The notes under the pieces: model-generated
Seen by the model: the letters and a program-made list of their open reading frames with translations, nothing else
Told to the model about the DNA's origin: nothing
Database searches by the model: none
Shown here: in pieces, positions 1 to 64,000 of the stretch
How positions within the stretch are numbered: position 1 is the stretch's first letter
How the letters are laid out: each line of letters begins with the position of its first letter
Assembly: GCF_039904985.1 (NCBI RefSeq)
Contig: NZ_CP157005.1
Span: 3,305,501-3,369,500 of the forward strand
DNA from: Methylomonas sp. AM2-LC
Lineage (GTDB): Bacteria; Pseudomonadota; Gammaproteobacteria; Methylococcales; Methylomonadaceae
Direction: 5' to 3'
DNA: 64,000 bases
Program-made: the position numbers and the translations under genes

Positions 1-1
1 A

Positions 2-463
2 AGCCGCCCTCCTTTTCCGCCATTTACTCGCGAAACAGCTCTACAAAAAGTCAGAATGGCTGAAGATGCTTGGAATAGCCGCGACCCAGCACGAGTTTCG
101 CTGGCGTATACCCAAAATAGTCAATGGCGTAATCGTTCCGAATTCCCACTAGGTCGGCAACAGATTGTAGAATTCCTAACAAGCAAGTGGTCTCGAGAAC
201 TGGAGTACCGATTAATTAAGGAATTATGGGCCTTCGATGGTCATCACATCGCGGTTCGTTTTGCCTACGAGTGGCATGACACCGCTGGAAACTGGTTTAG
301 ATCTTACGGCAATGAAAATTGGGAATTTTCTGAAAATGGCCTGATGGATCGCCGCTTCGCCAGCATCAACGACTTACCTATTAAAGAATCCGAACGCAAA
401 TTCCACTGGCCGCAAGGACGCCGTCCGGATGATCACCCAGGATTGACCGAGCTGGGATTATAA
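2..463 (+). CDS. DUF1348 family protein (SnoaL/NTF2-like), 5' end outside window
   Basis: Small soluble protein of the DUF1348 family, which has the cone-shaped NTF2/SnoaL fold; no reaction is established for it. The first ATG inside the window is at 56, but the same frame stays open to base 2 and encodes [18 protein letters not shown] before it, which is the normal N-terminus of the family. The real start is therefore just left of the window and position 56 is an internal Met. The body carries the family signatures [33 protein letters not shown] and the C-terminal [13 protein letters not shown]. It converges on the DUF475 gene. Family call is secure; function is not known. Confidence 0.85.
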
Positions 464-502
464 ACTTTCTGCAGGGATACGAAATTCCAATTGGAGCAAA
501 GT

Positions 503-527
503 TAAAGTGTTATACACCCGCACTTTA
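503..527. terminator. Hairpin between convergent genes
   Basis: A 7-bp perfect inverted repeat, TAAAGTG and CACTTTA with an 11-base loop, sits between two convergent genes. No long T-run follows on either strand, so it is at best a weak terminator for both. Confidence 0.35.
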
Positions 528-545
528 GCTATGCCCCATTGCAAC

Positions 546-1598
546 TTAAGAATGCTTTACAACTTCCAAACTGGCATGTTTGCGTCTGTAGCTCACCGAA
601 GAAAAGATAGAGAGGGTAATAAAAACAGCACCAATCACCCCTGTTACCACCTCTGGAATTTCATGCCTCATACTGACCAGCATAATGATTGCTAACGCGC
701 CGATGGCATAATGTGCGCCATGCTCTAAAAAAACATATTGATCCAGTGTTCCCTGCCGAACCAAAAACACAGTTAGGCTACGCACAAACATGGCACCCAC
801 CGCTAAACCGAGCATAATAGTCACTATATCTTGAGTAATGGCAAACGCGCCAATGACTCCATCAAAAGAAAAGGATGCATCCAGTATTTCCAGATAAACA
901 AAGCTCATCATACTGCCGCGCTTAATAACGTTTGAAACTTCTTCGCCTTCTTCTTCACTTTCAAACAAAGTAGCCAAACTATCCACGATGACGAACAAAA
1001 CGATGCCGGCGATGCCGGAATAGAGCACCGATAAACGATCGGCGGGTTCTAAAAAGCGTTGCATACCAAGTAATATTAACAGCGAACATATCACTTCTAT
1101 TGATTCTAGCTTGCCAAAGCTGGAGAACTTTCTTTCGATATAACCCAGCCAAACCAGTTCACGTTCATTGTTAAATAAAAAGCCAAAAAACACCATCAGC
1201 AGAAACATACCGCCAAATGCAGCGATTTGAATATGCGCACTAGTTAGATGTTGCGCATAGACCGCAGGTTCTTTAATTGCCATTTGCGTAACACTTACAA
1301 AGTCTATCCCAGTGGCAAATTCTACAATCACAACAGGGAACACCAGCCTCATTCCAAATACCGCAATTAAAAGGCCCCAGGTTAAAAAGAGCCGCTGCCA
1401 ATGTTCATCCATGCGTTTTAAAATTGAGGCATTAACGACTGCATTATCAAATGACAAACTGATTTCTAATACACTTAGAATCAAGGCAATCATCACACAG
1501 CTAGCTCCGCTCTTGATGCCGCCATCTAAATAGCCCCAGTAAAATGCAAGGCCAAAACAGATGATAGAAACAATAAACGAAATTCTAAAATGCTTCAT
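546..1598 (-). CDS. DUF475 / TerC-like integral membrane protein
   Basis: Polytopic inner-membrane protein of about 350 residues with some nine hydrophobic segments. Two related acidic motifs, EISLSFDNAV near the N-terminus and EILDASFSFDGVIGAF past the middle, are the paired signature of the TerC/DUF475 group of presumed metal-ion transporters in the LysE superfamily. A cytoplasmic acidic stretch (ESEEEGEEVSN) lies between the halves. Start chosen at the ATG at 1598 because a GGAG ribosome-binding site precedes it at good spacing; a longer frame starting with TTG at 1619 has none. No operon partner is visible. Substrate unknown; transport of a divalent metal is inferred from the superfamily only. 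Confidence 0.85.
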   Translation of the reverse strand: MKHFRISFIVSIICFGLAFYWGYLDGGIKSGASCVMIALILSVLEISLSFDNAVVNASILKRMDEHWQRLFLTWGLLIAVFGMRLVFPVVIVEFATGIDFVSVTQMAIKEPAVYAQHLTSAHIQIAAFGGMFLLMVFFGFLFNNERELVWLGYIERKFSSFGKLESIEVICSLLILLGMQRFLEPADRLSVLYSGIAGIVLFVIVDSLATLFESEEEGEEVSNVIKRGSMMSFVYLEILDASFSFDGVIGAFAITQDIVTIMLGLAVGAMFVRSLTVFLVRQGTLDQYVFLEHGAHYAIGALAIIMLVSMRHEIPEVVTGVIGAVFITLSIFSSVSYRRKHASLEVVKHS

Positions 1599-1654
1599 GA
1601 ATACTCCAAAATGAGGCAATCTGGGTTGTACAGGCTAAGGAATACAGTACAGAG

Positions 1655-1778
1655 AAAACGCCGGACAAAAAAAACCCCACAATTTCATGTGAGGCTTCTC
1701 TATACTTGACTTCCAGAGATGAGTTAACCGCTAACCTGATGATTGAACAACGCCCATACACTTGATTTAAGCCAGAAA
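1655..1778 (-). pseudogene. Decayed tRNA-Asn copy with its terminator
   Basis: This stretch aligns along its length with the intact tRNA-Asn and its downstream terminator at 3093-3219. The flank is nearly identical (CGCCGGACAAAAAAAA, then CATGTGAGGCTT), and tRNA positions remain recognisable: TTGACTTCC for TTGGCTCC, GAGTTAACCGCTAACCT for GGCTCGAACCGCCGACCT, TGATGATTGAACA for TAGTGATTAACA. Many substitutions break the T and anticodon stems, so it cannot encode a working tRNA. It marks a duplication of the tRNA-Asn unit, 1.4 kb from the live copy and in the same orientation. Confidence 0.75.
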
Positions 1779-1962
1779 TTTTATCAATTTTAACAGGTTT
1801 TCTTGCTGCTGTCGTGCGGCGCGATAGCTACCCTAAGCAAAAGTAAGTGGTACTAGTGGCGTTTGCATAGAATAAACTTAGTCACAAAATTGCTGTGATA
1901 AGTAAACCCAATTGGAAACACAATGCCGAATTTGGTATTACCTCGCCAATGGCAAGATTGTA

Positions 1963-2082
1963 GGGAACTTCGAAAAACCAGGCTTTAGTGCTTAGACAGG
2001 CTCAGAAAGAACGCTAAGCTATTGATATATAAATGCCACCGTTCGCCCTGAGCCTATCGAAGGGTGGTTTTTCGAAGTTCCC
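1963..2082. repeat. Palindromic interspersed repeat, long form (copy A)
   Basis: A 120-bp element bounded by a perfect 18-bp inverted repeat, GGGAACTTCGAAAAACCA at the left and its complement at the right. The right arm contains the REP-like core GTTCGCCCTGAGCCTATCGA. A second long copy lies at 55010-55128 and two short copies at 28446-28524 and 34577-34656. All are intergenic. Confidence 0.85.
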
Positions 2083-2157
2083 TGTAGTTTATTCAAGGAA
2101 TTTTACAGCTCCCATAAAAAAACATAATTTATGGTGTTAGTCGTTTTCGAAAGGCAA

Positions 2158-2310
2158 TAAAAAAGCTCACATATAGTGAGCTTTGTCCGCTGTTATTTTT
2201 TGTGTTTTGCTGGACACTGCCATTATCCGAAAACGGCAGTTTAATCTTTGCGTCTATTATTGTTATTTTACCGTATGAGCGGTCGCGTTACCTCCCCTAA
2301 ATAGGTGTGC
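2158..2310 (-). ncRNA. Candidate structured small RNA with intrinsic terminator
   Basis: Read on the minus strand, this intergenic stretch holds a chain of short hairpins: ACCT/AGGT around AGGGG (2290-2306), ACCG/CGGT (2270-2283), ACTGCC/GGCAGT with a GGA-containing loop (2216-2240), TGTCC/GGACA (2184-2216), and finally AAAGCTCAC/GTGAGCTTT followed by a T-run (2158-2184), a good intrinsic terminator. No gene on this strand lies directly upstream to account for the terminator. A TTGACG at about 2350-2355 (minus strand) could be a -35 box but the -10 is unclear. The terminator is well supported; the RNA is an inference. Confidence 0.35.
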
Positions 2311-2534
2311 GCATAGTACAAGACAAATTACTTTATGTCCAGAAAAAGTGCGTCAATTTGTCGCAGCATGCCATTAACGTACCACTATCAGAGCTTGATT
2401 CCCTTCTGACCAGCCCAGGTAATAGTCCAAATTGAAACGGCAGTAATAAAAATAATAAGACACTTATACATAATAATTTCGTTGCATTTTTAAAAACCGC
2501 AGGTATTTGATTGCTTAGGCTTTTTAGTGCCGCT

Positions 2535-2960
2535 TTAAAACTCCAATATCATTAGATGCCTGTTATTAACTTCACTTACTGTTTTAAAATCCCATTTCTC
2601 AAAACGCTTTTTATGCTTGGTGCTAACTAGACAGCGCCCGTGCGGAAAGTTGTCTCGCATCCACTGTATACGAATACGCTCTAAATCTGACCCAACACCT
2701 TTACTGCGATGATTTTTATCCACAGCCATCATGTAAAGTATATGTGTATCTGACGCCCAATCCGCGGATTTAATGCCTCCCGCCCCAATCAGCGTTCCAT
2801 CGAAATCATAGGCACCGAAAAACTTCCTGTAGAATGGCAATTCATCGATTGGACATATCTCAGTGACTAGTCGGCTTCTCTCATAACGCTCAGATTCACT
2901 GGGACAATTAGAACACAACAAATTCACCGCATCAGATAATTCGCCTACAGAGGCATCCAA
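2535..2960 (-). CDS. GNAT family N-acetyltransferase
   Basis: Predicted acetyl-CoA-dependent N-acetyltransferase of the GNAT fold, acceptor unknown. The acetyl-CoA loop is read as NHRSKGVGSDLERIRIQ after the beta strand ILYMMAVD. Start is uncertain: the first start codon used here is TTG at 2960, without a ribosome-binding site. The frame remains open to 3056 with no ATG or GTG, and the extra residues (QLIKTYTIRPLDAS) look like the usual first beta strand of a GNAT protein, so translation probably begins further upstream at a rare codon such as CTG, or the original start has been lost. It lies between the decayed and the intact tRNA-Asn. Confidence 0.65.
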   Translation of the reverse strand: MDASVGELSDAVNLLCSNCPSESERYERSRLVTEICPIDELPFYRKFFGAYDFDGTLIGAGGIKSADWASDTHILYMMAVDKNHRSKGVGSDLERIRIQWMRDNFPHGRCLVSTKHKKRFEKWDFKTVSEVNNRHLMILEF

Positions 2961-3143
2961 AGGACGTATTGTATAGGTTTTAATAAGTTGTGAAACATTC
3001 GCCGATTTTAGGCTGAACGAGTCTTTTGAAACATGTGTAATCAGAAGTTTCTCCAGTCAACAATTCCGACACATTGCCTTAGATTCTGGCTCAAACGCCG
3101 GACAAAAAAAAGCCCCACATTCTCATGTGAGGCTTTCTACACT

Positions 3144-3219
3144 TGGCTCCCCCGGACGGGCTCGAACCGCCGACCTAGTGATTAACAGTCACCCGCTCTA
3201 CCGACTGAGCTACAGGGGA
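3144..3219 (-). tRNA. tRNA-Asn (anticodon GTT)
   Basis: A 76-nt cloverleaf on the minus strand from TCCCCTGTAGCTCAG to GGGGGAGCCA, with anticodon GTT in the loop ACTGTTAATC, T-loop GGTTCGAGCCC and encoded CCA. A G/C-rich hairpin with T-run (CCTCACATGAGAATGTGGGG, then TTTTTTT) follows as terminator at about 3100-3133. Last of three tRNA genes behind csrA. Confidence 0.97.
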
Positions 3220-3235
3220 TTATACTTTTTGATAG

Positions 3236-3312
3236 TGGCGCGCCCGGAGAGATTCGAACTCCCGACCGATCGGTTCGTAGCCGATTACTCTATCCAGCTG
3301 AGCTACGGGCGC
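3236..3312 (-). tRNA. tRNA-Arg (anticodon ACG)
   Basis: A 77-nt cloverleaf on the minus strand beginning GCGCCCGTAGCTCAGC and ending CCGGGCGCGCCA, anticodon ACG in the loop GGCTACGAACC; A34 would be converted to inosine to read CGN codons. Middle gene of the tRNA set behind csrA. Confidence 0.97.
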
Positions 3313-3378
3313 CTATCTGAGCCGCTTATTATTCTATTTTTGCTTAATCTTGTCAATACTAAATTAAAAAAAAATAAG

Positions 3379-3470
3379 TGGCGGAGAGAGAGGGATTCGA
3401 ACCCTCGATGGGCTTATGACCCATACTCCCTTAGCAGGGGAGCGCCTTCGGCCTCTCGGCCATCTCTCCA
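3379..3470 (-). tRNA. tRNA-Ser (anticodon GCT)
   Basis: A 92-nt class II tRNA on the minus strand, from GGAGAGATGGCCGAG to TCTCTCCGCCA, with a long variable arm and anticodon GCT in CCCTGCTAAGG. It lies 17 bp behind csrA, the arrangement also found in enterobacteria. Confidence 0.97.
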
Positions 3471-3486
3471 TTTTTTGTAACAAGAA

Positions 3487-3678
3487 TTAAGCGTCAGAAG
3501 TGCCGTGTTCTGACTGTTCTTTCTTAATTCTTTCGTAAATTTCTTCTCTATGAACAGAAACATCTTTCGGAGCGTTAACACCTATCCGAACTTGATTCCC
3601 TTTAACTCCAAGAACAGTGACTGTTACTTCATCACCAATCATCAGAGTTTCCCCCACTCTACGAGTCAAGATAAGCAT
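3487..3678 (-). CDS. csrA: Carbon storage regulator CsrA
   Basis: RNA-binding global post-transcriptional regulator of 63 residues that dimerises and binds GGA motifs in mRNA leaders. The diagnostic start [16 protein letters not shown] and the RNA-contacting segment [17 protein letters not shown] are intact. The start is preceded by AAGAAGGGAGAGTGGT, a good ribosome-binding site. Directly downstream are tRNA-Ser, tRNA-Arg and tRNA-Asn on the same strand. Roughly 410 bp of A/T-rich sequence separate it from the divergent glycosyltransferase gene and hold both promoters. Confidence 0.97.
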
Positions 3679-4091
3679 ACCACTCTCCCTTCTTTTTCTA
3701 AGCGCTCGTTCTGCTGAAAACAGAACCGGAATTTTATTCTTTTTTTATTAAAAAAGGAAGCCCTAGATCAGTTTTTTTTCGGCAACCTTTAATATCCCCC
3801 AACACTGGTGAGTACATTCACCGCATTATTATCGCAGTTATTTGCAAAAAACGCACCCCTAAACTTAATTTAAGAACGATATTTTTACTAACAACACGAA
3901 ATTACAACTTTATAGGAATATTAAGGCTAGGGTCAAGTAAATATGTCATAAATTCGTAAAACAAAAAACCACATCACAGTTCGCTATTTTTTCTAGCTTT
4001 CATCTCTACCACTCGTGGTATAAAAATTGTCTAAGTCATCATTAATTCGCCACACAACTGATTTGCACTTAACTTTATCTCCTAATTCATT

Positions 4092-6296
4092 ATGAACCCA
4101 CTGTTAACGGCAGCTTATAACTTGACGATTAATCGTTATCGCAATGGCTTTAAACAGGAAGCTGACGCAATTTATCAGGCCTTAATCATTGCGCGCAATC
4201 ATGCCGCAGCCATAAATTTTATGGGTTTAATCTTACTGGATCAGCAGCAATATTCTGAAGCAGAGCTAATGTTTATTAAAGCCGTGCAACTGGCACCACT
4301 GGTGCCCGAGTATGCGCTTAATTTAGGTTCGCTATACGAAGAGCAGCAGCAACTGCCCTTAGCGGAACAGTATTTTCGTCAAGCATGGTCTATAAATTCG
4401 ATGCATGCAGAAACGCTGGATAATCTGGGTTATGTGTTACAACTACAAGAAAAGTATGCAGAGGCTATTCCGTTTTTCAAAACTGCATTACCGCTAACCG
4501 ATAACCAATGCCGTACATTAGTCAATCTGGGTAAATGTCTGGAAGAATGCGACAACCCCACAGCCGCGTCCGCCTGTTATCATCAAGCGCTGAAAATCGA
4601 TCCCCTACATGCCATTGCTCTACATAATCTGGCTGGCATCTATAAACAACAGGGGCAGCACCACAAAGCTATAGAGTGTTATCAACAAGCCATTGCCAGT
4701 CAGCCAAACTTTACTTTCAGCCATTACAATTTAGGCATTACGCTGATGCATATAGGCAATTTTTCCGCCGCACAGCAGTCCTTGTTAAAAGTATTGGAAT
4801 TGGATTCCAGACATATATTGGCATTTCAAGGCTTGGGCGATTTGTGCGCTTTTCAGGGGAAAATTCAGGAAGCTACCGATTATTATGAACAAATTCTATC
4901 CATAAACCAGTTAACAGGCCTCCGCATTCGTCTGGCAACACTAGTGCCTCCCATACTAGAATCGTCAACACACCTAAAAAAACTTAGGGAGGATGTGAGC
5001 CAAAAGCTGTCTGTACTTGCTGCAGAACCTGAATTAAAGATTGATGATCCACTACTGGAAGTACGTGACGCATTTTTTTATTGGTCTTATCATCACTTAA
5101 ACAATCGCAACTTAAAGACCCAAGTTGCTCAGCTGTTTGAAAAACTATGCCCGACTCTGTTATGGGAGGCACCACACTGCCAGCAAATCCGTAATGCAAA
5201 CCAACCTATCCGCATTGGGCTTATTTCCAAATTTTTTTACAATCACAGCATTGGTAAAACCAGTCAAGGCTTTTTTGCCAAACTGCCGCGCAGTCAATTT
5301 AAAGTTTATGCTCTATTTATTCAGCCATTGGTACAAGACCCCATTAGCGACTTTATTCAGCAACATGCCGATGAAACCTTACTAATTGCAAACACGCTAA
5401 GTAAGGCCAGGCAGCAAATTGCGGAGTTGAAACTAGATATTTTGTTTTATCAGGATATAGGTATGGATCCGTTTAGTTATTATCTAGCTTATGCGCGTTT
5501 GGCACCTGTACAGTGCACCTCTTTTGGTCATCCAGATACCACCGGGATTACCAATATGGATTATTTTATTTCCAGCCAATTATTTGAATCAGTTGAGGCC
5601 GTAGAACATTACAGCGAAAGCTTGGCGCTATTACCGAGTCCAAGCCTGCTCAGTTATTATCAACGCCCTACTCTGCCAGATAAGCTAAAAAGCCGCACAG
5701 AATTGGGCTGGGAGGACAGTGATCATCTCTATATTTGCCCACAAACCCTGTTTAAATTTCATCCTGATTTTGATAGGGTTTTGGCGGCTATTTTGCAGCA
5801 AGATAAACAGGGAAAAATTCTTATTTTAGAAGGCCCTATAGCGCATTTTGCTGTGTTGTTGAAGCAGCGCTGGCAACAACAATTTTCCGATGTGGCTGAA
5901 CGTCTGATTTTTTTGCCGCCGCAAAGCAGCGCAGATTTTATTAATTTAATCGCCGTTTCTGATTTAATGCTGGATATACCCAGTTTTAATGGCATGAACA
6001 CCAGCCTGGAAGCTTTTGCAGTGGGAACCCCGGTAGTTACATTGCCGGGTACACTGCAACGCAGTCGGCATGGCTTCGGACTTTACCAAAAAATGGGCAT
6101 TACTGCTTGCATAGCTAAGGATGAAGCAGACTATATTGCTATTGCTTTACGCTTAGCAACTGATAAGCGTTTTCGAGACACTATCCACAAGGAAATACTG
6201 GAAAAAAATCATCATCTGTTTGCCGACGAAGACACCATCACTGCCTTTAGCCGTTTTTTTATAATGTGTATCGACCAACATCAGCTAAACACTTAA
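4092..6296 (+). CDS. TPR protein with O-GlcNAc transferase-like (GT41) domain
   Basis: Fusion of a TPR solenoid and a glycosyltransferase of the GT41 (SPINDLY/OGT) family. Residues 1 to about 280 contain seven or eight TPR units (for example EAELMFIKAVQLAP, AIECYQQAIASQPN, AQQSLLKVLELDSR). From about 370 the catalytic half runs through IRIGLISKFFYNHSIGK, DILFYQDIGMDPFSYYLAYARLAP, VQCTSFGHPDTTG and DIPSFNGMNTSLEAFAVGTP, matching the two Rossmann lobes of the family; His in SFGHP belongs to the nucleotide-sugar site. Such proteins glycosylate proteins, often flagellin or surface proteins; target and sugar cannot be told here. Monocistronic as far as seen. Confidence 0.9.
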   Translation: MNPLLTAAYNLTINRYRNGFKQEADAIYQALIIARNHAAAINFMGLILLDQQQYSEAELMFIKAVQLAPLVPEYALNLGSLYEEQQQLPLAEQYFRQAWSINSMHAETLDNLGYVLQLQEKYAEAIPFFKTALPLTDNQCRTLVNLGKCLEECDNPTAASACYHQALKIDPLHAIALHNLAGIYKQQGQHHKAIECYQQAIASQPNFTFSHYNLGITLMHIGNFSAAQQSLLKVLELDSRHILAFQGLGDLCAFQGKIQEATDYYEQILSINQLTGLRIRLATLVPPILESSTHLKKLREDVSQKLSVLAAEPELKIDDPLLEVRDAFFYWSYHHLNNRNLKTQVAQLFEKLCPTLLWEAPHCQQIRNANQPIRIGLISKFFYNHSIGKTSQGFFAKLPRSQFKVYALFIQPLVQDPISDFIQQHADETLLIANTLSKARQQIAELKLDILFYQDIGMDPFSYYLAYARLAPVQCTSFGHPDTTGITNMDYFISSQLFESVEAVEHYSESLALLPSPSLLSYYQRPTLPDKLKSRTELGWEDSDHLYICPQTLFKFHPDFDRVLAAILQQDKQGKILILEGPIAHFAVLLKQRWQQQFSDVAERLIFLPPQSSADFINLIAVSDLMLDIPSFNGMNTSLEAFAVGTPVVTLPGTLQRSRHGFGLYQKMGITACIAKDEADYIAIALRLATDKRFRDTIHKEILEKNHHLFADEDTITAFSRFFIMCIDQHQLNT

Positions 6297-6468
6297 CAAC
6301 TTTAGCAATTTTCAAATTTAATCATCGCTTAATTGCCTAAAACGAATATGATATGCAGCAAATCACGTTTAATTTTCAGCCTGCATAGCTTGCCCAATAA
6401 ATCATATAGTTAAGTCCATTTTTGTAAGCTGCTTATAACAATAAAGTGCTTAATAAGGAGGAGGAAGT

Positions 6469-6663
6469 ATGGTCCCAGAATTTATGCAAATTGTCATAGT
6501 GGGTTTAATGCTATTAATCCCTGTTTTTTTTATCTACAAAAAAGCCGGATTTAACCCCTTATGGAGTCTATTGATTTTTTTGCCAGGGTTTGGTTTGTTT
6601 TGTATTTTTTTACAACTCGCCCTATTACCGTGGCCCAATAGCAACCCTGACCAGGAGGTTTAA
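6469..6663 (+). CDS. Small two-helix membrane protein (first of a pair)
   Basis: A 64-residue hydrophobic protein with two predicted membrane helices separated by the motif YKKAGFNPLWSLL. A very strong ribosome-binding site, AAGGAGGAGGAAGT, precedes the ATG. The gene just downstream encodes a similar protein with KAGFDGRWALVLLIP, so the two are tandem paralogues and probably co-transcribed and paired in the membrane. I do not recognise a characterised family and assign no function. Confidence 0.75.
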   Translation: MVPEFMQIVIVGLMLLIPVFFIYKKAGFNPLWSLLIFLPGFGLFCIFLQLALLPWPNSNPDQEV

Positions 6664-6666
6664 AGT

Positions 6667-6864
6667 ATGGAACTCTATTTTGTACTCTTACCCGCCTTCA
6701 TATTGTTATGTTTATGGTTAGCTTATCGAATTTTGCAAAAGGCTGGTTTTGATGGTCGTTGGGCTTTGGTATTGCTAATCCCAATTGTTAATATCATTAT
6801 GATTTGGGTGTTTGCTTTCAATGAATGGCCAAAATTACCCATCAACAAAAAACTGGAAATATGA
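6667..6864 (+). CDS. Small two-helix membrane protein (second of a pair)
   Basis: A 65-residue protein with two membrane helices around LQKAGFDGRWALVLLIP, resembling its upstream neighbour, which ends 3 bp before this start. The ribosome-binding site CCAGGAGG overlaps the end of the first gene, so the pair is one translational unit. The polar end (FNEWPKLPINKKLEI) is likely cytoplasmic. Function unknown. Confidence 0.75.
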   Translation: MELYFVLLPAFILLCLWLAYRILQKAGFDGRWALVLLIPIVNIIMIWVFAFNEWPKLPINKKLEI

Positions 6865-7094
6865 TTAACCTAGTGCTTTTGTTCGCACAGTACACACAGT
6901 ATGACAATCACGCAATAGGCTGGTTTTTCAGATGGATAGCCTATAAACTAAAAAACTATCCGCTAGGGGTGGGCTTTTTAGTATCATTGCGCAGTAAATG
7001 TCAGCGAGTATCGAATTAGCACACCCTATTAAGTGGACCAATACGCGTACCCGTTTTAGAAAATTTCACTCATGCCTATATAATTCATTAACTT

Positions 7095-10000
7095 ATGCGC
7101 ATACTCAACATCAGTTTCAAAAATATCAACTCGTTAGAAGGCGAAGGCCAAGTCAGTTTTGACCAAGGCCCTATCGCTGATAGTGGTATTTTTGCCATTA
7201 CTGGCCCAAATGGTTCGGGTAAAAGTAGTATTCTGGATGTGATTACGCTGGGCTTATATGGTGAAACCTTTCGGTTCGACAAACCAGCAGAACATATTAT
7301 TACCAAGCTTGCTACAGAAAGTTTGGCTCAGATTGAGTTTGCTTTTAATGGTGAAAAGTATCGCTCTAGCTGGCATGTAACACGTAATGATATTCATCAA
7401 CCTCAAATGACTCTATTACAGTTAGGAGCGGAGGAAAAGTTACTGGCAGAAACACCCAGCCAAGTACGTCAATACTTAATAGAATTAACTGGCATGGATT
7501 TTCATAAATTCAGTAAATCCATCGTTTTGCCACAAGGCGATTTTGCCGCTTTCCTAAACGCGTTGGACAGCGAACGCATGGATATTCTGGAAAAAATTAG
7601 TGGCACTGATTTTTATGCCGACTATGCACAGCAAATAAAAGACAAACATCAAAGTTTGCTGGATAAAATCAGCCTGGTTAAGCAAGACTGTGAGATTTTA
7701 CCCCTAATTGATGATTTAACACTAGAAGCTGCAGAACAGGATTTACAGGATTTTGTAGAACTGAGCACCGAGTTAAAAGCCGAGAAAACCGAGGTTGAAC
7801 AACAACTGCGTAAATTTCAGCAAATCCAGGTGTTACAAAAAGATTATCAACAATTGCTAAAAACCCAGCAAGACTTACAAAGCAAAGTAGCGCAACACGA
7901 ACAAGATTTACAACGCATCGACAATGCCCCAGACAGCCAGATCTTTACAGACGAACTAAACCTGCTGGATACTCTGCGTAGCGAACTGACTCAAAATCAA
8001 CAACGTCTAAGCAGTTACAACGCAGAACTGACGCTATTGCAACAACAACTCAATCAGGAAGCGACAGGTCAGCCACAAACTGATTTGAGCAACATAGACT
8101 GGGTTGCGCAAAAGCAGTTAATTGATGGCTTTAAACTCAAAATCAGTGAAATTAAACTACAACTCCCCAGAGAAAAGGAGTTATCCACGGCTATCACGCA
8201 GCAGATTCAGGATAAACAACTTAACCTGACCGAAGTGAACAACTGGTTACAGACGCATCAGACCGATACCCAACTATTAACTGACTTTCCAGAAATTGTT
8301 GGCTTGCGTAATATTCGCAGCACTTTAGCCGAACTTGGCGTACAACAAAAAAGCCAAAACAAGTGGTCAAAAAATCAAACCACCGCCGCGACTAAAAACA
8401 AAACAGCTTTGACGAATGCTCAATTGCGCATTGAAGAACTAAAAACCCAGATTGAGGCTAACGAAGCCAAACTTAAGGAAATCAGCAATGGCAAAAGCGT
8501 TGCCGAATTGAATGAATTACATGCAGAACAACAACTGCGTGTCAATGAGTTTAAGGAGCTCTTAGCGATAGCGACAGTTACCGCCCGATTTTCCGCCAAA
8601 AAAAGTTTTTTTAGCTGGTTTAAACGTCAATCCAATCAATCTTTACCGGATGTAGAGGCACTGCAAAAACAAGTGGAATCTTTTAAACAGGAGTTTATTC
8701 AAGAAGACAACATTGCCAGAGCTTTGGATCAAGCCATTGCGAATGAAAACTTATTAAAACGATTGAATTCACCACGCGATAAATTAGTGGAAGGCAAGCC
8801 CTGCTTTTTATGTGGCTCTACCCATCATCCTTATAGCATTAAACCACCAGTACTGACTGACTCCAAAAAAGCCCTGACCGATCAACGCAGTAAATTACAG
8901 GTATTAAAAGCCCGTATCGAAATTGCAGAAGATCAACTAAGCAGCGCACTCAAAAAACAAAGCAATTCGACAGCCAAACAAAAGTTTTTAGCCGAAAAAC
9001 AAACCGCATGGCTAGTGTTAGCCAATAAACTCAGTCGGCATCGTGATGGCTTTAGTATTGAACATCTGGTAGAACATAAACAATTTCTGGCCGACGAACA
9101 ACAGGAATTGGACAATATTAATAATGTACTTAAATTATATGTGCAATTAGAGCGCGATACCGCCAACGCCCAAGCAGAAATTACTGCCAAACAAGCCTTA
9201 ATAGCCAATTTACGTGTTACAGCAGAACAACTGGATGCCAATTTGAGTGAGCGCTCCCCAGAAGCTCAAGAAGTTTTTGCGCAATACACCACGGCACTCA
9301 ATGAAGAAGCCGCTTTGAGCAAACGTGTTGAATTACAGTTAAAACAGTTAGGCGAAAAAATGCCGGGGAAAAACAAAGAGAACGAATTGTTTGACCGACT
9401 GAATAGCCGTCGTCAGGATTATCAAATCAACGCCTTACGCCAAACGGGACTACAGGAAGAAATCGGCGACCTGCAAGAAAAACTACACCAGTGCCAAACA
9501 GTTATTCAAGATTTACAACAACAACTTAGCGACAATTTGGAATCCTTGCGTACCAACGAATGGCTAAGTCTAAACTTGGCGGTATTAGACAAACAAAAAC
9601 TGGTCAACAGCACAGAACAACAAGTTAAAGAGCAACGCATAGTCTTCGAGAGCCTGCAGCGCAGTTTTTCTGAAAAAATTACTGCTCAAGGTTTCAAAGA
9701 CATTAACGAACTGCTGCAAACTATGGATTTAGTAGAAAAGCAACCCGAAATTCAGGCGCGGTATTTTGACTACAAAAAACAGCTAGATCCCCTGCAATTA
9801 CAAGTGTTACAGCTGGAATTTAAACTGCAAGCAGAGCAACAAAATTTTGACGACAGCCTGAGTGAACAGGACTTACGCGAAATGTTTAGCTTATTATCCG
9901 AAAAAGCAGAGATTGCAGAACAGGAAGTCAGCAGTTTACAAAACAAACTGGAAAAACAACAAAAATACCGCCAGAGATACCAAGCATTAGAAAACCAATT

Positions 10001-10526
10001 AGCGGAGTATCAACAGCAGTTAACCCTAGCCGAAGCCGACCTGAATGAATTGACAGATACCACAGGTGGTTTGCAAAACAAAATTCGTCAGTTACTGATT
10101 AGTAAACTGTTATCGCAAGCTAATGCCACTCTGGAAAAAATCAGTGGCCGTTATTATTTGCGTAGTGCGGAAAGTGAGCATGGTTTGGCATTGGAAATTG
10201 AAGATACCAAACAAAAAAATGTACGGCGTTTACCCAAAACATTATCCGGTGGCGAAAGTTTTGTCGTCAGTTTGGCCTTAGCGCTGGCTTTGGCCGATAT
10301 TGCCAACAATGGTAAATCCATAGAATCCCTGTTTCTGGACGAAGGCTTTGGCAATCTGGATTCCGAAGCTTTGTATCTGGCTATGAGTACATTAGAAAAC
10401 CTGAAGTTTCAGGGTAGAACAGTGGGCATCATCTCCCACGTTGATGGCGTTAAAAAGCGCATTAAAACCCAGATTGAATTAGTAAAAAAACCAAATGGTT
10501 ATAGTGAATTGAAGTTGGTGGCTTAG
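7095..10526 (+). CDS. sbcC: SbcC, ATPase subunit of the SbcCD nuclease
   Basis: SMC/Rad50-type ATPase of 1143 residues that, with the nuclease SbcD, cleaves hairpins and blocked DNA ends. Walker A is GPNGSGKSS (Lys43); two very long Gln-rich coiled coils flank the zinc hook CFLC (Cys570 and Cys573); the C-terminal lobe has the signature LSGGESF and Walker B LFLDEGFGNLDS. Length is normal. Usually sbcD lies directly upstream; here the gene before it is a small membrane protein and no sbcD is in the window, so the partner must be elsewhere. The ribosome-binding site is poor. Confidence 0.95.
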   Translation: MRILNISFKNINSLEGEGQVSFDQGPIADSGIFAITGPNGSGKSSILDVITLGLYGETFRFDKPAEHIITKLATESLAQIEFAFNGEKYRSSWHVTRNDIHQPQMTLLQLGAEEKLLAETPSQVRQYLIELTGMDFHKFSKSIVLPQGDFAAFLNALDSERMDILEKISGTDFYADYAQQIKDKHQSLLDKISLVKQDCEILPLIDDLTLEAAEQDLQDFVELSTELKAEKTEVEQQLRKFQQIQVLQKDYQQLLKTQQDLQSKVAQHEQDLQRIDNAPDSQIFTDELNLLDTLRSELTQNQQRLSSYNAELTLLQQQLNQEATGQPQTDLSNIDWVAQKQLIDGFKLKISEIKLQLPREKELSTAITQQIQDKQLNLTEVNNWLQTHQTDTQLLTDFPEIVGLRNIRSTLAELGVQQKSQNKWSKNQTTAATKNKTALTNAQLRIEELKTQIEANEAKLKEISNGKSVAELNELHAEQQLRVNEFKELLAIATVTARFSAKKSFFSWFKRQSNQSLPDVEALQKQVESFKQEFIQEDNIARALDQAIANENLLKRLNSPRDKLVEGKPCFLCGSTHHPYSIKPPVLTDSKKALTDQRSKLQVLKARIEIAEDQLSSALKKQSNSTAKQKFLAEKQTAWLVLANKLSRHRDGFSIEHLVEHKQFLADEQQELDNINNVLKLYVQLERDTANAQAEITAKQALIANLRVTAEQLDANLSERSPEAQEVFAQYTTALNEEAALSKRVELQLKQLGEKMPGKNKENELFDRLNSRRQDYQINALRQTGLQEEIGDLQEKLHQCQTVIQDLQQQLSDNLESLRTNEWLSLNLAVLDKQKLVNSTEQQVKEQRIVFESLQRSFSEKITAQGFKDINELLQTMDLVEKQPEIQARYFDYKKQLDPLQLQVLQLEFKLQAEQQNFDDSLSEQDLREMFSLLSEKAEIAEQEVSSLQNKLEKQQKYRQRYQALENQLAEYQQQLTLAEADLNELTDTTGGLQNKIRQLLISKLLSQANATLEKISGRYYLRSAESEHGLALEIEDTKQKNVRRLPKTLSGGESFVVSLALALALADIANNGKSIESLFLDEGFGNLDSEALYLAMSTLENLKFQGRTVGIISHVDGVKKRIKTQIELVKKPNGYSELKLVA

Positions 10527-10577
10527 TGTGAAGATGGGTTGAAAATTTCGTAACTGAATAGTATTAAGTGCCTGTAA

Positions 10578-11189
10578 TTAACTATGATAATCAGGCAAAT
10601 TTTTATAAACCAGTTCGACGCTTTTATTTTCAGTTAAAGCTTTCACAACTTGTGGCAATGGCGTTGCCCAAATGCCAGGAATGTCTTTTTCGGCACTATC
10701 AACAATGGGAAAGGCTAATTTCTCTTGGGGTGGGCAAAATTCAGCCGTCACTCCGGCTTTATTACCTCTAGCGTCAACTCGATACCAACCATATTGTTGC
10801 AGATATACCGCATTTAGGCCATGCAGACAATAGGGTGGCCCATCACTCTCGATTGTTAAGCGTTGATAACAAAGACCCGCTGGAATATGATTGGCTCTTA
10901 ATAACGCCGCTAACAAATGGCTCTTAGCATAACAATAGCCTGTGCCATACTGTAATACGTCAGAAGCCTTACATGTCACCGGGTTCAACTTGTAATCCCA
11001 GCTGTGTTTGATGGAATCGCGTACGAATTCAAAGCATTGTTTTACAATATCTTCATCGTTAACAGACTCTGCCAACTCTTTTGCTTTATTCACCACCAAT
11101 GGGTGTTTCCAGTCGATATATTCACTACTTTCAAGGTAATCGTCCATTATCGTTTCTGGTTGTATACGCAACATCATCAGATCAGGCAT
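10578..11189 (-). CDS. Transglutaminase-like cysteine peptidase domain protein
   Basis: A 203-residue protein built around one transglutaminase-like (papain-fold) domain. The catalytic triad can be read as Cys in GTGYCYAKSHLLAALLR, His in YCLHGLNAVYL and Asp in YRVDARGNK, in the order and spacing of the family. No signal peptide, so cytoplasmic. Members act as peptidases or amide hydrolases; substrate unknown. The ATG at 11189 has no clear ribosome-binding site; Met5 or Met6 could be used instead. It converges on sbcC. Confidence 0.85.
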   Translation of the reverse strand: MPDLMMLRIQPETIMDDYLESSEYIDWKHPLVVNKAKELAESVNDEDIVKQCFEFVRDSIKHSWDYKLNPVTCKASDVLQYGTGYCYAKSHLLAALLRANHIPAGLCYQRLTIESDGPPYCLHGLNAVYLQQYGWYRVDARGNKAGVTAEFCPPQEKLAFPIVDSAEKDIPGIWATPLPQVVKALTENKSVELVYKNLPDYHS

Positions 11190-11319
11190 TGATAGCTAAA
11201 CATTGTCTTATTCTGCGTCCACTTAATTTAATTGTTTCATAAAGCGTCCTTTTCCAGAAAGCTCAGTAGAAAAATCTGAATGGTTAACCACCCCTATGTT
11301 TACCTATGCTTAAGGGTAA

Positions 11320-12282
11320 TCAGGATATTTTTTGCAACTTAGCCTGACGTTTTTGAATGAGTGCCTTCGCTGCATCAGCACCCATATGTGCTTCTCCGCG
11401 AAGTTTGGCCAGTTCCATTTGTTTTTCGCGCTCTATGAATCGTGCTTTTCGCTCAGGCGCAACATTGTCATAACAATTTGGACAGCTAACCCCGTGCTGA
11501 TATTTATCACTGGCTTTATCGTTTTCAGTAATCGGCAGGCGGCAAGCGTTACACTGATCATGTGTGCCTTTTTCAAGCTGTAAATTAACGGTTACCCGCT
11601 CATCAAATACAAAGCACTCACCTTCCCAAAGTGTTTCTTGTTCGGGTACTTCCTCCAGATATTTTAATATGCCGCCTTTAAGATGATAAACCTCTTCAAA
11701 ACCTTGTTCTTTTAAGTAGGCTGTCGATTTTTCACAGCGTATGCCGCCAGTACAAAACATGGCGATTTTCTTATGTTTATTGTTATCAAGATGGTCTTTT
11801 GCGTATTGAGGAAATTCCCGAAAACTCTGTAGATGCGGATTTATGGCGTGTTTAAAGCTACCTACCTTAATTTCATAGTCGTTACGGGTGTCTACCACTA
11901 TCACTTCAGGGTCTTGGATGAGTTGGTTCCAATCCTTAGGATCAACATAAGTACCCACTACCCGTTTAGGATCAATATTTTCCACCCCCATGGTGACTAT
12001 CTCTTTTTTGAGTTTTACTTTGGGGCGGTTGAAAGGTGTCTTGTCGGTCAAAGATTCCTTACAATCCAAATCTTGCAGGCGGGGATCGTTTCGCAGCCAG
12101 TCCAGTACTGCATCAATTCCCTGACGTGAGCCTGCTATTGTGCCGTTGATGCCCTCTTCGGCCAATAACAAGGTGCCGCGTACCTGATGGGTTTCCATAA
12201 GGTCAAAGAGTGGTTGACGCAATGCATAGAAATTTTCCAAGCTAACAAATTTATACAAAGCGCATACAACAATCGGTGACAT
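11320..12282 (-). CDS. trhO: tRNA uridine(34) hydroxylase TrhO (YceA)
   Basis: Rhodanese-family enzyme that uses oxygen to hydroxylate U34 of certain tRNAs, the first step to 5-methoxyuridine or cmo5U. Residues 1-100 form the N-terminal domain ([14 protein letters not shown]), about 125-220 the rhodanese domain with the catalytic loop [11 protein letters not shown], and the C-terminal part carries a Cys cluster (CNACRLP and VSCPNCYD). The ATG at 12282 has an AAGGAA ribosome-binding site. Length of 320 residues is normal. Confidence 0.95.
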
Positions 12283-12588
12283 TTATATTCCTTGGATTTA
12301 GACTAGAACGAAGGTTATTTGAAAAAAGAATGGAAATTGCTATTTTAACTTCAATTCGTATAACTATTTAATAGACGGATGCGTTTTTTGTAAGATATGC
12401 CGACGCTTGGCGACGCATCATCCGCGACAGGCTTAATTTTAGGTTGCGCAGAGCAACGCAAAGCCCAACATTACAAAGCAGATGAGTTTTAGTTATTATA
12501 AGCCTTAAAAAATAAATTATTATCTTCAGGTTTATAGCTGCGATCGTTTGGCATCCTGTCGTCAGCCCAACCTTACTTGTTACTGACT
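12283..12588. other. Intergenic region, no gene seen
   Basis: About 300 bp without a credible reading frame. It contains a small hairpin GTTGC-gcaga-GCAAC near 12443-12457 and scattered pieces resembling the GGGTTG-type repeats found elsewhere in the window. No promoter could be fixed. Confidence 0.4.
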
Positions 12589-14376
12589 TTAAAATACCAT
12601 CCGTTCAGGTGCCACACGCAATACTTCTTCAATGGTACTTAGTCCGGCGGCAACTTTTTCGGCACCACTTAAGCGCAAGGGGCGCATACCTTCGCGCACA
12701 GCTTGTTTTGCTAATAAACTGGAATCGGTACTTTCGAGTATCAATTTTTGCAGAGTGGCACTGTTTTCAAAAATTTCGTAGATACCAATACGACCAGAAT
12801 AACCGGTGTTGCGGCATTCCTTACAGCCTACTGCTTTATAAATTTGTTTGGGTGATGCTACTTTAAATGGCTCTACCAACACCAGCCATTGCTCCAATTC
12901 TACCGGAACGGCCACCTTACAATGGTGACATAACACCCTGATCAAACGTTGCGCCATAATACCAATCACGGTTTGCTGGATCAAATAATAAGGCACACCC
13001 AGATTAAGTAAGCGGGTTATAGACGAGGGTGCGTTATTGGTATGCAAAGTAGATATCACCAAGTGACCTGTCAGAGAGGCCTGAACAGCCATTTCTGCGG
13101 CTTCTAGATCGCGAATCTCGCCCACCATAATAATATCTGGATCTTGCCTTAGCAGTGTGCGGATACCCGACGCAAAATCCAACCCTATATTGGTTTGCAC
13201 CTGCATTTGGTTAAATGTAGGCTCTATCTGCTCTATAGGGTCTTCAATGGTGCATAGATTGATTTCAGGTGTTGCCAGACGTTTAAGCGTAGAGTACAGC
13301 GTGGTAGTCTTTCCAGACCCCGTTGGACCAGTCACCAGAATAATTCCGTGACTACGCTCGGTCATACGTTCCCAAATTGCAAGCTCCTGCTTATTAAAAC
13401 CCAATTGCTCATAGTTTCGTAATAACACTTCAGGATCAAATATCCGCATTACCAGTTTTTCACCAAAGGCAGTGGGCATGGTGGATAAACGCAATTCAAT
13501 TTCCTTACCTTGTGCATTTTGGGTTTTAATGCGCCCATCTTGTGGTAAGCGTTTCTCAGCGATATTCATCCTGCCTAGAATTTTTAGCCGACTCAATACC
13601 GCATTCATAATAGGCATGGGGAATTGATAAACTTGATGTAATACACCATCAATACGAAAGCGTACATTGCCTTGCAGTCGGCGTGGCTCGATATGAATAT
13701 CGCTGGCACGTTGATCAAAAGCGTATTGAAACAACCAGCTAACCAAATTAACCACATGCTGGTTATTAGCATCCAGATCGGTAGCATTACTAAGCTCTAC
13801 CAACTGTTCAAAGTTTTGACCAATACCGCGATAGGTTTCGTTTGAGGTTTGTATTCCCGCGCCTTTTAAAGACTTGGAAAAATTATAAAACTCCTCTATA
13901 TAACGTTTGATTTCATCTGGATTGGCAAAGACGCAACGTATCGTTCCATGATGCATTTTTGCCAAATCCTGTTGCCAGGTTCTTACAAATGGTTCGGCTG
14001 TGGCAATAACCACTTCATCTTCACTAATGGCGATGGGCAAGATATTAAAATTACTGGTGTATGCCTTACTGAACAATTTGGTGACACTGGCGACATCAAT
14101 TTTGAGTGGATCAAAATAATAATAGCTAAGACCCACTTTTTTAGCCAGCCATTGCGTTAAATCTTCCTGCGTTAAAAGCTTACCGTATAGCAGCTGGTTA
14201 GATATTTCGCATTCTGCCAGTACTTTTAAGGGATGTTTTTGTCGATTAACGGCTGCTTGTCCATATTGTTTGCATTTTTCTAAATCTGCGACCGACAACA
14301 TGGCATCTGCTTGCAGCCAATCGATAATCTGATTGATATCTAGCTTTTTGTCTGCTGATTTATGATCTTCCCGCAT
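12589..14376 (-). CDS. GspE/PilB-type secretion or pilus ATPase
   Basis: Cytoplasmic hexameric ATPase that powers type II secretion or type IV pilus assembly. An N-terminal GspE-N/MshEN-like domain (about residues 50-160) precedes the ATPase core with Walker A GPTGSGKTT, Asp box EDPIEQ, Walker B IIMVGEIRD and His box STLHTNNAP. Four cysteines in CHHC and CKEC form the zinc-binding knob of this family. Length of 595 residues is typical. No pseudopilin, gspF/pilC or other secretion gene is next to it, so it is a solitary copy and I cannot decide between gspE, pilB and mshE. Confidence 0.88.
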   Translation of the reverse strand: MREDHKSADKKLDINQIIDWLQADAMLSVADLEKCKQYGQAAVNRQKHPLKVLAECEISNQLLYGKLLTQEDLTQWLAKKVGLSYYYFDPLKIDVASVTKLFSKAYTSNFNILPIAISEDEVVIATAEPFVRTWQQDLAKMHHGTIRCVFANPDEIKRYIEEFYNFSKSLKGAGIQTSNETYRGIGQNFEQLVELSNATDLDANNQHVVNLVSWLFQYAFDQRASDIHIEPRRLQGNVRFRIDGVLHQVYQFPMPIMNAVLSRLKILGRMNIAEKRLPQDGRIKTQNAQGKEIELRLSTMPTAFGEKLVMRIFDPEVLLRNYEQLGFNKQELAIWERMTERSHGIILVTGPTGSGKTTTLYSTLKRLATPEINLCTIEDPIEQIEPTFNQMQVQTNIGLDFASGIRTLLRQDPDIIMVGEIRDLEAAEMAVQASLTGHLVISTLHTNNAPSSITRLLNLGVPYYLIQQTVIGIMAQRLIRVLCHHCKVAVPVELEQWLVLVEPFKVASPKQIYKAVGCKECRNTGYSGRIGIYEIFENSATLQKLILESTDSSLLAKQAVREGMRPLRLSGAEKVAAGLSTIEEVLRVAPERMVF

Positions 14377-14581
14377 AGGTATTTATAGAATAGGTGTTAT
14401 AAGCAATACAAAAAACAGAGAAAAACGATACGTTAGTCAGTGGATAGTATTTATAAACTAATATATTACAAAATATTTATCATTCGCATAGGTTAGATTA
14501 CAACTGCATTTAACCCAAGCTACGCCGTTGAATTTAAATAATCCGTTCCTAAAGCAAGTACCGTTCAGTCTAGACGTATTT

Positions 14582-14818
14582 TTAAGGCTCTTTAGGCAGT
14601 GAATGGTGCGTTTCCAGATAGAGTTCTTCCAGTTTTTGCCGTGCCCAGGGAGTTTTACGCAAAAACTTCAAACTGGAAGCCAGACTAGGGTCTTTACTAA
14701 AACAATTAACCGGTATGCGTTGGCTTAGCGTTTCCCAGCCAAGCTCAGCTTGTAAGCAGATCAGTATCGATTCCAGCGTCAAACCATGTAAAGGGTCATT
14801 TGAGCGCGTACTTTTCAA
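14582..14818 (-). CDS. VF530 family DNA-binding-like protein
   Basis: A 78-residue protein of the VF530 family, recognised by DPLHGLTLESIL, RIPVNCFSKDPSLASSLKFLRKTPWAR and the C-terminal LEELYL. A DNA-binding role is only proposed for the family. The best start is TTG at 14818 with no ribosome-binding site. It is in the same reading frame as the RRM protein upstream and is separated from that gene's TGA stop by only 21 bp, which suggests translational coupling or occasional read-through. Confidence 0.8.
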   Translation of the reverse strand: MKSTRSNDPLHGLTLESILICLQAELGWETLSQRIPVNCFSKDPSLASSLKFLRKTPWARQKLEELYLETHHSLPKEP

Positions 14819-14839
14819 TTTATGACAGCCGATTGAGTA

Positions 14840-15088
14840 TCATGGTTGTTTAATTTCAGCTTTTTTAACCCTAATTTTACTACCTGCCAACTCCAAACCA
14901 TTAAGCACTTGCATGGCAGCTTTAGCTTCACCGGGACTGGGCATTTCCACATAAGCAAAGCCCTTGGACAAGCCAGTGTCTTTATCCATGACCAACTGAC
15001 AGGATTGCAGTTTACCGTGCTCTTCAAAGATGCTACGCAATTCTGATTCTGTGGTGGTGCGGGCAAGATTACGTATCAATAATTTCAT
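14840..15088 (-). CDS. RRM-domain RNA-binding protein
   Basis: An 82-residue single RNA-recognition-motif protein. RNP2 is read as LLIRNLA and RNP1 as KGFAYVEM, and the end (KIRVKKAEIKQP) is basic. The ATG at 15088 follows AGGAAGCT, a good ribosome-binding site. Bacterial proteins of this type are small, single-domain and often linked to stress or cold response; no direct evidence here. The next gene continues in the same frame behind the TGA. Confidence 0.92.
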   Translation of the reverse strand: MKLLIRNLARTTTESELRSIFEEHGKLQSCQLVMDKDTGLSKGFAYVEMPSPGEAKAAMQVLNGLELAGSKIRVKKAEIKQP

Positions 15089-15199
15089 AGCTTCCTAGGT
15101 ATTAAATAAACAATGAAATTATAGCGCATTTAGCTGTTAGTAATAATTTATCAATGTGTAGTGTAGTTTTACCACACTACACGCTAATCACTTCGAAGT

Positions 15200-15475
15200 T
15201 TAATCGTAGCTATAATGTTTGCGCAAAGGTTTTACCACTTCCCAATGGCTATCTAAACCGGCTTCGAATATGACTAGATCACCCGGTAAAATACGCACGG
15301 GTTCACCACCAGCTGGGGTAACAATAATTTCGCCTTCCAGAATATAAGCAGTTTCTGTTTCATCAAAATCAATTGGAAAAGTAGAAATTTCTTTTTCCCA
15401 AATCGACCAGTTGGCTACGCCTAAAGCGTCTAAACGTTCCTGACTGGGATTGTGTTCAACAATAATTTTGCTCAT
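15200..15475 (-). CDS. Cupin domain protein (cupin_3 / DUF861 type)
   Basis: A 91-residue single-cupin protein. The beta-barrel motifs are seen in AYILEGEIIVTPAGGEPVRILPGDLVIFEAGLDSHWEV; the usual metal-binding histidines are few, so a metal-dependent reaction is doubtful. AAGGAA precedes the ATG at 15475. Related to EutQ-like cupins; function unknown. Confidence 0.85.
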   Translation of the reverse strand: MSKIIVEHNPSQERLDALGVANWSIWEKEISTFPIDFDETETAYILEGEIIVTPAGGEPVRILPGDLVIFEAGLDSHWEVVKPLRKHYSYD

Positions 15476-15557
15476 CGTATTTCCTTAGAATAAAGTGTCT
15501 GTAGAATGCAAATTCTACCATTCTTAGAATCCAGACAACTAACTTCTGCACAGTTTA

Positions 15558-16085
15558 TCAGTGCCAGCCTCCGTATTGGGTAGTCGGATCGCCGCGAAAT
15601 CCGGTGCTGGTTTTGTTCGCATCTGGCACATGTACACGCTCTTCAGCAGCACGCGTCAGATTACTTAGTGTATAACCGCCCAATAGTTTCGCCTGTTTGG
15701 CAATGGCAGTAGTCATGGGATTAATATCGTATTTTGTAGTGGTGGGTTGAATAGCAACACTCAACATTTTTTCGTTATCGTCATTTGCTTTCTCAGGCAC
15801 ATAATGCAATAACACGGGCCAGAGGCTACCAGCCGGTACCTGTAACTGGTAACGCGCGCTATTTTCCAAAATCGTTTCAGCCAGAACGTCCCCATTGAGC
15901 GATTTTGCGGTTATTTTGCCCGTTTTAAGCAGTCCACTATTATTGCTTACGGCGCCTTGCAAAATGACCGATTTTTCATATTTAACAGCCGTTTCTTTAT
16001 GAGTAGATGGGGGTGCATGTTCTTTACCGCAAGCGCTTAACAAGCTAAAAACCAAGATGGGTATCAGTTTATGGCTGTATTTCAT
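15558..16085 (-). CDS. Putative lipoprotein
   Basis: A 175-residue exported protein. The N-terminus MKYSHKLIPILVFSLLSACGK is a lipoprotein signal with lipobox LSAC. Start set at the ATG at 16085, which has GGAG in front; a longer frame to 16106 would bury the signal. The mature part contains a carboxypeptidase-regulatory-like beta stretch (LQGAVSNNSGLLKTGKITAKSLNG) and ends with GDPTTQYGGWH. It lies 26 bp behind ubiH, but belongs to no family I recognise. Confidence 0.7.
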   Translation of the reverse strand: MKYSHKLIPILVFSLLSACGKEHAPPSTHKETAVKYEKSVILQGAVSNNSGLLKTGKITAKSLNGDVLAETILENSARYQLQVPAGSLWPVLLHYVPEKANDDNEKMLSVAIQPTTTKYDINPMTTAIAKQAKLLGGYTLSNLTRAAEERVHVPDANKTSTGFRGDPTTQYGGWH

Positions 16086-16110
16086 AACAAACTCCAATCG
16101 CAACAATCTC

Positions 16111-17319
16111 TCAATCCACGTGCAGTTTTGACAACCCTGCTGCCATCCCCATCGCGTGTTTAACTAATATTTTTTTAACTGCAGGCAAATGATCCAACAA
16201 TGTTAACCCTGTATTACGCAAAGCGGCTACTGGCAGCCAATCATTGGAAAATAAATTAACCAGGTTATCAGTAAAGCCAATAGTTTTATTGTGATCAGCC
16301 TGCCTTTGTTTTGCATAAAGGTTAAGTAATTCGGTTGCCCCCAAATCCCCCTGTTTTTGCTGATGACTGTTTAACAATTCCGCCAGATAGGCTACATCGC
16401 GTATGCCTAAATTAAAACCCTGCCCTGCTACCGGATGCAATTGATGGGCAGCATTACCAATAATCACTACCCGTCCGGCCACCATCTGTTCTGCACGAAT
16501 TAGGCTTAATGGAAAAGCGCGGCGCGGTTCGGTTAACGTAAGTGTCCCCAAGCGATATCCAAAACAATCTTGCAGTTCAGCCAAAAAGTCGGCTTCACTA
16601 CCGTGTAACAAGCCCTCGGCTTGTTCGTGACTACGTGTCCAAACTACCGATAAATGTTTACCGTGCAATGGCAGCAAAGCCAATGGACCAAAAGACGTAA
16701 AACGCTCATAAGCGGTATTTTGATGCGGACGCGTTGCTTTTACGGTAGTCACCAACGCGGTTTGACCATAATCACTAATGCTCTGTGGTATTTCCAGTAA
16801 CTTGCGTACCGTTGATTGTCCGCCGTCTGCTCCGACCAGCAACTGGGCAGAGATATTCAGCGACTCTCCGTGCTGTTTTAGACTGACATTGACTTCATCA
16901 AAACCGGACATAACACCTGCTACGCGGGTTTCATAAAATACATCAATTCCGGTTTGTGCTACCAAATCGGCAACATGCGTTTCAATGTCGCGTGCCACTA
17001 TCACATAGCCCAGAGCCGCGACACCTTGTTGCTGGGCCGATAAGCGGGTTTTGCCAAAATGCCCACGATCAGATACATGAATATGTTTAATCGCAGTGGC
17101 TTTTTCAGCAATGGCTGACCATGCACCTAGCGTTTCTAGTAACTTTACAGTCCCTGCGGCTAGCGCCAATGCACGATCACCACCTGCCGCAGTTGCAAGC
17201 TGCTGGCGACTACTTGATTCTACCAGTGCTATGCGCATACCTGTGTCTTTTAAAGCCAACGCCAAACAGTTACCCGCTAGCCCGGCACCAACAATAATCA
17301 AGTCATACTGGTTTTGCAT
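16111..17319 (-). CDS. ubiH: UbiH, 2-octaprenyl-6-methoxyphenol hydroxylase
   Basis: FAD monooxygenase of ubiquinone biosynthesis that hydroxylates the aromatic ring. The Rossmann FAD site is VGAGLAGNCLALAL at the N-terminus, the DG motif is VGADGGQSTVRKLL, and the second FAD motif GNAAHQLHPVAGQGFNLGIRD is intact. Its start directly abuts the stop of pepP, as in the pepP-ubiH-ubiI cluster of other gammaproteobacteria. The related hydroxylases UbiI and UbiF share all motifs, so the choice of ubiH rests on context. No ubiI follows; the next gene is a lipoprotein. Confidence 0.85.
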   Translation of the reverse strand: MQNQYDLIIVGAGLAGNCLALALKDTGMRIALVESSSRQQLATAAGGDRALALAAGTVKLLETLGAWSAIAEKATAIKHIHVSDRGHFGKTRLSAQQQGVAALGYVIVARDIETHVADLVAQTGIDVFYETRVAGVMSGFDEVNVSLKQHGESLNISAQLLVGADGGQSTVRKLLEIPQSISDYGQTALVTTVKATRPHQNTAYERFTSFGPLALLPLHGKHLSVVWTRSHEQAEGLLHGSEADFLAELQDCFGYRLGTLTLTEPRRAFPLSLIRAEQMVAGRVVIIGNAAHQLHPVAGQGFNLGIRDVAYLAELLNSHQQKQGDLGATELLNLYAKQRQADHNKTIGFTDNLVNLFSNDWLPVAALRNTGLTLLDHLPAVKKILVKHAMGMAAGLSKLHVD

Positions 17320-18630
17320 TTAAGCACCTCGCATCAAGGCTTCAATATCCGCTATGGTTTTGGGTACAGCCGCTGTCAGCACTTCATGCCCATTAGCAGT
17401 CACTAAAACATCGTCTTCAATACGTATACCAATGCCCCGCCACATTTTATCGACACTTTCACAATTTGCCGGTATATACAAACCTGGCTCAACCGTCAGC
17501 ACCATGCCGGGTTCCAACAAACGCCATTCGTCCTTAATTTTATACTCACCGACATCGTGTACATCCATACCTAGCCAATGACCAATACGATGCATATAAA
17601 ATTGTTTGTATTTTTCTTCTTTAATCAGTTTACTGACCTTACCTTTTAACAAACCTAACTTTACCAATCCAGCGGTTAGTACTTGCACTGACGCTTCATG
17701 GGCAATATGCCAAGCTATTCCTGGCTTTACCTGTTCCAACGCCGCGTATTGTGCATCTAACACTAGTTGATACAATTTTTTTTGCGGTTCGCTAAATACA
17801 CCGGATATTGGAAAAGTGCGGGTTATATCGGCAGCATAATGTTCACATTCCACCCCCGCATCAATTAATAACAAATCACCTTTGCCTAATTTGTCTTTGT
17901 TTTCGGTGTAATGGAGTACGCAGGCATTTTTACCCGCCGCAACAATCGAGGGATACGCTACTGCCCGCAAACCTTGCTGCATAAATTCGTGGGTCAGTTC
18001 GGCTTCGATCTGGTATTCGAATAAGCCTGGCTTACAAGACTGCATGGCACGACAATGTGCTTGAGCAGACACGGTAGCTGCGCGGCGCATCAGTTTTAAT
18101 TCTTCTGTGGATTTAAATAATCGCATTTCGTGCACAATATGTTCCAACGACACCAGCTCACCTGGCGCACTGACACCTGTCCGCGATTGTTTACGTATAT
18201 TATTGATCCACTCCATGAGTTTATGATCCAGCTCACTGTCTTTACCCATGGGGTAAAATACCTTGCCTTTATTTTCCAGCATTCCAGGTAAAATATCATC
18301 CAGATCGGTTATCGGAAACGAATCATCAGCAGCATAATGCTCGGTAGCCCCTTCCAATCCGGCATGCGCACCTTCCCACAAAGCTTTTTTCTCGTCGTAT
18401 TCTCGGCAAAACAGCACATATTCGCCCTTTTCACGACCAGGAATAAATACAGCCAACGATTCTGATTCGTTAAAACCTGTTAGATAATAAAAATCGCTAT
18501 CCTGTCGATACGGATAAAGCACATCACGATTACGGGTACGATGCGAAGCACTGGCAATAATGGCAATATTACCCTTACCGATCTGTTTCATCAGGGTGGC
18601 GCGACGTTTTTTAAATTCGTTTTGTTTCAT
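17320..18630 (-). CDS. pepP: Xaa-Pro aminopeptidase PepP
   Basis: Manganese-dependent aminopeptidase P that removes an N-terminal residue preceding proline. The N-terminal creatinase-like domain (residues 1-170) is followed by the pita-bread domain with metal ligands readable as LIDAGVECEHYAADITRTFP (two Asp), HRIGHWLGMDVHD (His), TVEPGLY (Glu) and GIRIEDDVLV (Glu). Length of 436 is normal. It sits between ygfB (6 bp upstream) and ubiH, forming one unit. Confidence 0.95.
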   Translation of the reverse strand: MKQNEFKKRRATLMKQIGKGNIAIIASASHRTRNRDVLYPYRQDSDFYYLTGFNESESLAVFIPGREKGEYVLFCREYDEKKALWEGAHAGLEGATEHYAADDSFPITDLDDILPGMLENKGKVFYPMGKDSELDHKLMEWINNIRKQSRTGVSAPGELVSLEHIVHEMRLFKSTEELKLMRRAATVSAQAHCRAMQSCKPGLFEYQIEAELTHEFMQQGLRAVAYPSIVAAGKNACVLHYTENKDKLGKGDLLLIDAGVECEHYAADITRTFPISGVFSEPQKKLYQLVLDAQYAALEQVKPGIAWHIAHEASVQVLTAGLVKLGLLKGKVSKLIKEEKYKQFYMHRIGHWLGMDVHDVGEYKIKDEWRLLEPGMVLTVEPGLYIPANCESVDKMWRGIGIRIEDDVLVTANGHEVLTAAVPKTIADIEALMRGA

Positions 18631-18636
18631 GGTTAA

Positions 18637-19176
18637 CTAGTGGCTTTCGTTCGTAGCGGTTTCTAAAAAATAATCTCTGATAGTAAATACGGCTGCACGA
18701 CAATATTCGCAGACTTCCATCAGTGCATTAGCATCCTCCTCGTCTTCAACTGCGCTGTCAATTTTTGTCAATTCGATAATATCGCGCATGACTTCACCCA
18801 CCTCGCCAGGCCAATCAACAGTCGATTGTGTATAGCCAATTCCGAACAAAAACCCCTGACACCATAATCTCAAAGCTTCCACCTGTTCAAACAAAGGTTC
18901 ATCGTCGTCAGGTAATAACAATTCAAACTCAAAAGCTTCTAAATCTGCAATTAAAGCTTGTCGAGTTGCTTCGAACAACTCTACCAAAGCCGTTTCTGAA
19001 TCCGCACTGAATACATCGTTTGGTAATATTTCCTGTAACCAGTTACCCACATCCGCTCGTGCTTCCACACTTAACATGCCAACGGCGATACCATGTGCTT
19101 CAGCGGCCTCAATATCGGCATCCTGCTGTAATAAAATTTCACTAATTTCTTGATATATCATGACTTCGTTTATCAC
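18637..19176 (-). CDS. ygfB: UPF0149 family protein YgfB
   Basis: Acidic all-helical protein of the UPF0149 (YgfB/YecA) family. Signature segments are EAHGIAVGMLSVEA, LLLPDDDEPLFEQVEALRLWCQGFLFGIG and EYCRAAVFTIRDYF. First gene of the ygfB-pepP-ubiH unit, transcribed away from the zapB-like and zapA genes, as in many gammaproteobacteria. The start may be GTG at 19176 or the in-frame ATG at 19161; neither has a strong ribosome-binding site. In Pseudomonas a homologue affects gene regulation, but no such link is visible here. Confidence 0.9.
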   Translation of the reverse strand: MINEVMIYQEISEILLQQDADIEAAEAHGIAVGMLSVEARADVGNWLQEILPNDVFSADSETALVELFEATRQALIADLEAFEFELLLPDDDEPLFEQVEALRLWCQGFLFGIGYTQSTVDWPGEVGEVMRDIIELTKIDSAVEDEEDANALMEVCEYCRAAVFTIRDYFLETATNESH

Positions 19177-19268
19177 CCATCATTAAGAAGCTGTTTAAAA
19201 TCGGCACTTATGCTAACATTGATAGCGTTATTGGATGATTTTATATCTTATTGGCTATTATTTTGCTT

Positions 19269-19493
19269 ATGCCCCCATCAGAAAAAAACCCATCGAACGA
19301 ACTCGAAGCGCTGGAAGCGAAACTGGACTTACTTATTTCGCAATACAGCCAACTTAAAAATGAAAATAAAACCCTCAAAACCAAGCAAGACGCATTGGTA
19401 AAGGAAAAAGCCAAGCTTTTGGAAAAAACCACACAGGCCAAAACTCGCGTAGAAGCAATGATTGCCCGGCTTAAAGCCATGGAACACGAATAA
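19269..19493 (+). CDS. Coiled-coil cell-division-associated protein (TIGR02449/ZapB-like)
   Basis: A small, highly charged protein that is almost entirely one coiled coil (LEALEAKLDLLISQYSQLKNENKTL and on to the end). The TIGR02449 family of such proteins sits immediately before zapA in many gammaproteobacteria and resembles ZapB. Start set at the ATG at 19269; a TTG 18 bp upstream is possible. Its stop TAA shares a base with the zapA ATG, so the two are translationally coupled. Confidence 0.8.
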   Translation: MPPSEKNPSNELEALEAKLDLLISQYSQLKNENKTLKTKQDALVKEKAKLLEKTTQAKTRVEAMIARLKAMEHE

Positions 19494-19783
19494 TGAGCAA
19501 AACTATACAACCCGTTTCCATTACTATTCTCGGTAAAGAATACAAAATCGCCTGTGCTGTTAATGAACAACAAGCCTTAATCAATTCTGCCAAAGAACTT
19601 GATCTGCAAATGCGTAAAATACGTGATACTGGCAAAGTCAGCAGCACAGATAGAATTGCGGTTTTAGCCGCACTGAATATGACACACGATGCTGGAGGCA
19701 AAACACTTAGCATCGATGCCGACATTTGTGAGCGACTCAGCAATTTACGCCAAAAAATAGAAAACGTTTTAGAAAATCCCTAA
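19493..19783 (+). CDS. zapA: Cell division protein ZapA
   Basis: FtsZ-ring-stabilising protein of 96 residues. It begins with the usual SITILGKEYKIAC strand and continues into KELDLQMRKIRDTGKVSSTDRIAVLAALNMTHD and a C-terminal helix. The gene overlaps the upstream coiled-coil gene by one base and is followed within about 20 bp by 6S RNA, the conserved zapA-ssrS order. Confidence 0.93.
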   Translation: MSKTIQPVSITILGKEYKIACAVNEQQALINSAKELDLQMRKIRDTGKVSSTDRIAVLAALNMTHDAGGKTLSIDADICERLSNLRQKIENVLENP

Positions 19784-19802
19784 AAGTGGTTAAAATATAA
19801 AG

Positions 19803-19990
19803 CATATCTCCTGCAGCGTTCGAGCAGTACTGGGTGTTTCCTGAACCTGTTTTTACCCCGGAAGCTTTTTGCCATGTATGGTGTGCATGCCTGTTAACTC
19901 AGGAAGCCTGATTACCTGGATTTGGTCTCCACTTGAACCTTCGGTTCAAGGACGAAAGTACGAGACGGCGCAGGCGGGAGATCCTGATTT
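19803..19990 (+). ncRNA. ssrS: 6S RNA
   Basis: About 185-nt RNA that binds sigma-70 RNA polymerase and damps transcription in stationary phase. The closing stem pairs ATCTCCTGC near the 5' end with GCAGGCGGGAGAT near the 3' end, the central region holds a large bulge, and the conserved hairpin ACTTGAACCTTCGGTTCAAG is present. Position directly behind zapA agrees with the family. No ygfA (fau) gene follows, unlike in enterobacteria. The ends are approximate. Confidence 0.92.
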
Positions 19991-20220
19991 TGTTACATCT
20001 ACCCTCAACGTTTTTTCTAAAAAGCAATCATAATTAGTCGTTAAAGTCACTTTTTGAGCTTCGTTTTATATAGCTCGATTTAGTATTCAATAAGCTGAAC
20101 AAAGTGAAGTGCATGTGTCGCGATTCATATACCTCGTGGTATCGACACACCTTACTGACACATTAAAACATCGGCAAGAACATCCACTAAGCATCTGATT
20201 CAGTACCGATTATTTCAAGA

Positions 20221-21267
20221 TTACTTGGAATGAACATGCTGGTGGTGAATATCTGGAAAATGCACATGTGTATGGCTCAGTGCTGTATGTTTGTGGAAAT
20301 GACTATGCGGCTCTCGACCATTCCAATGTTCATCATGCTCATGTTGATGGTGCGCATCATGGCTGTGAAGGTGAATATGCTCTAGTTCAGCATGAGTATG
20401 CTGGTGAGCGTGCCGTTCGGTTAAATGTAGCCACACGCCAACCGCCATAAATACTGAAGCAAGTGTAAATAATGGACTCACCGCCTCGTGCAACAAAAAC
20501 AAGGCAACTGCAGCACCAATAAAAGGTGCAGTTGAAAAATACGCTCCTGTGCGAGCCGCGCCTAAACTGCGTAAGGACAGCACAAAAAACACCAAACTGA
20601 TGCCGTAACCAAACAAGCCCAGTAGCATAATTGCAGACGTTACCAAAGCATTTGGCATTTCCACACCCAAAGCCATCGCCAAACCAGTATTGACCACACC
20701 GGCAATGATCCCTTTGCTGCCAGCAACAAACAAAGCATCTGTCGCAGATACTTTGCGCGTAAGGTTATTGTCAACTGCCCAACATAGGCAAGCTATTACA
20801 ACTGCCAACGGCCCAAGCCAATCTACAAAGTTTAGCGCACGCTGCGGCCAAGCTAGCAGAACACAACCAATAACAATGAGCAACATACCCAACACTATGC
20901 GCTTATCCGTGTTTTCTTTAAATACACACCAAGCAATAACAGCGGTCAATACCGCTTCCAGATTAAGGAGTAAAGAAGCAGTTGCAGCGTTAACATGCAT
21001 TAAGCCATACAATAAAAATACGGGCGCAAGTATGCCGCCAAAAAAAACGGCACTCAACAGCCAAGGCCATTCGCTAAGCGTAAGCGTAATTTTTTTCCAA
21101 CCACCATCACGCAACACTCTAGCCATTGCCAACCCCACGCCACTACCCAGATACAACAAACCCGCCACTAACAGTGGCGATTGGGTAGCGAGTAATAGTT
21201 TAGCAACTGGGGTGCTGGCACCAAAAAACAAGGAAGCGAGTAAGGCATAGTAGACACCAGTATTCAT
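20221..21267 (-). CDS. EamA/DMT-family transporter with His-rich tail
   Basis: Inner-membrane transporter of the drug/metabolite superfamily with ten predicted helices forming two EamA repeats (residues about 5-140 and 150-285). Start set at the ATG at 21267, since the frame upstream offers only TTG. Unusually, the last 60 or so residues are a soluble tail with more than 20 histidines (HAHQHTHAELEHIHLHSHD and similar). Such tails bind Zn, Ni, Co or Cu in known metal carriers, so the protein may move a metal or a metal-bound compound, or sense metals; this is inference. Confidence 0.85.
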   Translation of the reverse strand: MNTGVYYALLASLFFGASTPVAKLLLATQSPLLVAGLLYLGSGVGLAMARVLRDGGWKKITLTLSEWPWLLSAVFFGGILAPVFLLYGLMHVNAATASLLLNLEAVLTAVIAWCVFKENTDKRIVLGMLLIVIGCVLLAWPQRALNFVDWLGPLAVVIACLCWAVDNNLTRKVSATDALFVAGSKGIIAGVVNTGLAMALGVEMPNALVTSAIMLLGLFGYGISLVFFVLSLRSLGAARTGAYFSTAPFIGAAVALFLLHEAVSPLFTLASVFMAVGVWLHLTERHAHQHTHAELEHIHLHSHDAHHQHEHDEHWNGREPHSHFHKHTALSHTHVHFPDIHHQHVHSK

Positions 21268-21455
21268 ACTTGGTTTATAGAATTGCAAATGAAAGAGTCA
21301 GAATTGAATAATAACGCAAAATTATTATTTATATATAAAACAATCCTGATTATCCATAAGTTTCAGTACATGTAAACTTAAGGGTGGACCGTTATGCAGA
21401 ATTTACTGACGCTTACAAACGTCTTTTCGAAGTTATATCTCATTGAATTACACAA

Positions 21456-21492
21456 AAATCTGTTAAGGTAATAAGCTTTCCCTAACAGATTT
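21456..21492 (-). terminator. Terminator of the spondin/PEP-CTERM gene
   Basis: On the minus strand AAATCTGTTAGG pairs with CCTTAACAGATTT (one bulge) and is followed by TTTTG. It lies 20 bp past the stop of the gene at 21511-22293. Confidence 0.7.
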
Positions 21493-21510
21493 GACTAGCA
21501 AGCGGCCAAT

Positions 21511-22293
21511 CTAAGCCAGGAAAGTTAGCTTTTTCGTTTTACCACGCACAACGGCCAACATCCATAACGCACTGGTAAATAACCAGGCTATTGACGGCTC
21601 TGGAACGGCACTGGTGGTTATGCTTAACAAGGGAGTATTATCACCGGGTAAACTGGTAAAGTTATAACCATCGGCGGTTTTTTGTCCGCTCCATACTGAA
21701 AAATTATCATTGGCAGTTATGACGCCATTACTGATCGGGGTATTGGTGCCACCAGCTGTTAAAAATGCAGCCCCGGCCACTTGCGATTTAACCGCACCTG
21801 CATCCCAGATAGCATTACCATCGATAACAGTGTTTCCAGCAATAAATTGACCTTGATTATTAAATAACTGAATTTCGCCACCAATAAATCGGTCGTTAGA
21901 AGGCACTACCATGGAAAAAAAACTTAAATATTTATTTTCGTTAGGATCAAGATCTAAGGTAATACTGCCTGTGGCGCCTGGCAAATAGATACCTGGACCA
22001 AACGCATTGCTAGATGCAGTGACTTCTGCGGTTTGCACACCATTTGCTGAACCGAACACATTGAACAAATCAGAACCACTCCCCGTCTCGGCTAATTTAG
22101 TAATAGCGGCAGAGGCCGTGCCACCTGGCGTAAATGCACTGGTAGAGCCATCAGTCAGCGCAACAAAGATAGGACTAAGCGCAGCGCCGTTACTAGCAGA
22201 CAGATTAGCAAAACTTAAGGTGACTTCTTGCGCCTGTACACTAGCAAAAGGAACAAAGGCAGTGGTTAATAGGATTACTGGTAAAAATCTCAT
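21511..22293 (-). CDS. Exported spondin-domain protein with PEP-CTERM sorting signal
   Basis: A 260-residue secreted protein. A signal peptide (MRFLPVILLTTAFVPFASVQAQ) is followed by a spondin_N-like beta domain, recognisable in LSPIFVALTDG and YLSFFSMVVPSNDRFIGG. The end VPEPSIAWLFTSALWMLAVVRGK is the PEP-CTERM tripartite signal, a Pro-Glu-Pro motif, a hydrophobic helix and a basic tail, used by exosortase systems that sort proteins to the outer surface together with exopolysaccharide. GGAG lies before the ATG. No exosortase is in the window. Confidence 0.88.
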   Translation of the reverse strand: MRFLPVILLTTAFVPFASVQAQEVTLSFANLSASNGAALSPIFVALTDGSTSAFTPGGTASAAITKLAETGSGSDLFNVFGSANGVQTAEVTASSNAFGPGIYLPGATGSITLDLDPNENKYLSFFSMVVPSNDRFIGGEIQLFNNQGQFIAGNTVIDGNAIWDAGAVKSQVAGAAFLTAGGTNTPISNGVITANDNFSVWSGQKTADGYNFTSLPGDNTPLLSITTSAVPEPSIAWLFTSALWMLAVVRGKTKKLTFLA

Positions 22294-22525
22294 TGAAATA
22301 CTCCGTTATCAAGGGGGGTTACCAAAATTGGCAACTCATTTTGCCCTTGAAAACATCACGAATTCATCACGAGAGTTTAACGTTTATATTGCTGAAATAT
22401 TTAAAAACGACTCTTTAAACTGTTCAAGGTGAATGGATATGACGTTAACCTTTGAGTTAGCCGATTTAACCAACTTATCTAATCGTTAAGGTAATTTGTT
22501 TAAAGTGTTTTAAGTTCTTTCTTAA

Positions 22526-23821
22526 TTAAAAAAACAGGCGATATGCCACTTGCCAAAGCTGTTCGTTTTGCGTAGCCAACTGACCCAGCTTTAAACGCGA
22601 AGCATGAACACTGTCAATAGTACTAAACTCTAAATTAAATTGATGTTGTTCCAGGAAAATAATATTGTAATTACAGATCCAGGCTTGGCCGTTTTCGCCA
22701 TTGGGATCTTGCGGTAAATAATCGAAACCACTGGTTGCAAAGCGTTCGTAGCGTACAGTAAAACGCTGATTATCAAGTTTTTTACTGAACAATATAGACC
22801 CTGACCAAAATGAAGTATCCACCGCATATTGATTGTTAATAAAATTCCCCATCTGGGTTTCGCCTAACATGGCTTGGCCGATAAATTCTGTATCCCAGGG
22901 TAAATCCATTTTCAAGCCCATATTGCCAAAACGGGTATGCCAAGCATATTGTCCATTTTTTACCATAGAAGGGTTGCCACGATTATCGTAATACATCGCT
23001 CTAAACTTGGCAAAACCAGGGCGTTCAATACTGATACCCGTATAAAAACCGGGTCGATTATCGACTTCAACAAAAGGCCGGGTTTGTGCCGCTTGCTTGG
23101 GAAAAAACCCACCGATACCCGTAGCAGGCAGCGCAAAACTATCGTTAAGTGTGGCGGTATAATTATCCAGTGCCCAGCCACGCCATGCTAGTAATACTCC
23201 GGCGGTATCATTATTACCAAACCCGGAAGCAAACACACCTATACGGTCACCATTGTTAAAACGATACTGATATTGGGCTTCGCCACCAAATACTTTTAAC
23301 TCTTCGCCAGCCCAGGAATTGATGGTAGAGGATGACAAAGTATAAGGACTGGTCCAACCCACTCCGGTATTTTCCATAGACACTGGTGGTAAAAACGCAC
23401 CCATGCGAGCACTGAACTGGGATGCTGTGGTGCTGACTGGGCGAAACAACAACAAAGCTTCGCTAATATCAACCGGAATATCTTGCCGACCGGAATATTT
23501 GGCCGTAACACTACTGGACCAACTCCAGCCAAGACGAGCTTGCAATAACAAAGTTGCTTGATTAAGATTAAAAATATTGCTGCCAGACTGCGCATTGTTG
23601 ACACTTAGCTTGCCTAAGCCATTATCTAGCCAGTTAGTGGGTCCTTCTGGATGCATATAACTCAAATCTAGCAAACCATGCCATGTCATTTCTGAAAAGC
23701 TATCGGATTGTGCTATTGCGCAAGATATGGAGACACCCTCTATCAACAACATAGCCATTATCAACTTAAGTAACCGATGACTTAACTTTAACTTGATAAG
23801 GTACATAAGAAGCTTAATCAC
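22526..23821 (-). CDS. Porin-like outer-membrane beta-barrel protein
   Basis: A 431-residue protein with an N-terminal signal ending near SCAIAQ, then about 390 residues of alternating beta strands rich in aromatic residues and Gly/Asn turns, ending in the outer-membrane signature VAYRLFF with terminal Phe. This indicates an outer-membrane barrel. It starts 7 bp after the stop of the histidine kinase gene, so it is probably its target or sensory partner. Start may be GTG at 23821 or the ATG at 23806. Substrate unknown. Confidence 0.7.
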   Translation of the reverse strand: MIKLLMYLIKLKLSHRLLKLIMAMLLIEGVSISCAIAQSDSFSEMTWHGLLDLSYMHPEGPTNWLDNGLGKLSVNNAQSGSNIFNLNQATLLLQARLGWSWSSSVTAKYSGRQDIPVDISEALLLFRPVSTTASQFSARMGAFLPPVSMENTGVGWTSPYTLSSSTINSWAGEELKVFGGEAQYQYRFNNGDRIGVFASGFGNNDTAGVLLAWRGWALDNYTATLNDSFALPATGIGGFFPKQAAQTRPFVEVDNRPGFYTGISIERPGFAKFRAMYYDNRGNPSMVKNGQYAWHTRFGNMGLKMDLPWDTEFIGQAMLGETQMGNFINNQYAVDTSFWSGSILFSKKLDNQRFTVRYERFATSGFDYLPQDPNGENGQAWICNYNIIFLEQHQFNLEFSTIDSVHASRLKLGQLATQNEQLWQVAYRLFF

Positions 23822-23827
23822 AGACCA

Positions 23828-25591
23828 TTAAACAATTGGATTTATTTCTGCTATCGCCAGATCAAAACTAAACATCGAACCCATACCCAAGCTACTTTCT
23901 ACATGGACACTGCCGCCATGTAAAGCCACAATTTTCGCCACAATTTGTAAGCCCAACCCACCAGAGTCGGGTTTATGTTGACGCATGATACGAGAATCTC
24001 TTTCAAACAATCTTGGCAAATATTCAGCGGCAATGCCTTCCCCCGTATCAGTGATACTGACACGTAACCGAGAATCAGTCACTGATATACTTATTTTCAC
24101 TTCGCCACCCGCCGATGTATGACGCAGAGCGTTATCAATGAGATTGGTCAACACTCTTTCGATCATGGCAATATCGGCAAATACCATTGGTACATGAGTA
24201 TCTAAAATCGCATTCAAATTTAACCCGCGCTGTTTGGCTGTCATACTGTATTTATGAATCACATCTTGTACTAAATCCAGTAAATTAAAGCATTCCAATT
24301 GTACAGGAGTGGCCTGACATTCCAGTTTAGCCAGCTCAAACAACTCCTGTGCCAAACGTCCAACTTTCTCGCTTTGCCGGACGGCAACTGCCAGAAAACG
24401 TTCACGCTCGGCTTCCGGTAATTGATTGGCCTTCAATTGCATGGTTTCCAGATAGCCATGCAACGATGTTAACGGTGTACGTAAATCATGAGACACACTG
24501 GCAACCATTTCCCGACGCAACAGATCTTGTTCTTTTAAAGTAATGATTTCTTTGGCAATCCGACCCGCCTGATTAAAGGTTTCGGCCAGCAACCCCCATT
24601 CATCTCGCCTTGTTACAGTCAGAGGCTCATCAAAGCCTCCATCCAGCAGGCGCTGCGATGCATCGGCCAATTCACGCACTGGCTGAGAAATGTTTTTGGC
24701 CAGATAATAAGTACCACACAATGTTGCCAATAGACCAAACACCATTAATGCTAAACTCGCATAAACTAATAGCAGATACGGTTGTAATGCTGTCAGTAAA
24801 TCAATATGTAACACCAGACTAATTGCCTGCTCCGAACGGGCTGTGTGCAGTGGACGCGCCAAGGCAATCACTGCAACATGACCAATATTAACAAGCTTGG
24901 GTGCAGAGTCCTCAGCAACGGGTGCTTGCCGGAGCAAGGCTAGAAAAAAAGCGGCATCAGGTTTACGAAGCGAGCTACTAAGTATGTTTATTTTGTTTTC
25001 AGTCTGTAATAGTAATGAAATATCGGGTGGATTGGCCGTTACCTGTTTGAACTTCTCTACCAAACCTTGATCAACCCTATTGAGAATAACTACCCAGCCG
25101 ATGGGTAAAGGAGCCAGTACCGGTGCTACTGATAATTGGCAAAATTCGCCATCCAACATTGCAAAACCCACTGTTTTGCCTTGGGTCTCGGCATTGTTTA
25201 TGGCAACGGGGAACATAAATGGCTGTTTTTGTAAGCGTCCACTGGTATCTGCGACAATGTTGCCTTGTAAATCCACATAAAAACCTCTTTGTCCGTGAAT
25301 GCGATAAGTCAGGTTTTCCAAAGCAGAGTTTACTGTAGTTTGATCGCTGTCACTGACAGCAGAACGAAATCCAAAATCGGCAGCGAGAATGCGAGTTTCG
25401 CTGGCCATTTGTTCCCCCTGCTCTGTTAGCATGCGCTTAAAAATATTCTCCGCATACAGCAAATTTTGTTCGCTCTGACTAAGTAGATTTTCTCTGCCAA
25501 CCCAGTATATGGTCACTAAAGTCAACAATTGAACGCCCACAATCAGCATTGAGAAAAACAACACAATGCGACTTTGAAAATCAAGGTTCAC
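23828..25591 (-). CDS. Sensor histidine kinase (intact)
   Basis: Membrane-bound histidine kinase of 587 residues. Helix 1 (about 10-30), a large periplasmic sensor region (about 30-270), helix 2 (LLVYASLALMVFGLLATLCGTYYL), HAMP, HisKA with the phosphorylated His in VASVSHDLRTPLTSL, and a complete HATPase: N box NLIDNALRH, G1 DTGEGI, F box and G2 SGGLGLQI. It overlaps the cupredoxin gene upstream by 11 bp and is followed by the porin-like gene. The response regulator of the cluster lies 2 kb upstream, so this kinase may signal through it. Confidence 0.92.
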   Translation of the reverse strand: MNLDFQSRIVLFFSMLIVGVQLLTLVTIYWVGRENLLSQSEQNLLYAENIFKRMLTEQGEQMASETRILAADFGFRSAVSDSDQTTVNSALENLTYRIHGQRGFYVDLQGNIVADTSGRLQKQPFMFPVAINNAETQGKTVGFAMLDGEFCQLSVAPVLAPLPIGWVVILNRVDQGLVEKFKQVTANPPDISLLLQTENKINILSSSLRKPDAAFFLALLRQAPVAEDSAPKLVNIGHVAVIALARPLHTARSEQAISLVLHIDLLTALQPYLLLVYASLALMVFGLLATLCGTYYLAKNISQPVRELADASQRLLDGGFDEPLTVTRRDEWGLLAETFNQAGRIAKEIITLKEQDLLRREMVASVSHDLRTPLTSLHGYLETMQLKANQLPEAERERFLAVAVRQSEKVGRLAQELFELAKLECQATPVQLECFNLLDLVQDVIHKYSMTAKQRGLNLNAILDTHVPMVFADIAMIERVLTNLIDNALRHTSAGGEVKISISVTDSRLRVSITDTGEGIAAEYLPRLFERDSRIMRQHKPDSGGLGLQIVAKIVALHGGSVHVESSLGMGSMFSFDLAIAEINPIV

Positions 25592-26273
25592 CTTTATAGC
25601 CCTCAGCTTGAAGTGAAGTCGGTGGCTTGCCCGTTCTTAGCGTATTTTTCAGGCTTAAGGTATGAAGCAAATAGCCGGGGTGTTGTGACATAACACTAAA
25701 AGGCTCAAGATTAATTGCTGTACTTTGTTGCAGATAGGGATGCCAAAGACCGAGTCTATAGCTATTTTCGGGTACGTCCAACCACCAGTGACCTGATGCA
25801 TCAGTACGCGTAAAATAAGGGGCGTCTGTTACATAGACATAGCTAATCATCCAATCATGTATATTGCAACCTAACACTGCCACCCCTGGAATATCGAATT
25901 TAATCGGACTGGGAGGCATATCTTTATATAATTTAATATCGAAACGCTTTATTTGCGAGAATGAATAGACATGATGATGGACGCTATCATTATTGGGAAA
26001 ACTGACTTCCGTTCCGGTACGCACCACTAGTACATGCGGTAAAAATTCGCGGTTACGTTGATCCAGTATTGCAGTGGCCGTCGGGCTATCGTTAACTGCC
26101 TGCATAGTCTGTAACGGTATGGCAGTCACGACGGCATTGGCTACCGGTCGTCCAGACTGATCTCTGATTTCACCTTCGACAAGTGCGGCAAGGGAATGCA
26201 ACGAGTCTAGACACAGAATTATTCCCATAGTAATACGTGTGGACAACATTGACCTTACCCGATTATTAAGCAA
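25581..26273 (-). CDS. Exported cupredoxin-like protein
   Basis: A 230-residue periplasmic protein with a signal segment (MGIILCLDSLHSLAAL) and a carboxypeptidase-regulatory-like start (EGEIRDQSGRPVANAVV). It has a cupredoxin copper site: His in SVHHHVYSF and the Cys-His-Met set in GCNIHDWM, as in plastocyanin-like proteins often annotated as methylamine utilisation proteins. It overlaps the start of the intact kinase, so copper or redox state may be the signal sensed. Start could also be Met9. Electron partner not seen. Confidence 0.8.
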   Translation of the reverse strand: MLNNRVRSMLSTRITMGIILCLDSLHSLAALVEGEIRDQSGRPVANAVVTAIPLQTMQAVNDSPTATAILDQRNREFLPHVLVVRTGTEVSFPNNDSVHHHVYSFSQIKRFDIKLYKDMPPSPIKFDIPGVAVLGCNIHDWMISYVYVTDAPYFTRTDASGHWWLDVPENSYRLGLWHPYLQQSTAINLEPFSVMSQHPGYLLHTLSLKNTLRTGKPPTSLQAEGYKGEP

Positions 26274-26455
26274 ATCCTCAACTCCTTTTTTTGCTAAAAA
26301 ATGACTTTATGCACTAAACACAACACATGAGTATGCAAGCATTTCTATGAATTGTCGTCATGATGGCTCGACTTCGCCACCCGCCACTACATTGAGCAAG
26401 TTAGTGCCGCTTGGTTATTTTAATAGCTTAACTCTGGTTTTTTATGGCCTAAACA

Positions 26456-27640
26456 TTAAAAATCGCTGAAACCGGGAGGAGTTGATTCTATTTTACTCTC
26501 AACTTCGCTAGCAGTTGGCAAACGAAATTTTAAAGCATTGATATAATTCCCGACTGGACCGATTTCGATTTTACTGGCATGTAACAGCATAATACGTTTA
26601 GCAATCCATAAGTTTAATGCAACGGCATGACTGCTTTGTGTTTCATCCCAGAGTTGGTCGGTCAATAATAAATTCAACAATTCATCCCCAACTTGATCTA
26701 ATTCCGAACTCTGCACTGCTACTTCTACAAATCCGTTATGACATTCAACACTTAAGTGAATACAACTGGCATTAGTGGTGTAATGCAGTGTTGTTTCCAA
26801 CAATTGACTGATAACCCGTTCTATCATACCAATATCAGCATAAACACTTGAGTTACCGGGCATAAAATGGGTGGTACTGAGTTCGCAGTTTGTTTTCGTT
26901 AAATGACTAAATTTCTGAGCTAAATCCTGAACCAATTCTTGAATATAAAATATTTCAAAATGGGGTAACAACAAATCGGCTTCCAGCTTTGCCAGTTCAA
27001 ACAAATTTTGGGTTAACTGACCTACGCGTTGACTCTGTTTAACCGCTACTTCCAGATAATGCCATTGTTCAGTGACTGATAAATGTGCATTTTTGCGTAA
27101 CAAGGTTTCCAAATAACCTTGTAAAGAAGTGAGCGGCGTGCGTAGCTCATGCGAAACATTAATCATCATTTGCCGGCGCTGATCTTCCTGATTTAGTAGC
27201 TGTAAGCGCTGCACAGCCAGTTGTTCCGACATTTGTTTGAAACACTGGCCTAGGTTATCAATTTCGTCGTTTTTGCTATACAGATTTGCGGCAATATCCG
27301 CTGTCGCAGATCCTTTTATACTGGCATAAAAGCATTGAAATCTGTGCGTAATTGCCGAAAAAGCCACCAACCCCACTATCAACATTAGCAGCAATACTGC
27401 ACTGATTTCCGAGATAAAGTAGTAGGTATAATCTTGTTCTGGTAACGTTAATCCATTGACTACCCATTCACTATGCTGACTGGTAAACCTGTCGGCATTC
27501 TTATGTCGACAGGCAGATAAAGCATTCCAGCTAATGAGTAAATTAATCCCAGTTGTCAGAAACAATAGACACGCATAGGTTAGAAATATGCGCTGACGGA
27601 AAGAACTAAACATACACTTAAGACTTGGCCTGATCCACAA
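26456..27640 (-). CDS. Degenerate histidine kinase, ATP-binding motifs lost
   Basis: Membrane protein of 394 residues with two helices around a short periplasmic loop, a HAMP-like linker and a HisKA domain with intact phospho-acceptor His (VSHELRTPLTSLQGYLETLL). It is clearly paralogous to the kinase at 23828-25591, but the catalytic domain has lost every nucleotide-binding motif: N box NLIDNALRH is QLLETTLHY (key Asn to Thr), G1 DTGEGI is QSSELD, and G2 GGLGLQI is HAVALNLWI. The frame is open and well conserved in length, so it is a pseudokinase rather than a broken gene. It overlaps the response regulator gene by 23 bp. Confidence 0.88.
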   Translation of the reverse strand: MWIRPSLKCMFSSFRQRIFLTYACLLFLTTGINLLISWNALSACRHKNADRFTSQHSEWVVNGLTLPEQDYTYYFISEISAVLLLMLIVGLVAFSAITHRFQCFYASIKGSATADIAANLYSKNDEIDNLGQCFKQMSEQLAVQRLQLLNQEDQRRQMMINVSHELRTPLTSLQGYLETLLRKNAHLSVTEQWHYLEVAVKQSQRVGQLTQNLFELAKLEADLLLPHFEIFYIQELVQDLAQKFSHLTKTNCELSTTHFMPGNSSVYADIGMIERVISQLLETTLHYTTNASCIHLSVECHNGFVEVAVQSSELDQVGDELLNLLLTDQLWDETQSSHAVALNLWIAKRIMLLHASKIEIGPVGNYINALKFRLPTASEVESKIESTPPGFSDF

Positions 27641-28337
27641 ACTTATATCCTACCCCCCAAACGGTTTGGATATAGTCGGGTTTTCCTGGGTCGCGTTCAA
27701 TTTTGCCACGCAAACGATTTATATGGGAGTTAACGGTATGTTCGTAGCCATCATGACTGTAGCCCCACACTTGATCTAATAAGGCAATACGCGTAAATGC
27801 CTTGCCAGGGTTACGTGCAAAAAACAATAGCAGTTCAAACTCTTTTAACGTTAAGGCAATCAGTTTTCCTGCCAATGTCACATCGTGAGAGAGTGGATCT
27901 ATGCTTAACTCCCCCACTTCCAGCAGACCAATTTTTACCTGTGCTTGTCGCTCAATGGCTTCTGCACGTCTAAATAACGCACGAATTCGCGCTATCAATT
28001 CGGCAACAGAAAATGGCTTGGTCAAATAATCATCTGCACCTAACTCCAATCCTAAAACGCGTTGCGTTTCGGTGGATTTGGCACTGATAATAATAATGGG
28101 CTGATAATATTCCATACTACGCATTTGGCGACAAATTTCCAGGCCATCAACACCAGGCAACATTAAATCAAGTATTAATAAATCGTAATGTTGTTGCTTC
28201 AGTTTAGTTAAGCCAAGAGCACCATCCCTGCATACAGTTACCTGATAACCTTCGTCTTGTAAATTAATAGCAAGCATATCCCCAATATCGGGATCATCCT
28301 CAATAACCAATAACTGTTTGGTAGGCAACTCCATCAT
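27618..28337 (-). CDS. OmpR/PhoB-family response regulator
   Basis: Two-component transcription factor of 239 residues. Receiver domain with acidic pair Asp14-Asp15, phospho-acceptor Asp57 in LILDLMLPG and Lys in DDYLTKPF; C-terminal winged helix ending with TVNSHINRLRGKIE and QTVWGVGYKF. First gene of the cluster. It overlaps the pseudokinase gene, while the only kinase able to use ATP in the cluster is two genes further on. Start may be either of two adjacent ATG codons; no strong ribosome-binding site. Confidence 0.93.
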   Translation of the reverse strand: MMELPTKQLLVIEDDPDIGDMLAINLQDEGYQVTVCRDGALGLTKLKQQHYDLLILDLMLPGVDGLEICRQMRSMEYYQPIIIISAKSTETQRVLGLELGADDYLTKPFSVAELIARIRALFRRAEAIERQAQVKIGLLEVGELSIDPLSHDVTLAGKLIALTLKEFELLLFFARNPGKAFTRIALLDQVWGYSHDGYEHTVNSHINRLRGKIERDPGKPDYIQTVWGVGYKFVDQAKS

Positions 28338-28445
28338 AAGCGTGCTGAGAGTACTTCAAGAAAAGAGAAGAAATTATGATTAAGCTTAAGCAAGCTTGCA
28401 ATAAACATTTTATTGATACGCCCGTGATACTTTCGTGATACTTCT

Positions 28446-28524
28446 GGGAACTTAGAAAAACCAACCTTCGATACAACTCAGGAGAGCCCAGTCGAAGCAC
28501 AAAAGACAGTTTTTTCGAAGTTGC
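28446..28524. repeat. Palindromic interspersed repeat, short form (copy B)
   Basis: About 79 bp, GGGAACTTAGAAAAACCAAC at the left and TTTTTTCGAAGTTGCC at the right as imperfect inverted ends, with the inner arm CTTCGATACAACTCAGGAGA. Nearly the same as copy C at 34577-34656. It lies in the 518-bp gap upstream of the response regulator and the GGDEF/EAL gene; the rest of that gap shows no gene. Confidence 0.8.
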
Positions 28525-28855
28525 CATCTATAAATACTTACCTTAATTTTATATAAACTAGGCTCTCATTAAAGCTTCCGGCGTTTTTCGCCCATAATTT
28601 TTGCGTACTTTCCAAGCGGACAAGCTGAGTTGTTAACATATAAACTACGCAGATACAACGATACGCTTAAGACAAAACAATATGCACTTCTTCACAAAAT
28701 TCACGCAAAACACTAGATATCGCATGGCTTTTATGAAACCATGAACGCTAGTACCTATAAAGTTTCTCATTAACTCCCTCTAAAATAGACTCGCTGTGCC
28801 TGTCTATTTACCAATCTAACGTAAGTTTTTTACTATTGAGATAATTATTTCCTAT

Positions 28856-31800
28856 ATGGACAATCATTCATTCTTTCAAGATCGTATAAATCAATACACT
28901 CGATTGATTGAAATTGCTACGCGTGACATTTATTTCTTCCGCCCAGATCAACATTTGAATGAAGCCGCTCGACTCATGGCTGAACAACAAATTTCCGCTA
29001 TTGTTATCGGCGAAGCACAAACTCAAAACATACGCATACTTACTCAATACGATATTTCGCAAGCCTCACAGTCCGAGATGACAGCTAACGGCTTACTAGG
29101 GCATATCAATACCACTCCAGTATTAAGCGTTCCAGAAAATATGACTTGTCTGGATGCCTATCAACTTATACTACATTTAGGCATACATCATCTTGCTATC
29201 GTTTCTGACAATAAAACCCTGTTAGGTTTTATCACTGCCACTGATTTCAACAAACATATTAATCACTATTCTTTCCCCGCAGGTCAGCAACTAATTGTAG
29301 ATTTGATCGATTCCTATCGGCAAAACAAAGATCAACAAGAAACTGCGCTACGCACTTTGCTGGAAAATATACCCGATAGCATTAGTCGCCACGACACCCA
29401 ATGCCGATGTATTTATGCTAACACTGCTCTGCAAAATTGTATCGGAAAACCACTGGAAAACCTTCTGGGATACACTCCGCTAGAATATCTGGGAGGTTCC
29501 ACCAGTATTGCTGATTATCAAGAAAAAATTAAACAAGTGTTAACCACTGGACAACCTGAAACCCTGTTTCTGGAATGGCAGAACATAAGCGGCGATTTTT
29601 TCCTGTCGGAGATGCGTTTGATACCGGAAACGGATGTTACCGGAAAAATAACCAGCATTTTATGTATCGGTCAGGATGTTACTTCGCAGAAACAAGCCAT
29701 TAATGCTCTAGAGCGCGAGTGCGCTAAAAATGTTGCGCTATTGCAAAATGCCAGTGATGGCATTCACATTGTAGATTTAAACGGTTACATCATTGAAGTC
29801 AGCGATGCATTCTGCACCATGCTTGGCTATCAGAGACAGGAAATGATGGGAATGCATATCAGTCAATGGAATGCAGATTTCAGTCATCAGAAAATCCAAT
29901 CCAGATTTAGTCAACTGAGTAAACTGCCCAGCCGAACGCAATTTGAAACTCGGCACATACGCAAAGATGGTAGCGTATTTGATGTTGAAATCAGTGCTTG
30001 TAAACTTGAATTAGACAGTAAACCTATGTTGTTTTATTCATCCCGAGATATTACTGAACGCAAACATGCTGAACAATACGAACAATTTCGCAGTCATATT
30101 CTGGAAATGCTGTCTTATGGAAAATCGCTGGAAATAATTTTGAACGCGATTATACGCGGTGTTGAACAACTGTATCCAGACATGCTGTGCAGCATTCTGC
30201 TGCTGGATGCAACTGGCGAATATTTCTCGGAAGTATTTGCTCCCAGTTTGCCCGACTCATACAACAATGCTATTAAAGGCCTCAAAATTGGCATAGGTGT
30301 TGGCTCTTGTGGTACTGCGGCCGCCAGTGGAGAACGCGTTATTGTGGAAGACATTGCCACTCATCCATACTGGGCCAATTACGTCCAGATTGCACGCCAG
30401 ACAAATCTGGGGGCCTGTTGGTCGCAACCTATCCGCTCGTCTACCTGGCAAATATTAGGTACATTTGCTATTTATCATCAGCTAGCCTGCTGTCCAAACA
30501 AAACCGAACTTTTATTGATCGAGCAACTGGCTCATCTGGTCAGCATTGCTATAGAACGTATGCAAGCGGAAGAAAAACTCTATTTAGCGGCCAGCGTCTT
30601 CACTCATGCCCGTGAAGGCATTATGATTACCGAATTAGATGGCACTATTATAGAAATTAATGCCGCCTTTACATGCATTACGGGTTACTCACGATCAGAA
30701 GCCTTGGGAAATAAACCCAGCATGTTAAGCTCTGGACGTCATAACAAAGAATTTTATACCGATTTCTGGAAGCATTTAATTGTAAATAATCACTGGTTTG
30801 GCGAAATATGGAATCGCCGTAAGAACGGTGAAATTTATCCACAAATGCTCACCATCAGTGCCGTAGCGGATACCCAGCAACAGGCCAAACATTATGTTGC
30901 TTTATTTTCGGATATAACCGCTTACAAAGAACATGAACAACAACTTGAACACATTGCACATTATGATGCATTAACCAATCTGCCCAACCGATTACTACTG
31001 GCGGACCGTTTACAACAAGGTATTATACAAGCACAGCGCCACCAGCAATTACTGGCTGTTATCTATCTTGATCTGGATGGATTTAAAGGTATTAATGATA
31101 AGTACGGACACGATGTGGGTGACCTGGTATTGCTGGAAACCGCAAACCGTATGCGCGCAAGTTTGCGAGACAGCGATACACTAGCACGCTTAGGGGGTGA
31201 TGAATTTGTAGTGGTCATGCTGGACATTTCTGACCTTAACTCAAGCATACCTATGTTTAACCGCCTAATTACTGCGGTAGATCAACCCTTATTTATCGGT
31301 GAATTGTCTCTGCATATTACTGCTAGCCTAGGTGTGGCATTTTATCCACAAACGGATGATGTCGATGCCGATCATTTACTCCGTCAAGCTGATCAAGCCA
31401 TGTATCAGGCAAAATTAACGGGCAAAAATCGTTATCATCTGTTTGATTCAAAACAAGATAGCAATATTCGTGGTCACCACGAAAGTATTGCCCATATTCG
31501 CCAGGCACTTAAAGATAAGCAGTTTGTGCTGTATTATCAACCCAAAGCCAATATGCGCACTGGCAAAATAATTGGTGCAGAAGCCTTGATCCGCTGGCAG
31601 CATCCTGAAAGAGGTTTACTTGCACCAGGCATATTTTTGCCAGTGATTGAAAATCATCCGCTTGCTATAGAACTTGGCGAGTGGGTTATCGATCAGGCAC
31701 TCACGCAAATGGAAATCTGGAAATTCACCGGGTTGCAAATGGCCGTTAGTGTCAATATTGGCGCAGAACAACTACAGCATCCACGCTTTGTGGATCGACT

Positions 31801-32623
31801 GCGAGAAATTCTTGCCAAACACGCCACAATTCCACCTAAATATTTAGAACTTGAAGTACTGGAAACTAGTGCCTTGGAAGACATCACGCATGTTTCGCAT
31901 ATCATAGCAACCTGCCAATCATTGGGTGTTAGTTTTGCGTTGGATGACTTTGGAACTGGCTATTCCTCTCTCACCTATCTTAAACGTCTTCCCGTCAGTA
32001 TGCTGAAGATTGATCAAAGTTTTGTGCGGGATATGTTGGATGACCCTGATGACCTGTCCATACTGGAAGGTGTGATCGGTTTATCGAGTGCTTTTCATCG
32101 CCAAATAATTGCCGAAGGCGTGGAAACCGTTGAGCATGGCGAATTATTATTGCAAATTGGTTGTGAGTTGGGTCAAGGTTACGGTATTGCCCGCCCCATG
32201 CCAGCCGAACAGTTACCCCATTGGGTCAGCACCTGGGTTCCTTATAGTTCCTGGCAGGATTTATTTGAATTACGCAGGGAAAATTTGCCGTTATTATTCG
32301 CAAGTATTGAGCTACGCGCCTGGTTTTTACATCTAGAAAACTATTTTAATGCACAAATACCCATCAATCATCATCGAGATAACCATCAATATAGATTTGG
32401 CAACTGGTTATCAGACTATGGGAATGTCCATTATGGAACGGATGAAAACTTTCAGTTGATTACCCGTTTGTATCAGCAAATTCTTAACCTGGGTAAATCC
32501 TTGTATGATCTGCATACAGCTGGACAAACTGTAGATACTTTAAAGGGAATACAAGAACTATATCAATTGCGATTAACACTCAATCAACACATCAAACTTT
32601 TGATCAAAGCAAATTTAAACTAG
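28856..32623 (+). CDS. CBS-PAS-GAF-GGDEF-EAL cyclic di-GMP signalling protein
   Basis: Large cytoplasmic c-di-GMP enzyme of 1255 residues with no membrane helix. Order: two CBS repeats (about 15-140), PAS (165-280), PAS (285-400), GAF (405-570), PAS (575-690), GGDEF (about 700-860), EAL (870-1120), and a C-terminal helical region. The cyclase motif LGGDEFVVV and the inhibitory site RDSD five residues before it are intact; the phosphodiesterase motif EALIRW and later DDFGTGYSS are also intact, so both activities are possible. The last 130 residues resemble a CZB zinc-binding bundle (HQYRFGNWL), but the expected Cys is Tyr. CBS domains suggest adenine-nucleotide sensing. Confidence 0.92.
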   Translation: MDNHSFFQDRINQYTRLIEIATRDIYFFRPDQHLNEAARLMAEQQISAIVIGEAQTQNIRILTQYDISQASQSEMTANGLLGHINTTPVLSVPENMTCLDAYQLILHLGIHHLAIVSDNKTLLGFITATDFNKHINHYSFPAGQQLIVDLIDSYRQNKDQQETALRTLLENIPDSISRHDTQCRCIYANTALQNCIGKPLENLLGYTPLEYLGGSTSIADYQEKIKQVLTTGQPETLFLEWQNISGDFFLSEMRLIPETDVTGKITSILCIGQDVTSQKQAINALERECAKNVALLQNASDGIHIVDLNGYIIEVSDAFCTMLGYQRQEMMGMHISQWNADFSHQKIQSRFSQLSKLPSRTQFETRHIRKDGSVFDVEISACKLELDSKPMLFYSSRDITERKHAEQYEQFRSHILEMLSYGKSLEIILNAIIRGVEQLYPDMLCSILLLDATGEYFSEVFAPSLPDSYNNAIKGLKIGIGVGSCGTAAASGERVIVEDIATHPYWANYVQIARQTNLGACWSQPIRSSTWQILGTFAIYHQLACCPNKTELLLIEQLAHLVSIAIERMQAEEKLYLAASVFTHAREGIMITELDGTIIEINAAFTCITGYSRSEALGNKPSMLSSGRHNKEFYTDFWKHLIVNNHWFGEIWNRRKNGEIYPQMLTISAVADTQQQAKHYVALFSDITAYKEHEQQLEHIAHYDALTNLPNRLLLADRLQQGIIQAQRHQQLLAVIYLDLDGFKGINDKYGHDVGDLVLLETANRMRASLRDSDTLARLGGDEFVVVMLDISDLNSSIPMFNRLITAVDQPLFIGELSLHITASLGVAFYPQTDDVDADHLLRQADQAMYQAKLTGKNRYHLFDSKQDSNIRGHHESIAHIRQALKDKQFVLYYQPKANMRTGKIIGAEALIRWQHPERGLLAPGIFLPVIENHPLAIELGEWVIDQALTQMEIWKFTGLQMAVSVNIGAEQLQHPRFVDRLREILAKHATIPPKYLELEVLETSALEDITHVSHIIATCQSLGVSFALDDFGTGYSSLTYLKRLPVSMLKIDQSFVRDMLDDPDDLSILEGVIGLSSAFHRQIIAEGVETVEHGELLLQIGCELGQGYGIARPMPAEQLPHWVSTWVPYSSWQDLFELRRENLPLLFASIELRAWFLHLENYFNAQIPINHHRDNHQYRFGNWLSDYGNVHYGTDENFQLITRLYQQILNLGKSLYDLHTAGQTVDTLKGIQELYQLRLTLNQHIKLLIKANLN

Positions 32624-32822
32624 TGATATAACAGAGCGAATTACAGTAACCCCTGACACACGTCAAAACAGTTCTAAATCTAACTACTGAAAGGACTATC
32701 GCCCCCCGAAAGACTTAGCTCAATAGAATATTACCGATACTTAACTGGGTTAAGCTACGCACAGCGTTTAGACTGTTTAAAATCCTTAGCATTGCGCAAC
32801 TAACCCACCTTACGCCGAGTAT

Positions 32823-33146
32823 TTATTTAACTTGGGCAACCACTTTATTAAAGGCATCCACACGTTGTTTGCCAGTTTGTACCAAATCCAAACCGCTATC
32901 GATCAACATTTGAATTAAACCGGGCGTTGTATAGACAATTTTGCCTAAATAGGCCACTACAGGCACGGCGATAATGGCACCGAACAAGGTACCAAAACCA
33001 ATCACACTCAGTCCTTTAGAGATCAGCACCACAATATCCAGAGGCAACAATATCAAAACGCTAAAGTAAGTTAAAACAATGAAAGTAAACAGGGTGAATA
33101 CCACAAACTGTAGCAGTCGAATCAATGCAACATTAATATTTTTCAT
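32823..33146 (-). CDS. Hypothetical membrane protein
   Basis: A 107-residue protein with two long hydrophobic stretches (VVFTLFTFIVLTYFSVLILLPLD and later GFGTLFGAIIAVPVVAYLG) and a charged C-terminal helix (LIDSGLDLVQTGKQRVDAFNKVV). No recognised family, no partner genes. Confidence 0.65.
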   Translation of the reverse strand: MKNINVALIRLLQFVVFTLFTFIVLTYFSVLILLPLDIVVLISKGLSVIGFGTLFGAIIAVPVVAYLGKIVYTTPGLIQMLIDSGLDLVQTGKQRVDAFNKVVAQVK

Positions 33147-33355
33147 AACGATGTGTTCTCAGTGAAGTATTTTTAGCGAATATCGGCAATATGCCATTTA
33201 AACAAAATCTATGGCCCATTATAAAGTAAAGCCAGCCTGCTTTCTCACTTTTTTGGTACTTTAACCCTGTTATAAAAATCGGTTGCTATTAAAATAGCTT
33301 GGAAAAAACAGCAAATTCAAGCATCCCAATTTTGCTACGCCTTAGCAACAAACAC

Positions 33356-34480
33356 CTAAACCAGCCATTGTCGTTCATAATCAGCATAATCATACTGCTT
33401 GAGCAAAGTAGTTTGCCCATTTTTTAACTGGTAGATGTCGGGCAAATTATAGCCATTAAATCGATTAGCTTTAATCAGGCTATACGCCCCTACATCACAA
33501 AACATAATGCGTTCGCCAATTTTTGGCAGTTGCTTAAACCGATATTCACCAAATATATCACCCGCCAAACAGGTAGAACCCGCCAAAATAGCTACTTCTC
33601 CTGTTTCGGGTTCGGTAGGAAATAAATAGGGTCTAGTTTGATACTCAAATACTTCTGGATGATGATTGACACTCGTATCAAGTATCAATACAGTTTTACC
33701 ATCACTGATAAAACTATCCAAAACGGTGCTAATTAGATAACCTGCATTGCCAACAAAAGCTTTGCCTGGCTCTATGAATACCTGTTCTGCATAATCATTA
33801 TGCAGAATATCTAGTAATGCCAGCAATTCGGTTTGATCCGTTATGCTGTTATACAGATAACCGCCTCCCAGATTGAGCCATTTCAATTTGCCATGCTGTT
33901 TAAGTAACGGCAAAAGACTGTGTACCGTTTCTATTAATGGTTGAAAATAATGAGCAGCAAACAAGGTATGCAGATGTAAGCCTTGCACAGATTCTGGCCA
34001 AGCGTTTTGCAGCTCCGCCGTGTCTATTCCTAACTTAGAATATTGTCGGCAAGGATTATAACGATCATCGTGCAAATACGAGCGTTTAGGATTAATACGC
34101 AAACCGGGGGAATAGCCTTCCGCTAAGGCTTGTAATCTGCGTTGTTGTTCCAGTGAGTTGAAGCTGATGTGGCTACATAGCTGAGCAAGTTCGGCAAATT
34201 CGTCAGCGCGTAAACCAGGGGTAGTAAGGTGTAGACTGACCTCTTCACCTAGCACTTGTTTTGCCAGACGTGCTTCAAACAAAGAACTAACCGCAATACC
34301 ATCGACATGTGGTTTTAAAACACGTAGCAGTGCCGCCAAAGGCAGTGCTTTCATAGCATATAGCACTTTACAACCACTTGCCTGACGCATAGTGTTGATA
34401 CGATTTAGGTTGGCAAGCACTTGATCAGTATCGATTACAAAAGCAGGGCTGGAGGGTAAATTGAAGAAAATGTTGTGCAT
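33356..34480 (-). CDS. PLP-dependent decarboxylase, NspC-like
   Basis: Fold type III PLP decarboxylase of 374 residues (alanine racemase-like barrel plus C-terminal beta domain). The PLP lysine is in VLYAMKALP near residue 44; GGGYLYNS binds the phosphate and CLAGDIFG and FCDVGAYS are the C-terminal substrate motifs. Best match in pattern is carboxynorspermidine decarboxylase (NspC), which makes norspermidine or spermidine, but the region GLHLHTLFAAHYF differs from the usual HNLCE sequence, so the substrate may be another carboxy-polyamine or diaminopimelate-like acid. No carboxynorspermidine dehydrogenase gene is adjacent. Confidence 0.7.
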   Translation of the reverse strand: MHNIFFNLPSSPAFVIDTDQVLANLNRINTMRQASGCKVLYAMKALPLAALLRVLKPHVDGIAVSSLFEARLAKQVLGEEVSLHLTTPGLRADEFAELAQLCSHISFNSLEQQRRLQALAEGYSPGLRINPKRSYLHDDRYNPCRQYSKLGIDTAELQNAWPESVQGLHLHTLFAAHYFQPLIETVHSLLPLLKQHGKLKWLNLGGGYLYNSITDQTELLALLDILHNDYAEQVFIEPGKAFVGNAGYLISTVLDSFISDGKTVLILDTSVNHHPEVFEYQTRPYLFPTEPETGEVAILAGSTCLAGDIFGEYRFKQLPKIGERIMFCDVGAYSLIKANRFNGYNLPDIYQLKNGQTTLLKQYDYADYERQWLV

Positions 34481-34576
34481 AGCGGCTATAAATTATTATG
34501 GAATAGCATCTGATAGAAGACTAAATCCAGTATGTTGAGAAAATGCAAAATTAACTTGTTGTGAATTAAAGCTCTA

Positions 34577-34656
34577 GGGAACTTCGAAAAACCACCCTTC
34601 GATACAACTCAGGAGAGCCCTGTCGAAGCGCAAAAACCAGGTTTTTCGAAGCTACC
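34577..34656. repeat. Palindromic interspersed repeat, short form (copy C)
   Basis: About 80 bp beginning GGGAACTTCGAAAAACCACC and ending GGTTTTTCGAAGCTACC, with the inner CTTCGATACAACTCAGGAGA shared with copy B. It lies in the 364-bp gap between two divergent genes; nothing else was recognised there. Confidence 0.85.
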
Positions 34657-34863
34657 TGTAATCATCAGACATTTTAGTTCAACACAGTTAGCGTCAGAGA
34701 TCAATTTTGTTTATGTCATAAAAAATGAGTCGCTAATTGCTGTCTTATACCAATATTTCTACAGAAAAACCCAATGCTTTTTAATAGATTTAATTTATAT
34801 GGAAACTTAGTGTAGTTTGTAGTATAAATTCAGACATCATCAGCCTTGAACAAGGAACATGAA

Positions 34864-35529
34864 ATGGTACAAAAAAACACTTTAAGCTGTTACCTGTTGA
34901 CACTATTAATCAGTCAATTCATGTTAACAAATGCACAGGCCACGGAAATACTTACCGATATCATTACCAAACCTTTAAAAGGAACGGCTGCTGAATTAGT
35001 GTTTGATTTTAAAGCTGGCAATGGAAACATTCAAAATTCGATTACCCTTACTAGCTTTAGCACTAATGGCACTTTATCGTCTGCTAACCCTACGCTACAA
35101 GGTGACGTAAGCGGGAATCTTACATCGACCGTCACACTTAAAAATACGCAACCAAATAATGAATTTGTACAAGCTATCACCTTAGGTAACTACATCAGTT
35201 TTATTTTCAACGCCACGCAAAATGTTGACCCATCGGCCACCCTGCAAGATTCGTTTTCAGTTTATCTATTGGATGCTAACGGTCATAGCCTATTTAGCAC
35301 TACCGATGTCAGCAAGGCTAATTCATTATTATCCTTCACGATAGATGGAACAACTGCAGGCAAACTTGATTTAAATAGTGCCACTCCCCAAAATGCTAAC
35401 TCAGTTATCTGGACAATAGGTGTCTCAAGTTCTATTTTTACACCCACACCCATACCAGGTGCTTTTTGGTTGTTTGCATCGGTAGTACTGGGTTTTGGTT
35501 ATAGGCATTGGCGTCATGACAGGATATAG
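34864..35529 (+). CDS. Exported protein with VPLPA/PEP-CTERM-like anchor
   Basis: A 221-residue secreted protein. The signal is MVQKNTLSCYLLTLLISQFM up to NAQA. The middle is a Ser/Thr/Asn-rich beta domain. The end TPIPGAFWLFASVVLGFGYRHWRHDRI has a Pro-containing motif, hydrophobic helix and Arg/His tail like the PEP-CTERM and VPLPA-CTERM sorting signals. Start set at the ATG at 34864, eight bases behind AAGGAA; an upstream TTG is less likely. Function unknown. Confidence 0.8.
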   Translation: MVQKNTLSCYLLTLLISQFMLTNAQATEILTDIITKPLKGTAAELVFDFKAGNGNIQNSITLTSFSTNGTLSSANPTLQGDVSGNLTSTVTLKNTQPNNEFVQAITLGNYISFIFNATQNVDPSATLQDSFSVYLLDANGHSLFSTTDVSKANSLLSFTIDGTTAGKLDLNSATPQNANSVIWTIGVSSSIFTPTPIPGAFWLFASVVLGFGYRHWRHDRI

Positions 35530-35569
35530 ACTGCAACCCAAATATAGGTTTATTTTTTACGTCGGATCA

Positions 35570-35615
35570 GCTAGTCCGTTCAGGGTTCGACTAGGCTCAC
35601 CACGAATGGACTAGC
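35570..35615. repeat. Inverted repeat downstream of the exported protein gene
   Basis: GCTAGTCC and GGACTAGC, a perfect 8-bp pair 30 bp apart, enclosing GTTCAGGGTTCGACTAGGCT. It looks like a palindromic repeat unit rather than a terminator since no T-run follows. A further hairpin, GCCTAG/CTAGGC, lies at about 35707-35721. Confidence 0.5.
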
Positions 35616-35732
35616 CGATGGTGTGCATACTGCGTTTTTGTCAGTGGCTTAAAGGTTTAAACTTTGTAACTATTTTTTAACTCAATACATACTACCTTGT
35701 TGGTAGCCTAGTTTCTAGGCACTCTGATGGAA

Positions 35733-36686
35733 CTACCCGCTAACAGCCATTAACGATTTCTGACAATAGCGTAACGCCTGTTCCAGTAAATCCGGAGCGT
35801 CACTTAACAAGGGGTGTGCGTCTTGTTCTTTTCGTAACCAGGTAAACTGGCGCTTAGCCAGTTGGCGCGTAGCCGCAATGGCTTTGTCTTGCATGCTGGC
35901 AAAATCGTCTTCGCCTTTAAGATACGACCAAACCTGTCGATACCCCACACACCGAATAGCAGGCATGCTTTCGTCCAGATCGCCACGTGCATAAAGTGCT
36001 TGTACTTCGTCTATCAAGCCTTGCGCCAGCATGGTTTGAAATCGTAGCGCAATTTTCTCATGCAAGCTTTGTCTTTCCGCTGGGGCGACAATCAGTTTAA
36101 GCCATTGATAAGGCGATTCTTCAGCAGCTTGAGCATCAAAAAACTTTGATAAAGATTGACCGCTGATTTCGTAGACTTCCAGTGCGCGTTGTATACGTTG
36201 TGGATCGTTTACATGAATACGGGCAGCGGCTTGTGGATCGATAGCCGCTAATCGTGCATGTAAAGCTTCTTTACCCTCTTGCGCCAGTTCCGCATCCAAT
36301 CGAGCGCGAATACTGGCATCGGCTGCAGGCAGTTGCGCCAAACCTTGTGTCAGAGCGCTAAAATACAGCATAGTGCCACCCACCAAAATGGGCAGTTTTC
36401 CGCGTTGCTGAATAGCATTAATTAATTCCAGCGCCTGTTGACGAAACTGACCCGTGGAATACGCTTCGCTGGGATCGAGTATATCTAATAAATGATGCGG
36501 AATACCGCCGCGCTCGACCAGACTGGGTTTGGCCGTACCAATATCCATACCCTTATAAACCAGCGCCGAATCCACACTGATAATTTCGGCATTGAGAGCT
36601 TGAGCCATAGCGACACCTAGCGCGGTTTTACCCGAGGCGGTAGGCCCCATCAACATAATGACGGGGAGCTTGCCAGAAACAGACAT
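35733..36686 (-). CDS. miaA: tRNA dimethylallyltransferase MiaA
   Basis: Transfers a dimethylallyl group to A37 of tRNAs that read UNN codons. P-loop GPTASGKTALGV, DSALVYKGMDIGTAKP and the tRNA-binding AIRCVGYRQVW are present; 317 residues is normal. Its ATG overlaps the stop of mutL by one base. In enterobacteria hfq follows miaA; here the next gene on this strand is far away, so hfq is elsewhere. Confidence 0.96.
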   Translation of the reverse strand: MSVSGKLPVIMLMGPTASGKTALGVAMAQALNAEIISVDSALVYKGMDIGTAKPSLVERGGIPHHLLDILDPSEAYSTGQFRQQALELINAIQQRGKLPILVGGTMLYFSALTQGLAQLPAADASIRARLDAELAQEGKEALHARLAAIDPQAAARIHVNDPQRIQRALEVYEISGQSLSKFFDAQAAEESPYQWLKLIVAPAERQSLHEKIALRFQTMLAQGLIDEVQALYARGDLDESMPAIRCVGYRQVWSYLKGEDDFASMQDKAIAATRQLAKRQFTWLRKEQDAHPLLSDAPDLLEQALRYCQKSLMAVSG

Positions 36687-38647
36687 TATTGACCCCGCAG
36701 AAAAAATCTATCTAGCTCAGCATGACTGAGAGCAACCCAGGTTGGTCTGCCGTGATTACACTGTCCTATGCGTTCGGTTTGTTCCATATCACGCAGCAAG
36801 GCATTCATTTCTTCTATGCTAAGTTTACGTTTGGCGCGTACCGAACTATGACAGGCCATTTTAGCCAATACCGCGTTGATTTTTTCTTCGACCTGATGGC
36901 TAAAGCCGTGTGCCAGCATATCGGCTAATAGATCGCGCAGCAGTTGATCCACATCGGTTTTAGCCAGCAAAGCCGGTGTCGCTCTTAGTAGCACGGTTTC
37001 TGGACCAGAACGATTCAGTTCAAAACCCAGTTGTTGAAAAAATGCATGTTCCTGTTCGGCAATTTCCGCTTCGGCAGACGTCACCTTAATTTTCATCGGC
37101 AACAACAAGGGTTGCGAAACAATATCGCTTAGCTGGTAATGTTTTTTTAACCGCTCGTAGCTAACTCTTTCGTGAGCGGCATGTGCATCCACTAATATAA
37201 TGCCATTAGCCGTTTCCGCGAGTATGTAAATACTATGAATATGCGCCAATGCATAACCTAAAGGAGGCCCTTTATCACTGATACTGTTTACATCTGCCGA
37301 GGTTGACAGAAACACTCCATCCGCAGAGCTGGACATTGCAGGCTCTGTGCTGGGTAATAGTTTGCTATAGGTCTTTACCTGTTCCAAACCAGACACGGGA
37401 GCTGCTCTGGCCGATCCCGGTGCAAAACTTTGGGACGAAAAACGGGGCGGTGTCGATGCCGAGCGTGGAGTAGAAACGCTACGTGGTTCGGACGGCATAC
37501 TGAATGGCAAACTGATTTGCGGATGCACACTGGGTTTTTCGGCCGGGCTGATGCTCTGTTCTGGCGTTTGAACGGGCGGAGAAACAACTGGCGTATCGTC
37601 TTCCGCCATGATGTGCGTTTGCTGCAAGTATTGCGGCTGACTACCCGGTCGCTGTGCTGCCAGACTACGATGCAATGCTTGAAACAGAAAATCATGCACA
37701 GAACGGCTTTCGCGAAACCTGACTTCCAGCTTAGTAGGATGTGCATTTACGTCGACCAAGGCCGGGTCTAAATGAAAATACAACACAAACACCGGATGCC
37801 GACCATGATAAAGCACATCCTGATAGGCTTGTTTAACCGCATGAGCAATCAGTTTATCTCTAATCAACCGATCATTCACATAGAAAAACTGCATATCCTG
37901 CTGGCTGCGGGAAAAAGTCGGCAACCCTACCCAGCCATGCACATGAAAACCAGAGGCGGCATAATCGATATGAATACAATGCTCTAAAAAACCGGAACCG
38001 CAGATGGCGGCAATACGTTTTTCCTGTGCTTCTTGAGTATTAGCCGGCTTAAAATTGAGTACTTCTTTTTGATTATGATTGAGTACAAAACCAATATCAA
38101 AACGGCTGAGTGCCAGTTTCTGAATCAGGCTTTCAATATGGGAAAACTCGGTTTTATCCGTTTTTAGAAATTTACGCCGCGCAGGGGTGTTATAAAACAG
38201 ATCGCGCACATCCACGGTGGTACCGGGTGGATGTGGATCAGGTTGCGGATCAAAATTACGTTCCGTACCATCGGCACTGACCTGCCAGGCACATTCTGCA
38301 TCGGCTGTGCGAGAAATCAAGGTTAAGCGCGCCACCGAACTAATACTGGGTAAAGCTTCGCCACGGAAGCCCATGCTGACTAGTTCTTCCAGGTCTTGCA
38401 GGGAGCTTATTTTACTGGTGGCATGCCGAGATAACGCCAAGGCCAAATCGTCTTTAACAATACCACAACCGTTATCGCGAATTTTAATTTGGCGCAAACC
38501 GCCCTGCTCAATATCAATTTGAATCAGCGTTGCACCGGCATCAAAGCAGTTTTCGACCAGTTCTTTAACCACCGAAGCCGGACGCTCTACCACTTCGCCA
38601 GCGGCTATCTGGTTAACTAACTGGATGGGTAAGGCTTGAATCCGCAT
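36686..38647 (-). CDS. mutL: DNA mismatch repair protein MutL
   Basis: GHKL ATPase of mismatch repair, 653 residues. N-terminal motifs LVENCFDAGATLIQID, IRDNGCGI and GFRGEALPSISSV are intact; a Pro/Ser-rich linker spans about 340-450. The C-terminal dimerisation domain carries DAHAAHERVSYE and CNHGRPTW, close to the metal-dependent endonuclease motifs DQHAxxExxxxE and CPHGRP that E. coli MutL lacks. This suggests a nicking MutL, as in bacteria without MutH. Forms a unit with miaA. Confidence 0.95.
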   Translation of the reverse strand: MRIQALPIQLVNQIAAGEVVERPASVVKELVENCFDAGATLIQIDIEQGGLRQIKIRDNGCGIVKDDLALALSRHATSKISSLQDLEELVSMGFRGEALPSISSVARLTLISRTADAECAWQVSADGTERNFDPQPDPHPPGTTVDVRDLFYNTPARRKFLKTDKTEFSHIESLIQKLALSRFDIGFVLNHNQKEVLNFKPANTQEAQEKRIAAICGSGFLEHCIHIDYAASGFHVHGWVGLPTFSRSQQDMQFFYVNDRLIRDKLIAHAVKQAYQDVLYHGRHPVFVLYFHLDPALVDVNAHPTKLEVRFRESRSVHDFLFQALHRSLAAQRPGSQPQYLQQTHIMAEDDTPVVSPPVQTPEQSISPAEKPSVHPQISLPFSMPSEPRSVSTPRSASTPPRFSSQSFAPGSARAAPVSGLEQVKTYSKLLPSTEPAMSSSADGVFLSTSADVNSISDKGPPLGYALAHIHSIYILAETANGIILVDAHAAHERVSYERLKKHYQLSDIVSQPLLLPMKIKVTSAEAEIAEQEHAFFQQLGFELNRSGPETVLLRATPALLAKTDVDQLLRDLLADMLAHGFSHQVEEKINAVLAKMACHSSVRAKRKLSIEEMNALLRDMEQTERIGQCNHGRPTWVALSHAELDRFFLRGQ

Positions 38648-38824
38648 CAGGATGGCTCGTCGGTAAAACCTAGTATTTTAACGGATGTGTGGGGTGGTGG
38701 CTAATGTTGATTTAGGTTAAAACAAGCTATGTTGCAATTTACAAATTTAAGTTTCATTTTTAACTAATACGATATTATAATAAAATCGTTAGTGTGCAAA
38801 CTGAGCGTATTCTGAGACTATACC

Positions 38825-39232
38825 TTGAACAATAACTCCAATAAACACACGTTTCAGCTTACGCATATTGAATTTCAACTGCGTTTTATAAATGAAACTA
38901 AACTACCAGCTGATAAGGGATCTTGCTTCCACGGCGCATTTGGTCAGGCGTTGGCCAAAATAGGCACACCGATACGCGATTTTTTCTATAATCCAAACCC
39001 ACCGCCACACTAGACAGACCCTAATCAAGAACCACCCCGCCCTTATTTATTAATACCGCCACTGGAAGAAAACACCCACTATACTGCTGGCTCTGTCATA
39101 CCATTGGGGCTGGTGCTGTATGGTACAGCCATACCGTATTTTATGGTGGTATTTGCTGCCTTATGCCACCTTGGCGAAGTAATGGGCTTGGGCGAACAAC
39201 GTGGTCGCTTTCAAATTGATAGCATTAGGTAA
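38825..39232 (+). pseudogene. Decayed Cas6-like RAMP endoribonuclease gene
   Basis: The frame encodes HTFQLTHIEFQLRFINETKL, then LPADKGSCFHGAFGQALAKIG, is stopped by TAG at 39011-39013, and continues in the same frame with PYLLIPPLEENTHYTAGSV, LGLVLYGTAIPYF and VMGLGEQRGRFQIDSI before TAA. These match the order of conserved blocks in Cas6 (RAMP fold): Gly-rich LPxxxGSxxRGAFGxAL, PLEPPL-type segment, LVLxGxA and GLGxxRGRFxL. The cysteine-rich linker and the C-terminal half are missing, giving about 135 of some 300 residues. No CRISPR array or other cas gene is in the window. Confidence 0.65.
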
Positions 39233-39312
39233 TACCGCCCGGACTTTGATAACGGGATGAAAAATTGAGTGCTTTGACTCAAGGAGTTTGTAATAAAAGC
39301 GCTTAGGATGGA

Positions 39313-39539
39313 TTGAGGTAACGAAACCCAGATTTGAAGTGACAAACTTTGCAAATTTAAAGACAGGCTTATTTAATTGCAGTTTTGATCACGAACATTA
39401 GAGAATGCCGGGCAATTGGCTGTGTATAGTTCTCTTTTTAATCAAACATTGAGAAGCACAACGGCAAGGCTACTTTAGCCTCATAGTGAAATTGTGTATT
39501 GGTTGTTATGTGCTTCGAAGCTGGGTTTCGTTACCTCAA
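39313..39539. repeat. MITE-like element with 19-bp terminal inverted repeats
   Basis: TTGAGGTAACGAAACCCAG at 39313-39331 and its perfect complement at 39521-39539 bound a 227-bp non-coding element. The inside holds the AGGCTA/TAGCCT hairpin and is shared with the repeat at 40841-41026. No transposase is present. Confidence 0.7.
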
Positions 39540-39550
39540 CCCAGTCTACG
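39365..39550 (+). repeat. Direct repeat, left copy, flanking the GNAT toxin-antitoxin pair
   Basis: About 186 bp from AGGCTTATTTAATTGCAGTT to TTTCGTTACCTCAACCCAGT, over 80 % identical by eye to 40841-41026. Shared blocks include CATTAGAGAATGC, GGCAATTGGCTGTGTATAG, CATTGAGAAGCA and ATAGTGAAATTGTGTATTGG. Confidence 0.85.
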
Positions 39551-39674
39551 CTGATAAACCAATATTTTGAGATTGACGGCAGCGATTAAGGCTTTTTGGT
39601 GCGGTTCGTTACCTCACCGCACCCTACGACACTTATGAAATTGGCTTACGATTTCGCCTTAATATGTTTTAATA

Positions 39675-39703
39675 TTGACTTGTACAGTGGTTTACCGTAC
39701 ATT
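39675..39703 (+). promoter_or_regulatory. Promoter and likely operator of the DUF1778-GNAT pair
   Basis: TTGACT (39675-39680), a 17-bp spacer and TACATT (39698-39703) form a sigma-70 type promoter. The spacer carries an inverted repeat, TGTAC at 39681 and GTACA at 39697, a plausible binding site for the ribbon-helix-helix antitoxin. Confidence 0.6.
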
Positions 39704-39817
39704 GACAAAAACCCCACCCCAAGTAGACTCAGGGTTATGCCGAACATTTGCTAAATGTTTCGCAGCAGTCTATGGGGAATTTACTCAAAGTGGACTCTAA
39801 ATGAGAGGTTAAACTTA

Positions 39818-40102
39818 ATGGCAGCAGAAGTTCAGCGTACCGCCAGAATTGAAGCACGGATTACTCCAGATGCGCTTGCGCTTGTTCGTCGTGCAGCCGA
39901 GCTTAAAGGTTGCAGTCTGAGCGATTTTTTAGTGTCAGCTGCACAGAACGCAGCAGAAAAGGTTATAGAAGAAACCAATATCATCCGTTTATCAGCAGAA
40001 GATCAAATTCGTTTTGTTGAACTGTTACTCAATCCTCCAGCCCCATCGCCTGCTATTCTTAAAGCTTTTGAACATAACCACAAACTATTCGGCGTGGAAT
40101 GA
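39818..40102 (+). CDS. DUF1778 ribbon-helix-helix antitoxin (TacA/AtaR type)
   Basis: Antitoxin of 94 residues. The N-terminal ribbon-helix-helix (TARIEARITPDALALVRRAAELKGCSLSDFLVSAA) would bind DNA and autoregulate, and the C-terminal helix LSAEDQIRFVELLLNPP would block the toxin. The start at 39818 has GAGAGG in front; the frame is open upstream but lacks a usable site. The stop overlaps the toxin start as ATGA. Confidence 0.92.
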   Translation: MAAEVQRTARIEARITPDALALVRRAAELKGCSLSDFLVSAAQNAAEKVIEETNIIRLSAEDQIRFVELLLNPPAPSPAILKAFEHNHKLFGVE

Positions 40103-40599
40103 GTCCGCAGTACAGCATAGAACTGCTTGGTAGCAAACACCATCGAGCTGCTTTTTCTTGTGGTATAGAGGCGCTTGATCGTTACTTACGAGAACAGGCA
40201 AGTCAAGATATGCGCCGTCGAGCTAATTCATGTTTTGTTGCGGTTGACACTGTTACTTCGGCTTTGGCGGGCTACTATACCCTCTCTGCAGCTGGCATTC
40301 CATGCACTGATTTACCTGAACATCTGCTTAAAAAGCTGCCACGCTACCCTTTTGTACCCGTTGCACTACTGGGTCGCTTGGCGGTTGACAAAACTTTTCA
40401 GGGTAAAAATCTGGGCGCAGCCTTACTGGGTAATGCGATACAGCGTTCACTTCGCTCTGAGGTTGCTGTTGCCGCCATTGTCGTTATTGCTAAAAACGAG
40501 CAAGCGGAAAGTTTTTATCGGCACCATGATTTTCTGTTGTTTGGCAACCTACCTCGCCAGTTAATCTTACCGCTATCAAGCTATCGCCTTAACACATGA
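40099..40599 (+). CDS. GNAT toxin of type II toxin-antitoxin system (TacT/AtaT type)
   Basis: Acetyltransferase toxin of 166 residues that in characterised homologues acetylates aminoacyl-tRNA and blocks translation. The fold is clear: N-terminal FSCGIEALDRYLREQASQD, the acetyl-CoA loop GRLAVDKTFQGKNLGAALL and the C-terminal catalytic Tyr in ESFYRHHDF. All are intact, so it should be active. The gene overlaps the antitoxin by 4 bp, and the pair is flanked by direct repeats. Confidence 0.93.
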   Translation: MSPQYSIELLGSKHHRAAFSCGIEALDRYLREQASQDMRRRANSCFVAVDTVTSALAGYYTLSAAGIPCTDLPEHLLKKLPRYPFVPVALLGRLAVDKTFQGKNLGAALLGNAIQRSLRSEVAVAAIVVIAKNEQAESFYRHHDFLLFGNLPRQLILPLSSYRLNT

Positions 40600-40676
40600 A
40601 ATGTGCATGACTTGTACGCCTAGGCAGAAAATACCAATTCACGTGCTTTTAAACTACCATTCTACAATAGCCTTAG

Positions 40677-40810
40677 ATGTGCAAACCAAAGGGCGGCGTA
40701 TCATTTGAGATAAACACGATCAATATCAGGCGGGATACTATTACCCCAGTTTTTGGATAAACCCTTTCATCAACATAGGTCAAAGCGATGCGCCGCCTGT
40801 TGGTTGGCAT
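40677..40810. repeat. MITE-like palindromic element behind the toxin gene
   Basis: Imperfect 25-bp inverted ends: ATGTGCAAACCAAAGGGCGG at the left and the complement of CCGCCTGTTGGTTGGCAT at the right, with perfect GGCGGCG/CGCCGCC inside. It is 134 bp long, non-coding, and lies 77 bp past the toxin stop. Confidence 0.6.
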
Positions 40811-40840
40811 CCTACAGTTTTACTTTACAATTATTTAGAT

Positions 40841-41026
40841 AGGCTTATTTAATTCCAGTTTTTGATTACGCACATTAGAGAATACACGGCAATTGGCTGT
40901 GTATAGCGCTCCTTTAAATACGTCATTGAGAAGCATAACGGCAATGGCTACTTTAGCCATATAGTGAAATTGTGTATTGGGTTGTTATGCGCTTCGAAGC
41001 TGGATTTCGTTACCTTAATCCAACCT
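40841..41026 (+). repeat. Direct repeat, right copy, flanking the GNAT toxin-antitoxin pair
   Basis: Partner of 39365-39550, in the same orientation. It holds the perfect hairpin ATGGCTA/TAGCCAT (about 40943-40961) and the outer pair AGCATAAC/GTTATGCGCT. Its right end, CTGGATTTCGTTACC, is a decayed form of the terminal repeat of the left copy. Confidence 0.85.
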
Positions 41027-41032
41027 AAAGCC

Positions 41033-41347
41033 TTATGCCAGCATTTCCAATAATACCGGATGCCATAGGCTTTCTTCAATTGCCCCCATCTTGCTTAACA
41101 ACCGACATTTATCAACTGCACGGATTTGATCCAATAAAATACGGGCATCACGGTTATCAAATTTGATTTGAGGACGGCAACCAAGTACTTGGCCTTTACT
41201 GGTGATTGGTGCGATGATTACCCTTGGTAAGGCTTTATTCATATCATCTGGTGAAACAATTAAAGCAGGACGCGTTTTTTGTATTTCTGTGCCAACAGTT
41301 GGGTCAAGATTAACCCAATATACTTCGCCGCGTTTTACCATTGCCAT
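41033..41347 (-). CDS. mazF: MazF/PemK-family endoribonuclease toxin
   Basis: Type II toxin of 104 residues with the SH3-like MazF fold: KRGEVYWVNLDPTVGTEIQK, TRPALIVSPDDMNK, VIIAPITSK and LLDQIRAVDKCRL are the family blocks. It would cut mRNA at short sequence motifs. The start overlaps the antitoxin end by 13 bp; ATG at 41341 is an alternative. It faces the end of the repeat at 40841-41026. Confidence 0.93.
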   Translation of the reverse strand: MAMVKRGEVYWVNLDPTVGTEIQKTRPALIVSPDDMNKALPRVIIAPITSKGQVLGCRPQIKFDNRDARILLDQIRAVDKCRLLSKMGAIEESLWHPVLLEMLA

Positions 41348-41571
41348 TCGTCATCAGCATCTGCTAGCGGTAACGAAGCAAACTCATCGACATCGTTTTC
41401 GGGTTGATATTGGTCAAACCAATTACTTCGCGGCGCTTTTATTGCTTCTATGACCAAGGTTTTACCTTCAACACGCAAATTAACTTCTTCACCCAATTCG
41501 CATGCTTCCAAAAATGCAGACGGAATAATGATACCGCGTGAGTTACCTATTTTTCTTAATTGGCTATGCAT
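41335..41571 (-). CDS. mazE: MazE-family AbrB-fold antitoxin
   Basis: Antitoxin of 78 residues with an AbrB/SpoVT DNA-binding start (MHSQLRKIGNSRGIIIPSAFLEA) and an acidic C-terminal tail that would wrap the toxin (PENDVDEFASLPLADADDEW). Start set at the ATG at 41571 behind GGAA; an open stretch upstream to 41634 contains its operator and is not coding. Confidence 0.92.
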   Translation of the reverse strand: MHSQLRKIGNSRGIIIPSAFLEACELGEEVNLRVEGKTLVIEAIKAPRSNWFDQYQPENDVDEFASLPLADADDEWQW

Positions 41572-41585
41572 TGGCTTTTCCAAAA

Positions 41586-41611
41586 AGTAAGTTATAACAA
41601 TGTTATTACTT
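41586..41611 (-). promoter_or_regulatory. Likely operator of mazEF
   Basis: ATAAC-AAT-GTTAT (41594-41606) nested within AAGTAA/TTACTT gives a palindrome directly upstream of mazE, the expected place for binding by the MazE-MazF complex. Confidence 0.5.
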
Positions 41612-41666
41612 TTAACAGAAAAAGCCAATAGCAAATTTTAACTTTAGCTAAATTACGCTACGAAAA

Positions 41667-41757
41667 ATTGGGTTAGGCGCAAGCCATAACCCAATATGTC
41701 AGCTTTTTAGTCGATGACAGCTTCGATTATTGGGTTAGCTCTGTCGAGCTAACCCAA
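41667..41757. repeat. Two GGGTTA-type hairpins between mazEF and the desulfurase gene
   Basis: ATTGGGTTA/TAACCCAAT (41667-41695) and TTGGGTTAGCT/AGCTAACCCAA (41730-41757) are perfect hairpins. The second may serve as terminator of the encapsulin operon, though without a clear T-run. Similar GGGTTG hairpins occur at 51353-51379. Confidence 0.65.
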
Positions 41758-41791
41758 CCTACCGAGATATGTTTTTTGCGGGTGGAAAATG

Positions 41792-43471
41792 TTAATGCGA
41801 AAAACTAACCTTTCTGCACTGCAAATGTTTAACCACACCCACCATACGATCAATTTCTTCGTAGGTGTTGTAAAACGCCAGCGAGGGTCTAACGGTGCTT
41901 TCCAGACCAAAACGGCGTAGGATGGGTTGAGCGCAATGATGACCGGCACGCACAGCTATGCCTTTTTCATTGAGAGCCTTACCGACATCCATAGTGCTAT
42001 GCCCTGCTAACACGAACGATAACACACTGGTTTTATCCGGTGCAGTCCCTATCAGTGTAACGCCGGGTATGCGTTGTAATGCTTGCATACCATACACCAG
42101 CAGTTCGTGTTCGTAGCGAGCCACATTTTCCAGACCAATTTTACTTAGGTACTGTAAGGCAGCACCCAAGCCCACTGCATCAGCAATATTACCGGTTCCG
42201 GCTTCAAACTTGGCAGGTGCGGGTTGGTAGACGGTTTTTTCGAAAGTGACATCTTCTATCATATTGCCGCCACCTTGCCAGGGCTGGGTAGCATCCAATA
42301 CTTCTTGTTTACCGTAAACCACACCAATACCGGTTGGGCCAAAAATTTTATGCCCGGAAAATACCAGCCAATCACAATCCAGTGTTTTTACATCGACACG
42401 AATATGTGACACCGATTGCGCACCATCCAACAATACCCGAGCGCCTACGGCATGGGCCATGGCGATCATTTCCTGAGCAGGTGTTACTGTACCCAGCGCA
42501 TTAGACACATGCGTAAACGACACCAGTTTGGTACGTGGATTAAGTAGTTTTTGATACTCGGACAAAATAACCTGACCTTGATCATCCACCGGAATAACCC
42601 GTAATAACGCGCCTGTTTCTGCACACAACTGCTGCCAGGGTACAATATTGGCGTGATGCTCTAACCAGCTAATGATGATTTCGTCACCGGCACTGATATT
42701 TTGCTTGCCCCAACTTTTTGCCACCAGATTAATGGCTTCTGTTGAACCGCGTACAAACACAATTTCGTTGACTGAACCTGCATTAATAAACTTGGCCACT
42801 ATATTTCTGGCTTCTTCGTAAGCATCCGTAGCCCGTGCTGCCAATTCGTGCGCAGCGCGATGAATGTTGGAGTTTTCATGCTTATAAAACTCAGAAATAC
42901 GATCTATTACCACTTGTGGTTTTTGCGTGGTCGCCGCATTATCCAGCCATGCTAAGGGATAGCCATTAACCCGTTCTTGCAGAATAGGGAAATCACGACG
43001 TACCAAATTAACATCAAACGCCGGGTGCGCCGCACCCAGGCCAGACAAAATGGGGTCGCGGCCTTGCTCTGTTACATCATTTAAAAAATAAAATGATGAA
43101 GCCGATGGCAAGCTCAGCGCACTGTATTGATTAAAATCAGCAGGCGACTTTATCGAGGACACCAAATCTGCTTTACCCGGCAAAGCAAAGCTTTGCTGTA
43201 CTAAAGCCGACAATGCTGATTCGTTAATGGCGGATACATCGCCCACACCCGCTGGCGTAAAGTTTGGTACCTGCGCAGAGGTTAGCTGACTTGTCGGCAA
43301 ACTCTCGATACTCGTAGGCAAACTTTCCACTCCGGCACTCTGATTAGGCAGTGCCGAAAAATACGCATTGGCCAGTTTGGTCAGCTCTTGAACATCCGGC
43401 AAGCCGGATGGTGCATCGCCAGCCAAAGCCTGGTGCACTAATCCCGACAAATCCAGATTATTTGTACTCAT
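41792..43471 (-). CDS. Cysteine desulfurase, encapsulin cargo (SufS type with N-terminal extension)
   Basis: PLP enzyme of 559 residues that takes sulfur from cysteine, leaving alanine. The catalytic part from about residue 155 is SufS-like: WLDNAATTQKP, PLP lysine Lys375 in VFSGHKIFGPTG, and the persulfide cysteine Cys513 in RAGHHCAQP. The first 150 residues are a low-complexity extension (LPTSIESLPTSQLTSAQVPN and similar) absent from ordinary SufS; in family 2A encapsulin systems such an extension anchors the enzyme inside the shell. The gene overlaps the shell gene by 14 bp. No sufBCD or sufE is near, which agrees with a dedicated storage role instead of Fe-S assembly. Confidence 0.93.
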   Translation of the reverse strand: MSTNNLDLSGLVHQALAGDAPSGLPDVQELTKLANAYFSALPNQSAGVESLPTSIESLPTSQLTSAQVPNFTPAGVGDVSAINESALSALVQQSFALPGKADLVSSIKSPADFNQYSALSLPSASSFYFLNDVTEQGRDPILSGLGAAHPAFDVNLVRRDFPILQERVNGYPLAWLDNAATTQKPQVVIDRISEFYKHENSNIHRAAHELAARATDAYEEARNIVAKFINAGSVNEIVFVRGSTEAINLVAKSWGKQNISAGDEIIISWLEHHANIVPWQQLCAETGALLRVIPVDDQGQVILSEYQKLLNPRTKLVSFTHVSNALGTVTPAQEMIAMAHAVGARVLLDGAQSVSHIRVDVKTLDCDWLVFSGHKIFGPTGIGVVYGKQEVLDATQPWQGGGNMIEDVTFEKTVYQPAPAKFEAGTGNIADAVGLGAALQYLSKIGLENVARYEHELLVYGMQALQRIPGVTLIGTAPDKTSVLSFVLAGHSTMDVGKALNEKGIAVRAGHHCAQPILRRFGLESTVRPSLAFYNTYEEIDRMVGVVKHLQCRKVSFSH

Positions 43472-44375
43472 GATACTTGCCTACTTCGACGTTCTCGAGT
43501 ACACCCAGCGCGTCGTCGGTCAAAATCGCCAATGAGCAATACAGTGATACCAGATATGAGGCAATAGCTTTGTGATTAATACCCATGAAACGCACCGACA
43601 AGCCCATGCTCAATTCGTCAGTTAAGTTTGGCTGATACAAACCCACTACGCCTTGACGGTTTTCACCCGTGCGCAGTAACAGTATATTGGTTTTGCCATC
43701 GACAATTTTCAGCTTGTCGGTAGGTATTAAAGGTAATCCGCGCCAGGTTAAAAACTGAGAACCGAATAAAGAAACGGTTGGTGGTGGTGTACCACGGCGA
43801 GTAGCTTCGCGACCAAAAGCAGCGATAGCACGCGGATGTGCCAGGAAAAAACCAGGCTCTTTCCAAACTCTGGCAATTAACTCGTCCAGATCATCCGGTG
43901 TTGGCGCACCTGTGCGCGGTTGTACTTTTTGAGACGCCACCACATTGTTCAACAAGCCATATTCAGCATTATTGAGTAATTCACTTTCCTGACGCTCTTT
44001 AACTGTTTCGATGGTCAGACGTAATTGCTCGTGGATTTGATTGTGTGGGCTGCTGTACAAGTCGGCAACGCGGGTATGCACATCTAATACGGTATTAACC
44101 GCATTCAAACGATATTCACGGCCCCATTCTTCGTAATCCACAAAAGTTTGTGGCAATACTTTTTCGTCCAGGCTGGAACAATCAACAGTAATGCTGGTTT
44201 CGCTTTTAACTTTGTTAACGCGATAAATACCCGCTTCGACTGGCACCCATGGTAACAGGTGTACCAGCCAACGCGGAGTAATACTGCCCATCATGGGCAC
44301 GGTTTTGGTCGCGTTCGATAAGGTACGTGCGGCGACATCGCCTAAAGCTGTATGGGCATCATGTATATCAGACAT
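43458..44375 (-). CDS. Family 2A encapsulin nanocompartment shell protein (SrpI-like)
   Basis: HK97-fold shell protein of 305 residues that self-assembles into an icosahedral compartment. It matches family 2A (cyanobacterial SrpI type): N-arm LGDVAARTLSNATKTVPMM, then GSITPRWLVHLLPWVPVEAG and IYRVNK, extended loop region DYEEWGREYRLNAVNTVLDVHTRV, and the C-terminal segment SMGLSVRFMGINHKAIASYLVSLYCSLA. No cyclic-nucleotide-binding domain, so not family 2B. Its neighbours, a desulfurase with a cargo extension downstream and SrpH-like and CysK genes upstream, are the known family 2A set. AAGGAAA lies before the ATG. Confidence 0.93.
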   Translation of the reverse strand: MSDIHDAHTALGDVAARTLSNATKTVPMMGSITPRWLVHLLPWVPVEAGIYRVNKVKSETSITVDCSSLDEKVLPQTFVDYEEWGREYRLNAVNTVLDVHTRVADLYSSPHNQIHEQLRLTIETVKERQESELLNNAEYGLLNNVVASQKVQPRTGAPTPDDLDELIARVWKEPGFFLAHPRAIAAFGREATRRGTPPPTVSLFGSQFLTWRGLPLIPTDKLKIVDGKTNILLLRTGENRQGVVGLYQPNLTDELSMGLSVRFMGINHKAIASYLVSLYCSLAILTDDALGVLENVEVGKYHEYK

Positions 44376-44415
44376 TTTATTTTCCTTTTCTAGTGTTGAT
44401 GGGATTTAATTAGTT

Positions 44416-44428
44416 GCCGCAAAGCGGC
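44416..44428. other. Tight hairpin between serine acetyltransferase and shell genes
   Basis: GCCGC-AAA-GCGGC in the 184-bp gap. On the operon strand it lies about 40 nt before the shell start with no T-run after it, so it is more likely an mRNA 5'-stabilising or processing structure than a terminator; followed by TTTTT only on the other strand. Confidence 0.4.
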
Positions 44429-44559
44429 GTTTTTAGTCATACAAAAATCTCATAAGTGCGAATCCATTGCCTGATAAACCTGTGGAAGCAGCTTTTTGCC
44501 TTTCGTAGTCTGCTGGGTTTGGCAAACAACTTGCCATTGCCCAAAAAAACATAGAAAAA

Positions 44560-45486
44560 CTAAATGCCGCCACCACTTTCAAACATTTCATTTCGCACCT
44601 GTGCCTGGCTAATATGGCTACCGGGCGGTACGCTATGGGTCAACCAGACATTACCACCGATGGTAGAACCACAACCAATGGTAATTCGCCCCAATATAGT
44701 GGCTCCGGCGTAGATAACCACATCATCTTCTACAATGGGATGTCGGGCATTACCCTTTACTAGCATCCCATTTTCATCTTTAGCAAAACGTTTGGCACCC
44801 AGTGTCACGGCCTGATACAACCGTACCCGGCTACCAATGACCGCTGTTTGCCCTATTACCACTCCAGTACCATGATCGATAAAGAAGCTATCGGCTATTT
44901 GCGCCCCAGGATGTATATCTATACCGGTAACGGAATGTGCTATTTCGGCAATTACTCTAGCCACCAAAGGCGCACCCAACAAATACAACTGATGAGCAAT
45001 ACGATGGTGAAATATTGCGATAATGCCTGGATAACAAATCAGCACTTCATCGGGGCTGCTAGCCGCTGGATCGCCTTCAAATGCTGCTTGAATATCACTC
45101 TCTATCAAAATTCTGATAGCGGGCAAACGCCTAGCAAAGTCGCGGGTAATCTGAGCAGCTTCAACACGCGTATCAGCTACCCTGCCCTGCTGTTCGGCAA
45201 TAAACTTCAATTCCAAACCAATTTGCTTATCAAGCTGGCGTAACACACCATCCAGGGTTTGACCAACAAAATAATCAATGCCCTCTGCATTTAGATCGGG
45301 TAAACCCAAGCGGTTTGGAAATAATGCCGCGCCCAGATTATCAACAATATTACTTAATACCTTGCTAGACGGCAGTTTGGGAGGCTGTTCTTGCCGCTGC
45401 CTATTTTCCAGGGATTTATTGCGTAAATTACGCAACTCAGCCACTAAAGCATCTAACCCCCAATGCTTTGTTTCACTCAAACTCAT
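44560..45486 (-). CDS. Serine O-acetyltransferase (SrpH/EpsC-like)
   Basis: Makes O-acetylserine from serine and acetyl-CoA, the first step to cysteine. Residues 1 to about 170 are helical; from about 175 a left-handed beta helix of hexapeptide repeats follows ([32 protein letters not shown]) with catalytic His205 in FFIDHGTG. The C-terminus ends MFESGGGI; a terminal Gly-Ile is what docks into the CysK active site in the cysteine synthase complex. The start overlaps the cysK stop as ATGA. Length 308, closer to SrpH of sulfur-regulated loci than to housekeeping CysE. Confidence 0.9.
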
Positions 45487-46460
45487 ACAGCTACGCCTTG
45501 CAAGTCAAACAAGCCTTCGAACAATGCAGAGCTTAAATAGCGTTCGCCAGAATCGGGCAAGATAACCACGATGGTTTTACCCTCATTCTCTGGGCGCTTG
45601 GCAACCCGTATCGCCACTGACACAGCCGCTCCACAGGAAATACCAGCCAAGATGCCCTCTTCCTTAGCCAGACGCCGGGCATAACTAATTGCCTCGTCAT
45701 TGCTTACCAGCTCTATCTGATCCACCAGCGATAAATCCAAAACATCGGGTACAAACCCGGCACCAATCCCCTGTATTTTATGCGGAGCTGGCTTCAATTC
45801 CTCACCCGCACGTGCTTGTGTCAACACAGGGCTGGATTCTGGCTCCACAGCGATGGAAACAATGGCTTTGCCTTGCGTTTGCTTGATATAGCGCGAAATA
45901 CCCGTAATAGTACCGCCCGTACCTACTCCCGATACCAGAATATCTATGGCACCATCGGTATCATTCCAAATTTCTGGCCCAGTGGTTTGAAAATGGATGA
46001 GTGGATTAGCCGGATTTTTAAACTGTTGTAATAATACATAGCGGTTTGGATCAGAAGCGGCAATTTCTTCGGCCTTAGCAATAGCGCCTTTCATGCCTTT
46101 TGCACCTTCTGTCAACACCAGCTTGGCACCATATGCCACTAACAACTTACGTCGTTCCACACTCATCGTATCGGGCATGGTTAAGGTTAACGGTATTCCA
46201 CGCGCCGCCGCCACAAACGCCAAGGCAATACCGGTATTGCCACTGGTGGGCTCTATAATTTCTTTACCCTCGCCCAACAAACCACGCTGTTGAGCATCGT
46301 TAATCATAGCCGCACCAATGCGGCACTTTACCGAATAGGCTGGATTTCTACCTTCCACTTTTGCCAGTAAGGTGACAGGTGCGCCTTCTGTAATGCGATT
46401 AAGGCGAACTAGTGGAGTATTACCTATCGATTGTGAATTATCTGGGAACCAATGAGCCAT
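45483..46460 (-). CDS. cysK: Cysteine synthase A
   Basis: O-acetylserine sulfhydrylase, a PLP enzyme that joins O-acetylserine and sulfide into cysteine. Motifs: [12 protein letters not shown] lysine near residue 45 in [34 protein letters not shown] and GISCGAAV. Start set at the ATG at 46460, eight bases past AAGGA; an ATG at 46466 is too close to it. First gene of the operon with the serine acetyltransferase, shell and desulfurase, so cysteine would be produced next to the compartment that strips its sulfur. Confidence 0.95.
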
Positions 46461-46473
46461 GTGCATATTCCTT

Positions 46474-46522
46474 CAAAAAAAAGCCAAAAACCTGCCTCGA
46501 GGGCATAATTGGCCTCCGGCAG
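46474..46522 (-). terminator. Attenuator-like hairpin in the leader of the encapsulin operon
   Basis: On the minus strand CTGCC-G-GAGGC pairs with GCCCTC-GA-GGCAG around the loop CAATTAT (46492-46522), followed by GTTTTTGGCTTTTTTTT. This is a strong intrinsic terminator ending 14 nt before the cysK start. No gene lies upstream on this strand, so it would act on the operon's own transcript. An overlapping stem GCCAA/TTGGC and an upstream CCGG-act-gCCGG hairpin offer alternative folds. Confidence 0.6.
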
Positions 46523-47175
46523 TCCGGTCAGCATTATGGCAAACTATGTTGCTGGTGTTAAGGTACTTGCTTGTTTAAAAACTGTCAAGATTAAGAATTT
46601 AAATAAACCAAGCATTTATTACATAATTAGATAATTAAATCTAAAAATATGATAACTAATGTTGTTTTTTAACATTTAAACTAAGCCGACTATATGTATA
46701 ACATTGATTTACAATACATATTAAGTTTGTTATATTCATCATATGATATTTACAGATATTCTCTTTAATTATTATCATAATAATTAATTTTTATTTGTTT
46801 TTCATATAGTTATACACGAATCTAACATAATCTTATTATTAGGTATTTTTATTGTACAAAGCTCTCAAAATCGCTATTTTTTACTCAATTGCCACCTGAT
46901 TATTTGTAAAAACATTAAAAATAATATGAGAATTATTCTGCCGTGATTGACTTACCACTACCAATGTCTTCGACGTCTTTTAGAAAAACATCACACGGCG
47001 CAGCATTTTAAAGCCCTTTACAGGTAAATTCAGTCAATTCATAAACGACTAAATTGATTAAGAAAACTGTCTGTATACTGACATTTTGTCGGCACTTAAA
47101 CACCAGAAACAAAAAATCACATTGACAAATTTCTGAAACTTTATAGAATACACGGTTTATCTACTTCGATAGATT
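46523..47175. other. A/T-rich intergenic region upstream of the encapsulin operon
   Basis: About 650 bp with no credible gene; 46600-46930 is strikingly A/T-rich, by eye near 80 %. It must contain the operon promoter on the minus strand and the tRNA-Leu promoter on the plus strand. Several TATAAT-like sequences are present but none can be singled out. Such DNA would attract H-NS-type proteins; inference. Confidence 0.5.
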
Positions 47176-47262
47176 GCCTCGGTGGCGAAATAGGTAGACG
47201 CACGGGACTTAAAATCCCGCGCCTGAAAGGGCGTACCGGTTCGATTCCGGTCTGAGGCACCA
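47176..47262 (+). tRNA. tRNA-Leu (anticodon TAA)
   Basis: An 87-nt class II tRNA, GCCTCGGTGGCGAAATAGG to GGTCTGAGGCACCA, with anticodon TAA in GGACTTAAAATCC, long variable arm and encoded CCA. Its last 40 nt and its terminator are repeated at 48329-48409. Confidence 0.97.
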
Positions 47263-47272
47263 TTAAAATCAA

Positions 47273-47305
47273 GGGCTAAGGTTTTTAATCTTAGCCCTTT
47301 TTTTT
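47273..47305 (+). terminator. tRNA-Leu terminator
   Basis: GGGCTAAG-gtttttaat-CTTAGCCC followed by eight T residues, ten bases behind the tRNA. Confidence 0.93.
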
Positions 47306-47448
47306 GCCCGAGGGCTTTATGTGGCATTGATGATTAAATTCACACTGGCACCAACATATCTATTTGTCTATACTGTTTTGGACTTCAATAAGCTTACTAA
47401 CTTATTTAGTTCTTATGCACTAATTCTTAATTAGCTGAGGAAATAATT

Positions 47449-47691
47449 ATGAACTTGCCTATAACTATTTATCAACACAGCCTAAATCTCTCAGAATCTG
47501 CTGCTCGCGAGGCTCTGGACTTTATAGAATTTCTGGAACAACGTTATTCAAATGTTCAGCCACTTTTGAAACAGCAAAACGCCACCGAAATGTTTTTGGC
47601 AAAATTGGCTGGCGGGTTAAGTGAAGATTTTCCTGATGTCATTAGCGATAATGACCTAGGATCTGATGCATGTCGCGAGACACTTGACTGA
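47449..47691 (+). CDS. VapB-like antitoxin (DUF2281 type)
   Basis: An 80-residue acidic protein that ends at the ATG of the PIN toxin (one shared base). Its middle, SAAREALDFIEFLEQRY, resembles the helix of DUF2281 antitoxins. No clear DNA-binding motif beyond a short N-terminal strand. Identity rests on size, acidity and position in front of the toxin. The ATG follows GAGGAAATAATT. Confidence 0.75.
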   Translation: MNLPITIYQHSLNLSESAAREALDFIEFLEQRYSNVQPLLKQQNATEMFLAKLAGGLSEDFPDVISDNDLGSDACRETLD

Positions 47692-48095
47692 TGACATATT
47701 TACTCGACACCAATGCTGCCATTGCGTTGTTGAAAGAAAATCCCCAGTTACTAAAACATATCCGTCGCGTCGGCATTACGAAATTACACATCTGTGCGCC
47801 AGTCGAAGCCGAATTGTGGTACGGAGTAGCAAAAAGCACTCTACAAGAACAGAATAGGATACGTCTATGCACCTTGTTGGAATGGATACCATGCCTACCC
47901 TTTGCTGGCCCAGCAACACAACATTTTGGTGAAATAAGAGCCTATTTGGCCAGCCAAGGTACACCGATCGGACCATATGATTTGCAGATTGCAGCCATTG
48001 CTATAGCCAATGGCTATACTCTTGTCACGAATAACACCCGAGAATTTGAACGAGTACCTGGCTTAAAATTGGAGAATTGGATCACACCAACATAA
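47691..48095 (+). CDS. vapC: VapC-family PIN ribonuclease toxin
   Basis: Toxin of 134 residues with an intact PIN domain: first acidic site LLDTNAAI, second PVEAELWYG (Glu), third GPYDLQIAAIAI and fourth VTNNTREFERVPGL. Magnesium-dependent cleavage of initiator tRNA or rRNA is the role of characterised relatives. With its antitoxin it fills the space between tRNA-Leu and the displaced tRNA-Leu 3' fragment. Confidence 0.93.
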   Translation: MTYLLDTNAAIALLKENPQLLKHIRRVGITKLHICAPVEAELWYGVAKSTLQEQNRIRLCTLLEWIPCLPFAGPATQHFGEIRAYLASQGTPIGPYDLQIAAIAIANGYTLVTNNTREFERVPGLKLENWITPT

Positions 48096-48292
48096 GAGAG
48101 TAGTCTCGTATAAACGCGAAAACTCTGTATTCTTGCATTTGCTATGATTAGCAAGCGTAGTTGCGATTAGCGCAAAGTAATAGTGGAAATGTTTAATAGG
48201 GTATATTCAAAAGCTTTTCCAAATGGCAACATTGCATTACCTAGATAATTTACATCTATTACGTTTAGCCGCAAGGTTAGACTACACTTATT

Positions 48293-48328
48293 CCCGCGAT
48301 TACGCTTCACTAATCGTGGCTACGCGGG
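48293..48328. repeat. Hairpin at the junction of the mini-island
   Basis: CCCGC-GATTA and TAATC-...-GCGGG form a stem directly before the tRNA-Leu fragment. It may be part of the inserted element's end. Confidence 0.5.
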
Positions 48329-48409
48329 CTGAAAGGGCGTACCGGTTCGATTCCGGTCTGAGAACCATTAAAATCAATGGCTTAGATTTTTAACCTCAGC
48401 CCTTTTTTA
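48329..48409 (+). pseudogene. 3' fragment of tRNA-Leu plus its terminator (direct repeat)
   Basis: From CTGAAAGGGCGTACCGG through GATTCCGGTCTGAG to the hairpin TGGCTTAG...CCTCAGCCC and a T-run, this repeats 47223-47305. The first 33 bases are identical to the tRNA 3' half; then GAACC replaces GCACC and the terminator stem has several changes. The 5' half of the tRNA is missing. Confidence 0.9.
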
Positions 48410-48491
48410 TTTCTGTTAAAAAAATATCGTAATTTTGTCGCACGTCAAAAATACAACACCATAAAACAAAGAAGCTTTTTAGCCAGTAGTT

Positions 48492-48671
48492 ATGAAAAAA
48501 GACTCCATTGGCAATGTTAAGTTGAAGCTTTTCGGGAAATTTATTCAACTGCGCATAACGGTTCCATCGCAAAACGTTACGCCTATTAGTATCCTGCCTG
48601 TCTTACACAAAATCGATAACAAGTTTGTGGAAACCGCAGTTGAGATTTTTGTTGATAAATCGGCGTATTAA
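48492..48671 (+). pseudogene. Small ORF, possibly an N-terminal fragment of a YkgJ-like protein
   Basis: A 59-codon frame encoding MKKDSIGNVKLKLFGKFIQL and LPVLHKIDNKFVETAVEIFVD. The pattern resembles the short beta/helix part that precedes the cysteine cluster in some YkgJ-type proteins, but no cysteine follows and the frame ends at TAA, so it would be a remnant. No clear ribosome-binding site. It may also be a genuine small protein. Confidence 0.3.
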
Positions 48672-48771
48672 GCCGACATCAAAACTTATGTACTATACAA
48701 ATAGGCGTTTATTCCTAATATTGTTTGCAACCTGACAGTTTCTTAACACTACCTTCCTCAACCTAGGTTTA

Positions 48772-50781
48772 CTAAGTTGGTCGATTGATAAGTGGAGGCA
48801 GCTGATATTCCACATTATTACCCGCTATCAGTAAAGTATGCTTTATTGGCTGTCCTTGTTCAAACTGCAACTGGCCAAGATTGCAATCTTCGAATACCCT
48901 TTGCTTCCTACCTATGCTGGGCAGAAGCGAATGTTCCAATCGCCACTGACTGGCATAAAAACGCCACCAATTACTTATTGAGGTTTTGGGATTGATCTTT
49001 TTTTGAATAGTATTTAAAATTTTTCGCTGCGATACACTGGGCTCATTGCGTAACGAAGAACTGGTTAATTGATAACAATCTAATCTCTTTTTATTGCCGG
49101 TATAACCATTGCTGCTGGAATAAAAACCGGAGGTAGTGAATGAATAATGCACATCCCCAGACAGAAACACGCATTTTTCAACATGCATTTTATGCAACAA
49201 GGTATCCATAAAATCAGTAAAGCCTGCCAGGTTTGCCGTCCAGGCTTCAGCATCCAGAAAATCCACTGCCCACTCCATAACCAGCCCCTGTTTGTTAAAG
49301 GCTGTTTCTAAAGCACGAATCCATGGTAAATTTTCGACATAACCTATAATTAGTAAGATTACTTGAACTAAACGTTCTAGTGGCGAAAACCCCATTACAG
49401 GTGTTGTAGCAATCAATATTGGATAATCGATATTAGTACCCGCTTCGCTGGCAGTATTCTTCAGCTTTGACCATTCGACACGTAGCCAGTCAAGTGCGTA
49501 CCGATCTAACAAGTGTACCGGATAATAAGGGTTGTCGGGTTGTCGTTGCGTTCTGGAATCCATGGCAATAATCGGCGGTATTGTCGCAATAGAAAATCCC
49601 CAACCGCGGTGTTTCCAAGTCATTAAGTCGTAGCGTTCTTCATCAACCGGATCGGAACTGATTCGATTAAAATGCGAAGTTACGGCTTGGATCATATCGG
49701 CATCGAAATTATCTGGATCGTTACCCCATCCTTGGAAAGCCCAGTAAGAGGCTAAAGCATTGGATACCATGCGTCGGCCCAGCTGCGAAGTACGAACTTT
49801 ATCATACCAGTGACCCGTTATATTCCAGTCGTCGGTCACATCGTGATCGTCGAAGATCATATAGGTTGGTATGTTGGCTAATAGACGGCGTATTTTCCAT
49901 AAGGTTTCACCGAATTTAACCACCGATTTAGTATAATTCTGGTAATCCTGAATTTTGTCTTCTGGAATCTGAATATGTTTGTCTTTAATGGCTTCCCAAT
50001 TCGGCGGTGTTTGCCAGGTTTGTGCGTTGCCGAATACAAACAAATACATGGCGGCAAATTCGCCAAAAGTCAGCAAATGATTGCCTGCTTCATCAGAGCT
50101 TAAACCCGATTGATGTTGTTTTAAAACTTCGGCACGTCCGCCTAATTTTATTTCGTTAATCGGGTTGAGAGGCGGTTGCGTATAATCAGAAGGCAAAATT
50201 TCGCTGGAACCGGTTAAATAAAGCGCTTTTTCACGTAACACGTCCAATAAAGAGGCTTCCACATCATCGGCATAGATTTGATCGCCCGTTAACAATAGCA
50301 AATCTGGTCGTTGGGTAAGATCGGAATGATGCTGTTCTAACAGCCCGTCAGCAATCGCCAAGGCATCTTCACCAGCGTCACCATGCGGTTTACGGCAACT
50401 GCCGTGTAGTATCGAATGCAAAGTTGAGGGAACATGAAAAATAGGATATTCAAGTCCCTCGTAAGTTAGTTTTGCGGCTTTAAAGTCTAGCTCTTTGCCC
50501 TGACTATCCAATATGCGATAGTGGCATAGCGTATTGATGGGAAAAACGTTATTCCCATTACTAGGGTAGGCTTGCAATAAGTAAACATAAAGACGCTGAC
50601 CGAGCTTGAATCGGCTGACTAACAGCTCATCAGCTTGACTAACACCTAACCGTTTATTTTGATTGTTTGCCTCTAGAATCTCCAAAACCAGTTCTTGTTC
50701 ACTATCCATTGCCAACCAAACGCAAATACGGTTTTGTGTGGTACGCCGTAATATAGGGCCTGCCAAAATAGAAGTTATCAT
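48772..50781 (-). CDS. PhoD-like metallophosphatase
   Basis: A 669-residue protein of the PhoD/alkaline phosphatase D-like superfamily. Metal-site motifs are LLLTGDQIYADD, MIFDDHDVTDDWN and FLSGDVHYSFTTSGFY, each intact. There is no signal peptide or Tat motif, so it would stay in the cytoplasm, unlike classical secreted PhoD. The N-terminal 110 residues form a separate beta domain. Substrate is likely a phosphodiester or phosphomonoester, not known. Monocistronic. Confidence 0.85.
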   Translation of the reverse strand: MITSILAGPILRRTTQNRICVWLAMDSEQELVLEILEANNQNKRLGVSQADELLVSRFKLGQRLYVYLLQAYPSNGNNVFPINTLCHYRILDSQGKELDFKAAKLTYEGLEYPIFHVPSTLHSILHGSCRKPHGDAGEDALAIADGLLEQHHSDLTQRPDLLLLTGDQIYADDVEASLLDVLREKALYLTGSSEILPSDYTQPPLNPINEIKLGGRAEVLKQHQSGLSSDEAGNHLLTFGEFAAMYLFVFGNAQTWQTPPNWEAIKDKHIQIPEDKIQDYQNYTKSVVKFGETLWKIRRLLANIPTYMIFDDHDVTDDWNITGHWYDKVRTSQLGRRMVSNALASYWAFQGWGNDPDNFDADMIQAVTSHFNRISSDPVDEERYDLMTWKHRGWGFSIATIPPIIAMDSRTQRQPDNPYYPVHLLDRYALDWLRVEWSKLKNTASEAGTNIDYPILIATTPVMGFSPLERLVQVILLIIGYVENLPWIRALETAFNKQGLVMEWAVDFLDAEAWTANLAGFTDFMDTLLHKMHVEKCVFLSGDVHYSFTTSGFYSSSNGYTGNKKRLDCYQLTSSSLRNEPSVSQRKILNTIQKKINPKTSISNWWRFYASQWRLEHSLLPSIGRKQRVFEDCNLGQLQFEQGQPIKHTLLIAGNNVEYQLPPLINRPT

Positions 50782-51455
50782 GTGTATCCCCTTAAAATTA
50801 CCTTTTTACCAAAACCCTGATTGTTTACCTCTAAGGACAAAGGAACAAAAACATAACCTTAGGTAACAGCATGGTGGGGCTTTATTTTGCTGATTGCGGA
50901 TTTAGGCAAAGTAATATGACTAGTATTTTTTCCGTATCGCTTAATTGCAATAATTTAAACAGACACTCAGGCTTAATGATAGGTAAGATAAAATAATAAG
51001 TAAAGTCACATTTCATGCTTCACTGGTAAATCGCCAACTTGCGCGGTAAGAAGTAGTGGTGTTAGTGTCGGAACTATCGACTAATGGTTATCCACTCAAA
51101 TAGAGGTGTATCAACGAATGCCGCTAAAGATTAACGCCATAAAAATCGAAACTCACCATCCCGTTTCCAGATTATTGGAATGGTCTAATAAAGCGGGACA
51201 CTTTTAAAGACAGATTTATGCCACTTTCGTGTTTAGATGCATAAAATAACAGTTTATGCATCATAAATATCTATAATATGAGTTATATAAATCGTCTTTA
51301 TGACTCAGGAAATGGTTTGACTGCTAAGAAACGTGGTTATTTCAAAGCCTTCGCTGGGTTGCACGTTGTTCAACCCAGCTCTAGTATTTTTTGCGTATCG
51401 GTTAATTGTCAAACTGCACTGTCAGAGTTTGTAGTATTCATATCAGAATAGTCCA
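50782..51455. other. Intergenic region with a GGGTTG hairpin
   Basis: About 670 bp with no credible gene. GCTGGGTTG-cacgttgtt-CAACCCAGC (51353-51379) is a perfect hairpin of the type seen near 41.7 kb. The run TCTAATAAAGCGGGACACTT near 51184 looks like the end of an old insertion sequence, but no transposase remnant was found. Confidence 0.5.
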
Positions 51456-52838
51456 TCATATCTGAGCATCAATCGAAGCAACACGCACCAGCTTTTTGTT
51501 TACAAACTCCTGAATACCTACACTTGATAGTTCGCGCCCGTAGCCGGAATTTTTGATACCGCCAAAAGGTAAGTCCGGCGTTGTCCAGGTGGGCTGATTG
51601 ATAAACATCATGCCAGTTTCAACACGCGAGGCCACGCGTTTGCCGCGAGCAACATCACGCGTAAAAACAGACCCCCCCAAGCCAAAATCAGAATCATTGG
51701 CCAGTGCCACCGCCGCATCTTCATCCTTAACCACAAAGAACAACGCAACGGGTCCAAAAAATTCCTCGCGGTAGGCAGGATTGTCAGATTTAATATCAGT
51801 AATAATGGTTGGTTGCATGAATGAGCCCGGCCTATCCATGCGGTTACCACCCAAAATAACTTTAGCGCCTTTGTTGACGGCATTTTTGATCTGTTCTAGC
51901 AGTAATATTAGAGCATCTTCAGTAGATAAAGGCGCTAGGGTTGTTGACATATCTAATGGATCGCCCGCTTTAAGAACCGCTAGCGCATTCGTAAATTTCT
52001 CTAAAAATTGATCCGCCAAAGCTTCGACGACGATAAAACGCTTAGCCGCGATACAACATTGGCCAGTATTATTCATCTTGGCCCAAACTGCCCAAGTGAC
52101 GGTTTTGTCGAGGTCGGCATCTTCAAGCACGATAAAGGCATCACTACCCCCTAACTCCATGGTGGTTTTTTTCAGGTTTTGGCCTGCTCTAGCAGCAACG
52201 CTTTTTCCTGCACCGGCACTGCCGGTCAACGCTACACCCTTTATACGCGGATCATCGATAACACGATTGACCTGGTCGTGTGAAATAAGTAGATTGGTAT
52301 AGGCACCCACTGGCGCTCCCGCTTCGATCCATAATTTTTCAAAGGCGATAGCACATTGTGGTACGCATCCCGCGTGTTTTACCATAACCACATTACCCGC
52401 CATTAAATTCGGCGCAGCAAAACGGGCCAGTTGATAATAGGGAAAGTTCCAAGGTTGCACACCGAACAGCACACCTAACGGACTGCTTTCGATCATAGCC
52501 TCCCCCATTACCTCCTCTAAATGTTGAGGTGCAAGAAAAGTTTCGGCGTTTTGGGCGTAGTAATCGATAATATCCGCACTCAGCGCTACTTCTCCACGGG
52601 CTTCGTCGATAAGCTTACCCATCTCCAAGGTGACCAGACGGGCCAATTCGTCGCTACGCTCGCGCATTATGGCAGCAGCTTTGCCAGCAATGGCAGATCG
52701 TTCTGCGAAACTAGTGTCTTTCCAAGTCTTATAACAGTGCGTAGCGATTTCTAGCGCAGTATCCAGTTGCTTGTCGCTTAGTTCTGCAAACGTCATCATT
52801 AGTTTACCATCATAGGGATTAATACTCTGATAGGTCAT
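51456..52838 (-). CDS. NAD(P)-dependent aldehyde dehydrogenase, succinate-semialdehyde type
   Basis: Aldehyde dehydrogenase of 460 residues, the short form typical of succinate-semialdehyde dehydrogenases of the Sad/GabD group. The catalytic Cys lies in NTGQCCIAAKRF, the general base Glu in TMELGGSDAF, the Asn in QPWNFPYYQ and the nucleotide loop is ALTGSAGAGKSVA. It may oxidise succinic semialdehyde to succinate, closing a 2-oxoglutarate bypass; substrate not proven. It lies about 100 bp behind the glutathione reductase gene on the same strand. Confidence 0.9.
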   Translation of the reverse strand: MTYQSINPYDGKLMMTFAELSDKQLDTALEIATHCYKTWKDTSFAERSAIAGKAAAIMRERSDELARLVTLEMGKLIDEARGEVALSADIIDYYAQNAETFLAPQHLEEVMGEAMIESSPLGVLFGVQPWNFPYYQLARFAAPNLMAGNVVMVKHAGCVPQCAIAFEKLWIEAGAPVGAYTNLLISHDQVNRVIDDPRIKGVALTGSAGAGKSVAARAGQNLKKTTMELGGSDAFIVLEDADLDKTVTWAVWAKMNNTGQCCIAAKRFIVVEALADQFLEKFTNALAVLKAGDPLDMSTTLAPLSTEDALILLLEQIKNAVNKGAKVILGGNRMDRPGSFMQPTIITDIKSDNPAYREEFFGPVALFFVVKDEDAAVALANDSDFGLGGSVFTRDVARGKRVASRVETGMMFINQPTWTTPDLPFGGIKNSGYGRELSSVGIQEFVNKKLVRVASIDAQI

Positions 52839-52942
52839 AGCTATGCTCCTGGATAAAAAGGTTTGCGGATGCGGTATAATTTACTCATCCTGGGTTGTTG
52901 GGTTTCAATGTTGACAATATGAACATTGCTTTTACTCTGTAA

Positions 52943-54289
52943 TTATTTATGCAGAGTAACAAATTCTTCCGCAGAGGTAGGGTGTATGCCGATAGTCGAA
53001 TCGAAAATTGCCTTAGTTGCACCTGCACGTATGGCAACGGCCATACCTTGGATGATTTCAGCGGCATTGGCACCGACCATGTGTATGCCGACTACCCGGT
53101 CAGTACTGCGCACCACAATCATTTTCATCAGGGTTTTTTCATCCAAACCTGATAGCGTATTTTTAAGTGGGGTAAATCGGGTTTGATAAATGTCAATGTC
53201 GTTGTATAGTTCACGCGCTCGCGCTTCGGTTAAACCAACACAACTAATATTGGGGTCACAAAAAATAGCAGTCGGAATATTGTCGTAATCCATTGCTCTT
53301 GGCGGTTTGCTGTATAAGTTATTGACCAGAGCAACGCCTTCTGCAATTGCAACTGGCGTGAGATTAACCCGATCAGTGACATCGCCTAGCGCATAAATTG
53401 AGGGAATATTGGTTTGATAGTCACTGTTAACCTTAATAGCACCCTCGCTATTCAATGCAACATTTAGTAATTCCAAACCTAAACCGCTGGAATTTGGCGT
53501 TCTGCCTGTGGCATACATCACCAAATCGGTTTCTATTTTGCTGCTATCGAACAATCTAACCGAAAAGCCATCGCGTGGTGAAGTTTCTATGCCAACAATT
53601 TCGGTATTAAAGCGAATGTTAATACCTTTTTTGAGCATTTCTTCTGCCAAAAAATCTCGAATATCCTCATCAAAACCTTCCAACACTTTGTGTCTGCGAA
53701 CACAAAGGGTAACTTCCACACCCAAGCCATTTAGAATGCTGGCAAATTCCATAGCAATGTAGCCGCCACCTACAATAATGATACGCTTGGGCAATTCCTC
53801 AAGAAAAAACATATCGTTGGAGGTAACGATATGTTGATTGCCGGGTATGTCAGGAACAAACGGCCAGCCGCCAGTGGCAATCAATATACGCTCTGCACTG
53901 TATTGAGAACCAGCGACCATGACTGTGTGCTCATTAAGCAATGTTGCCTTACCACTAATAACATTCGCGCCCGATTTTTGCAATCGAGTACGATAAACGG
54001 CGTGTAAATGCTCTACTTCAGCATTTTTGTTGGCGATCAAACGTGGCCAGTTGAAAGTTGATTCGCCAACCGTCCAGCCAAAACCCTTAGCCGCCTCAAA
54101 TTCATCACTGAACTGGGAGGCATATACCAACAGCTTTTTAGGCACACAACCCAGATTGACACAAGTGCCACCTAAATTACGTTCTTCTGCGATGGCTACC
54201 CTAACGCCTTGCGTTGCGGCCTGATTGGCTACGCGTACACCACCTGATCCTGCACCCACTATAAACAAATCATAATCATATTGAGTCAT
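52943..54289 (-). CDS. gor: Glutathione-disulfide reductase
   Basis: FAD enzyme that reduces oxidised glutathione with NADPH. Redox-active pair Cys43 and Cys48 in GGTCVNLGCVPKK, FAD motif VGAGSGGVRVA, NADPH motif GGGYIAMEFA with the Arg pair in CVRRHK, and the catalytic HPTSAEEFV at the C-terminus. Start set at the ATG at 54289, as it has AAGAGA at the right spacing. The gene follows a peroxiredoxin gene by about 40 bp, so the pair probably forms a peroxide-removing unit with glutathione. Confidence 0.94.
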   Translation of the reverse strand: MTQYDYDLFIVGAGSGGVRVANQAATQGVRVAIAEERNLGGTCVNLGCVPKKLLVYASQFSDEFEAAKGFGWTVGESTFNWPRLIANKNAEVEHLHAVYRTRLQKSGANVISGKATLLNEHTVMVAGSQYSAERILIATGGWPFVPDIPGNQHIVTSNDMFFLEELPKRIIIVGGGYIAMEFASILNGLGVEVTLCVRRHKVLEGFDEDIRDFLAEEMLKKGINIRFNTEIVGIETSPRDGFSVRLFDSSKIETDLVMYATGRTPNSSGLGLELLNVALNSEGAIKVNSDYQTNIPSIYALGDVTDRVNLTPVAIAEGVALVNNLYSKPPRAMDYDNIPTAIFCDPNISCVGLTEARARELYNDIDIYQTRFTPLKNTLSGLDEKTLMKMIVVRSTDRVVGIHMVGANAAEIIQGMAVAIRAGATKAIFDSTIGIHPTSAEEFVTLHK

Positions 54290-54331
54290 TTGCATATCTC
54301 TTAAAAATAATAGTGATCAAGCAAAAACTGC

Positions 54332-54862
54332 TTACTTTTTGTTTTGTTTCAAGTAATTTAGCATAGTATCCGCATCGCTGACGGTAAAGGGATCATCCGG
54401 GCAGTTATCTACTTTGCCGGGTTCGCTAAATAATTTAATGATGACTTTATTCTCCACAAGCATTGAATAACGCCAAGATCGACTACCAAAACCCACATTT
54501 TCTTTTTTTACCAACATGCCTAACGCACGCGTAAAGTCGGCATTACCATCTGGCAACATTTTTACATTAGTAATGCTCAAATGCTTACCCCACTGATACA
54601 TAACAAAGGCATCATTAACACTCAGGCAATACACTTCATCGATGCCTAACTCGATTAGTTCTCGATATTTACTTACAAAGCCCGGCAAATGTTTGCTTGA
54701 ACAGGTAGGTGTATAAGCACCGGGAAGACCTAGTACGATGATTTTTTTATGTTTAAAAATATCATCGCTGCTGACATCCTGCCAACGAAAGGGGTTTTCA
54801 CCACCGATACTTTCGTCACGAACGCGGGTTTTAAAAATGACATCAGGGATAGTGGATAGCAT
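54332..54862 (-). CDS. Peroxiredoxin (Prx5/AhpE-like, glutathione type)
   Basis: Peroxiredoxin of 176 residues. The peroxidatic Cys54 is in PGAYTPTCSSKHLPGF, and the body CLSVNDAFVMYQWGK, MLPDGNADFTRALGM and SRSWRYSMLVE is that of the Prx5 subfamily, which in many proteobacteria uses glutathione. Start at 54862 has AAGGAG in front. Followed by glutathione reductase. Confidence 0.94.
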   Translation of the reverse strand: MLSTIPDVIFKTRVRDESIGGENPFRWQDVSSDDIFKHKKIIVLGLPGAYTPTCSSKHLPGFVSKYRELIELGIDEVYCLSVNDAFVMYQWGKHLSITNVKMLPDGNADFTRALGMLVKKENVGFGSRSWRYSMLVENKVIIKLFSEPGKVDNCPDDPFTVSDADTMLNYLKQNKK

Positions 54863-55009
54863 AATGCAACTCCTTAATATATAAACGAACAACGCTGAAT
54901 TATCTTTTAAATCAGATAACTGATTGTTTGTTTATAGTATTGAAAACATTGAGTCTGGTCGGTACGTTGTCACACATTAGCTATAACAATTTGGTAGACA
55001 AACACTAAC

Positions 55010-55128
55010 GGTAACTTGGAAAAACCTGGCTTTTGCGCTTCGACGGGCTCAGCACAAATGGTAAATTATTGATATATAAATACCACCGTTCGCCCTGAGC
55101 TTGTCGAAGGGTGGTTTTTCGAAGTCCC
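55010..55128. repeat. Palindromic interspersed repeat, long form (copy D)
   Basis: About 119 bp, GGTAACTTGGAAAAACCTGG to GGTGGTTTTTCGAAGTCCC, containing TTGATATATAAATACCACC and GTTCGCCCTGAGCTTGTCGA. Matches copy A at 1963-2082. It occupies most of the gap between the peroxiredoxin and the Phd/VapC pair. Confidence 0.85.
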
Positions 55129-55254
55129 CTAACGTGTGTTGCTTTGCTATGCGTTGTGTTTAGAGATTATGGTTTGCGTTTGCGCTATTTTTTTAAACGC
55201 CGGAGCTAAACCAGCCAAACTACTTTAGCAGGTTTAGCTAACGATAAAAGAGCA

Positions 55255-55655
55255 TTACCAAATACATTGTAATCCAGGTGTGCTCCGAAGCTTTTCATCA
55301 GCAGTGATCAACTGGGTACGATGAGCTAATGTAGTGGCGGCAATAATTCGGTCTGCTGGGTCTCCATGAACAAAAATTGAGCTTTGCGATATCTCTGCAA
55401 TTTCTGATGTAATGGGTAAAACGGTAATGCTCATGGCAGTTAAAATATCGTTAAGATATGCACTGGACGAAATGCCTGCATAGTTGTTGATTCTTCCTCG
55501 CGAATAAAGCATGGCTATTTCCCAAAGGCTGATGTCTGAACGGCAAGTGATCCTGTTTCAATTCCTAAATTAAGCGCAACGTTAGCTTTAGGTGAAAGCC
55601 GACTCGGTTCATCTGCCCAAAACAATACAATATGGGTATCACAGATTGTTAGCAT
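55255..55655 (-). pseudogene. VapC-family PIN toxin broken by a one-base frameshift
   Basis: The gene starts at 55655 (MLTICDTHIVLFWADEP) inside the end of the antitoxin gene and runs to LNLGIETGSLAV. There GTTCAGAC has lost one T compared with the expected GTTTCAGAC; after restoring it the protein continues with SDISLWEIAMLYSRGRI and ends with HGDPADRIIAATTLAHRTQLITADEKL, a complete PIN domain of about 133 residues. As written, translation stops at TAG after 54 residues. The toxin should therefore be inactive unless frameshifting or a sequencing error is involved. Confidence 0.88.
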
Positions 55656-55884
55656 CGCCCGTCCATTCTTCGTTGCAAGAAGCAAGGATGTCGCCAATGA
55701 TCATTTTTCCACGTAGTGCTGCCAATCGTTTGAGGGCTGCATCACGCTCTGTTTCATTATTATCGGGCACAATGCGGGCAATAGTTTTTCCGTGCAGGGT
55801 AATAGCGATTTCTTCGCCTTGTTGAACTTGCTTTAGATAATCGGGCAAATGTTGGCGTAATTCTGTGACATTAACAGAGTTCAT
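55639..55884 (-). CDS. Phd/YefM-family antitoxin
   Basis: Antitoxin of 81 residues: MNSVNVTELRQHLPDYLKQVQQGEEIAITLHGKTIARIVP is the Phd DNA-binding domain, and the tail LKRLAALRGKMIIGDILAS would contact the toxin. Start at 55884 behind GGAAT; an upstream frame passes through the operator and is not used. It is intact although its toxin is frameshifted. Confidence 0.92.
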   Translation of the reverse strand: MNSVNVTELRQHLPDYLKQVQQGEEIAITLHGKTIARIVPDNNETERDAALKRLAALRGKMIIGDILASCNEEWTGDANNL

Positions 55885-55895
55885 GTTGATTCCAG

Positions 55896-55920
55896 AAATG
55901 TACATAAGTTATGTACATTT
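55896..55920 (-). promoter_or_regulatory. 25-bp perfect palindrome, operator of the Phd/VapC pair
   Basis: AAATGTACATAA-G-TTATGTACATTT, two perfect 12-bp arms around one base, ends 12 bp upstream of the antitoxin start. Its place and symmetry fit a site for the Phd-type dimer that represses its own operon. Confidence 0.75.
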
Positions 55921-56267
55921 TAGGCTTTCGTCTTAAATCGTGCAGACTATATTTTTGAAATATTGATGGCTAAAAATTTATAGCACAACAAATTTTGATT
56001 TATCTCCTACACAACTGATGAAAATCCTTGTGGTAATTTCTGGGTAACTCAATATGGATCAATACAGATAGCAACGGCAAGATCACGGATAAAATAGTTA
56101 AATAAAAACAATTTGTTACAAATTCACTACCGCACTTTTAATGCGATGGTCGCTCGAATCGCACCAACCCACCAATTTAAGTCATTAAACTGGAAGACCA
56201 TTCAACTAGATTGCACATCGACCGCTTCGTGGTATTGACTCAGAGTTTATAAAGAATTTTCTCTGAA
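55921..56267. other. Intergenic region, no gene seen
   Basis: About 350 bp of A/T-rich sequence between the toxin-antitoxin pair and the radical SAM gene. No reading frame, RNA or repeat recognised. Confidence 0.5.
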
Positions 56268-57683
56268 CTACCCAATCTCAGTGGCTGACATCACTAATTC
56301 CCGCCATGCTGCCTTTTGCGGGATCAGCGGCGGAATGGCGACAAATTCGGGTTCGGGCGTCGGTTTGGCGATGAGTTGCTCGCGATCACGGGTTACTACA
56401 CCACCTTTGCGGAAAAATGCGTTGTAGATAGTCCAGTTTGCCGGGTTGCGGGAACCATCCCAAGGAAAACGGCGTAACATTGATGACGCTGAATAAAACC
56501 CATCATAAGTATTCAAATAACCACGATAAAACTCATCAGCTGATAACCCCGCAGGTTTAAAAACGATATGCGATTGATCGTATTTATCCCAGTCGAAAGA
56601 GACAATCTGTTTGCGTTGCAACATCTCGAACCAGTTGATGGTACCGGGATAGGGTGTTAACAAAGAATAGCCACACATATCGAACTTGGCCTCTATGTTG
56701 AATTTCAATGTATCGTCGAAAACGGACGGCTCGTCCCCTTCAAAGCCGAACATAAACAAACCTAGCACCATAATGCCGTATCGGTGCAGCTTTTCGACCA
56801 AATTGCCGTATGTATCCGGATCGTTCTGACACTTATGGACATTACGTAGCGTTTGTTTAGAGATAGACTCAAAACCTATGGACAGCATAAAACAGCCACT
56901 TTCAGCCGCCAATTCCAACAATCGCTCATCATGCGCATCTCGACTGTTAACCGCTGCCTGCCATTTCAACCCGCGCCCCTTAAAAGCTTGCATGACTTCC
57001 ATGGCCCGTTTAGGGGTTCCGAAAAAATCTGCATCGTTGAGCAAGATCACGCGCTCCTCAATGTGTTCAATCTCTCTAATGATATCTTCGATGGGCCGAT
57101 AGCGAAAACGCAGGCCATACATGGTAGGTTCGGCGCAAAAGGTACAACCGTGATGGCAACCGCGCGAAGTTTGTACAAAGCCTTTATTGATATAACGATT
57201 ACTCTTCAATAACCCTTGCCTTGGTATCGGCAGGTCGATCATTGAATGCAGGTTTTCGGCCTTATAAATACCCTGTAATCGACCATGACTCAGATCGTCA
57301 AGCACTTTGTCCATGACCAGTTCGGCTTCACCAACCAGCACCGCATCTGCATGCTTTAACGCCTCCTGCGGCAAGTAGCTGACATGCACGCCGCCCATAA
57401 TGACAGGAACGCCACGAGCTCGAAAAGCATCAGCAACCTCATAACCGCGTTGCACATAGGAGGTCATAGCCGAAATGCCGACCATATCAACATTTAAGTC
57501 GAAATCAATGGGTTCTATGTTTTCATCTGTGAGAATAATTTCATAGTCATCCTCCGGAATCAGCGCAGCCACGGCAAGTAGCCCAGCGACCGGGGAATAC
57601 AGCGCCTTACCGAAAAATAAAGGCCGAGTTGCAAACGTGTCGGCTTTTGGGTTAATTAAATGGATGCGTCGGGTTCTAGCCAT
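56268..57683 (-). CDS. B12-binding domain radical SAM protein
   Basis: Radical SAM enzyme of 471 residues with an N-terminal cobalamin-binding domain (about 1-150, MVGISAMTSYVQRG and VIMGGVHVSYLPQEAL). The 4Fe-4S motif is CHHGCTFC in TSRGCHHGCTFCAEPTMYG, followed by the SAM barrel with FESISKQTLRNV. Members methylate unreactive carbons or build rings and include BchE and the hopanoid enzymes. A hopanoid or pigment role is possible in a methanotroph-like cell, but no partner gene supports it. Monocistronic. Confidence 0.88.
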   Translation of the reverse strand: MARTRRIHLINPKADTFATRPLFFGKALYSPVAGLLAVAALIPEDDYEIILTDENIEPIDFDLNVDMVGISAMTSYVQRGYEVADAFRARGVPVIMGGVHVSYLPQEALKHADAVLVGEAELVMDKVLDDLSHGRLQGIYKAENLHSMIDLPIPRQGLLKSNRYINKGFVQTSRGCHHGCTFCAEPTMYGLRFRYRPIEDIIREIEHIEERVILLNDADFFGTPKRAMEVMQAFKGRGLKWQAAVNSRDAHDERLLELAAESGCFMLSIGFESISKQTLRNVHKCQNDPDTYGNLVEKLHRYGIMVLGLFMFGFEGDEPSVFDDTLKFNIEAKFDMCGYSLLTPYPGTINWFEMLQRKQIVSFDWDKYDQSHIVFKPAGLSADEFYRGYLNTYDGFYSASSMLRRFPWDGSRNPANWTIYNAFFRKGGVVTRDREQLIAKPTPEPEFVAIPPLIPQKAAWRELVMSATEIG

Positions 57684-57959
57684 GGATACACCTTTTATAT
57701 ATTAAAATCCTGCAACTCCGCGCCTCCGGTCACGTTCAACAACCTTATTTAATGTTGCGCGTAACCAAACAAAGTTAGCTCATGATCTCGCATCACTTTT
57801 TTTAAAACCAAGCGAATGGCTGAGGAATTGAATTTTTACAGTTAACTAAAACCTTTTTATCAATTTCATATCTGTTTTGATCTGCGATTGTTAAGCTTAT
57901 CCATTACCCCAAAGCGGGTCTGTACGCTACAACACATATGAGCAATGAGTTGATATTCA

Positions 57960-60848
57960 TTACTCAACAACAATCAGCCCTACCGGAAATTCTGCCAACA
58001 CTTGTGAAATCGACAGTCGCCAGCCTGACGATTGTTTATTAAGCTCCAGCACTTTCCCGGTAAAAACGCAGCTATAGTGCTGATCGAGCTGATGAAATGG
58101 CAGTTCCACTAGCGTATTTCCCCAAATCTTTTCCCCTAGCGGCAACTGTTCGGTTTTTCCCAGTAGTGCAACGAAGAAGCGTGGCGCAATGGTGATGACC
58201 ATGCGTTTGCCAGCTATACGAGCATAAGCGAACAGATGCGTGGATTGCTCGCCCCTGACAGCCAAGGGCAAATAACTTCCTTGCTGAAACACTTCCGGCC
58301 ATTTTTTCCGCAAGCCTAAGGCGGAACTCACTAGCAGCATTTTCGCCCAGCCATCCTCCAAAGTATCGCATAATGCTCTTACGCCTATCATGCGTTGTTT
58401 CGAGTTCTGTGCAGTGAGGGTCTGTAATGCCATCAGCATGTTGCGTCGACAATCAAAATCTACTGGTCGTCGATTGTCCGGATCCACCAAACAGAAATTC
58501 CACAGTTCGCAACCTTGATAAATATCCGGCACCCCAGGCGCAGTCAGTTTGATCAAAGTCTGTGACAAGCTGTTCAACAAACCCAACCCAGCAATCCGCC
58601 GTTGAAATGGTTTAAAATCCGTCATAAAAGCGCTTTCGCTCGGCGCATTGATCAGGGCATCGCTGAAAGCAGTCACCGCCTGTTCATAAGCCGTATTAGG
58701 ATTAACCCAACTGGTATGCACCTTGGCTTCGCGTAACGCCTTAATCAGATATTCTCGCAGCCGAGAACTAAGCTCTGCCAATGCATTACTGTCCGGCTCA
58801 GTCAATGGCCATATACCCAACAACGTCTGATAGACGAAATACTCATCGTTGCGGGTGGGTGTCAGCAATCCATCGACTAGCTGTTTAAGATTTTGGTTGG
58901 CCCGGCTCCAATGCCTTAGCGCCAAGCGCCACACAGCAGGTAGTTCCGACAACACATTCAGGCGGGCGCGGACATCCTCTCCACGTTTGGTATCGTGCGT
59001 GGAAGTCGCCAACATAGAATGCGGACTAAGCTCTGCTCGAACTTGATTGGCGTGATGAAATGCGCGGCGGATTACTCCGAAACGACGCGGATCGCCACCA
59101 ACCTCATTCAGCGAAAGCAATCGGTGGTAGATATAGTCGCTAGTATCTTCCAGACCTTTTGCCATCACCGGACTGGTTAATTGCTGGAATTTCATGGCGA
59201 AAACCATTACCTGCTCAGTATAAGCGGATGCTTGCCCGTTTGCTGCGGCCAGCGTCAATACCTGAAACAGAAAATCAAAAATACTAGTATCCGCCGTCGT
59301 GCTATAGCGTTTAGCTGCTGCGACCGCTTTTTTAATATTACTTCGGTCTTCCGCCACTATTTCTTGTGTGCTAATGTAACTCCGATAAACTGGAAAGCAG
59401 GCAACTAATTCCATCAAGGCCGAACGCAAACCGTTCAGGGTATAATCGCAAGTATTGCGGTTGGCTTCGGCAATTCGGGATAATTGGTTTGCCAATACAT
59501 TCAATTCTGCCGACAGCGCTGTCTTCATAATCAGTTTTTTGGAACGATAGAGAAGATCGTCAAAATCGATATGCTCTCCGATAAAACTATAATATAGCCG
59601 CTGCATATGTTTGGCAGCACCGGTATCCACAAACAAACCATTAAGTTGATTTGTGAATTCGTAGCCCGTAGTACCCTGCACTGGCCAGCTGCGGCGTAAG
59701 TCTTCGTGTATCCCTAAGATTTTTTCTACTATCAAATACGGTGCATGTCCTACCAGGCGACATTGCTCGACCAGCTTGCAAAAATAGGCTTCAGGGTCGT
59801 ACAAACCATCCGGATGATCCAGACGCAGGCCATCTAATTTACCTTCCTTAACCAACCGCAACACTAATTGATGGGTTGCGTCGAAAACTGCGTCGTTCTC
59901 CATGCGCAACCCGGCTAGATCGTTAATATCGAAAAAGCGCCGATAATTAATCTCGTCTGAGGCGACTCGCCAAAAAGCCAGTCGGTAGGCTTGGTTCTCA
60001 ATTAACTGATGTAACAGATCGAAACTGGCCGCTTTACCGACTTGTCCATTAAAAATAGCCAGGTTCTCATTAATAAACCCGGCTATTTCGACAGAATTGA
60101 CGACCAGACCAGCCAGATGCCGCTTATGTACTTCCTTGTCGCGTCGCCGCTCCAGCTGACGTTCTGGCGAGGTATCATCGCGAGAAGGCAGATTTTGGAA
60201 ACCGGTAACCAAACTCTGGTATTCCATCAGTAATGGATTGTCCTCACCCAATTGTCTACTAAAGTCAGCCATGCGATGCTGTAAAATTTGAGGATACTCG
60301 CGAGGGTCTAGCGGGAAATGATGCTCATAGTAATAGATGGCGAGTTCACCGAGTTCTGCATTAAAACGCAATTGCAATTCAGCATTTTCCAGCACAGCTC
60401 CATAATGGTTAGCCAACACTGGCAACAGCACCTTGCCAAACAATTTTGCCTTAATCGGCGCCCAATCGATATCGAAAAACTCCGCATGTACGGCTGTCTG
60501 ACCGTTTTCCAGCACATCCAACCACCATGCATTATCTCCGGCCTGCACACCCATATGGTTGGGTACTATATCCAAAACCTGCCCCAGGTTATGTTGCGCC
60601 AAGGTTTTGCATAACAACTCGAAGTCCTGGTCTGTGCCGATTTCGGGATTCAATGCATTGTGATCGATAATGTCATAACCGTGCCGACTGCCGGGTCGCG
60701 CCTTGAGATAAGGTGAGGCGTACAAGTGCGAGATACCAAGTGCGCTCAAGTAGTCTACAATTTCACATGCCTGATTGAAAGTAAAGTCGCTGTTAAACTG
60801 CAGACGATAAGTGCACAAGGGAATACGCATTTTTGGCATTTGCTTCAT
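57960..60848 (-). CDS. treY: Maltooligosyl trehalose synthase TreY
   Basis: GH13 enzyme that turns the reducing end of maltooligosaccharides into a trehalose unit. N-terminal signature PLCTYRLQFNSDFTFNQA, LGISHLYASPYLKARPGSRHGYD, catalytic region DGLRLDHPDGLYDP, and VPDIYQGCELWNFCLVDPDNRRPVDF are all present; 962 residues is normal. The start overlaps the treZ stop by 4 bp. Last gene of the glgX-treZ-treY unit, which releases trehalose from glycogen. Confidence 0.96.
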   Translation of the reverse strand: MKQMPKMRIPLCTYRLQFNSDFTFNQACEIVDYLSALGISHLYASPYLKARPGSRHGYDIIDHNALNPEIGTDQDFELLCKTLAQHNLGQVLDIVPNHMGVQAGDNAWWLDVLENGQTAVHAEFFDIDWAPIKAKLFGKVLLPVLANHYGAVLENAELQLRFNAELGELAIYYYEHHFPLDPREYPQILQHRMADFSRQLGEDNPLLMEYQSLVTGFQNLPSRDDTSPERQLERRRDKEVHKRHLAGLVVNSVEIAGFINENLAIFNGQVGKAASFDLLHQLIENQAYRLAFWRVASDEINYRRFFDINDLAGLRMENDAVFDATHQLVLRLVKEGKLDGLRLDHPDGLYDPEAYFCKLVEQCRLVGHAPYLIVEKILGIHEDLRRSWPVQGTTGYEFTNQLNGLFVDTGAAKHMQRLYYSFIGEHIDFDDLLYRSKKLIMKTALSAELNVLANQLSRIAEANRNTCDYTLNGLRSALMELVACFPVYRSYISTQEIVAEDRSNIKKAVAAAKRYSTTADTSIFDFLFQVLTLAAANGQASAYTEQVMVFAMKFQQLTSPVMAKGLEDTSDYIYHRLLSLNEVGGDPRRFGVIRRAFHHANQVRAELSPHSMLATSTHDTKRGEDVRARLNVLSELPAVWRLALRHWSRANQNLKQLVDGLLTPTRNDEYFVYQTLLGIWPLTEPDSNALAELSSRLREYLIKALREAKVHTSWVNPNTAYEQAVTAFSDALINAPSESAFMTDFKPFQRRIAGLGLLNSLSQTLIKLTAPGVPDIYQGCELWNFCLVDPDNRRPVDFDCRRNMLMALQTLTAQNSKQRMIGVRALCDTLEDGWAKMLLVSSALGLRKKWPEVFQQGSYLPLAVRGEQSTHLFAYARIAGKRMVITIAPRFFVALLGKTEQLPLGEKIWGNTLVELPFHQLDQHYSCVFTGKVLELNKQSSGWRLSISQVLAEFPVGLIVVE

Positions 60849-62671
60849 AACTGAAGTTCATCAAGGAACCATGCCACACACCAAGCCGGCATGCAACCCG
60901 TGGTCAACGATTCCAGTAAATCCGCCTGACTAATATAAAAGGCACTACCTACAACAAGAAAATTGGTTATAACAGGGTCATTACCCATATTTGCCAGCAA
61001 GATCAAGCGACTACCATCGCTTAAACGCCAGCACACTCGCATACCCGCTTGTCCCAGCAATTCGAATTCGCCACTTCCACCCTGCTCCGGCAATCGGGGT
61101 GTAATATAGGCGTGACGTAGCGCCAGCAAACGCCGATAGTAATCCAGGCTAGCCTGATGCTGCGGTAATTCCAGGCAAGACCAATGCAACTTGCTATGTA
61201 AAAATGTTGCCGGATCGTTGGGGTCTGGAATGTTAGCCTGCGCAGCAGGGTCTGCAAAAGCAGCGAAACCGGCAAATTCTCGACGTCGCCCTTCGGTAAC
61301 TGCGACAGCCAGTTCGCCATGAAAATCGCAGAAAAACTGGAAGGGCGTGATTGCGGCAAATTCCTCCCCCATAAACAGTAAGGGTGGCGAAGGCGCTAAC
61401 AGCAGCATCGCCAACCCGGCTTGCAGCCGTTGTTGTGGTGCCAACATACCGATACGTTCGCCCAATGCGCGGTTGCCTATCTGATCGTGTGTCTGACTAA
61501 AATTGATGAAAGCGCCCAATGTTTGGCCTCGGCTAGGTTCGCCCCGCAACCGGCCATTGCGAAAAGCCGAGGGCTGCCCCTGAAAAGCAAAGCCTTGGGC
61601 CAGACATCGCGCCAGATGCAAAATGGGATGATCAGCGTAATCGGCGTAATAGCCGTCGTCTTCGCCACTCAGCAGTAGATGCAAGGCATGATGAATATCA
61701 TCGTTCCACTGTGCGCTAAAACCGCCGGTCTGCAAATAATGCACTTCGTTGTTATCGTTCTCTAGTATCAAATGTATTTGCCGGTTGCGGCCCAGCTCGA
61801 CCTGTATTGCAGCCGCCAACTCCTCCAGAATATTAGGGCGACTATCATCAACTATGGCATGTACTGCATCAAAGCGTAGGCCGTCGAAATGATATTCTTC
61901 AAGCCAATACAGCGCATTATGTATGTAAAAATTACGTACTATGCTGCTGCCATCACCATCAAAATTGATAGCAGCTCCCCAAGGCGTATGATGCTGTTCG
62001 TTAAAAAATTGCGGTGCATAATGATGCAGATAATTGCCTTCTGGCCCAAAGTGGTTGTAAACCACATCCAATAACACCATTAAGCCGCGCTCATGAGCCG
62101 CTTGCACCAGCATCTTCAATTCGTCCGGCGAACCGTAACTACTGTCCGGAGCAAACAGTAATACACCGTCATAACCCCAATTGCATTTACCCGAAAAATC
62201 CGCTACCGGCATCAGTTCAATAGCAGTTACACCTAAATCGACCAGATAATCGAGACGCTGTAAAGCGGCTGTAAAACTACCTTCGGCAGTGAAAGCACCC
62301 AAATGCAACTCATAGATGACCGCTTCAGCCCAGGGGCGACCACGCCAGTCAGTATCCAGCCAATTAAAATTGGCGGGGTCGATTACTTGACTGGCGCCTT
62401 GCACATCATAAGGGTTAGCGCGCGAAGCCGGATCCGGCACACGCAAGTTGCCATCTATGCAATAGCGATAAAGCATACCCGGCGTTGCCTGTGAAGTTTC
62501 GAGCTGAAACCAACCTTCCGCCAGCGGCTGCATCGGCAATTGAATGTCTTCATGTCCCAGATTTTCCAGACACAAATCTACATTAAGTGCCGCAGGTGCC
62601 CACAACCGGAAACGCACCCTACCGTCAACAAGTATTACGGCTCCAAATGGCATGTCATGTATGCGTTTCAT
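60845..62671 (-). CDS. treZ: Maltooligosyltrehalose trehalohydrolase TreZ
   Basis: GH13 enzyme that frees trehalose from maltooligosyltrehalose. N-terminal carbohydrate-binding domain ([16 protein letters not shown]), then the barrel with [16 protein letters not shown], catalytic [20 protein letters not shown] and the His-Asp pair [11 protein letters not shown]. 608 residues, slightly over the usual 560-600. It overlaps glgX upstream and treY downstream by 4 bp each, so the three are translationally coupled. Confidence 0.96.
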
Positions 62672-64000
62672 ATTGGCTGCGCCTGTTTTAACAGCACCAG
62701 TGCCCGACCGCTCAATGGATAAGTTTGCCCGGCCTGATAACGTGTAATTTCTGCAGCACCGTTGGCGTTTTTGGTGTCGAGCAGCACGTCCCAGTTATGA
62801 TGTGCCTCGTATTCCGGCAACCTGAAAGCGACATCTTCATGATCCGCATTGAGCAGTAATAATAGATTATCGTCCTTTAAACGCTTTCCTCGTTCGTCGG
62901 TTTCGATCATTTTGCCGCCTGCGAAGTAAACACCCAAACAACGTGAAAACGCCTGATTCCAATCTTCATCGCTAATTTCAGCTCCATCTGCATTCAGCCA
63001 AATAATATCTTTGACTTCGCCGCCACGTATGGGGCGTCCCTTAAAAAAATAGTTTCGGTGGAACAAAGGATGGGCTTTGCGCAAGCCGATGACACGCTGG
63101 GTAAACTCCAAAGATTCTCTATCCTGTTGCTTGAGTTCCCATGTCAACCAACTGATAGGGTTGTCCTGACAATAAGCGTTGTTATTACCCTGCTGGCTAC
63201 GCCCCATTTCATCTCCGGCCACTAGCATCGGCGCTCCCTGCGATAATAACAGGGTCGCAAGCAAATTACGTTTCTGACGGGCGCGCAGCACATTAATTGC
63301 CGGATCATCGCTTTCTCCTTCTGCACCGCAATTCCAGGAAAGATTATTATCGTTCCCATCACGGTTTTCTTCCTGATTAGCCTCGTTATGCTTAACGTCG
63401 TAACTGACCAGGTCATGCAAGGTAAAACCGTCATGAGCGCAGATAAAATTAATGCTGGAATGTGGCTTGCGGCCAGTGTGTTCATATAGATCGCTAGAAC
63501 CAGTCAAGCGTTGCGCCATCTCGCCAAGCGAACCGCCATCACCCTTCCAATAAGCACGAATACTATCGCGATATTTATCATTCCATTCCGACCAGCCCAA
63601 TGGAAAATTTCCAACTTGATAGCCACCTTCACCCAAATCCCAAGGTTCGGCAATCAGCTTAATGGTGCTCAACACCGGATCTTGATGGATGGTATCGAAA
63701 AAGGTACCCAGTTGATTGACTTCGTGCAACTCTCTGGCCAACGCAGAAGCCAAATCGAAACGGAAGCCGTCCACATGCATGTCCAGCACCCAATAGCGCA
63801 GGCTATCCATAATCAATTGCAATACACAGAAATGCTGCATATCGAGCGTATTGCCACAGCCGGTGTAATCCTTGTAATAACGTTTATCATCATCCGCCAG
63901 ACGATAATAAGACGCATTATCCAGACCGCGAAAAGAGAAAGTTGGACCCAGCTGATTTCCCTCGGCAGTGTGGTTGTACACCACATCCAGAATGACCTCT
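62668..64000 (-). CDS. glgX: Glycogen debranching enzyme GlgX, 5' part outside window
   Basis: GH13 isoamylase-type enzyme that cuts alpha-1,6 branches of glycogen. The frame is open to the window edge ([14 protein letters not shown] before the first internal GTG), so the true start lies beyond 64000 and about 440 residues are seen. Catalytic motifs [21 protein letters not shown] and [15 protein letters not shown] are intact, as is the C-terminal domain. First of three overlapping genes whose products convert glycogen into trehalose. Confidence 0.95.

What the first reader, a model, noticed from the sequence alone, without database searches (positions are those of the whole stretch)
41792..46522. 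Complete family 2A encapsulin sulfur-storage operon
cysK, SrpH-like serine acetyltransferase, HK97-fold shell and an N-terminally extended cysteine desulfurase lie in one operon, with ATGA and 14-bp overlaps. The order gives a full route serine to O-acetylserine to cysteine to stored sulfur inside a protein shell. Family 2A systems are known from cyanobacteria and other bacteria; both cysteine-making enzymes packed in front of shell and cargo make this a self-contained sulfur-sequestering module.
Basis: partly seen in the sequence, partly recalled or inferred. Interest (0 to 1): 0.88.

Follow-up and report, generated by a model that had tools for sequence, protein, structure and literature searches.

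The report
Sulfur-shell operon behind an RNA switch
The genes are a genuine protein-shell (encapsulin) operon for handling sulfur in a methane-eating bacterium, and just in front of them lies a small, uncatalogued RNA leader that recurs in related methylotrophs mostly before sulfur genes and looks like a switch for a sulfur regulon.

Summary
In detail: cysK, an SrpH/EpsC-type serine acetyltransferase, a shell and an N-terminally extended cysteine desulfurase lie in one minus-strand cluster with the stated overlaps; shell and desulfurase pass NCBI's family 2A models. As an encapsulin operon it is ordinary: 31 of 80 named relatives carry cysK in it. "Self-contained" is too strong: sulfide comes from elsewhere and the genome has other CysK/M and CysE genes.

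The new part is a leader RNA just before cysK (46475-46534): a GCU-GA-CCGG-ANNA-CCGG-A-AGC hairpin sharing bases with an intrinsic terminator. A covariance model trained only on encapsulin-operon leaders finds it in 60 of 151 genomes of the window's family (E<=0.01), in a second Methylococcales family and in 37 of 100 genomes of a Methylophilaceae family. Away from shells it mostly precedes sulfur genes (cysJI, cysK, FadL/sulfur transport, OsmC, rhodanese) or a sigma-54 activator. No Rfam family reaches its threshold there. Best reading: a transcription attenuator tying sulfur storage and cysteine synthesis to one sulfur signal. Ligand or binding protein is unknown; nothing was measured.

The parts
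41792..43471 (-). family 2A encapsulin cargo: SufS-type cysteine desulfurase with a ~150-aa N-terminal region (LTKLANAYF, FYFL strings)
   Evidence: NF041166 893 bits, cut-off 800; PDB 8kg1, 613 bits
43458..44375 (-). family 2A encapsulin shell protein (SrpI-like)
   Evidence: NF041162 525.5 bits, cut-off 380; PDB 6x8m SrpI, 488 bits
44376..44559 (-). 184-base gap between SAT and shell; no leader copy seen here, whereas L033, L034 and L036 carry a second leader copy at this place
44560..45486 (-). SrpH/EpsC-type serine O-acetyltransferase ending in ...GGGI
   Evidence: (NF041874 155.6, cut-off 150)
45483..46466 (-). cysK, O-acetylserine sulfhydrylase
   Evidence: TIGR01139 454, cut-off 351
46475..46534 (-). 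conserved leader RNA: antiterminator-like hairpin, then terminator stem and T8; ends 8 bases before the cysK start codon
   Evidence: own-genome E 1.4e-8; 51.8 bits; the window leader is one of the 45 training rows
46512..46532 (-). P0/P1 hairpin GCU-GA-CCGG-ACUG-CCGG-A-GGC; its 3' bases 46512-46514 also belong to the terminator's 5' arm
   Evidence: P0 is inferred
46475..46515 (-). terminator stem-loop and T-run
   Evidence: predicted fold, not unusual against shuffles, z about -1.3
46560..46588 (-). sigma-70-like promoter TTGACA-17-TACCTT
   Evidence: 9 of 12 matches

Best explanation
A family 2A encapsulin operon of a Methylomonas-type methanotroph, preceded by a premature-termination leader. 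Shown by sequence: family 2A shell and cargo, SAT and cysK in front, a conserved structured leader. Inferred: RNA polymerase starts at a sigma-70 promoter, makes a ~21-nt hairpin (P0 GCU/AGC, internal loop GA/A, P1 CCGG-ANNA-CCGG), then reaches a terminator whose 5' arm uses the same AGC bases, so P0 and the full terminator exclude each other. A sulfur-status signal (small metabolite or RNA-binding protein) acting on the hairpin decides between termination and read-through into cysK-SAT-shell-desulfurase. The same leader before cysJI, FadL/sulfur-transport genes, OsmC, rhodanese and a sigma-54 activator would make one sulfur regulon. SAT and CysK then make cysteine (the SAT's GI tail suggests a cysteine synthase complex) and the encapsulated desulfurase takes sulfur from it for storage or transfer.
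For: Encapsulin. Leader: on 45 encapsulin-operon leaders 94.7% of cells pair, 11 of 16 pairs change on both sides, 0 of 500 shuffles reach this; RNAalifold finds the same two helices unaided. On 104 leaders P1 occurs as CCGG/CCGG, CCAG/CTGG, CTGG/CCAG, CCGA/TCGG, CCTG/CAGG and CTAG/CTAG. Context outside the training operons: of 64 hits at E<=1e-6 in 151 family genomes, 45 lie within 6 kb upstream of a shell; of the other 19, 8 precede a sigma-54 activator, 4 cysJI, 3 cysK, 1 an ExbB-like operon, 3 run into contig ends. Second Methylococcales family, all 20 hits at E<=1e-6 read: 11 cysK first, 2 shell first, 2 OsmC (L237 with FadL and PF04143), 1 rhodanese ORF, 2 FadL, 2 in tandem before putative secreted proteins. 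Methylophilaceae family: 20 of 44 rows fetched, 18 encapsulin operons, 2 FadL, one followed by PF04143. Class sample: only own and one same-order genome of 369 at E<=1e-6. Promoter-like sites upstream of 57 of 94 leaders, 3.5 expected.
Against: No expression, termination or binding data. P0 rests on near-invariant columns shared with the terminator: 3 compensated C-G, 6 unpaired; 6 of 104 leaders have a P1 mismatch; for P0+P1 on A3 the covariation score (0.078) is matched by one slid control (0.080). The window's leader is not unusually stable (26 of 200 and 20 of 200 shuffles as good), and its stepwise fold passes through another pairing at 43-52 nt. Not general: pattern hits in 63 of 112 sources, and 6 of 11 genomes reached through encapsulin loci, among them three Nitrosomonas and one named Methylophilaceae, have no hit at E<=0.1. 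The ExbB-like, FadL-only and secreted-protein targets are not proven sulfur genes, and the sigma-54 activator has no match to a named sulfur regulator. The class sample did not pick up the Methylophilaceae that carry the leader, so it cannot bound the range. Rows weaker than E 3e-4 were not followed.
Confidence: 0.78

Rival explanations
1. An ordinary family 2A encapsulin operon; the leader is only an intrinsic terminator of an upstream or spurious short transcript (perhaps a small RNA) and does not switch the operon.
For: Terminators are common; the window's own hairpin is not unusual energetically; no expression data.
Against: The ~24 bases before the terminator are nearly invariant in three families, P1 shows paired changes, the element follows promoter-like sites and recurs in the same orientation before different sulfur genes.
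Confidence: 0.12
2. Version A of the best explanation: a metabolite-binding riboswitch; the GA/A internal loop and ANNA loop bind a sulfur metabolite (O-acetylserine, cysteine, a persulfide or similar) directly.
For: Internal loop GA/A in 99 of 104 leaders and loops mostly starting with A; two complete copies in tandem in L239; coherent sulfur targets.
Against: At 21-24 nt it would be among the smallest aptamers (recalled); no ligand evidence.
Confidence: 0.35
3. Version B of the best explanation: a protein-bound antiterminator; an RNA-binding protein stabilises the P0/P1 hairpin, as BglG/LicT proteins do on their targets.
For: Geometry of ribonucleic antiterminators (recalled): a short hairpin with an internal loop overlapping the terminator's 5' arm.
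Against: No CAT_RBD domain in the own genome, while 4 of 14 control genomes ring; no other candidate protein was sought.
Confidence: 0.4
4. The palindrome CCGGnnnnCCGG is a DNA operator for a repressor, not an RNA structure.
For: It is a 12-bp inverted repeat just downstream of promoter-like sites.
Against: Paired changes alter the half-site but keep pairing (CCTG/CAGG, CCAG/CTGG, CTAG/CTAG); fixed junction with the terminator stem.
Confidence: 0.07

Closest known systems
Synechococcus elongatus SrpI/CyD family 2A encapsulin (PMC8049743; abstract and passages seen)
   Same: Shell and N-terminally extended SufS-type desulfurase cargo with both motif types; PDB SrpI is the best structure match. 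That shell and cargo rise on sulfate starvation, in line with a sulfur-regulated leader.
   Different: The words srpH, cysE and cysK do not occur in that paper's main text, and no leader RNA is mentioned in the passages seen; different phylum.
Family 2A cysteine desulfurase operons surveyed in PMC8346489 (passages seen)
   Same: Serine O-acetyltransferases and rhodaneses named as most enriched accessories; cysteine synthase named as the next step.
   Different: No regulatory leader in the passages seen.
SAM riboswitches and other sulfur attenuators of Rfam
   Same: Some act by premature termination before sulfur-metabolism genes (recalled).
   Different: No Rfam family reaches its gathering score at the leader; a SAM-II match in the region is on the other strand at E 10.
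BglG/LicT ribonucleic antiterminator (recalled)
   Same: Small hairpin with an internal loop overlapping a terminator.
   Different: No CAT_RBD protein in the own genome; other sequence and targets.

Membership tests
Family 2A encapsulin shell | Shell passes the family 2A model and beats family 2B and phage heads | tested here: met
   525.5 bits (cut-off 380), 2B 425.8, phage head family 26 bits
Family 2A encapsulin shell | No cyclic-nucleotide-binding domain | tested here: met
   305 aa; SrpI-like is the only Pfam family matched
Family 2A encapsulin shell | Self-assembling icosahedral particle | not testable with these tools
   needs purification and EM; the structure job was unfinished
Family 2A cargo cysteine desulfurase | Passes the cargo model; N-terminal targeting motifs | tested here: met
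   NF041166 893 bits, cut-off 800, matched from residue 70; LTKLANAYF and FYFL in the window. In relatives: strict patterns 28 and 55 of 59 desulfurases, looser ones 53 and 70 of 75
Family 2A cargo cysteine desulfurase | Encapsulated and active | not testable with these tools
   biochemistry needed
Cis-regulatory attenuator RNA | Conserved structure with covariation, joined to a terminator, 5' of genes | tested here: met
   P0 part weaker
Cis-regulatory attenuator RNA | Two mutually exclusive folds | tested here: inconclusive
   24-nt hairpin is the predicted minimum in 83 of 96 leaders; P0 covariation thin
Cis-regulatory attenuator RNA | Signal-dependent read-through | not testable with these tools
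   no expression data
Known Rfam riboswitch or leader | Match at the gathering score | tested here: not met
   window and L061, L119, L176, L279, L237; permissive search of 191 bases gave chance-level hits only
BglG/LicT antiterminator target | CAT_RBD protein in the genome | tested here: not met
SfnR sulfur regulator (for the sigma-54 activator) | Match to SfnR | tested here: inconclusive
   NCBIfam and database names give only generic sigma-54 regulators; resemblance to SfnR is recalled

The most novel reading that the evidence does not exclude
The leader is a new riboswitch class of methylotrophs with a ~21-24-nt aptamer that senses a sulfur metabolite and co-ordinates encapsulin sulfur storage with cysteine synthesis, sulfite reduction and sulfur import.
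Probability: 0.35. Interest if true: 0.85.

Novelty: new variant of a known kind. Interest (0 to 1): 0.62.

Why it matters
When and why cells fill family 2A encapsulins with sulfur is open. A shared leader RNA points to the genes that may be switched together with the shell (cysK-SAT, sulfite reductase, sulfur import, rhodanese, a sigma-54 activator) and makes the signal directly testable. If the RNA binds a metabolite it would be a new, very small riboswitch class; if it binds a protein, a new antitermination factor.

Tried and rejected
Leader peptide: the 20-codon ORF MLTGLPEANYALEAGFWLFF over the window's leader has no Cys codon, and leaders of relatives differ in length; judged by eye, rejected. 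Known Rfam element: none at the gathering score, only chance-level hits in the 191-base region. Three identical pattern hits on contig C3 lie inside a transposase-like ORF (by eye) in a repeated segment. From 5 genomes I first thought Methylophilaceae carry the leader only at the encapsulin operon; (37 of 100 genomes) and the FadL contexts corrected that. The three marginal class hits (L203-L205) and L253 showed no sulfur gene that I could recognise by eye. SfnR identity of the sigma-54 activator could not be shown (the Variovorax record has no annotation there). Literature: searches listed nothing that I recognised as this leader; only four papers were opened, each by passages (PMC8346489, PMC8049743, PMC2965389, PMC12407261). 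The paper on elemental sulfur in an Acinetobacter family 2A shell is recalled, not seen.

How genes were named: hmmscan was run on the window's proteins, L119, L167, L176, L121, L122, L180, L202, L237, L245, L239, L119, L121 and L279. Other loci were named by tblastn against those or by eye, including L243 (OsmC), L246 and L277 (FadL) and most sigma-54 and cysJI cases. In L172 the cysK frame is interrupted.

Rows dropped: for the training alignment L037 (cut short by my extraction) and L041_2473 (unrelated) were left out, L112 (the window cut short) was replaced by the full window leader, near-identical rows were thinned and the two own-genome non-encapsulin leaders L113 and L117 were held out. 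L001-L031 largely repeat L032-L111, so the census uses the 80 named loci (the best 80 of 564; more exist). The 20 regions were chosen by score plus second hits, not at random. A5 leaves out 12 sources of A3 to stay at 100. Own-genome hits at E 0.006 and weaker were not read, except L122.
Full report
What is there. The minus strand of 41792-46466 carries cysK (45483-46466), a serine O-acetyltransferase of SrpH/EpsC type (SAT, 44560-45486), a family 2A encapsulin shell (43458-44375) and a cysteine desulfurase of 559 aa (41792-43471). The shell scores 525.5 bits against NCBI's family 2A model (cut-off 380), 425.8 against 2B, and 26 bits against the one phage head family matched; its best solved relative is SrpI. 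The desulfurase passes the family 2A cargo model (893 bits, cut-off 800). Its N-terminus holds LTKLANAYF and FYFL, like the two motifs LARLANEFFS and AASPYYFLDG reported for SrpI cargo (PMC8049743, passages). With strict patterns 28 and 55 of 59 desulfurases of relatives show them, with looser ones 53 and 70 of 75.

How common the operon is. Among the 80 named loci kept, 31 have cysK-SAT-shell and 65 have a SAT upstream of the shell; some contigs are cut. In the window's family 96 of 201 genomes have a shell match, 93 over the cut-off. The genus is inferred to be Methylomonas because contigs of same-genus handles have the lengths of named Methylomonas records (192115, 3673651 and 5360835 bases). 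The own genome also has two more CysK/M-family genes and one CysE over the cut-offs, so the operon's set is an extra one, and the sulfide it needs is made elsewhere. The SAT ends in GI, the tail that docks into CysK in known cysteine synthase complexes (recalled); 28 of 30 SATs in operons with cysK end so, against 5 of 28 without (sorted by hand, not corrected for descent).

The leader. The sequence upstream of cysK in relatives shows a shared element, CTGACCGGACnnCCGGARGCC followed by a terminator; with up to 3 mismatches it occurs in 63 of 112 sources, a few hits off target. In the window it is 46475-46534. An alignment of 45 leaders from encapsulin operons supports two helices, P1 and the terminator stem: 94.7% of cells paired, 11 of 16 pairs changed on both sides, 0 of 500 shuffles as good. 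An unguided consensus fold gives the same helices. A covariance model from these (R1) was used for all later searches, so hits outside encapsulin operons are independent of training.

Where else it occurs. Own genome: three strong hits, namely the window (E 1.4e-8), one before a sigma-54 activator (1.7e-12) and one before an ExbB-like operon (2.0e-8). A weak hit (E 0.77) beside a second CCGGACAACCGG lies before a porin-like ORF and a sulfate-binding protein; I do not count it. Family: 60 of 151 genomes at E<=0.01. Of 64 hits at E<=1e-6, 45 lie within 6 kb upstream of a shell on the same strand; of the other 19, 8 precede a sigma-54 activator, 4 cysJI, 3 cysK (one with an interrupted frame), 1 the ExbB-like operon, and 3 run into contig ends. 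CysJ and CysI were confirmed by family models in L176. Order: 50 of 121 genomes at E<=0.001. In the second Methylococcales family all 20 hits at E<=1e-6 were read: 11 before cysK (in L235 only a fragment), 2 before a shell, 2 before OsmC (L237 continues with FadL, PF04143 sulfur transport and DUF6691), 1 before a 67-residue rhodanese ORF, 2 before FadL, and 2 in tandem before putative secreted proteins. Three weaker hits of that family were also read: L251 and L252 precede cysJI, L253 no sulfur gene. Methylophilaceae family: 37 of 100 genomes at E<=0.001; 20 of 44 rows fetched, 18 before SAT-shell-desulfurase or the shell and 2 before FadL, one followed by PF04143. Class: 5 of 369 genomes at E<=0.001, of which only the own genome and one of the same order reach 1e-6; since this thin sample did not catch the Methylophilaceae, other carriers may exist. 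Of 11 genomes reached through encapsulin loci, 5 have the leader and 6, three of them Nitrosomonas, have no hit at E<=0.1.

Mechanism. The first 24 nt fold alone into ..(((..((((....)))).))). in 83 of 96 leaders, with internal loop GA/A in 99 of 104. The last three paired bases of this hairpin also belong to the terminator stem. In a stepwise fold of L061 the hairpin forms at 24 nt and is replaced at 48 nt when the terminator closes; in the window another pairing appears at 43-52 nt before the terminator forms. That is broadly the geometry of a transcription attenuator. P1 has paired changes of several kinds and a mismatch in 6 of 104 leaders. P0 has three compensated cases and six unpaired ones, and one slid control equals the P0+P1 covariation score on A3, so P0 is inferred. 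A promoter-like site lies upstream in 57 of 94 leaders, 3.5 expected from letter shuffles. Most recognised targets are sulfur assimilation, import and storage genes, so a sulfur signal is the natural reading; S. elongatus raises its family 2A shell on sulfate starvation (PMC8049743, abstract and passages). Whether the hairpin binds a metabolite or a protein is open; the BglG/LicT RNA-binding domain was not found in the genome.

Verdict. The finding as given is a sound but ordinary family 2A operon. The surprising part is the leader, for which no Rfam family reached its threshold and which I did not recognise in the listings of searches. Its function is inference from conservation and context.

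Noticed in passing
window 41033-41634 (-): MazE/MazF-like toxin-antitoxin pair directly downstream of the operon.
   Followed up: no
window 39755-40599 (+): Two overlapping ORFs that look like a DUF1778-type antitoxin and a GNAT acetyltransferase toxin (by eye, no family search).
   Followed up: no
window 47691-48095 (+): VapC-like PIN-domain toxin some 430 bases from tRNA-Leu (47176-47262).
   Followed up: no
window 19805-19984 (+): 6S RNA gene.
   Followed up: no
L241 (second Methylococcales family): Leader followed by two tandem family 2A shell genes and a desulfurase; the first shell copy matches in two pieces, so its frame may be broken.
   Followed up: partly
L239 and L086: Similar-looking pairs of putative secreted proteins (one tested, no Pfam family), behind two tandem leaders in L239 and behind the desulfurase in L086.
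   Followed up: partly
L235: A cysK match of 122 codons is followed at once by a desulfurase match directly behind the leader, as if the middle of the operon were lost.
   Followed up: no
G000 contig C3 (L120, L123, L124): Three identical stretches spaced about 20 kb apart on a 134-kb contig, with transposase-like genes.
   Followed up: no
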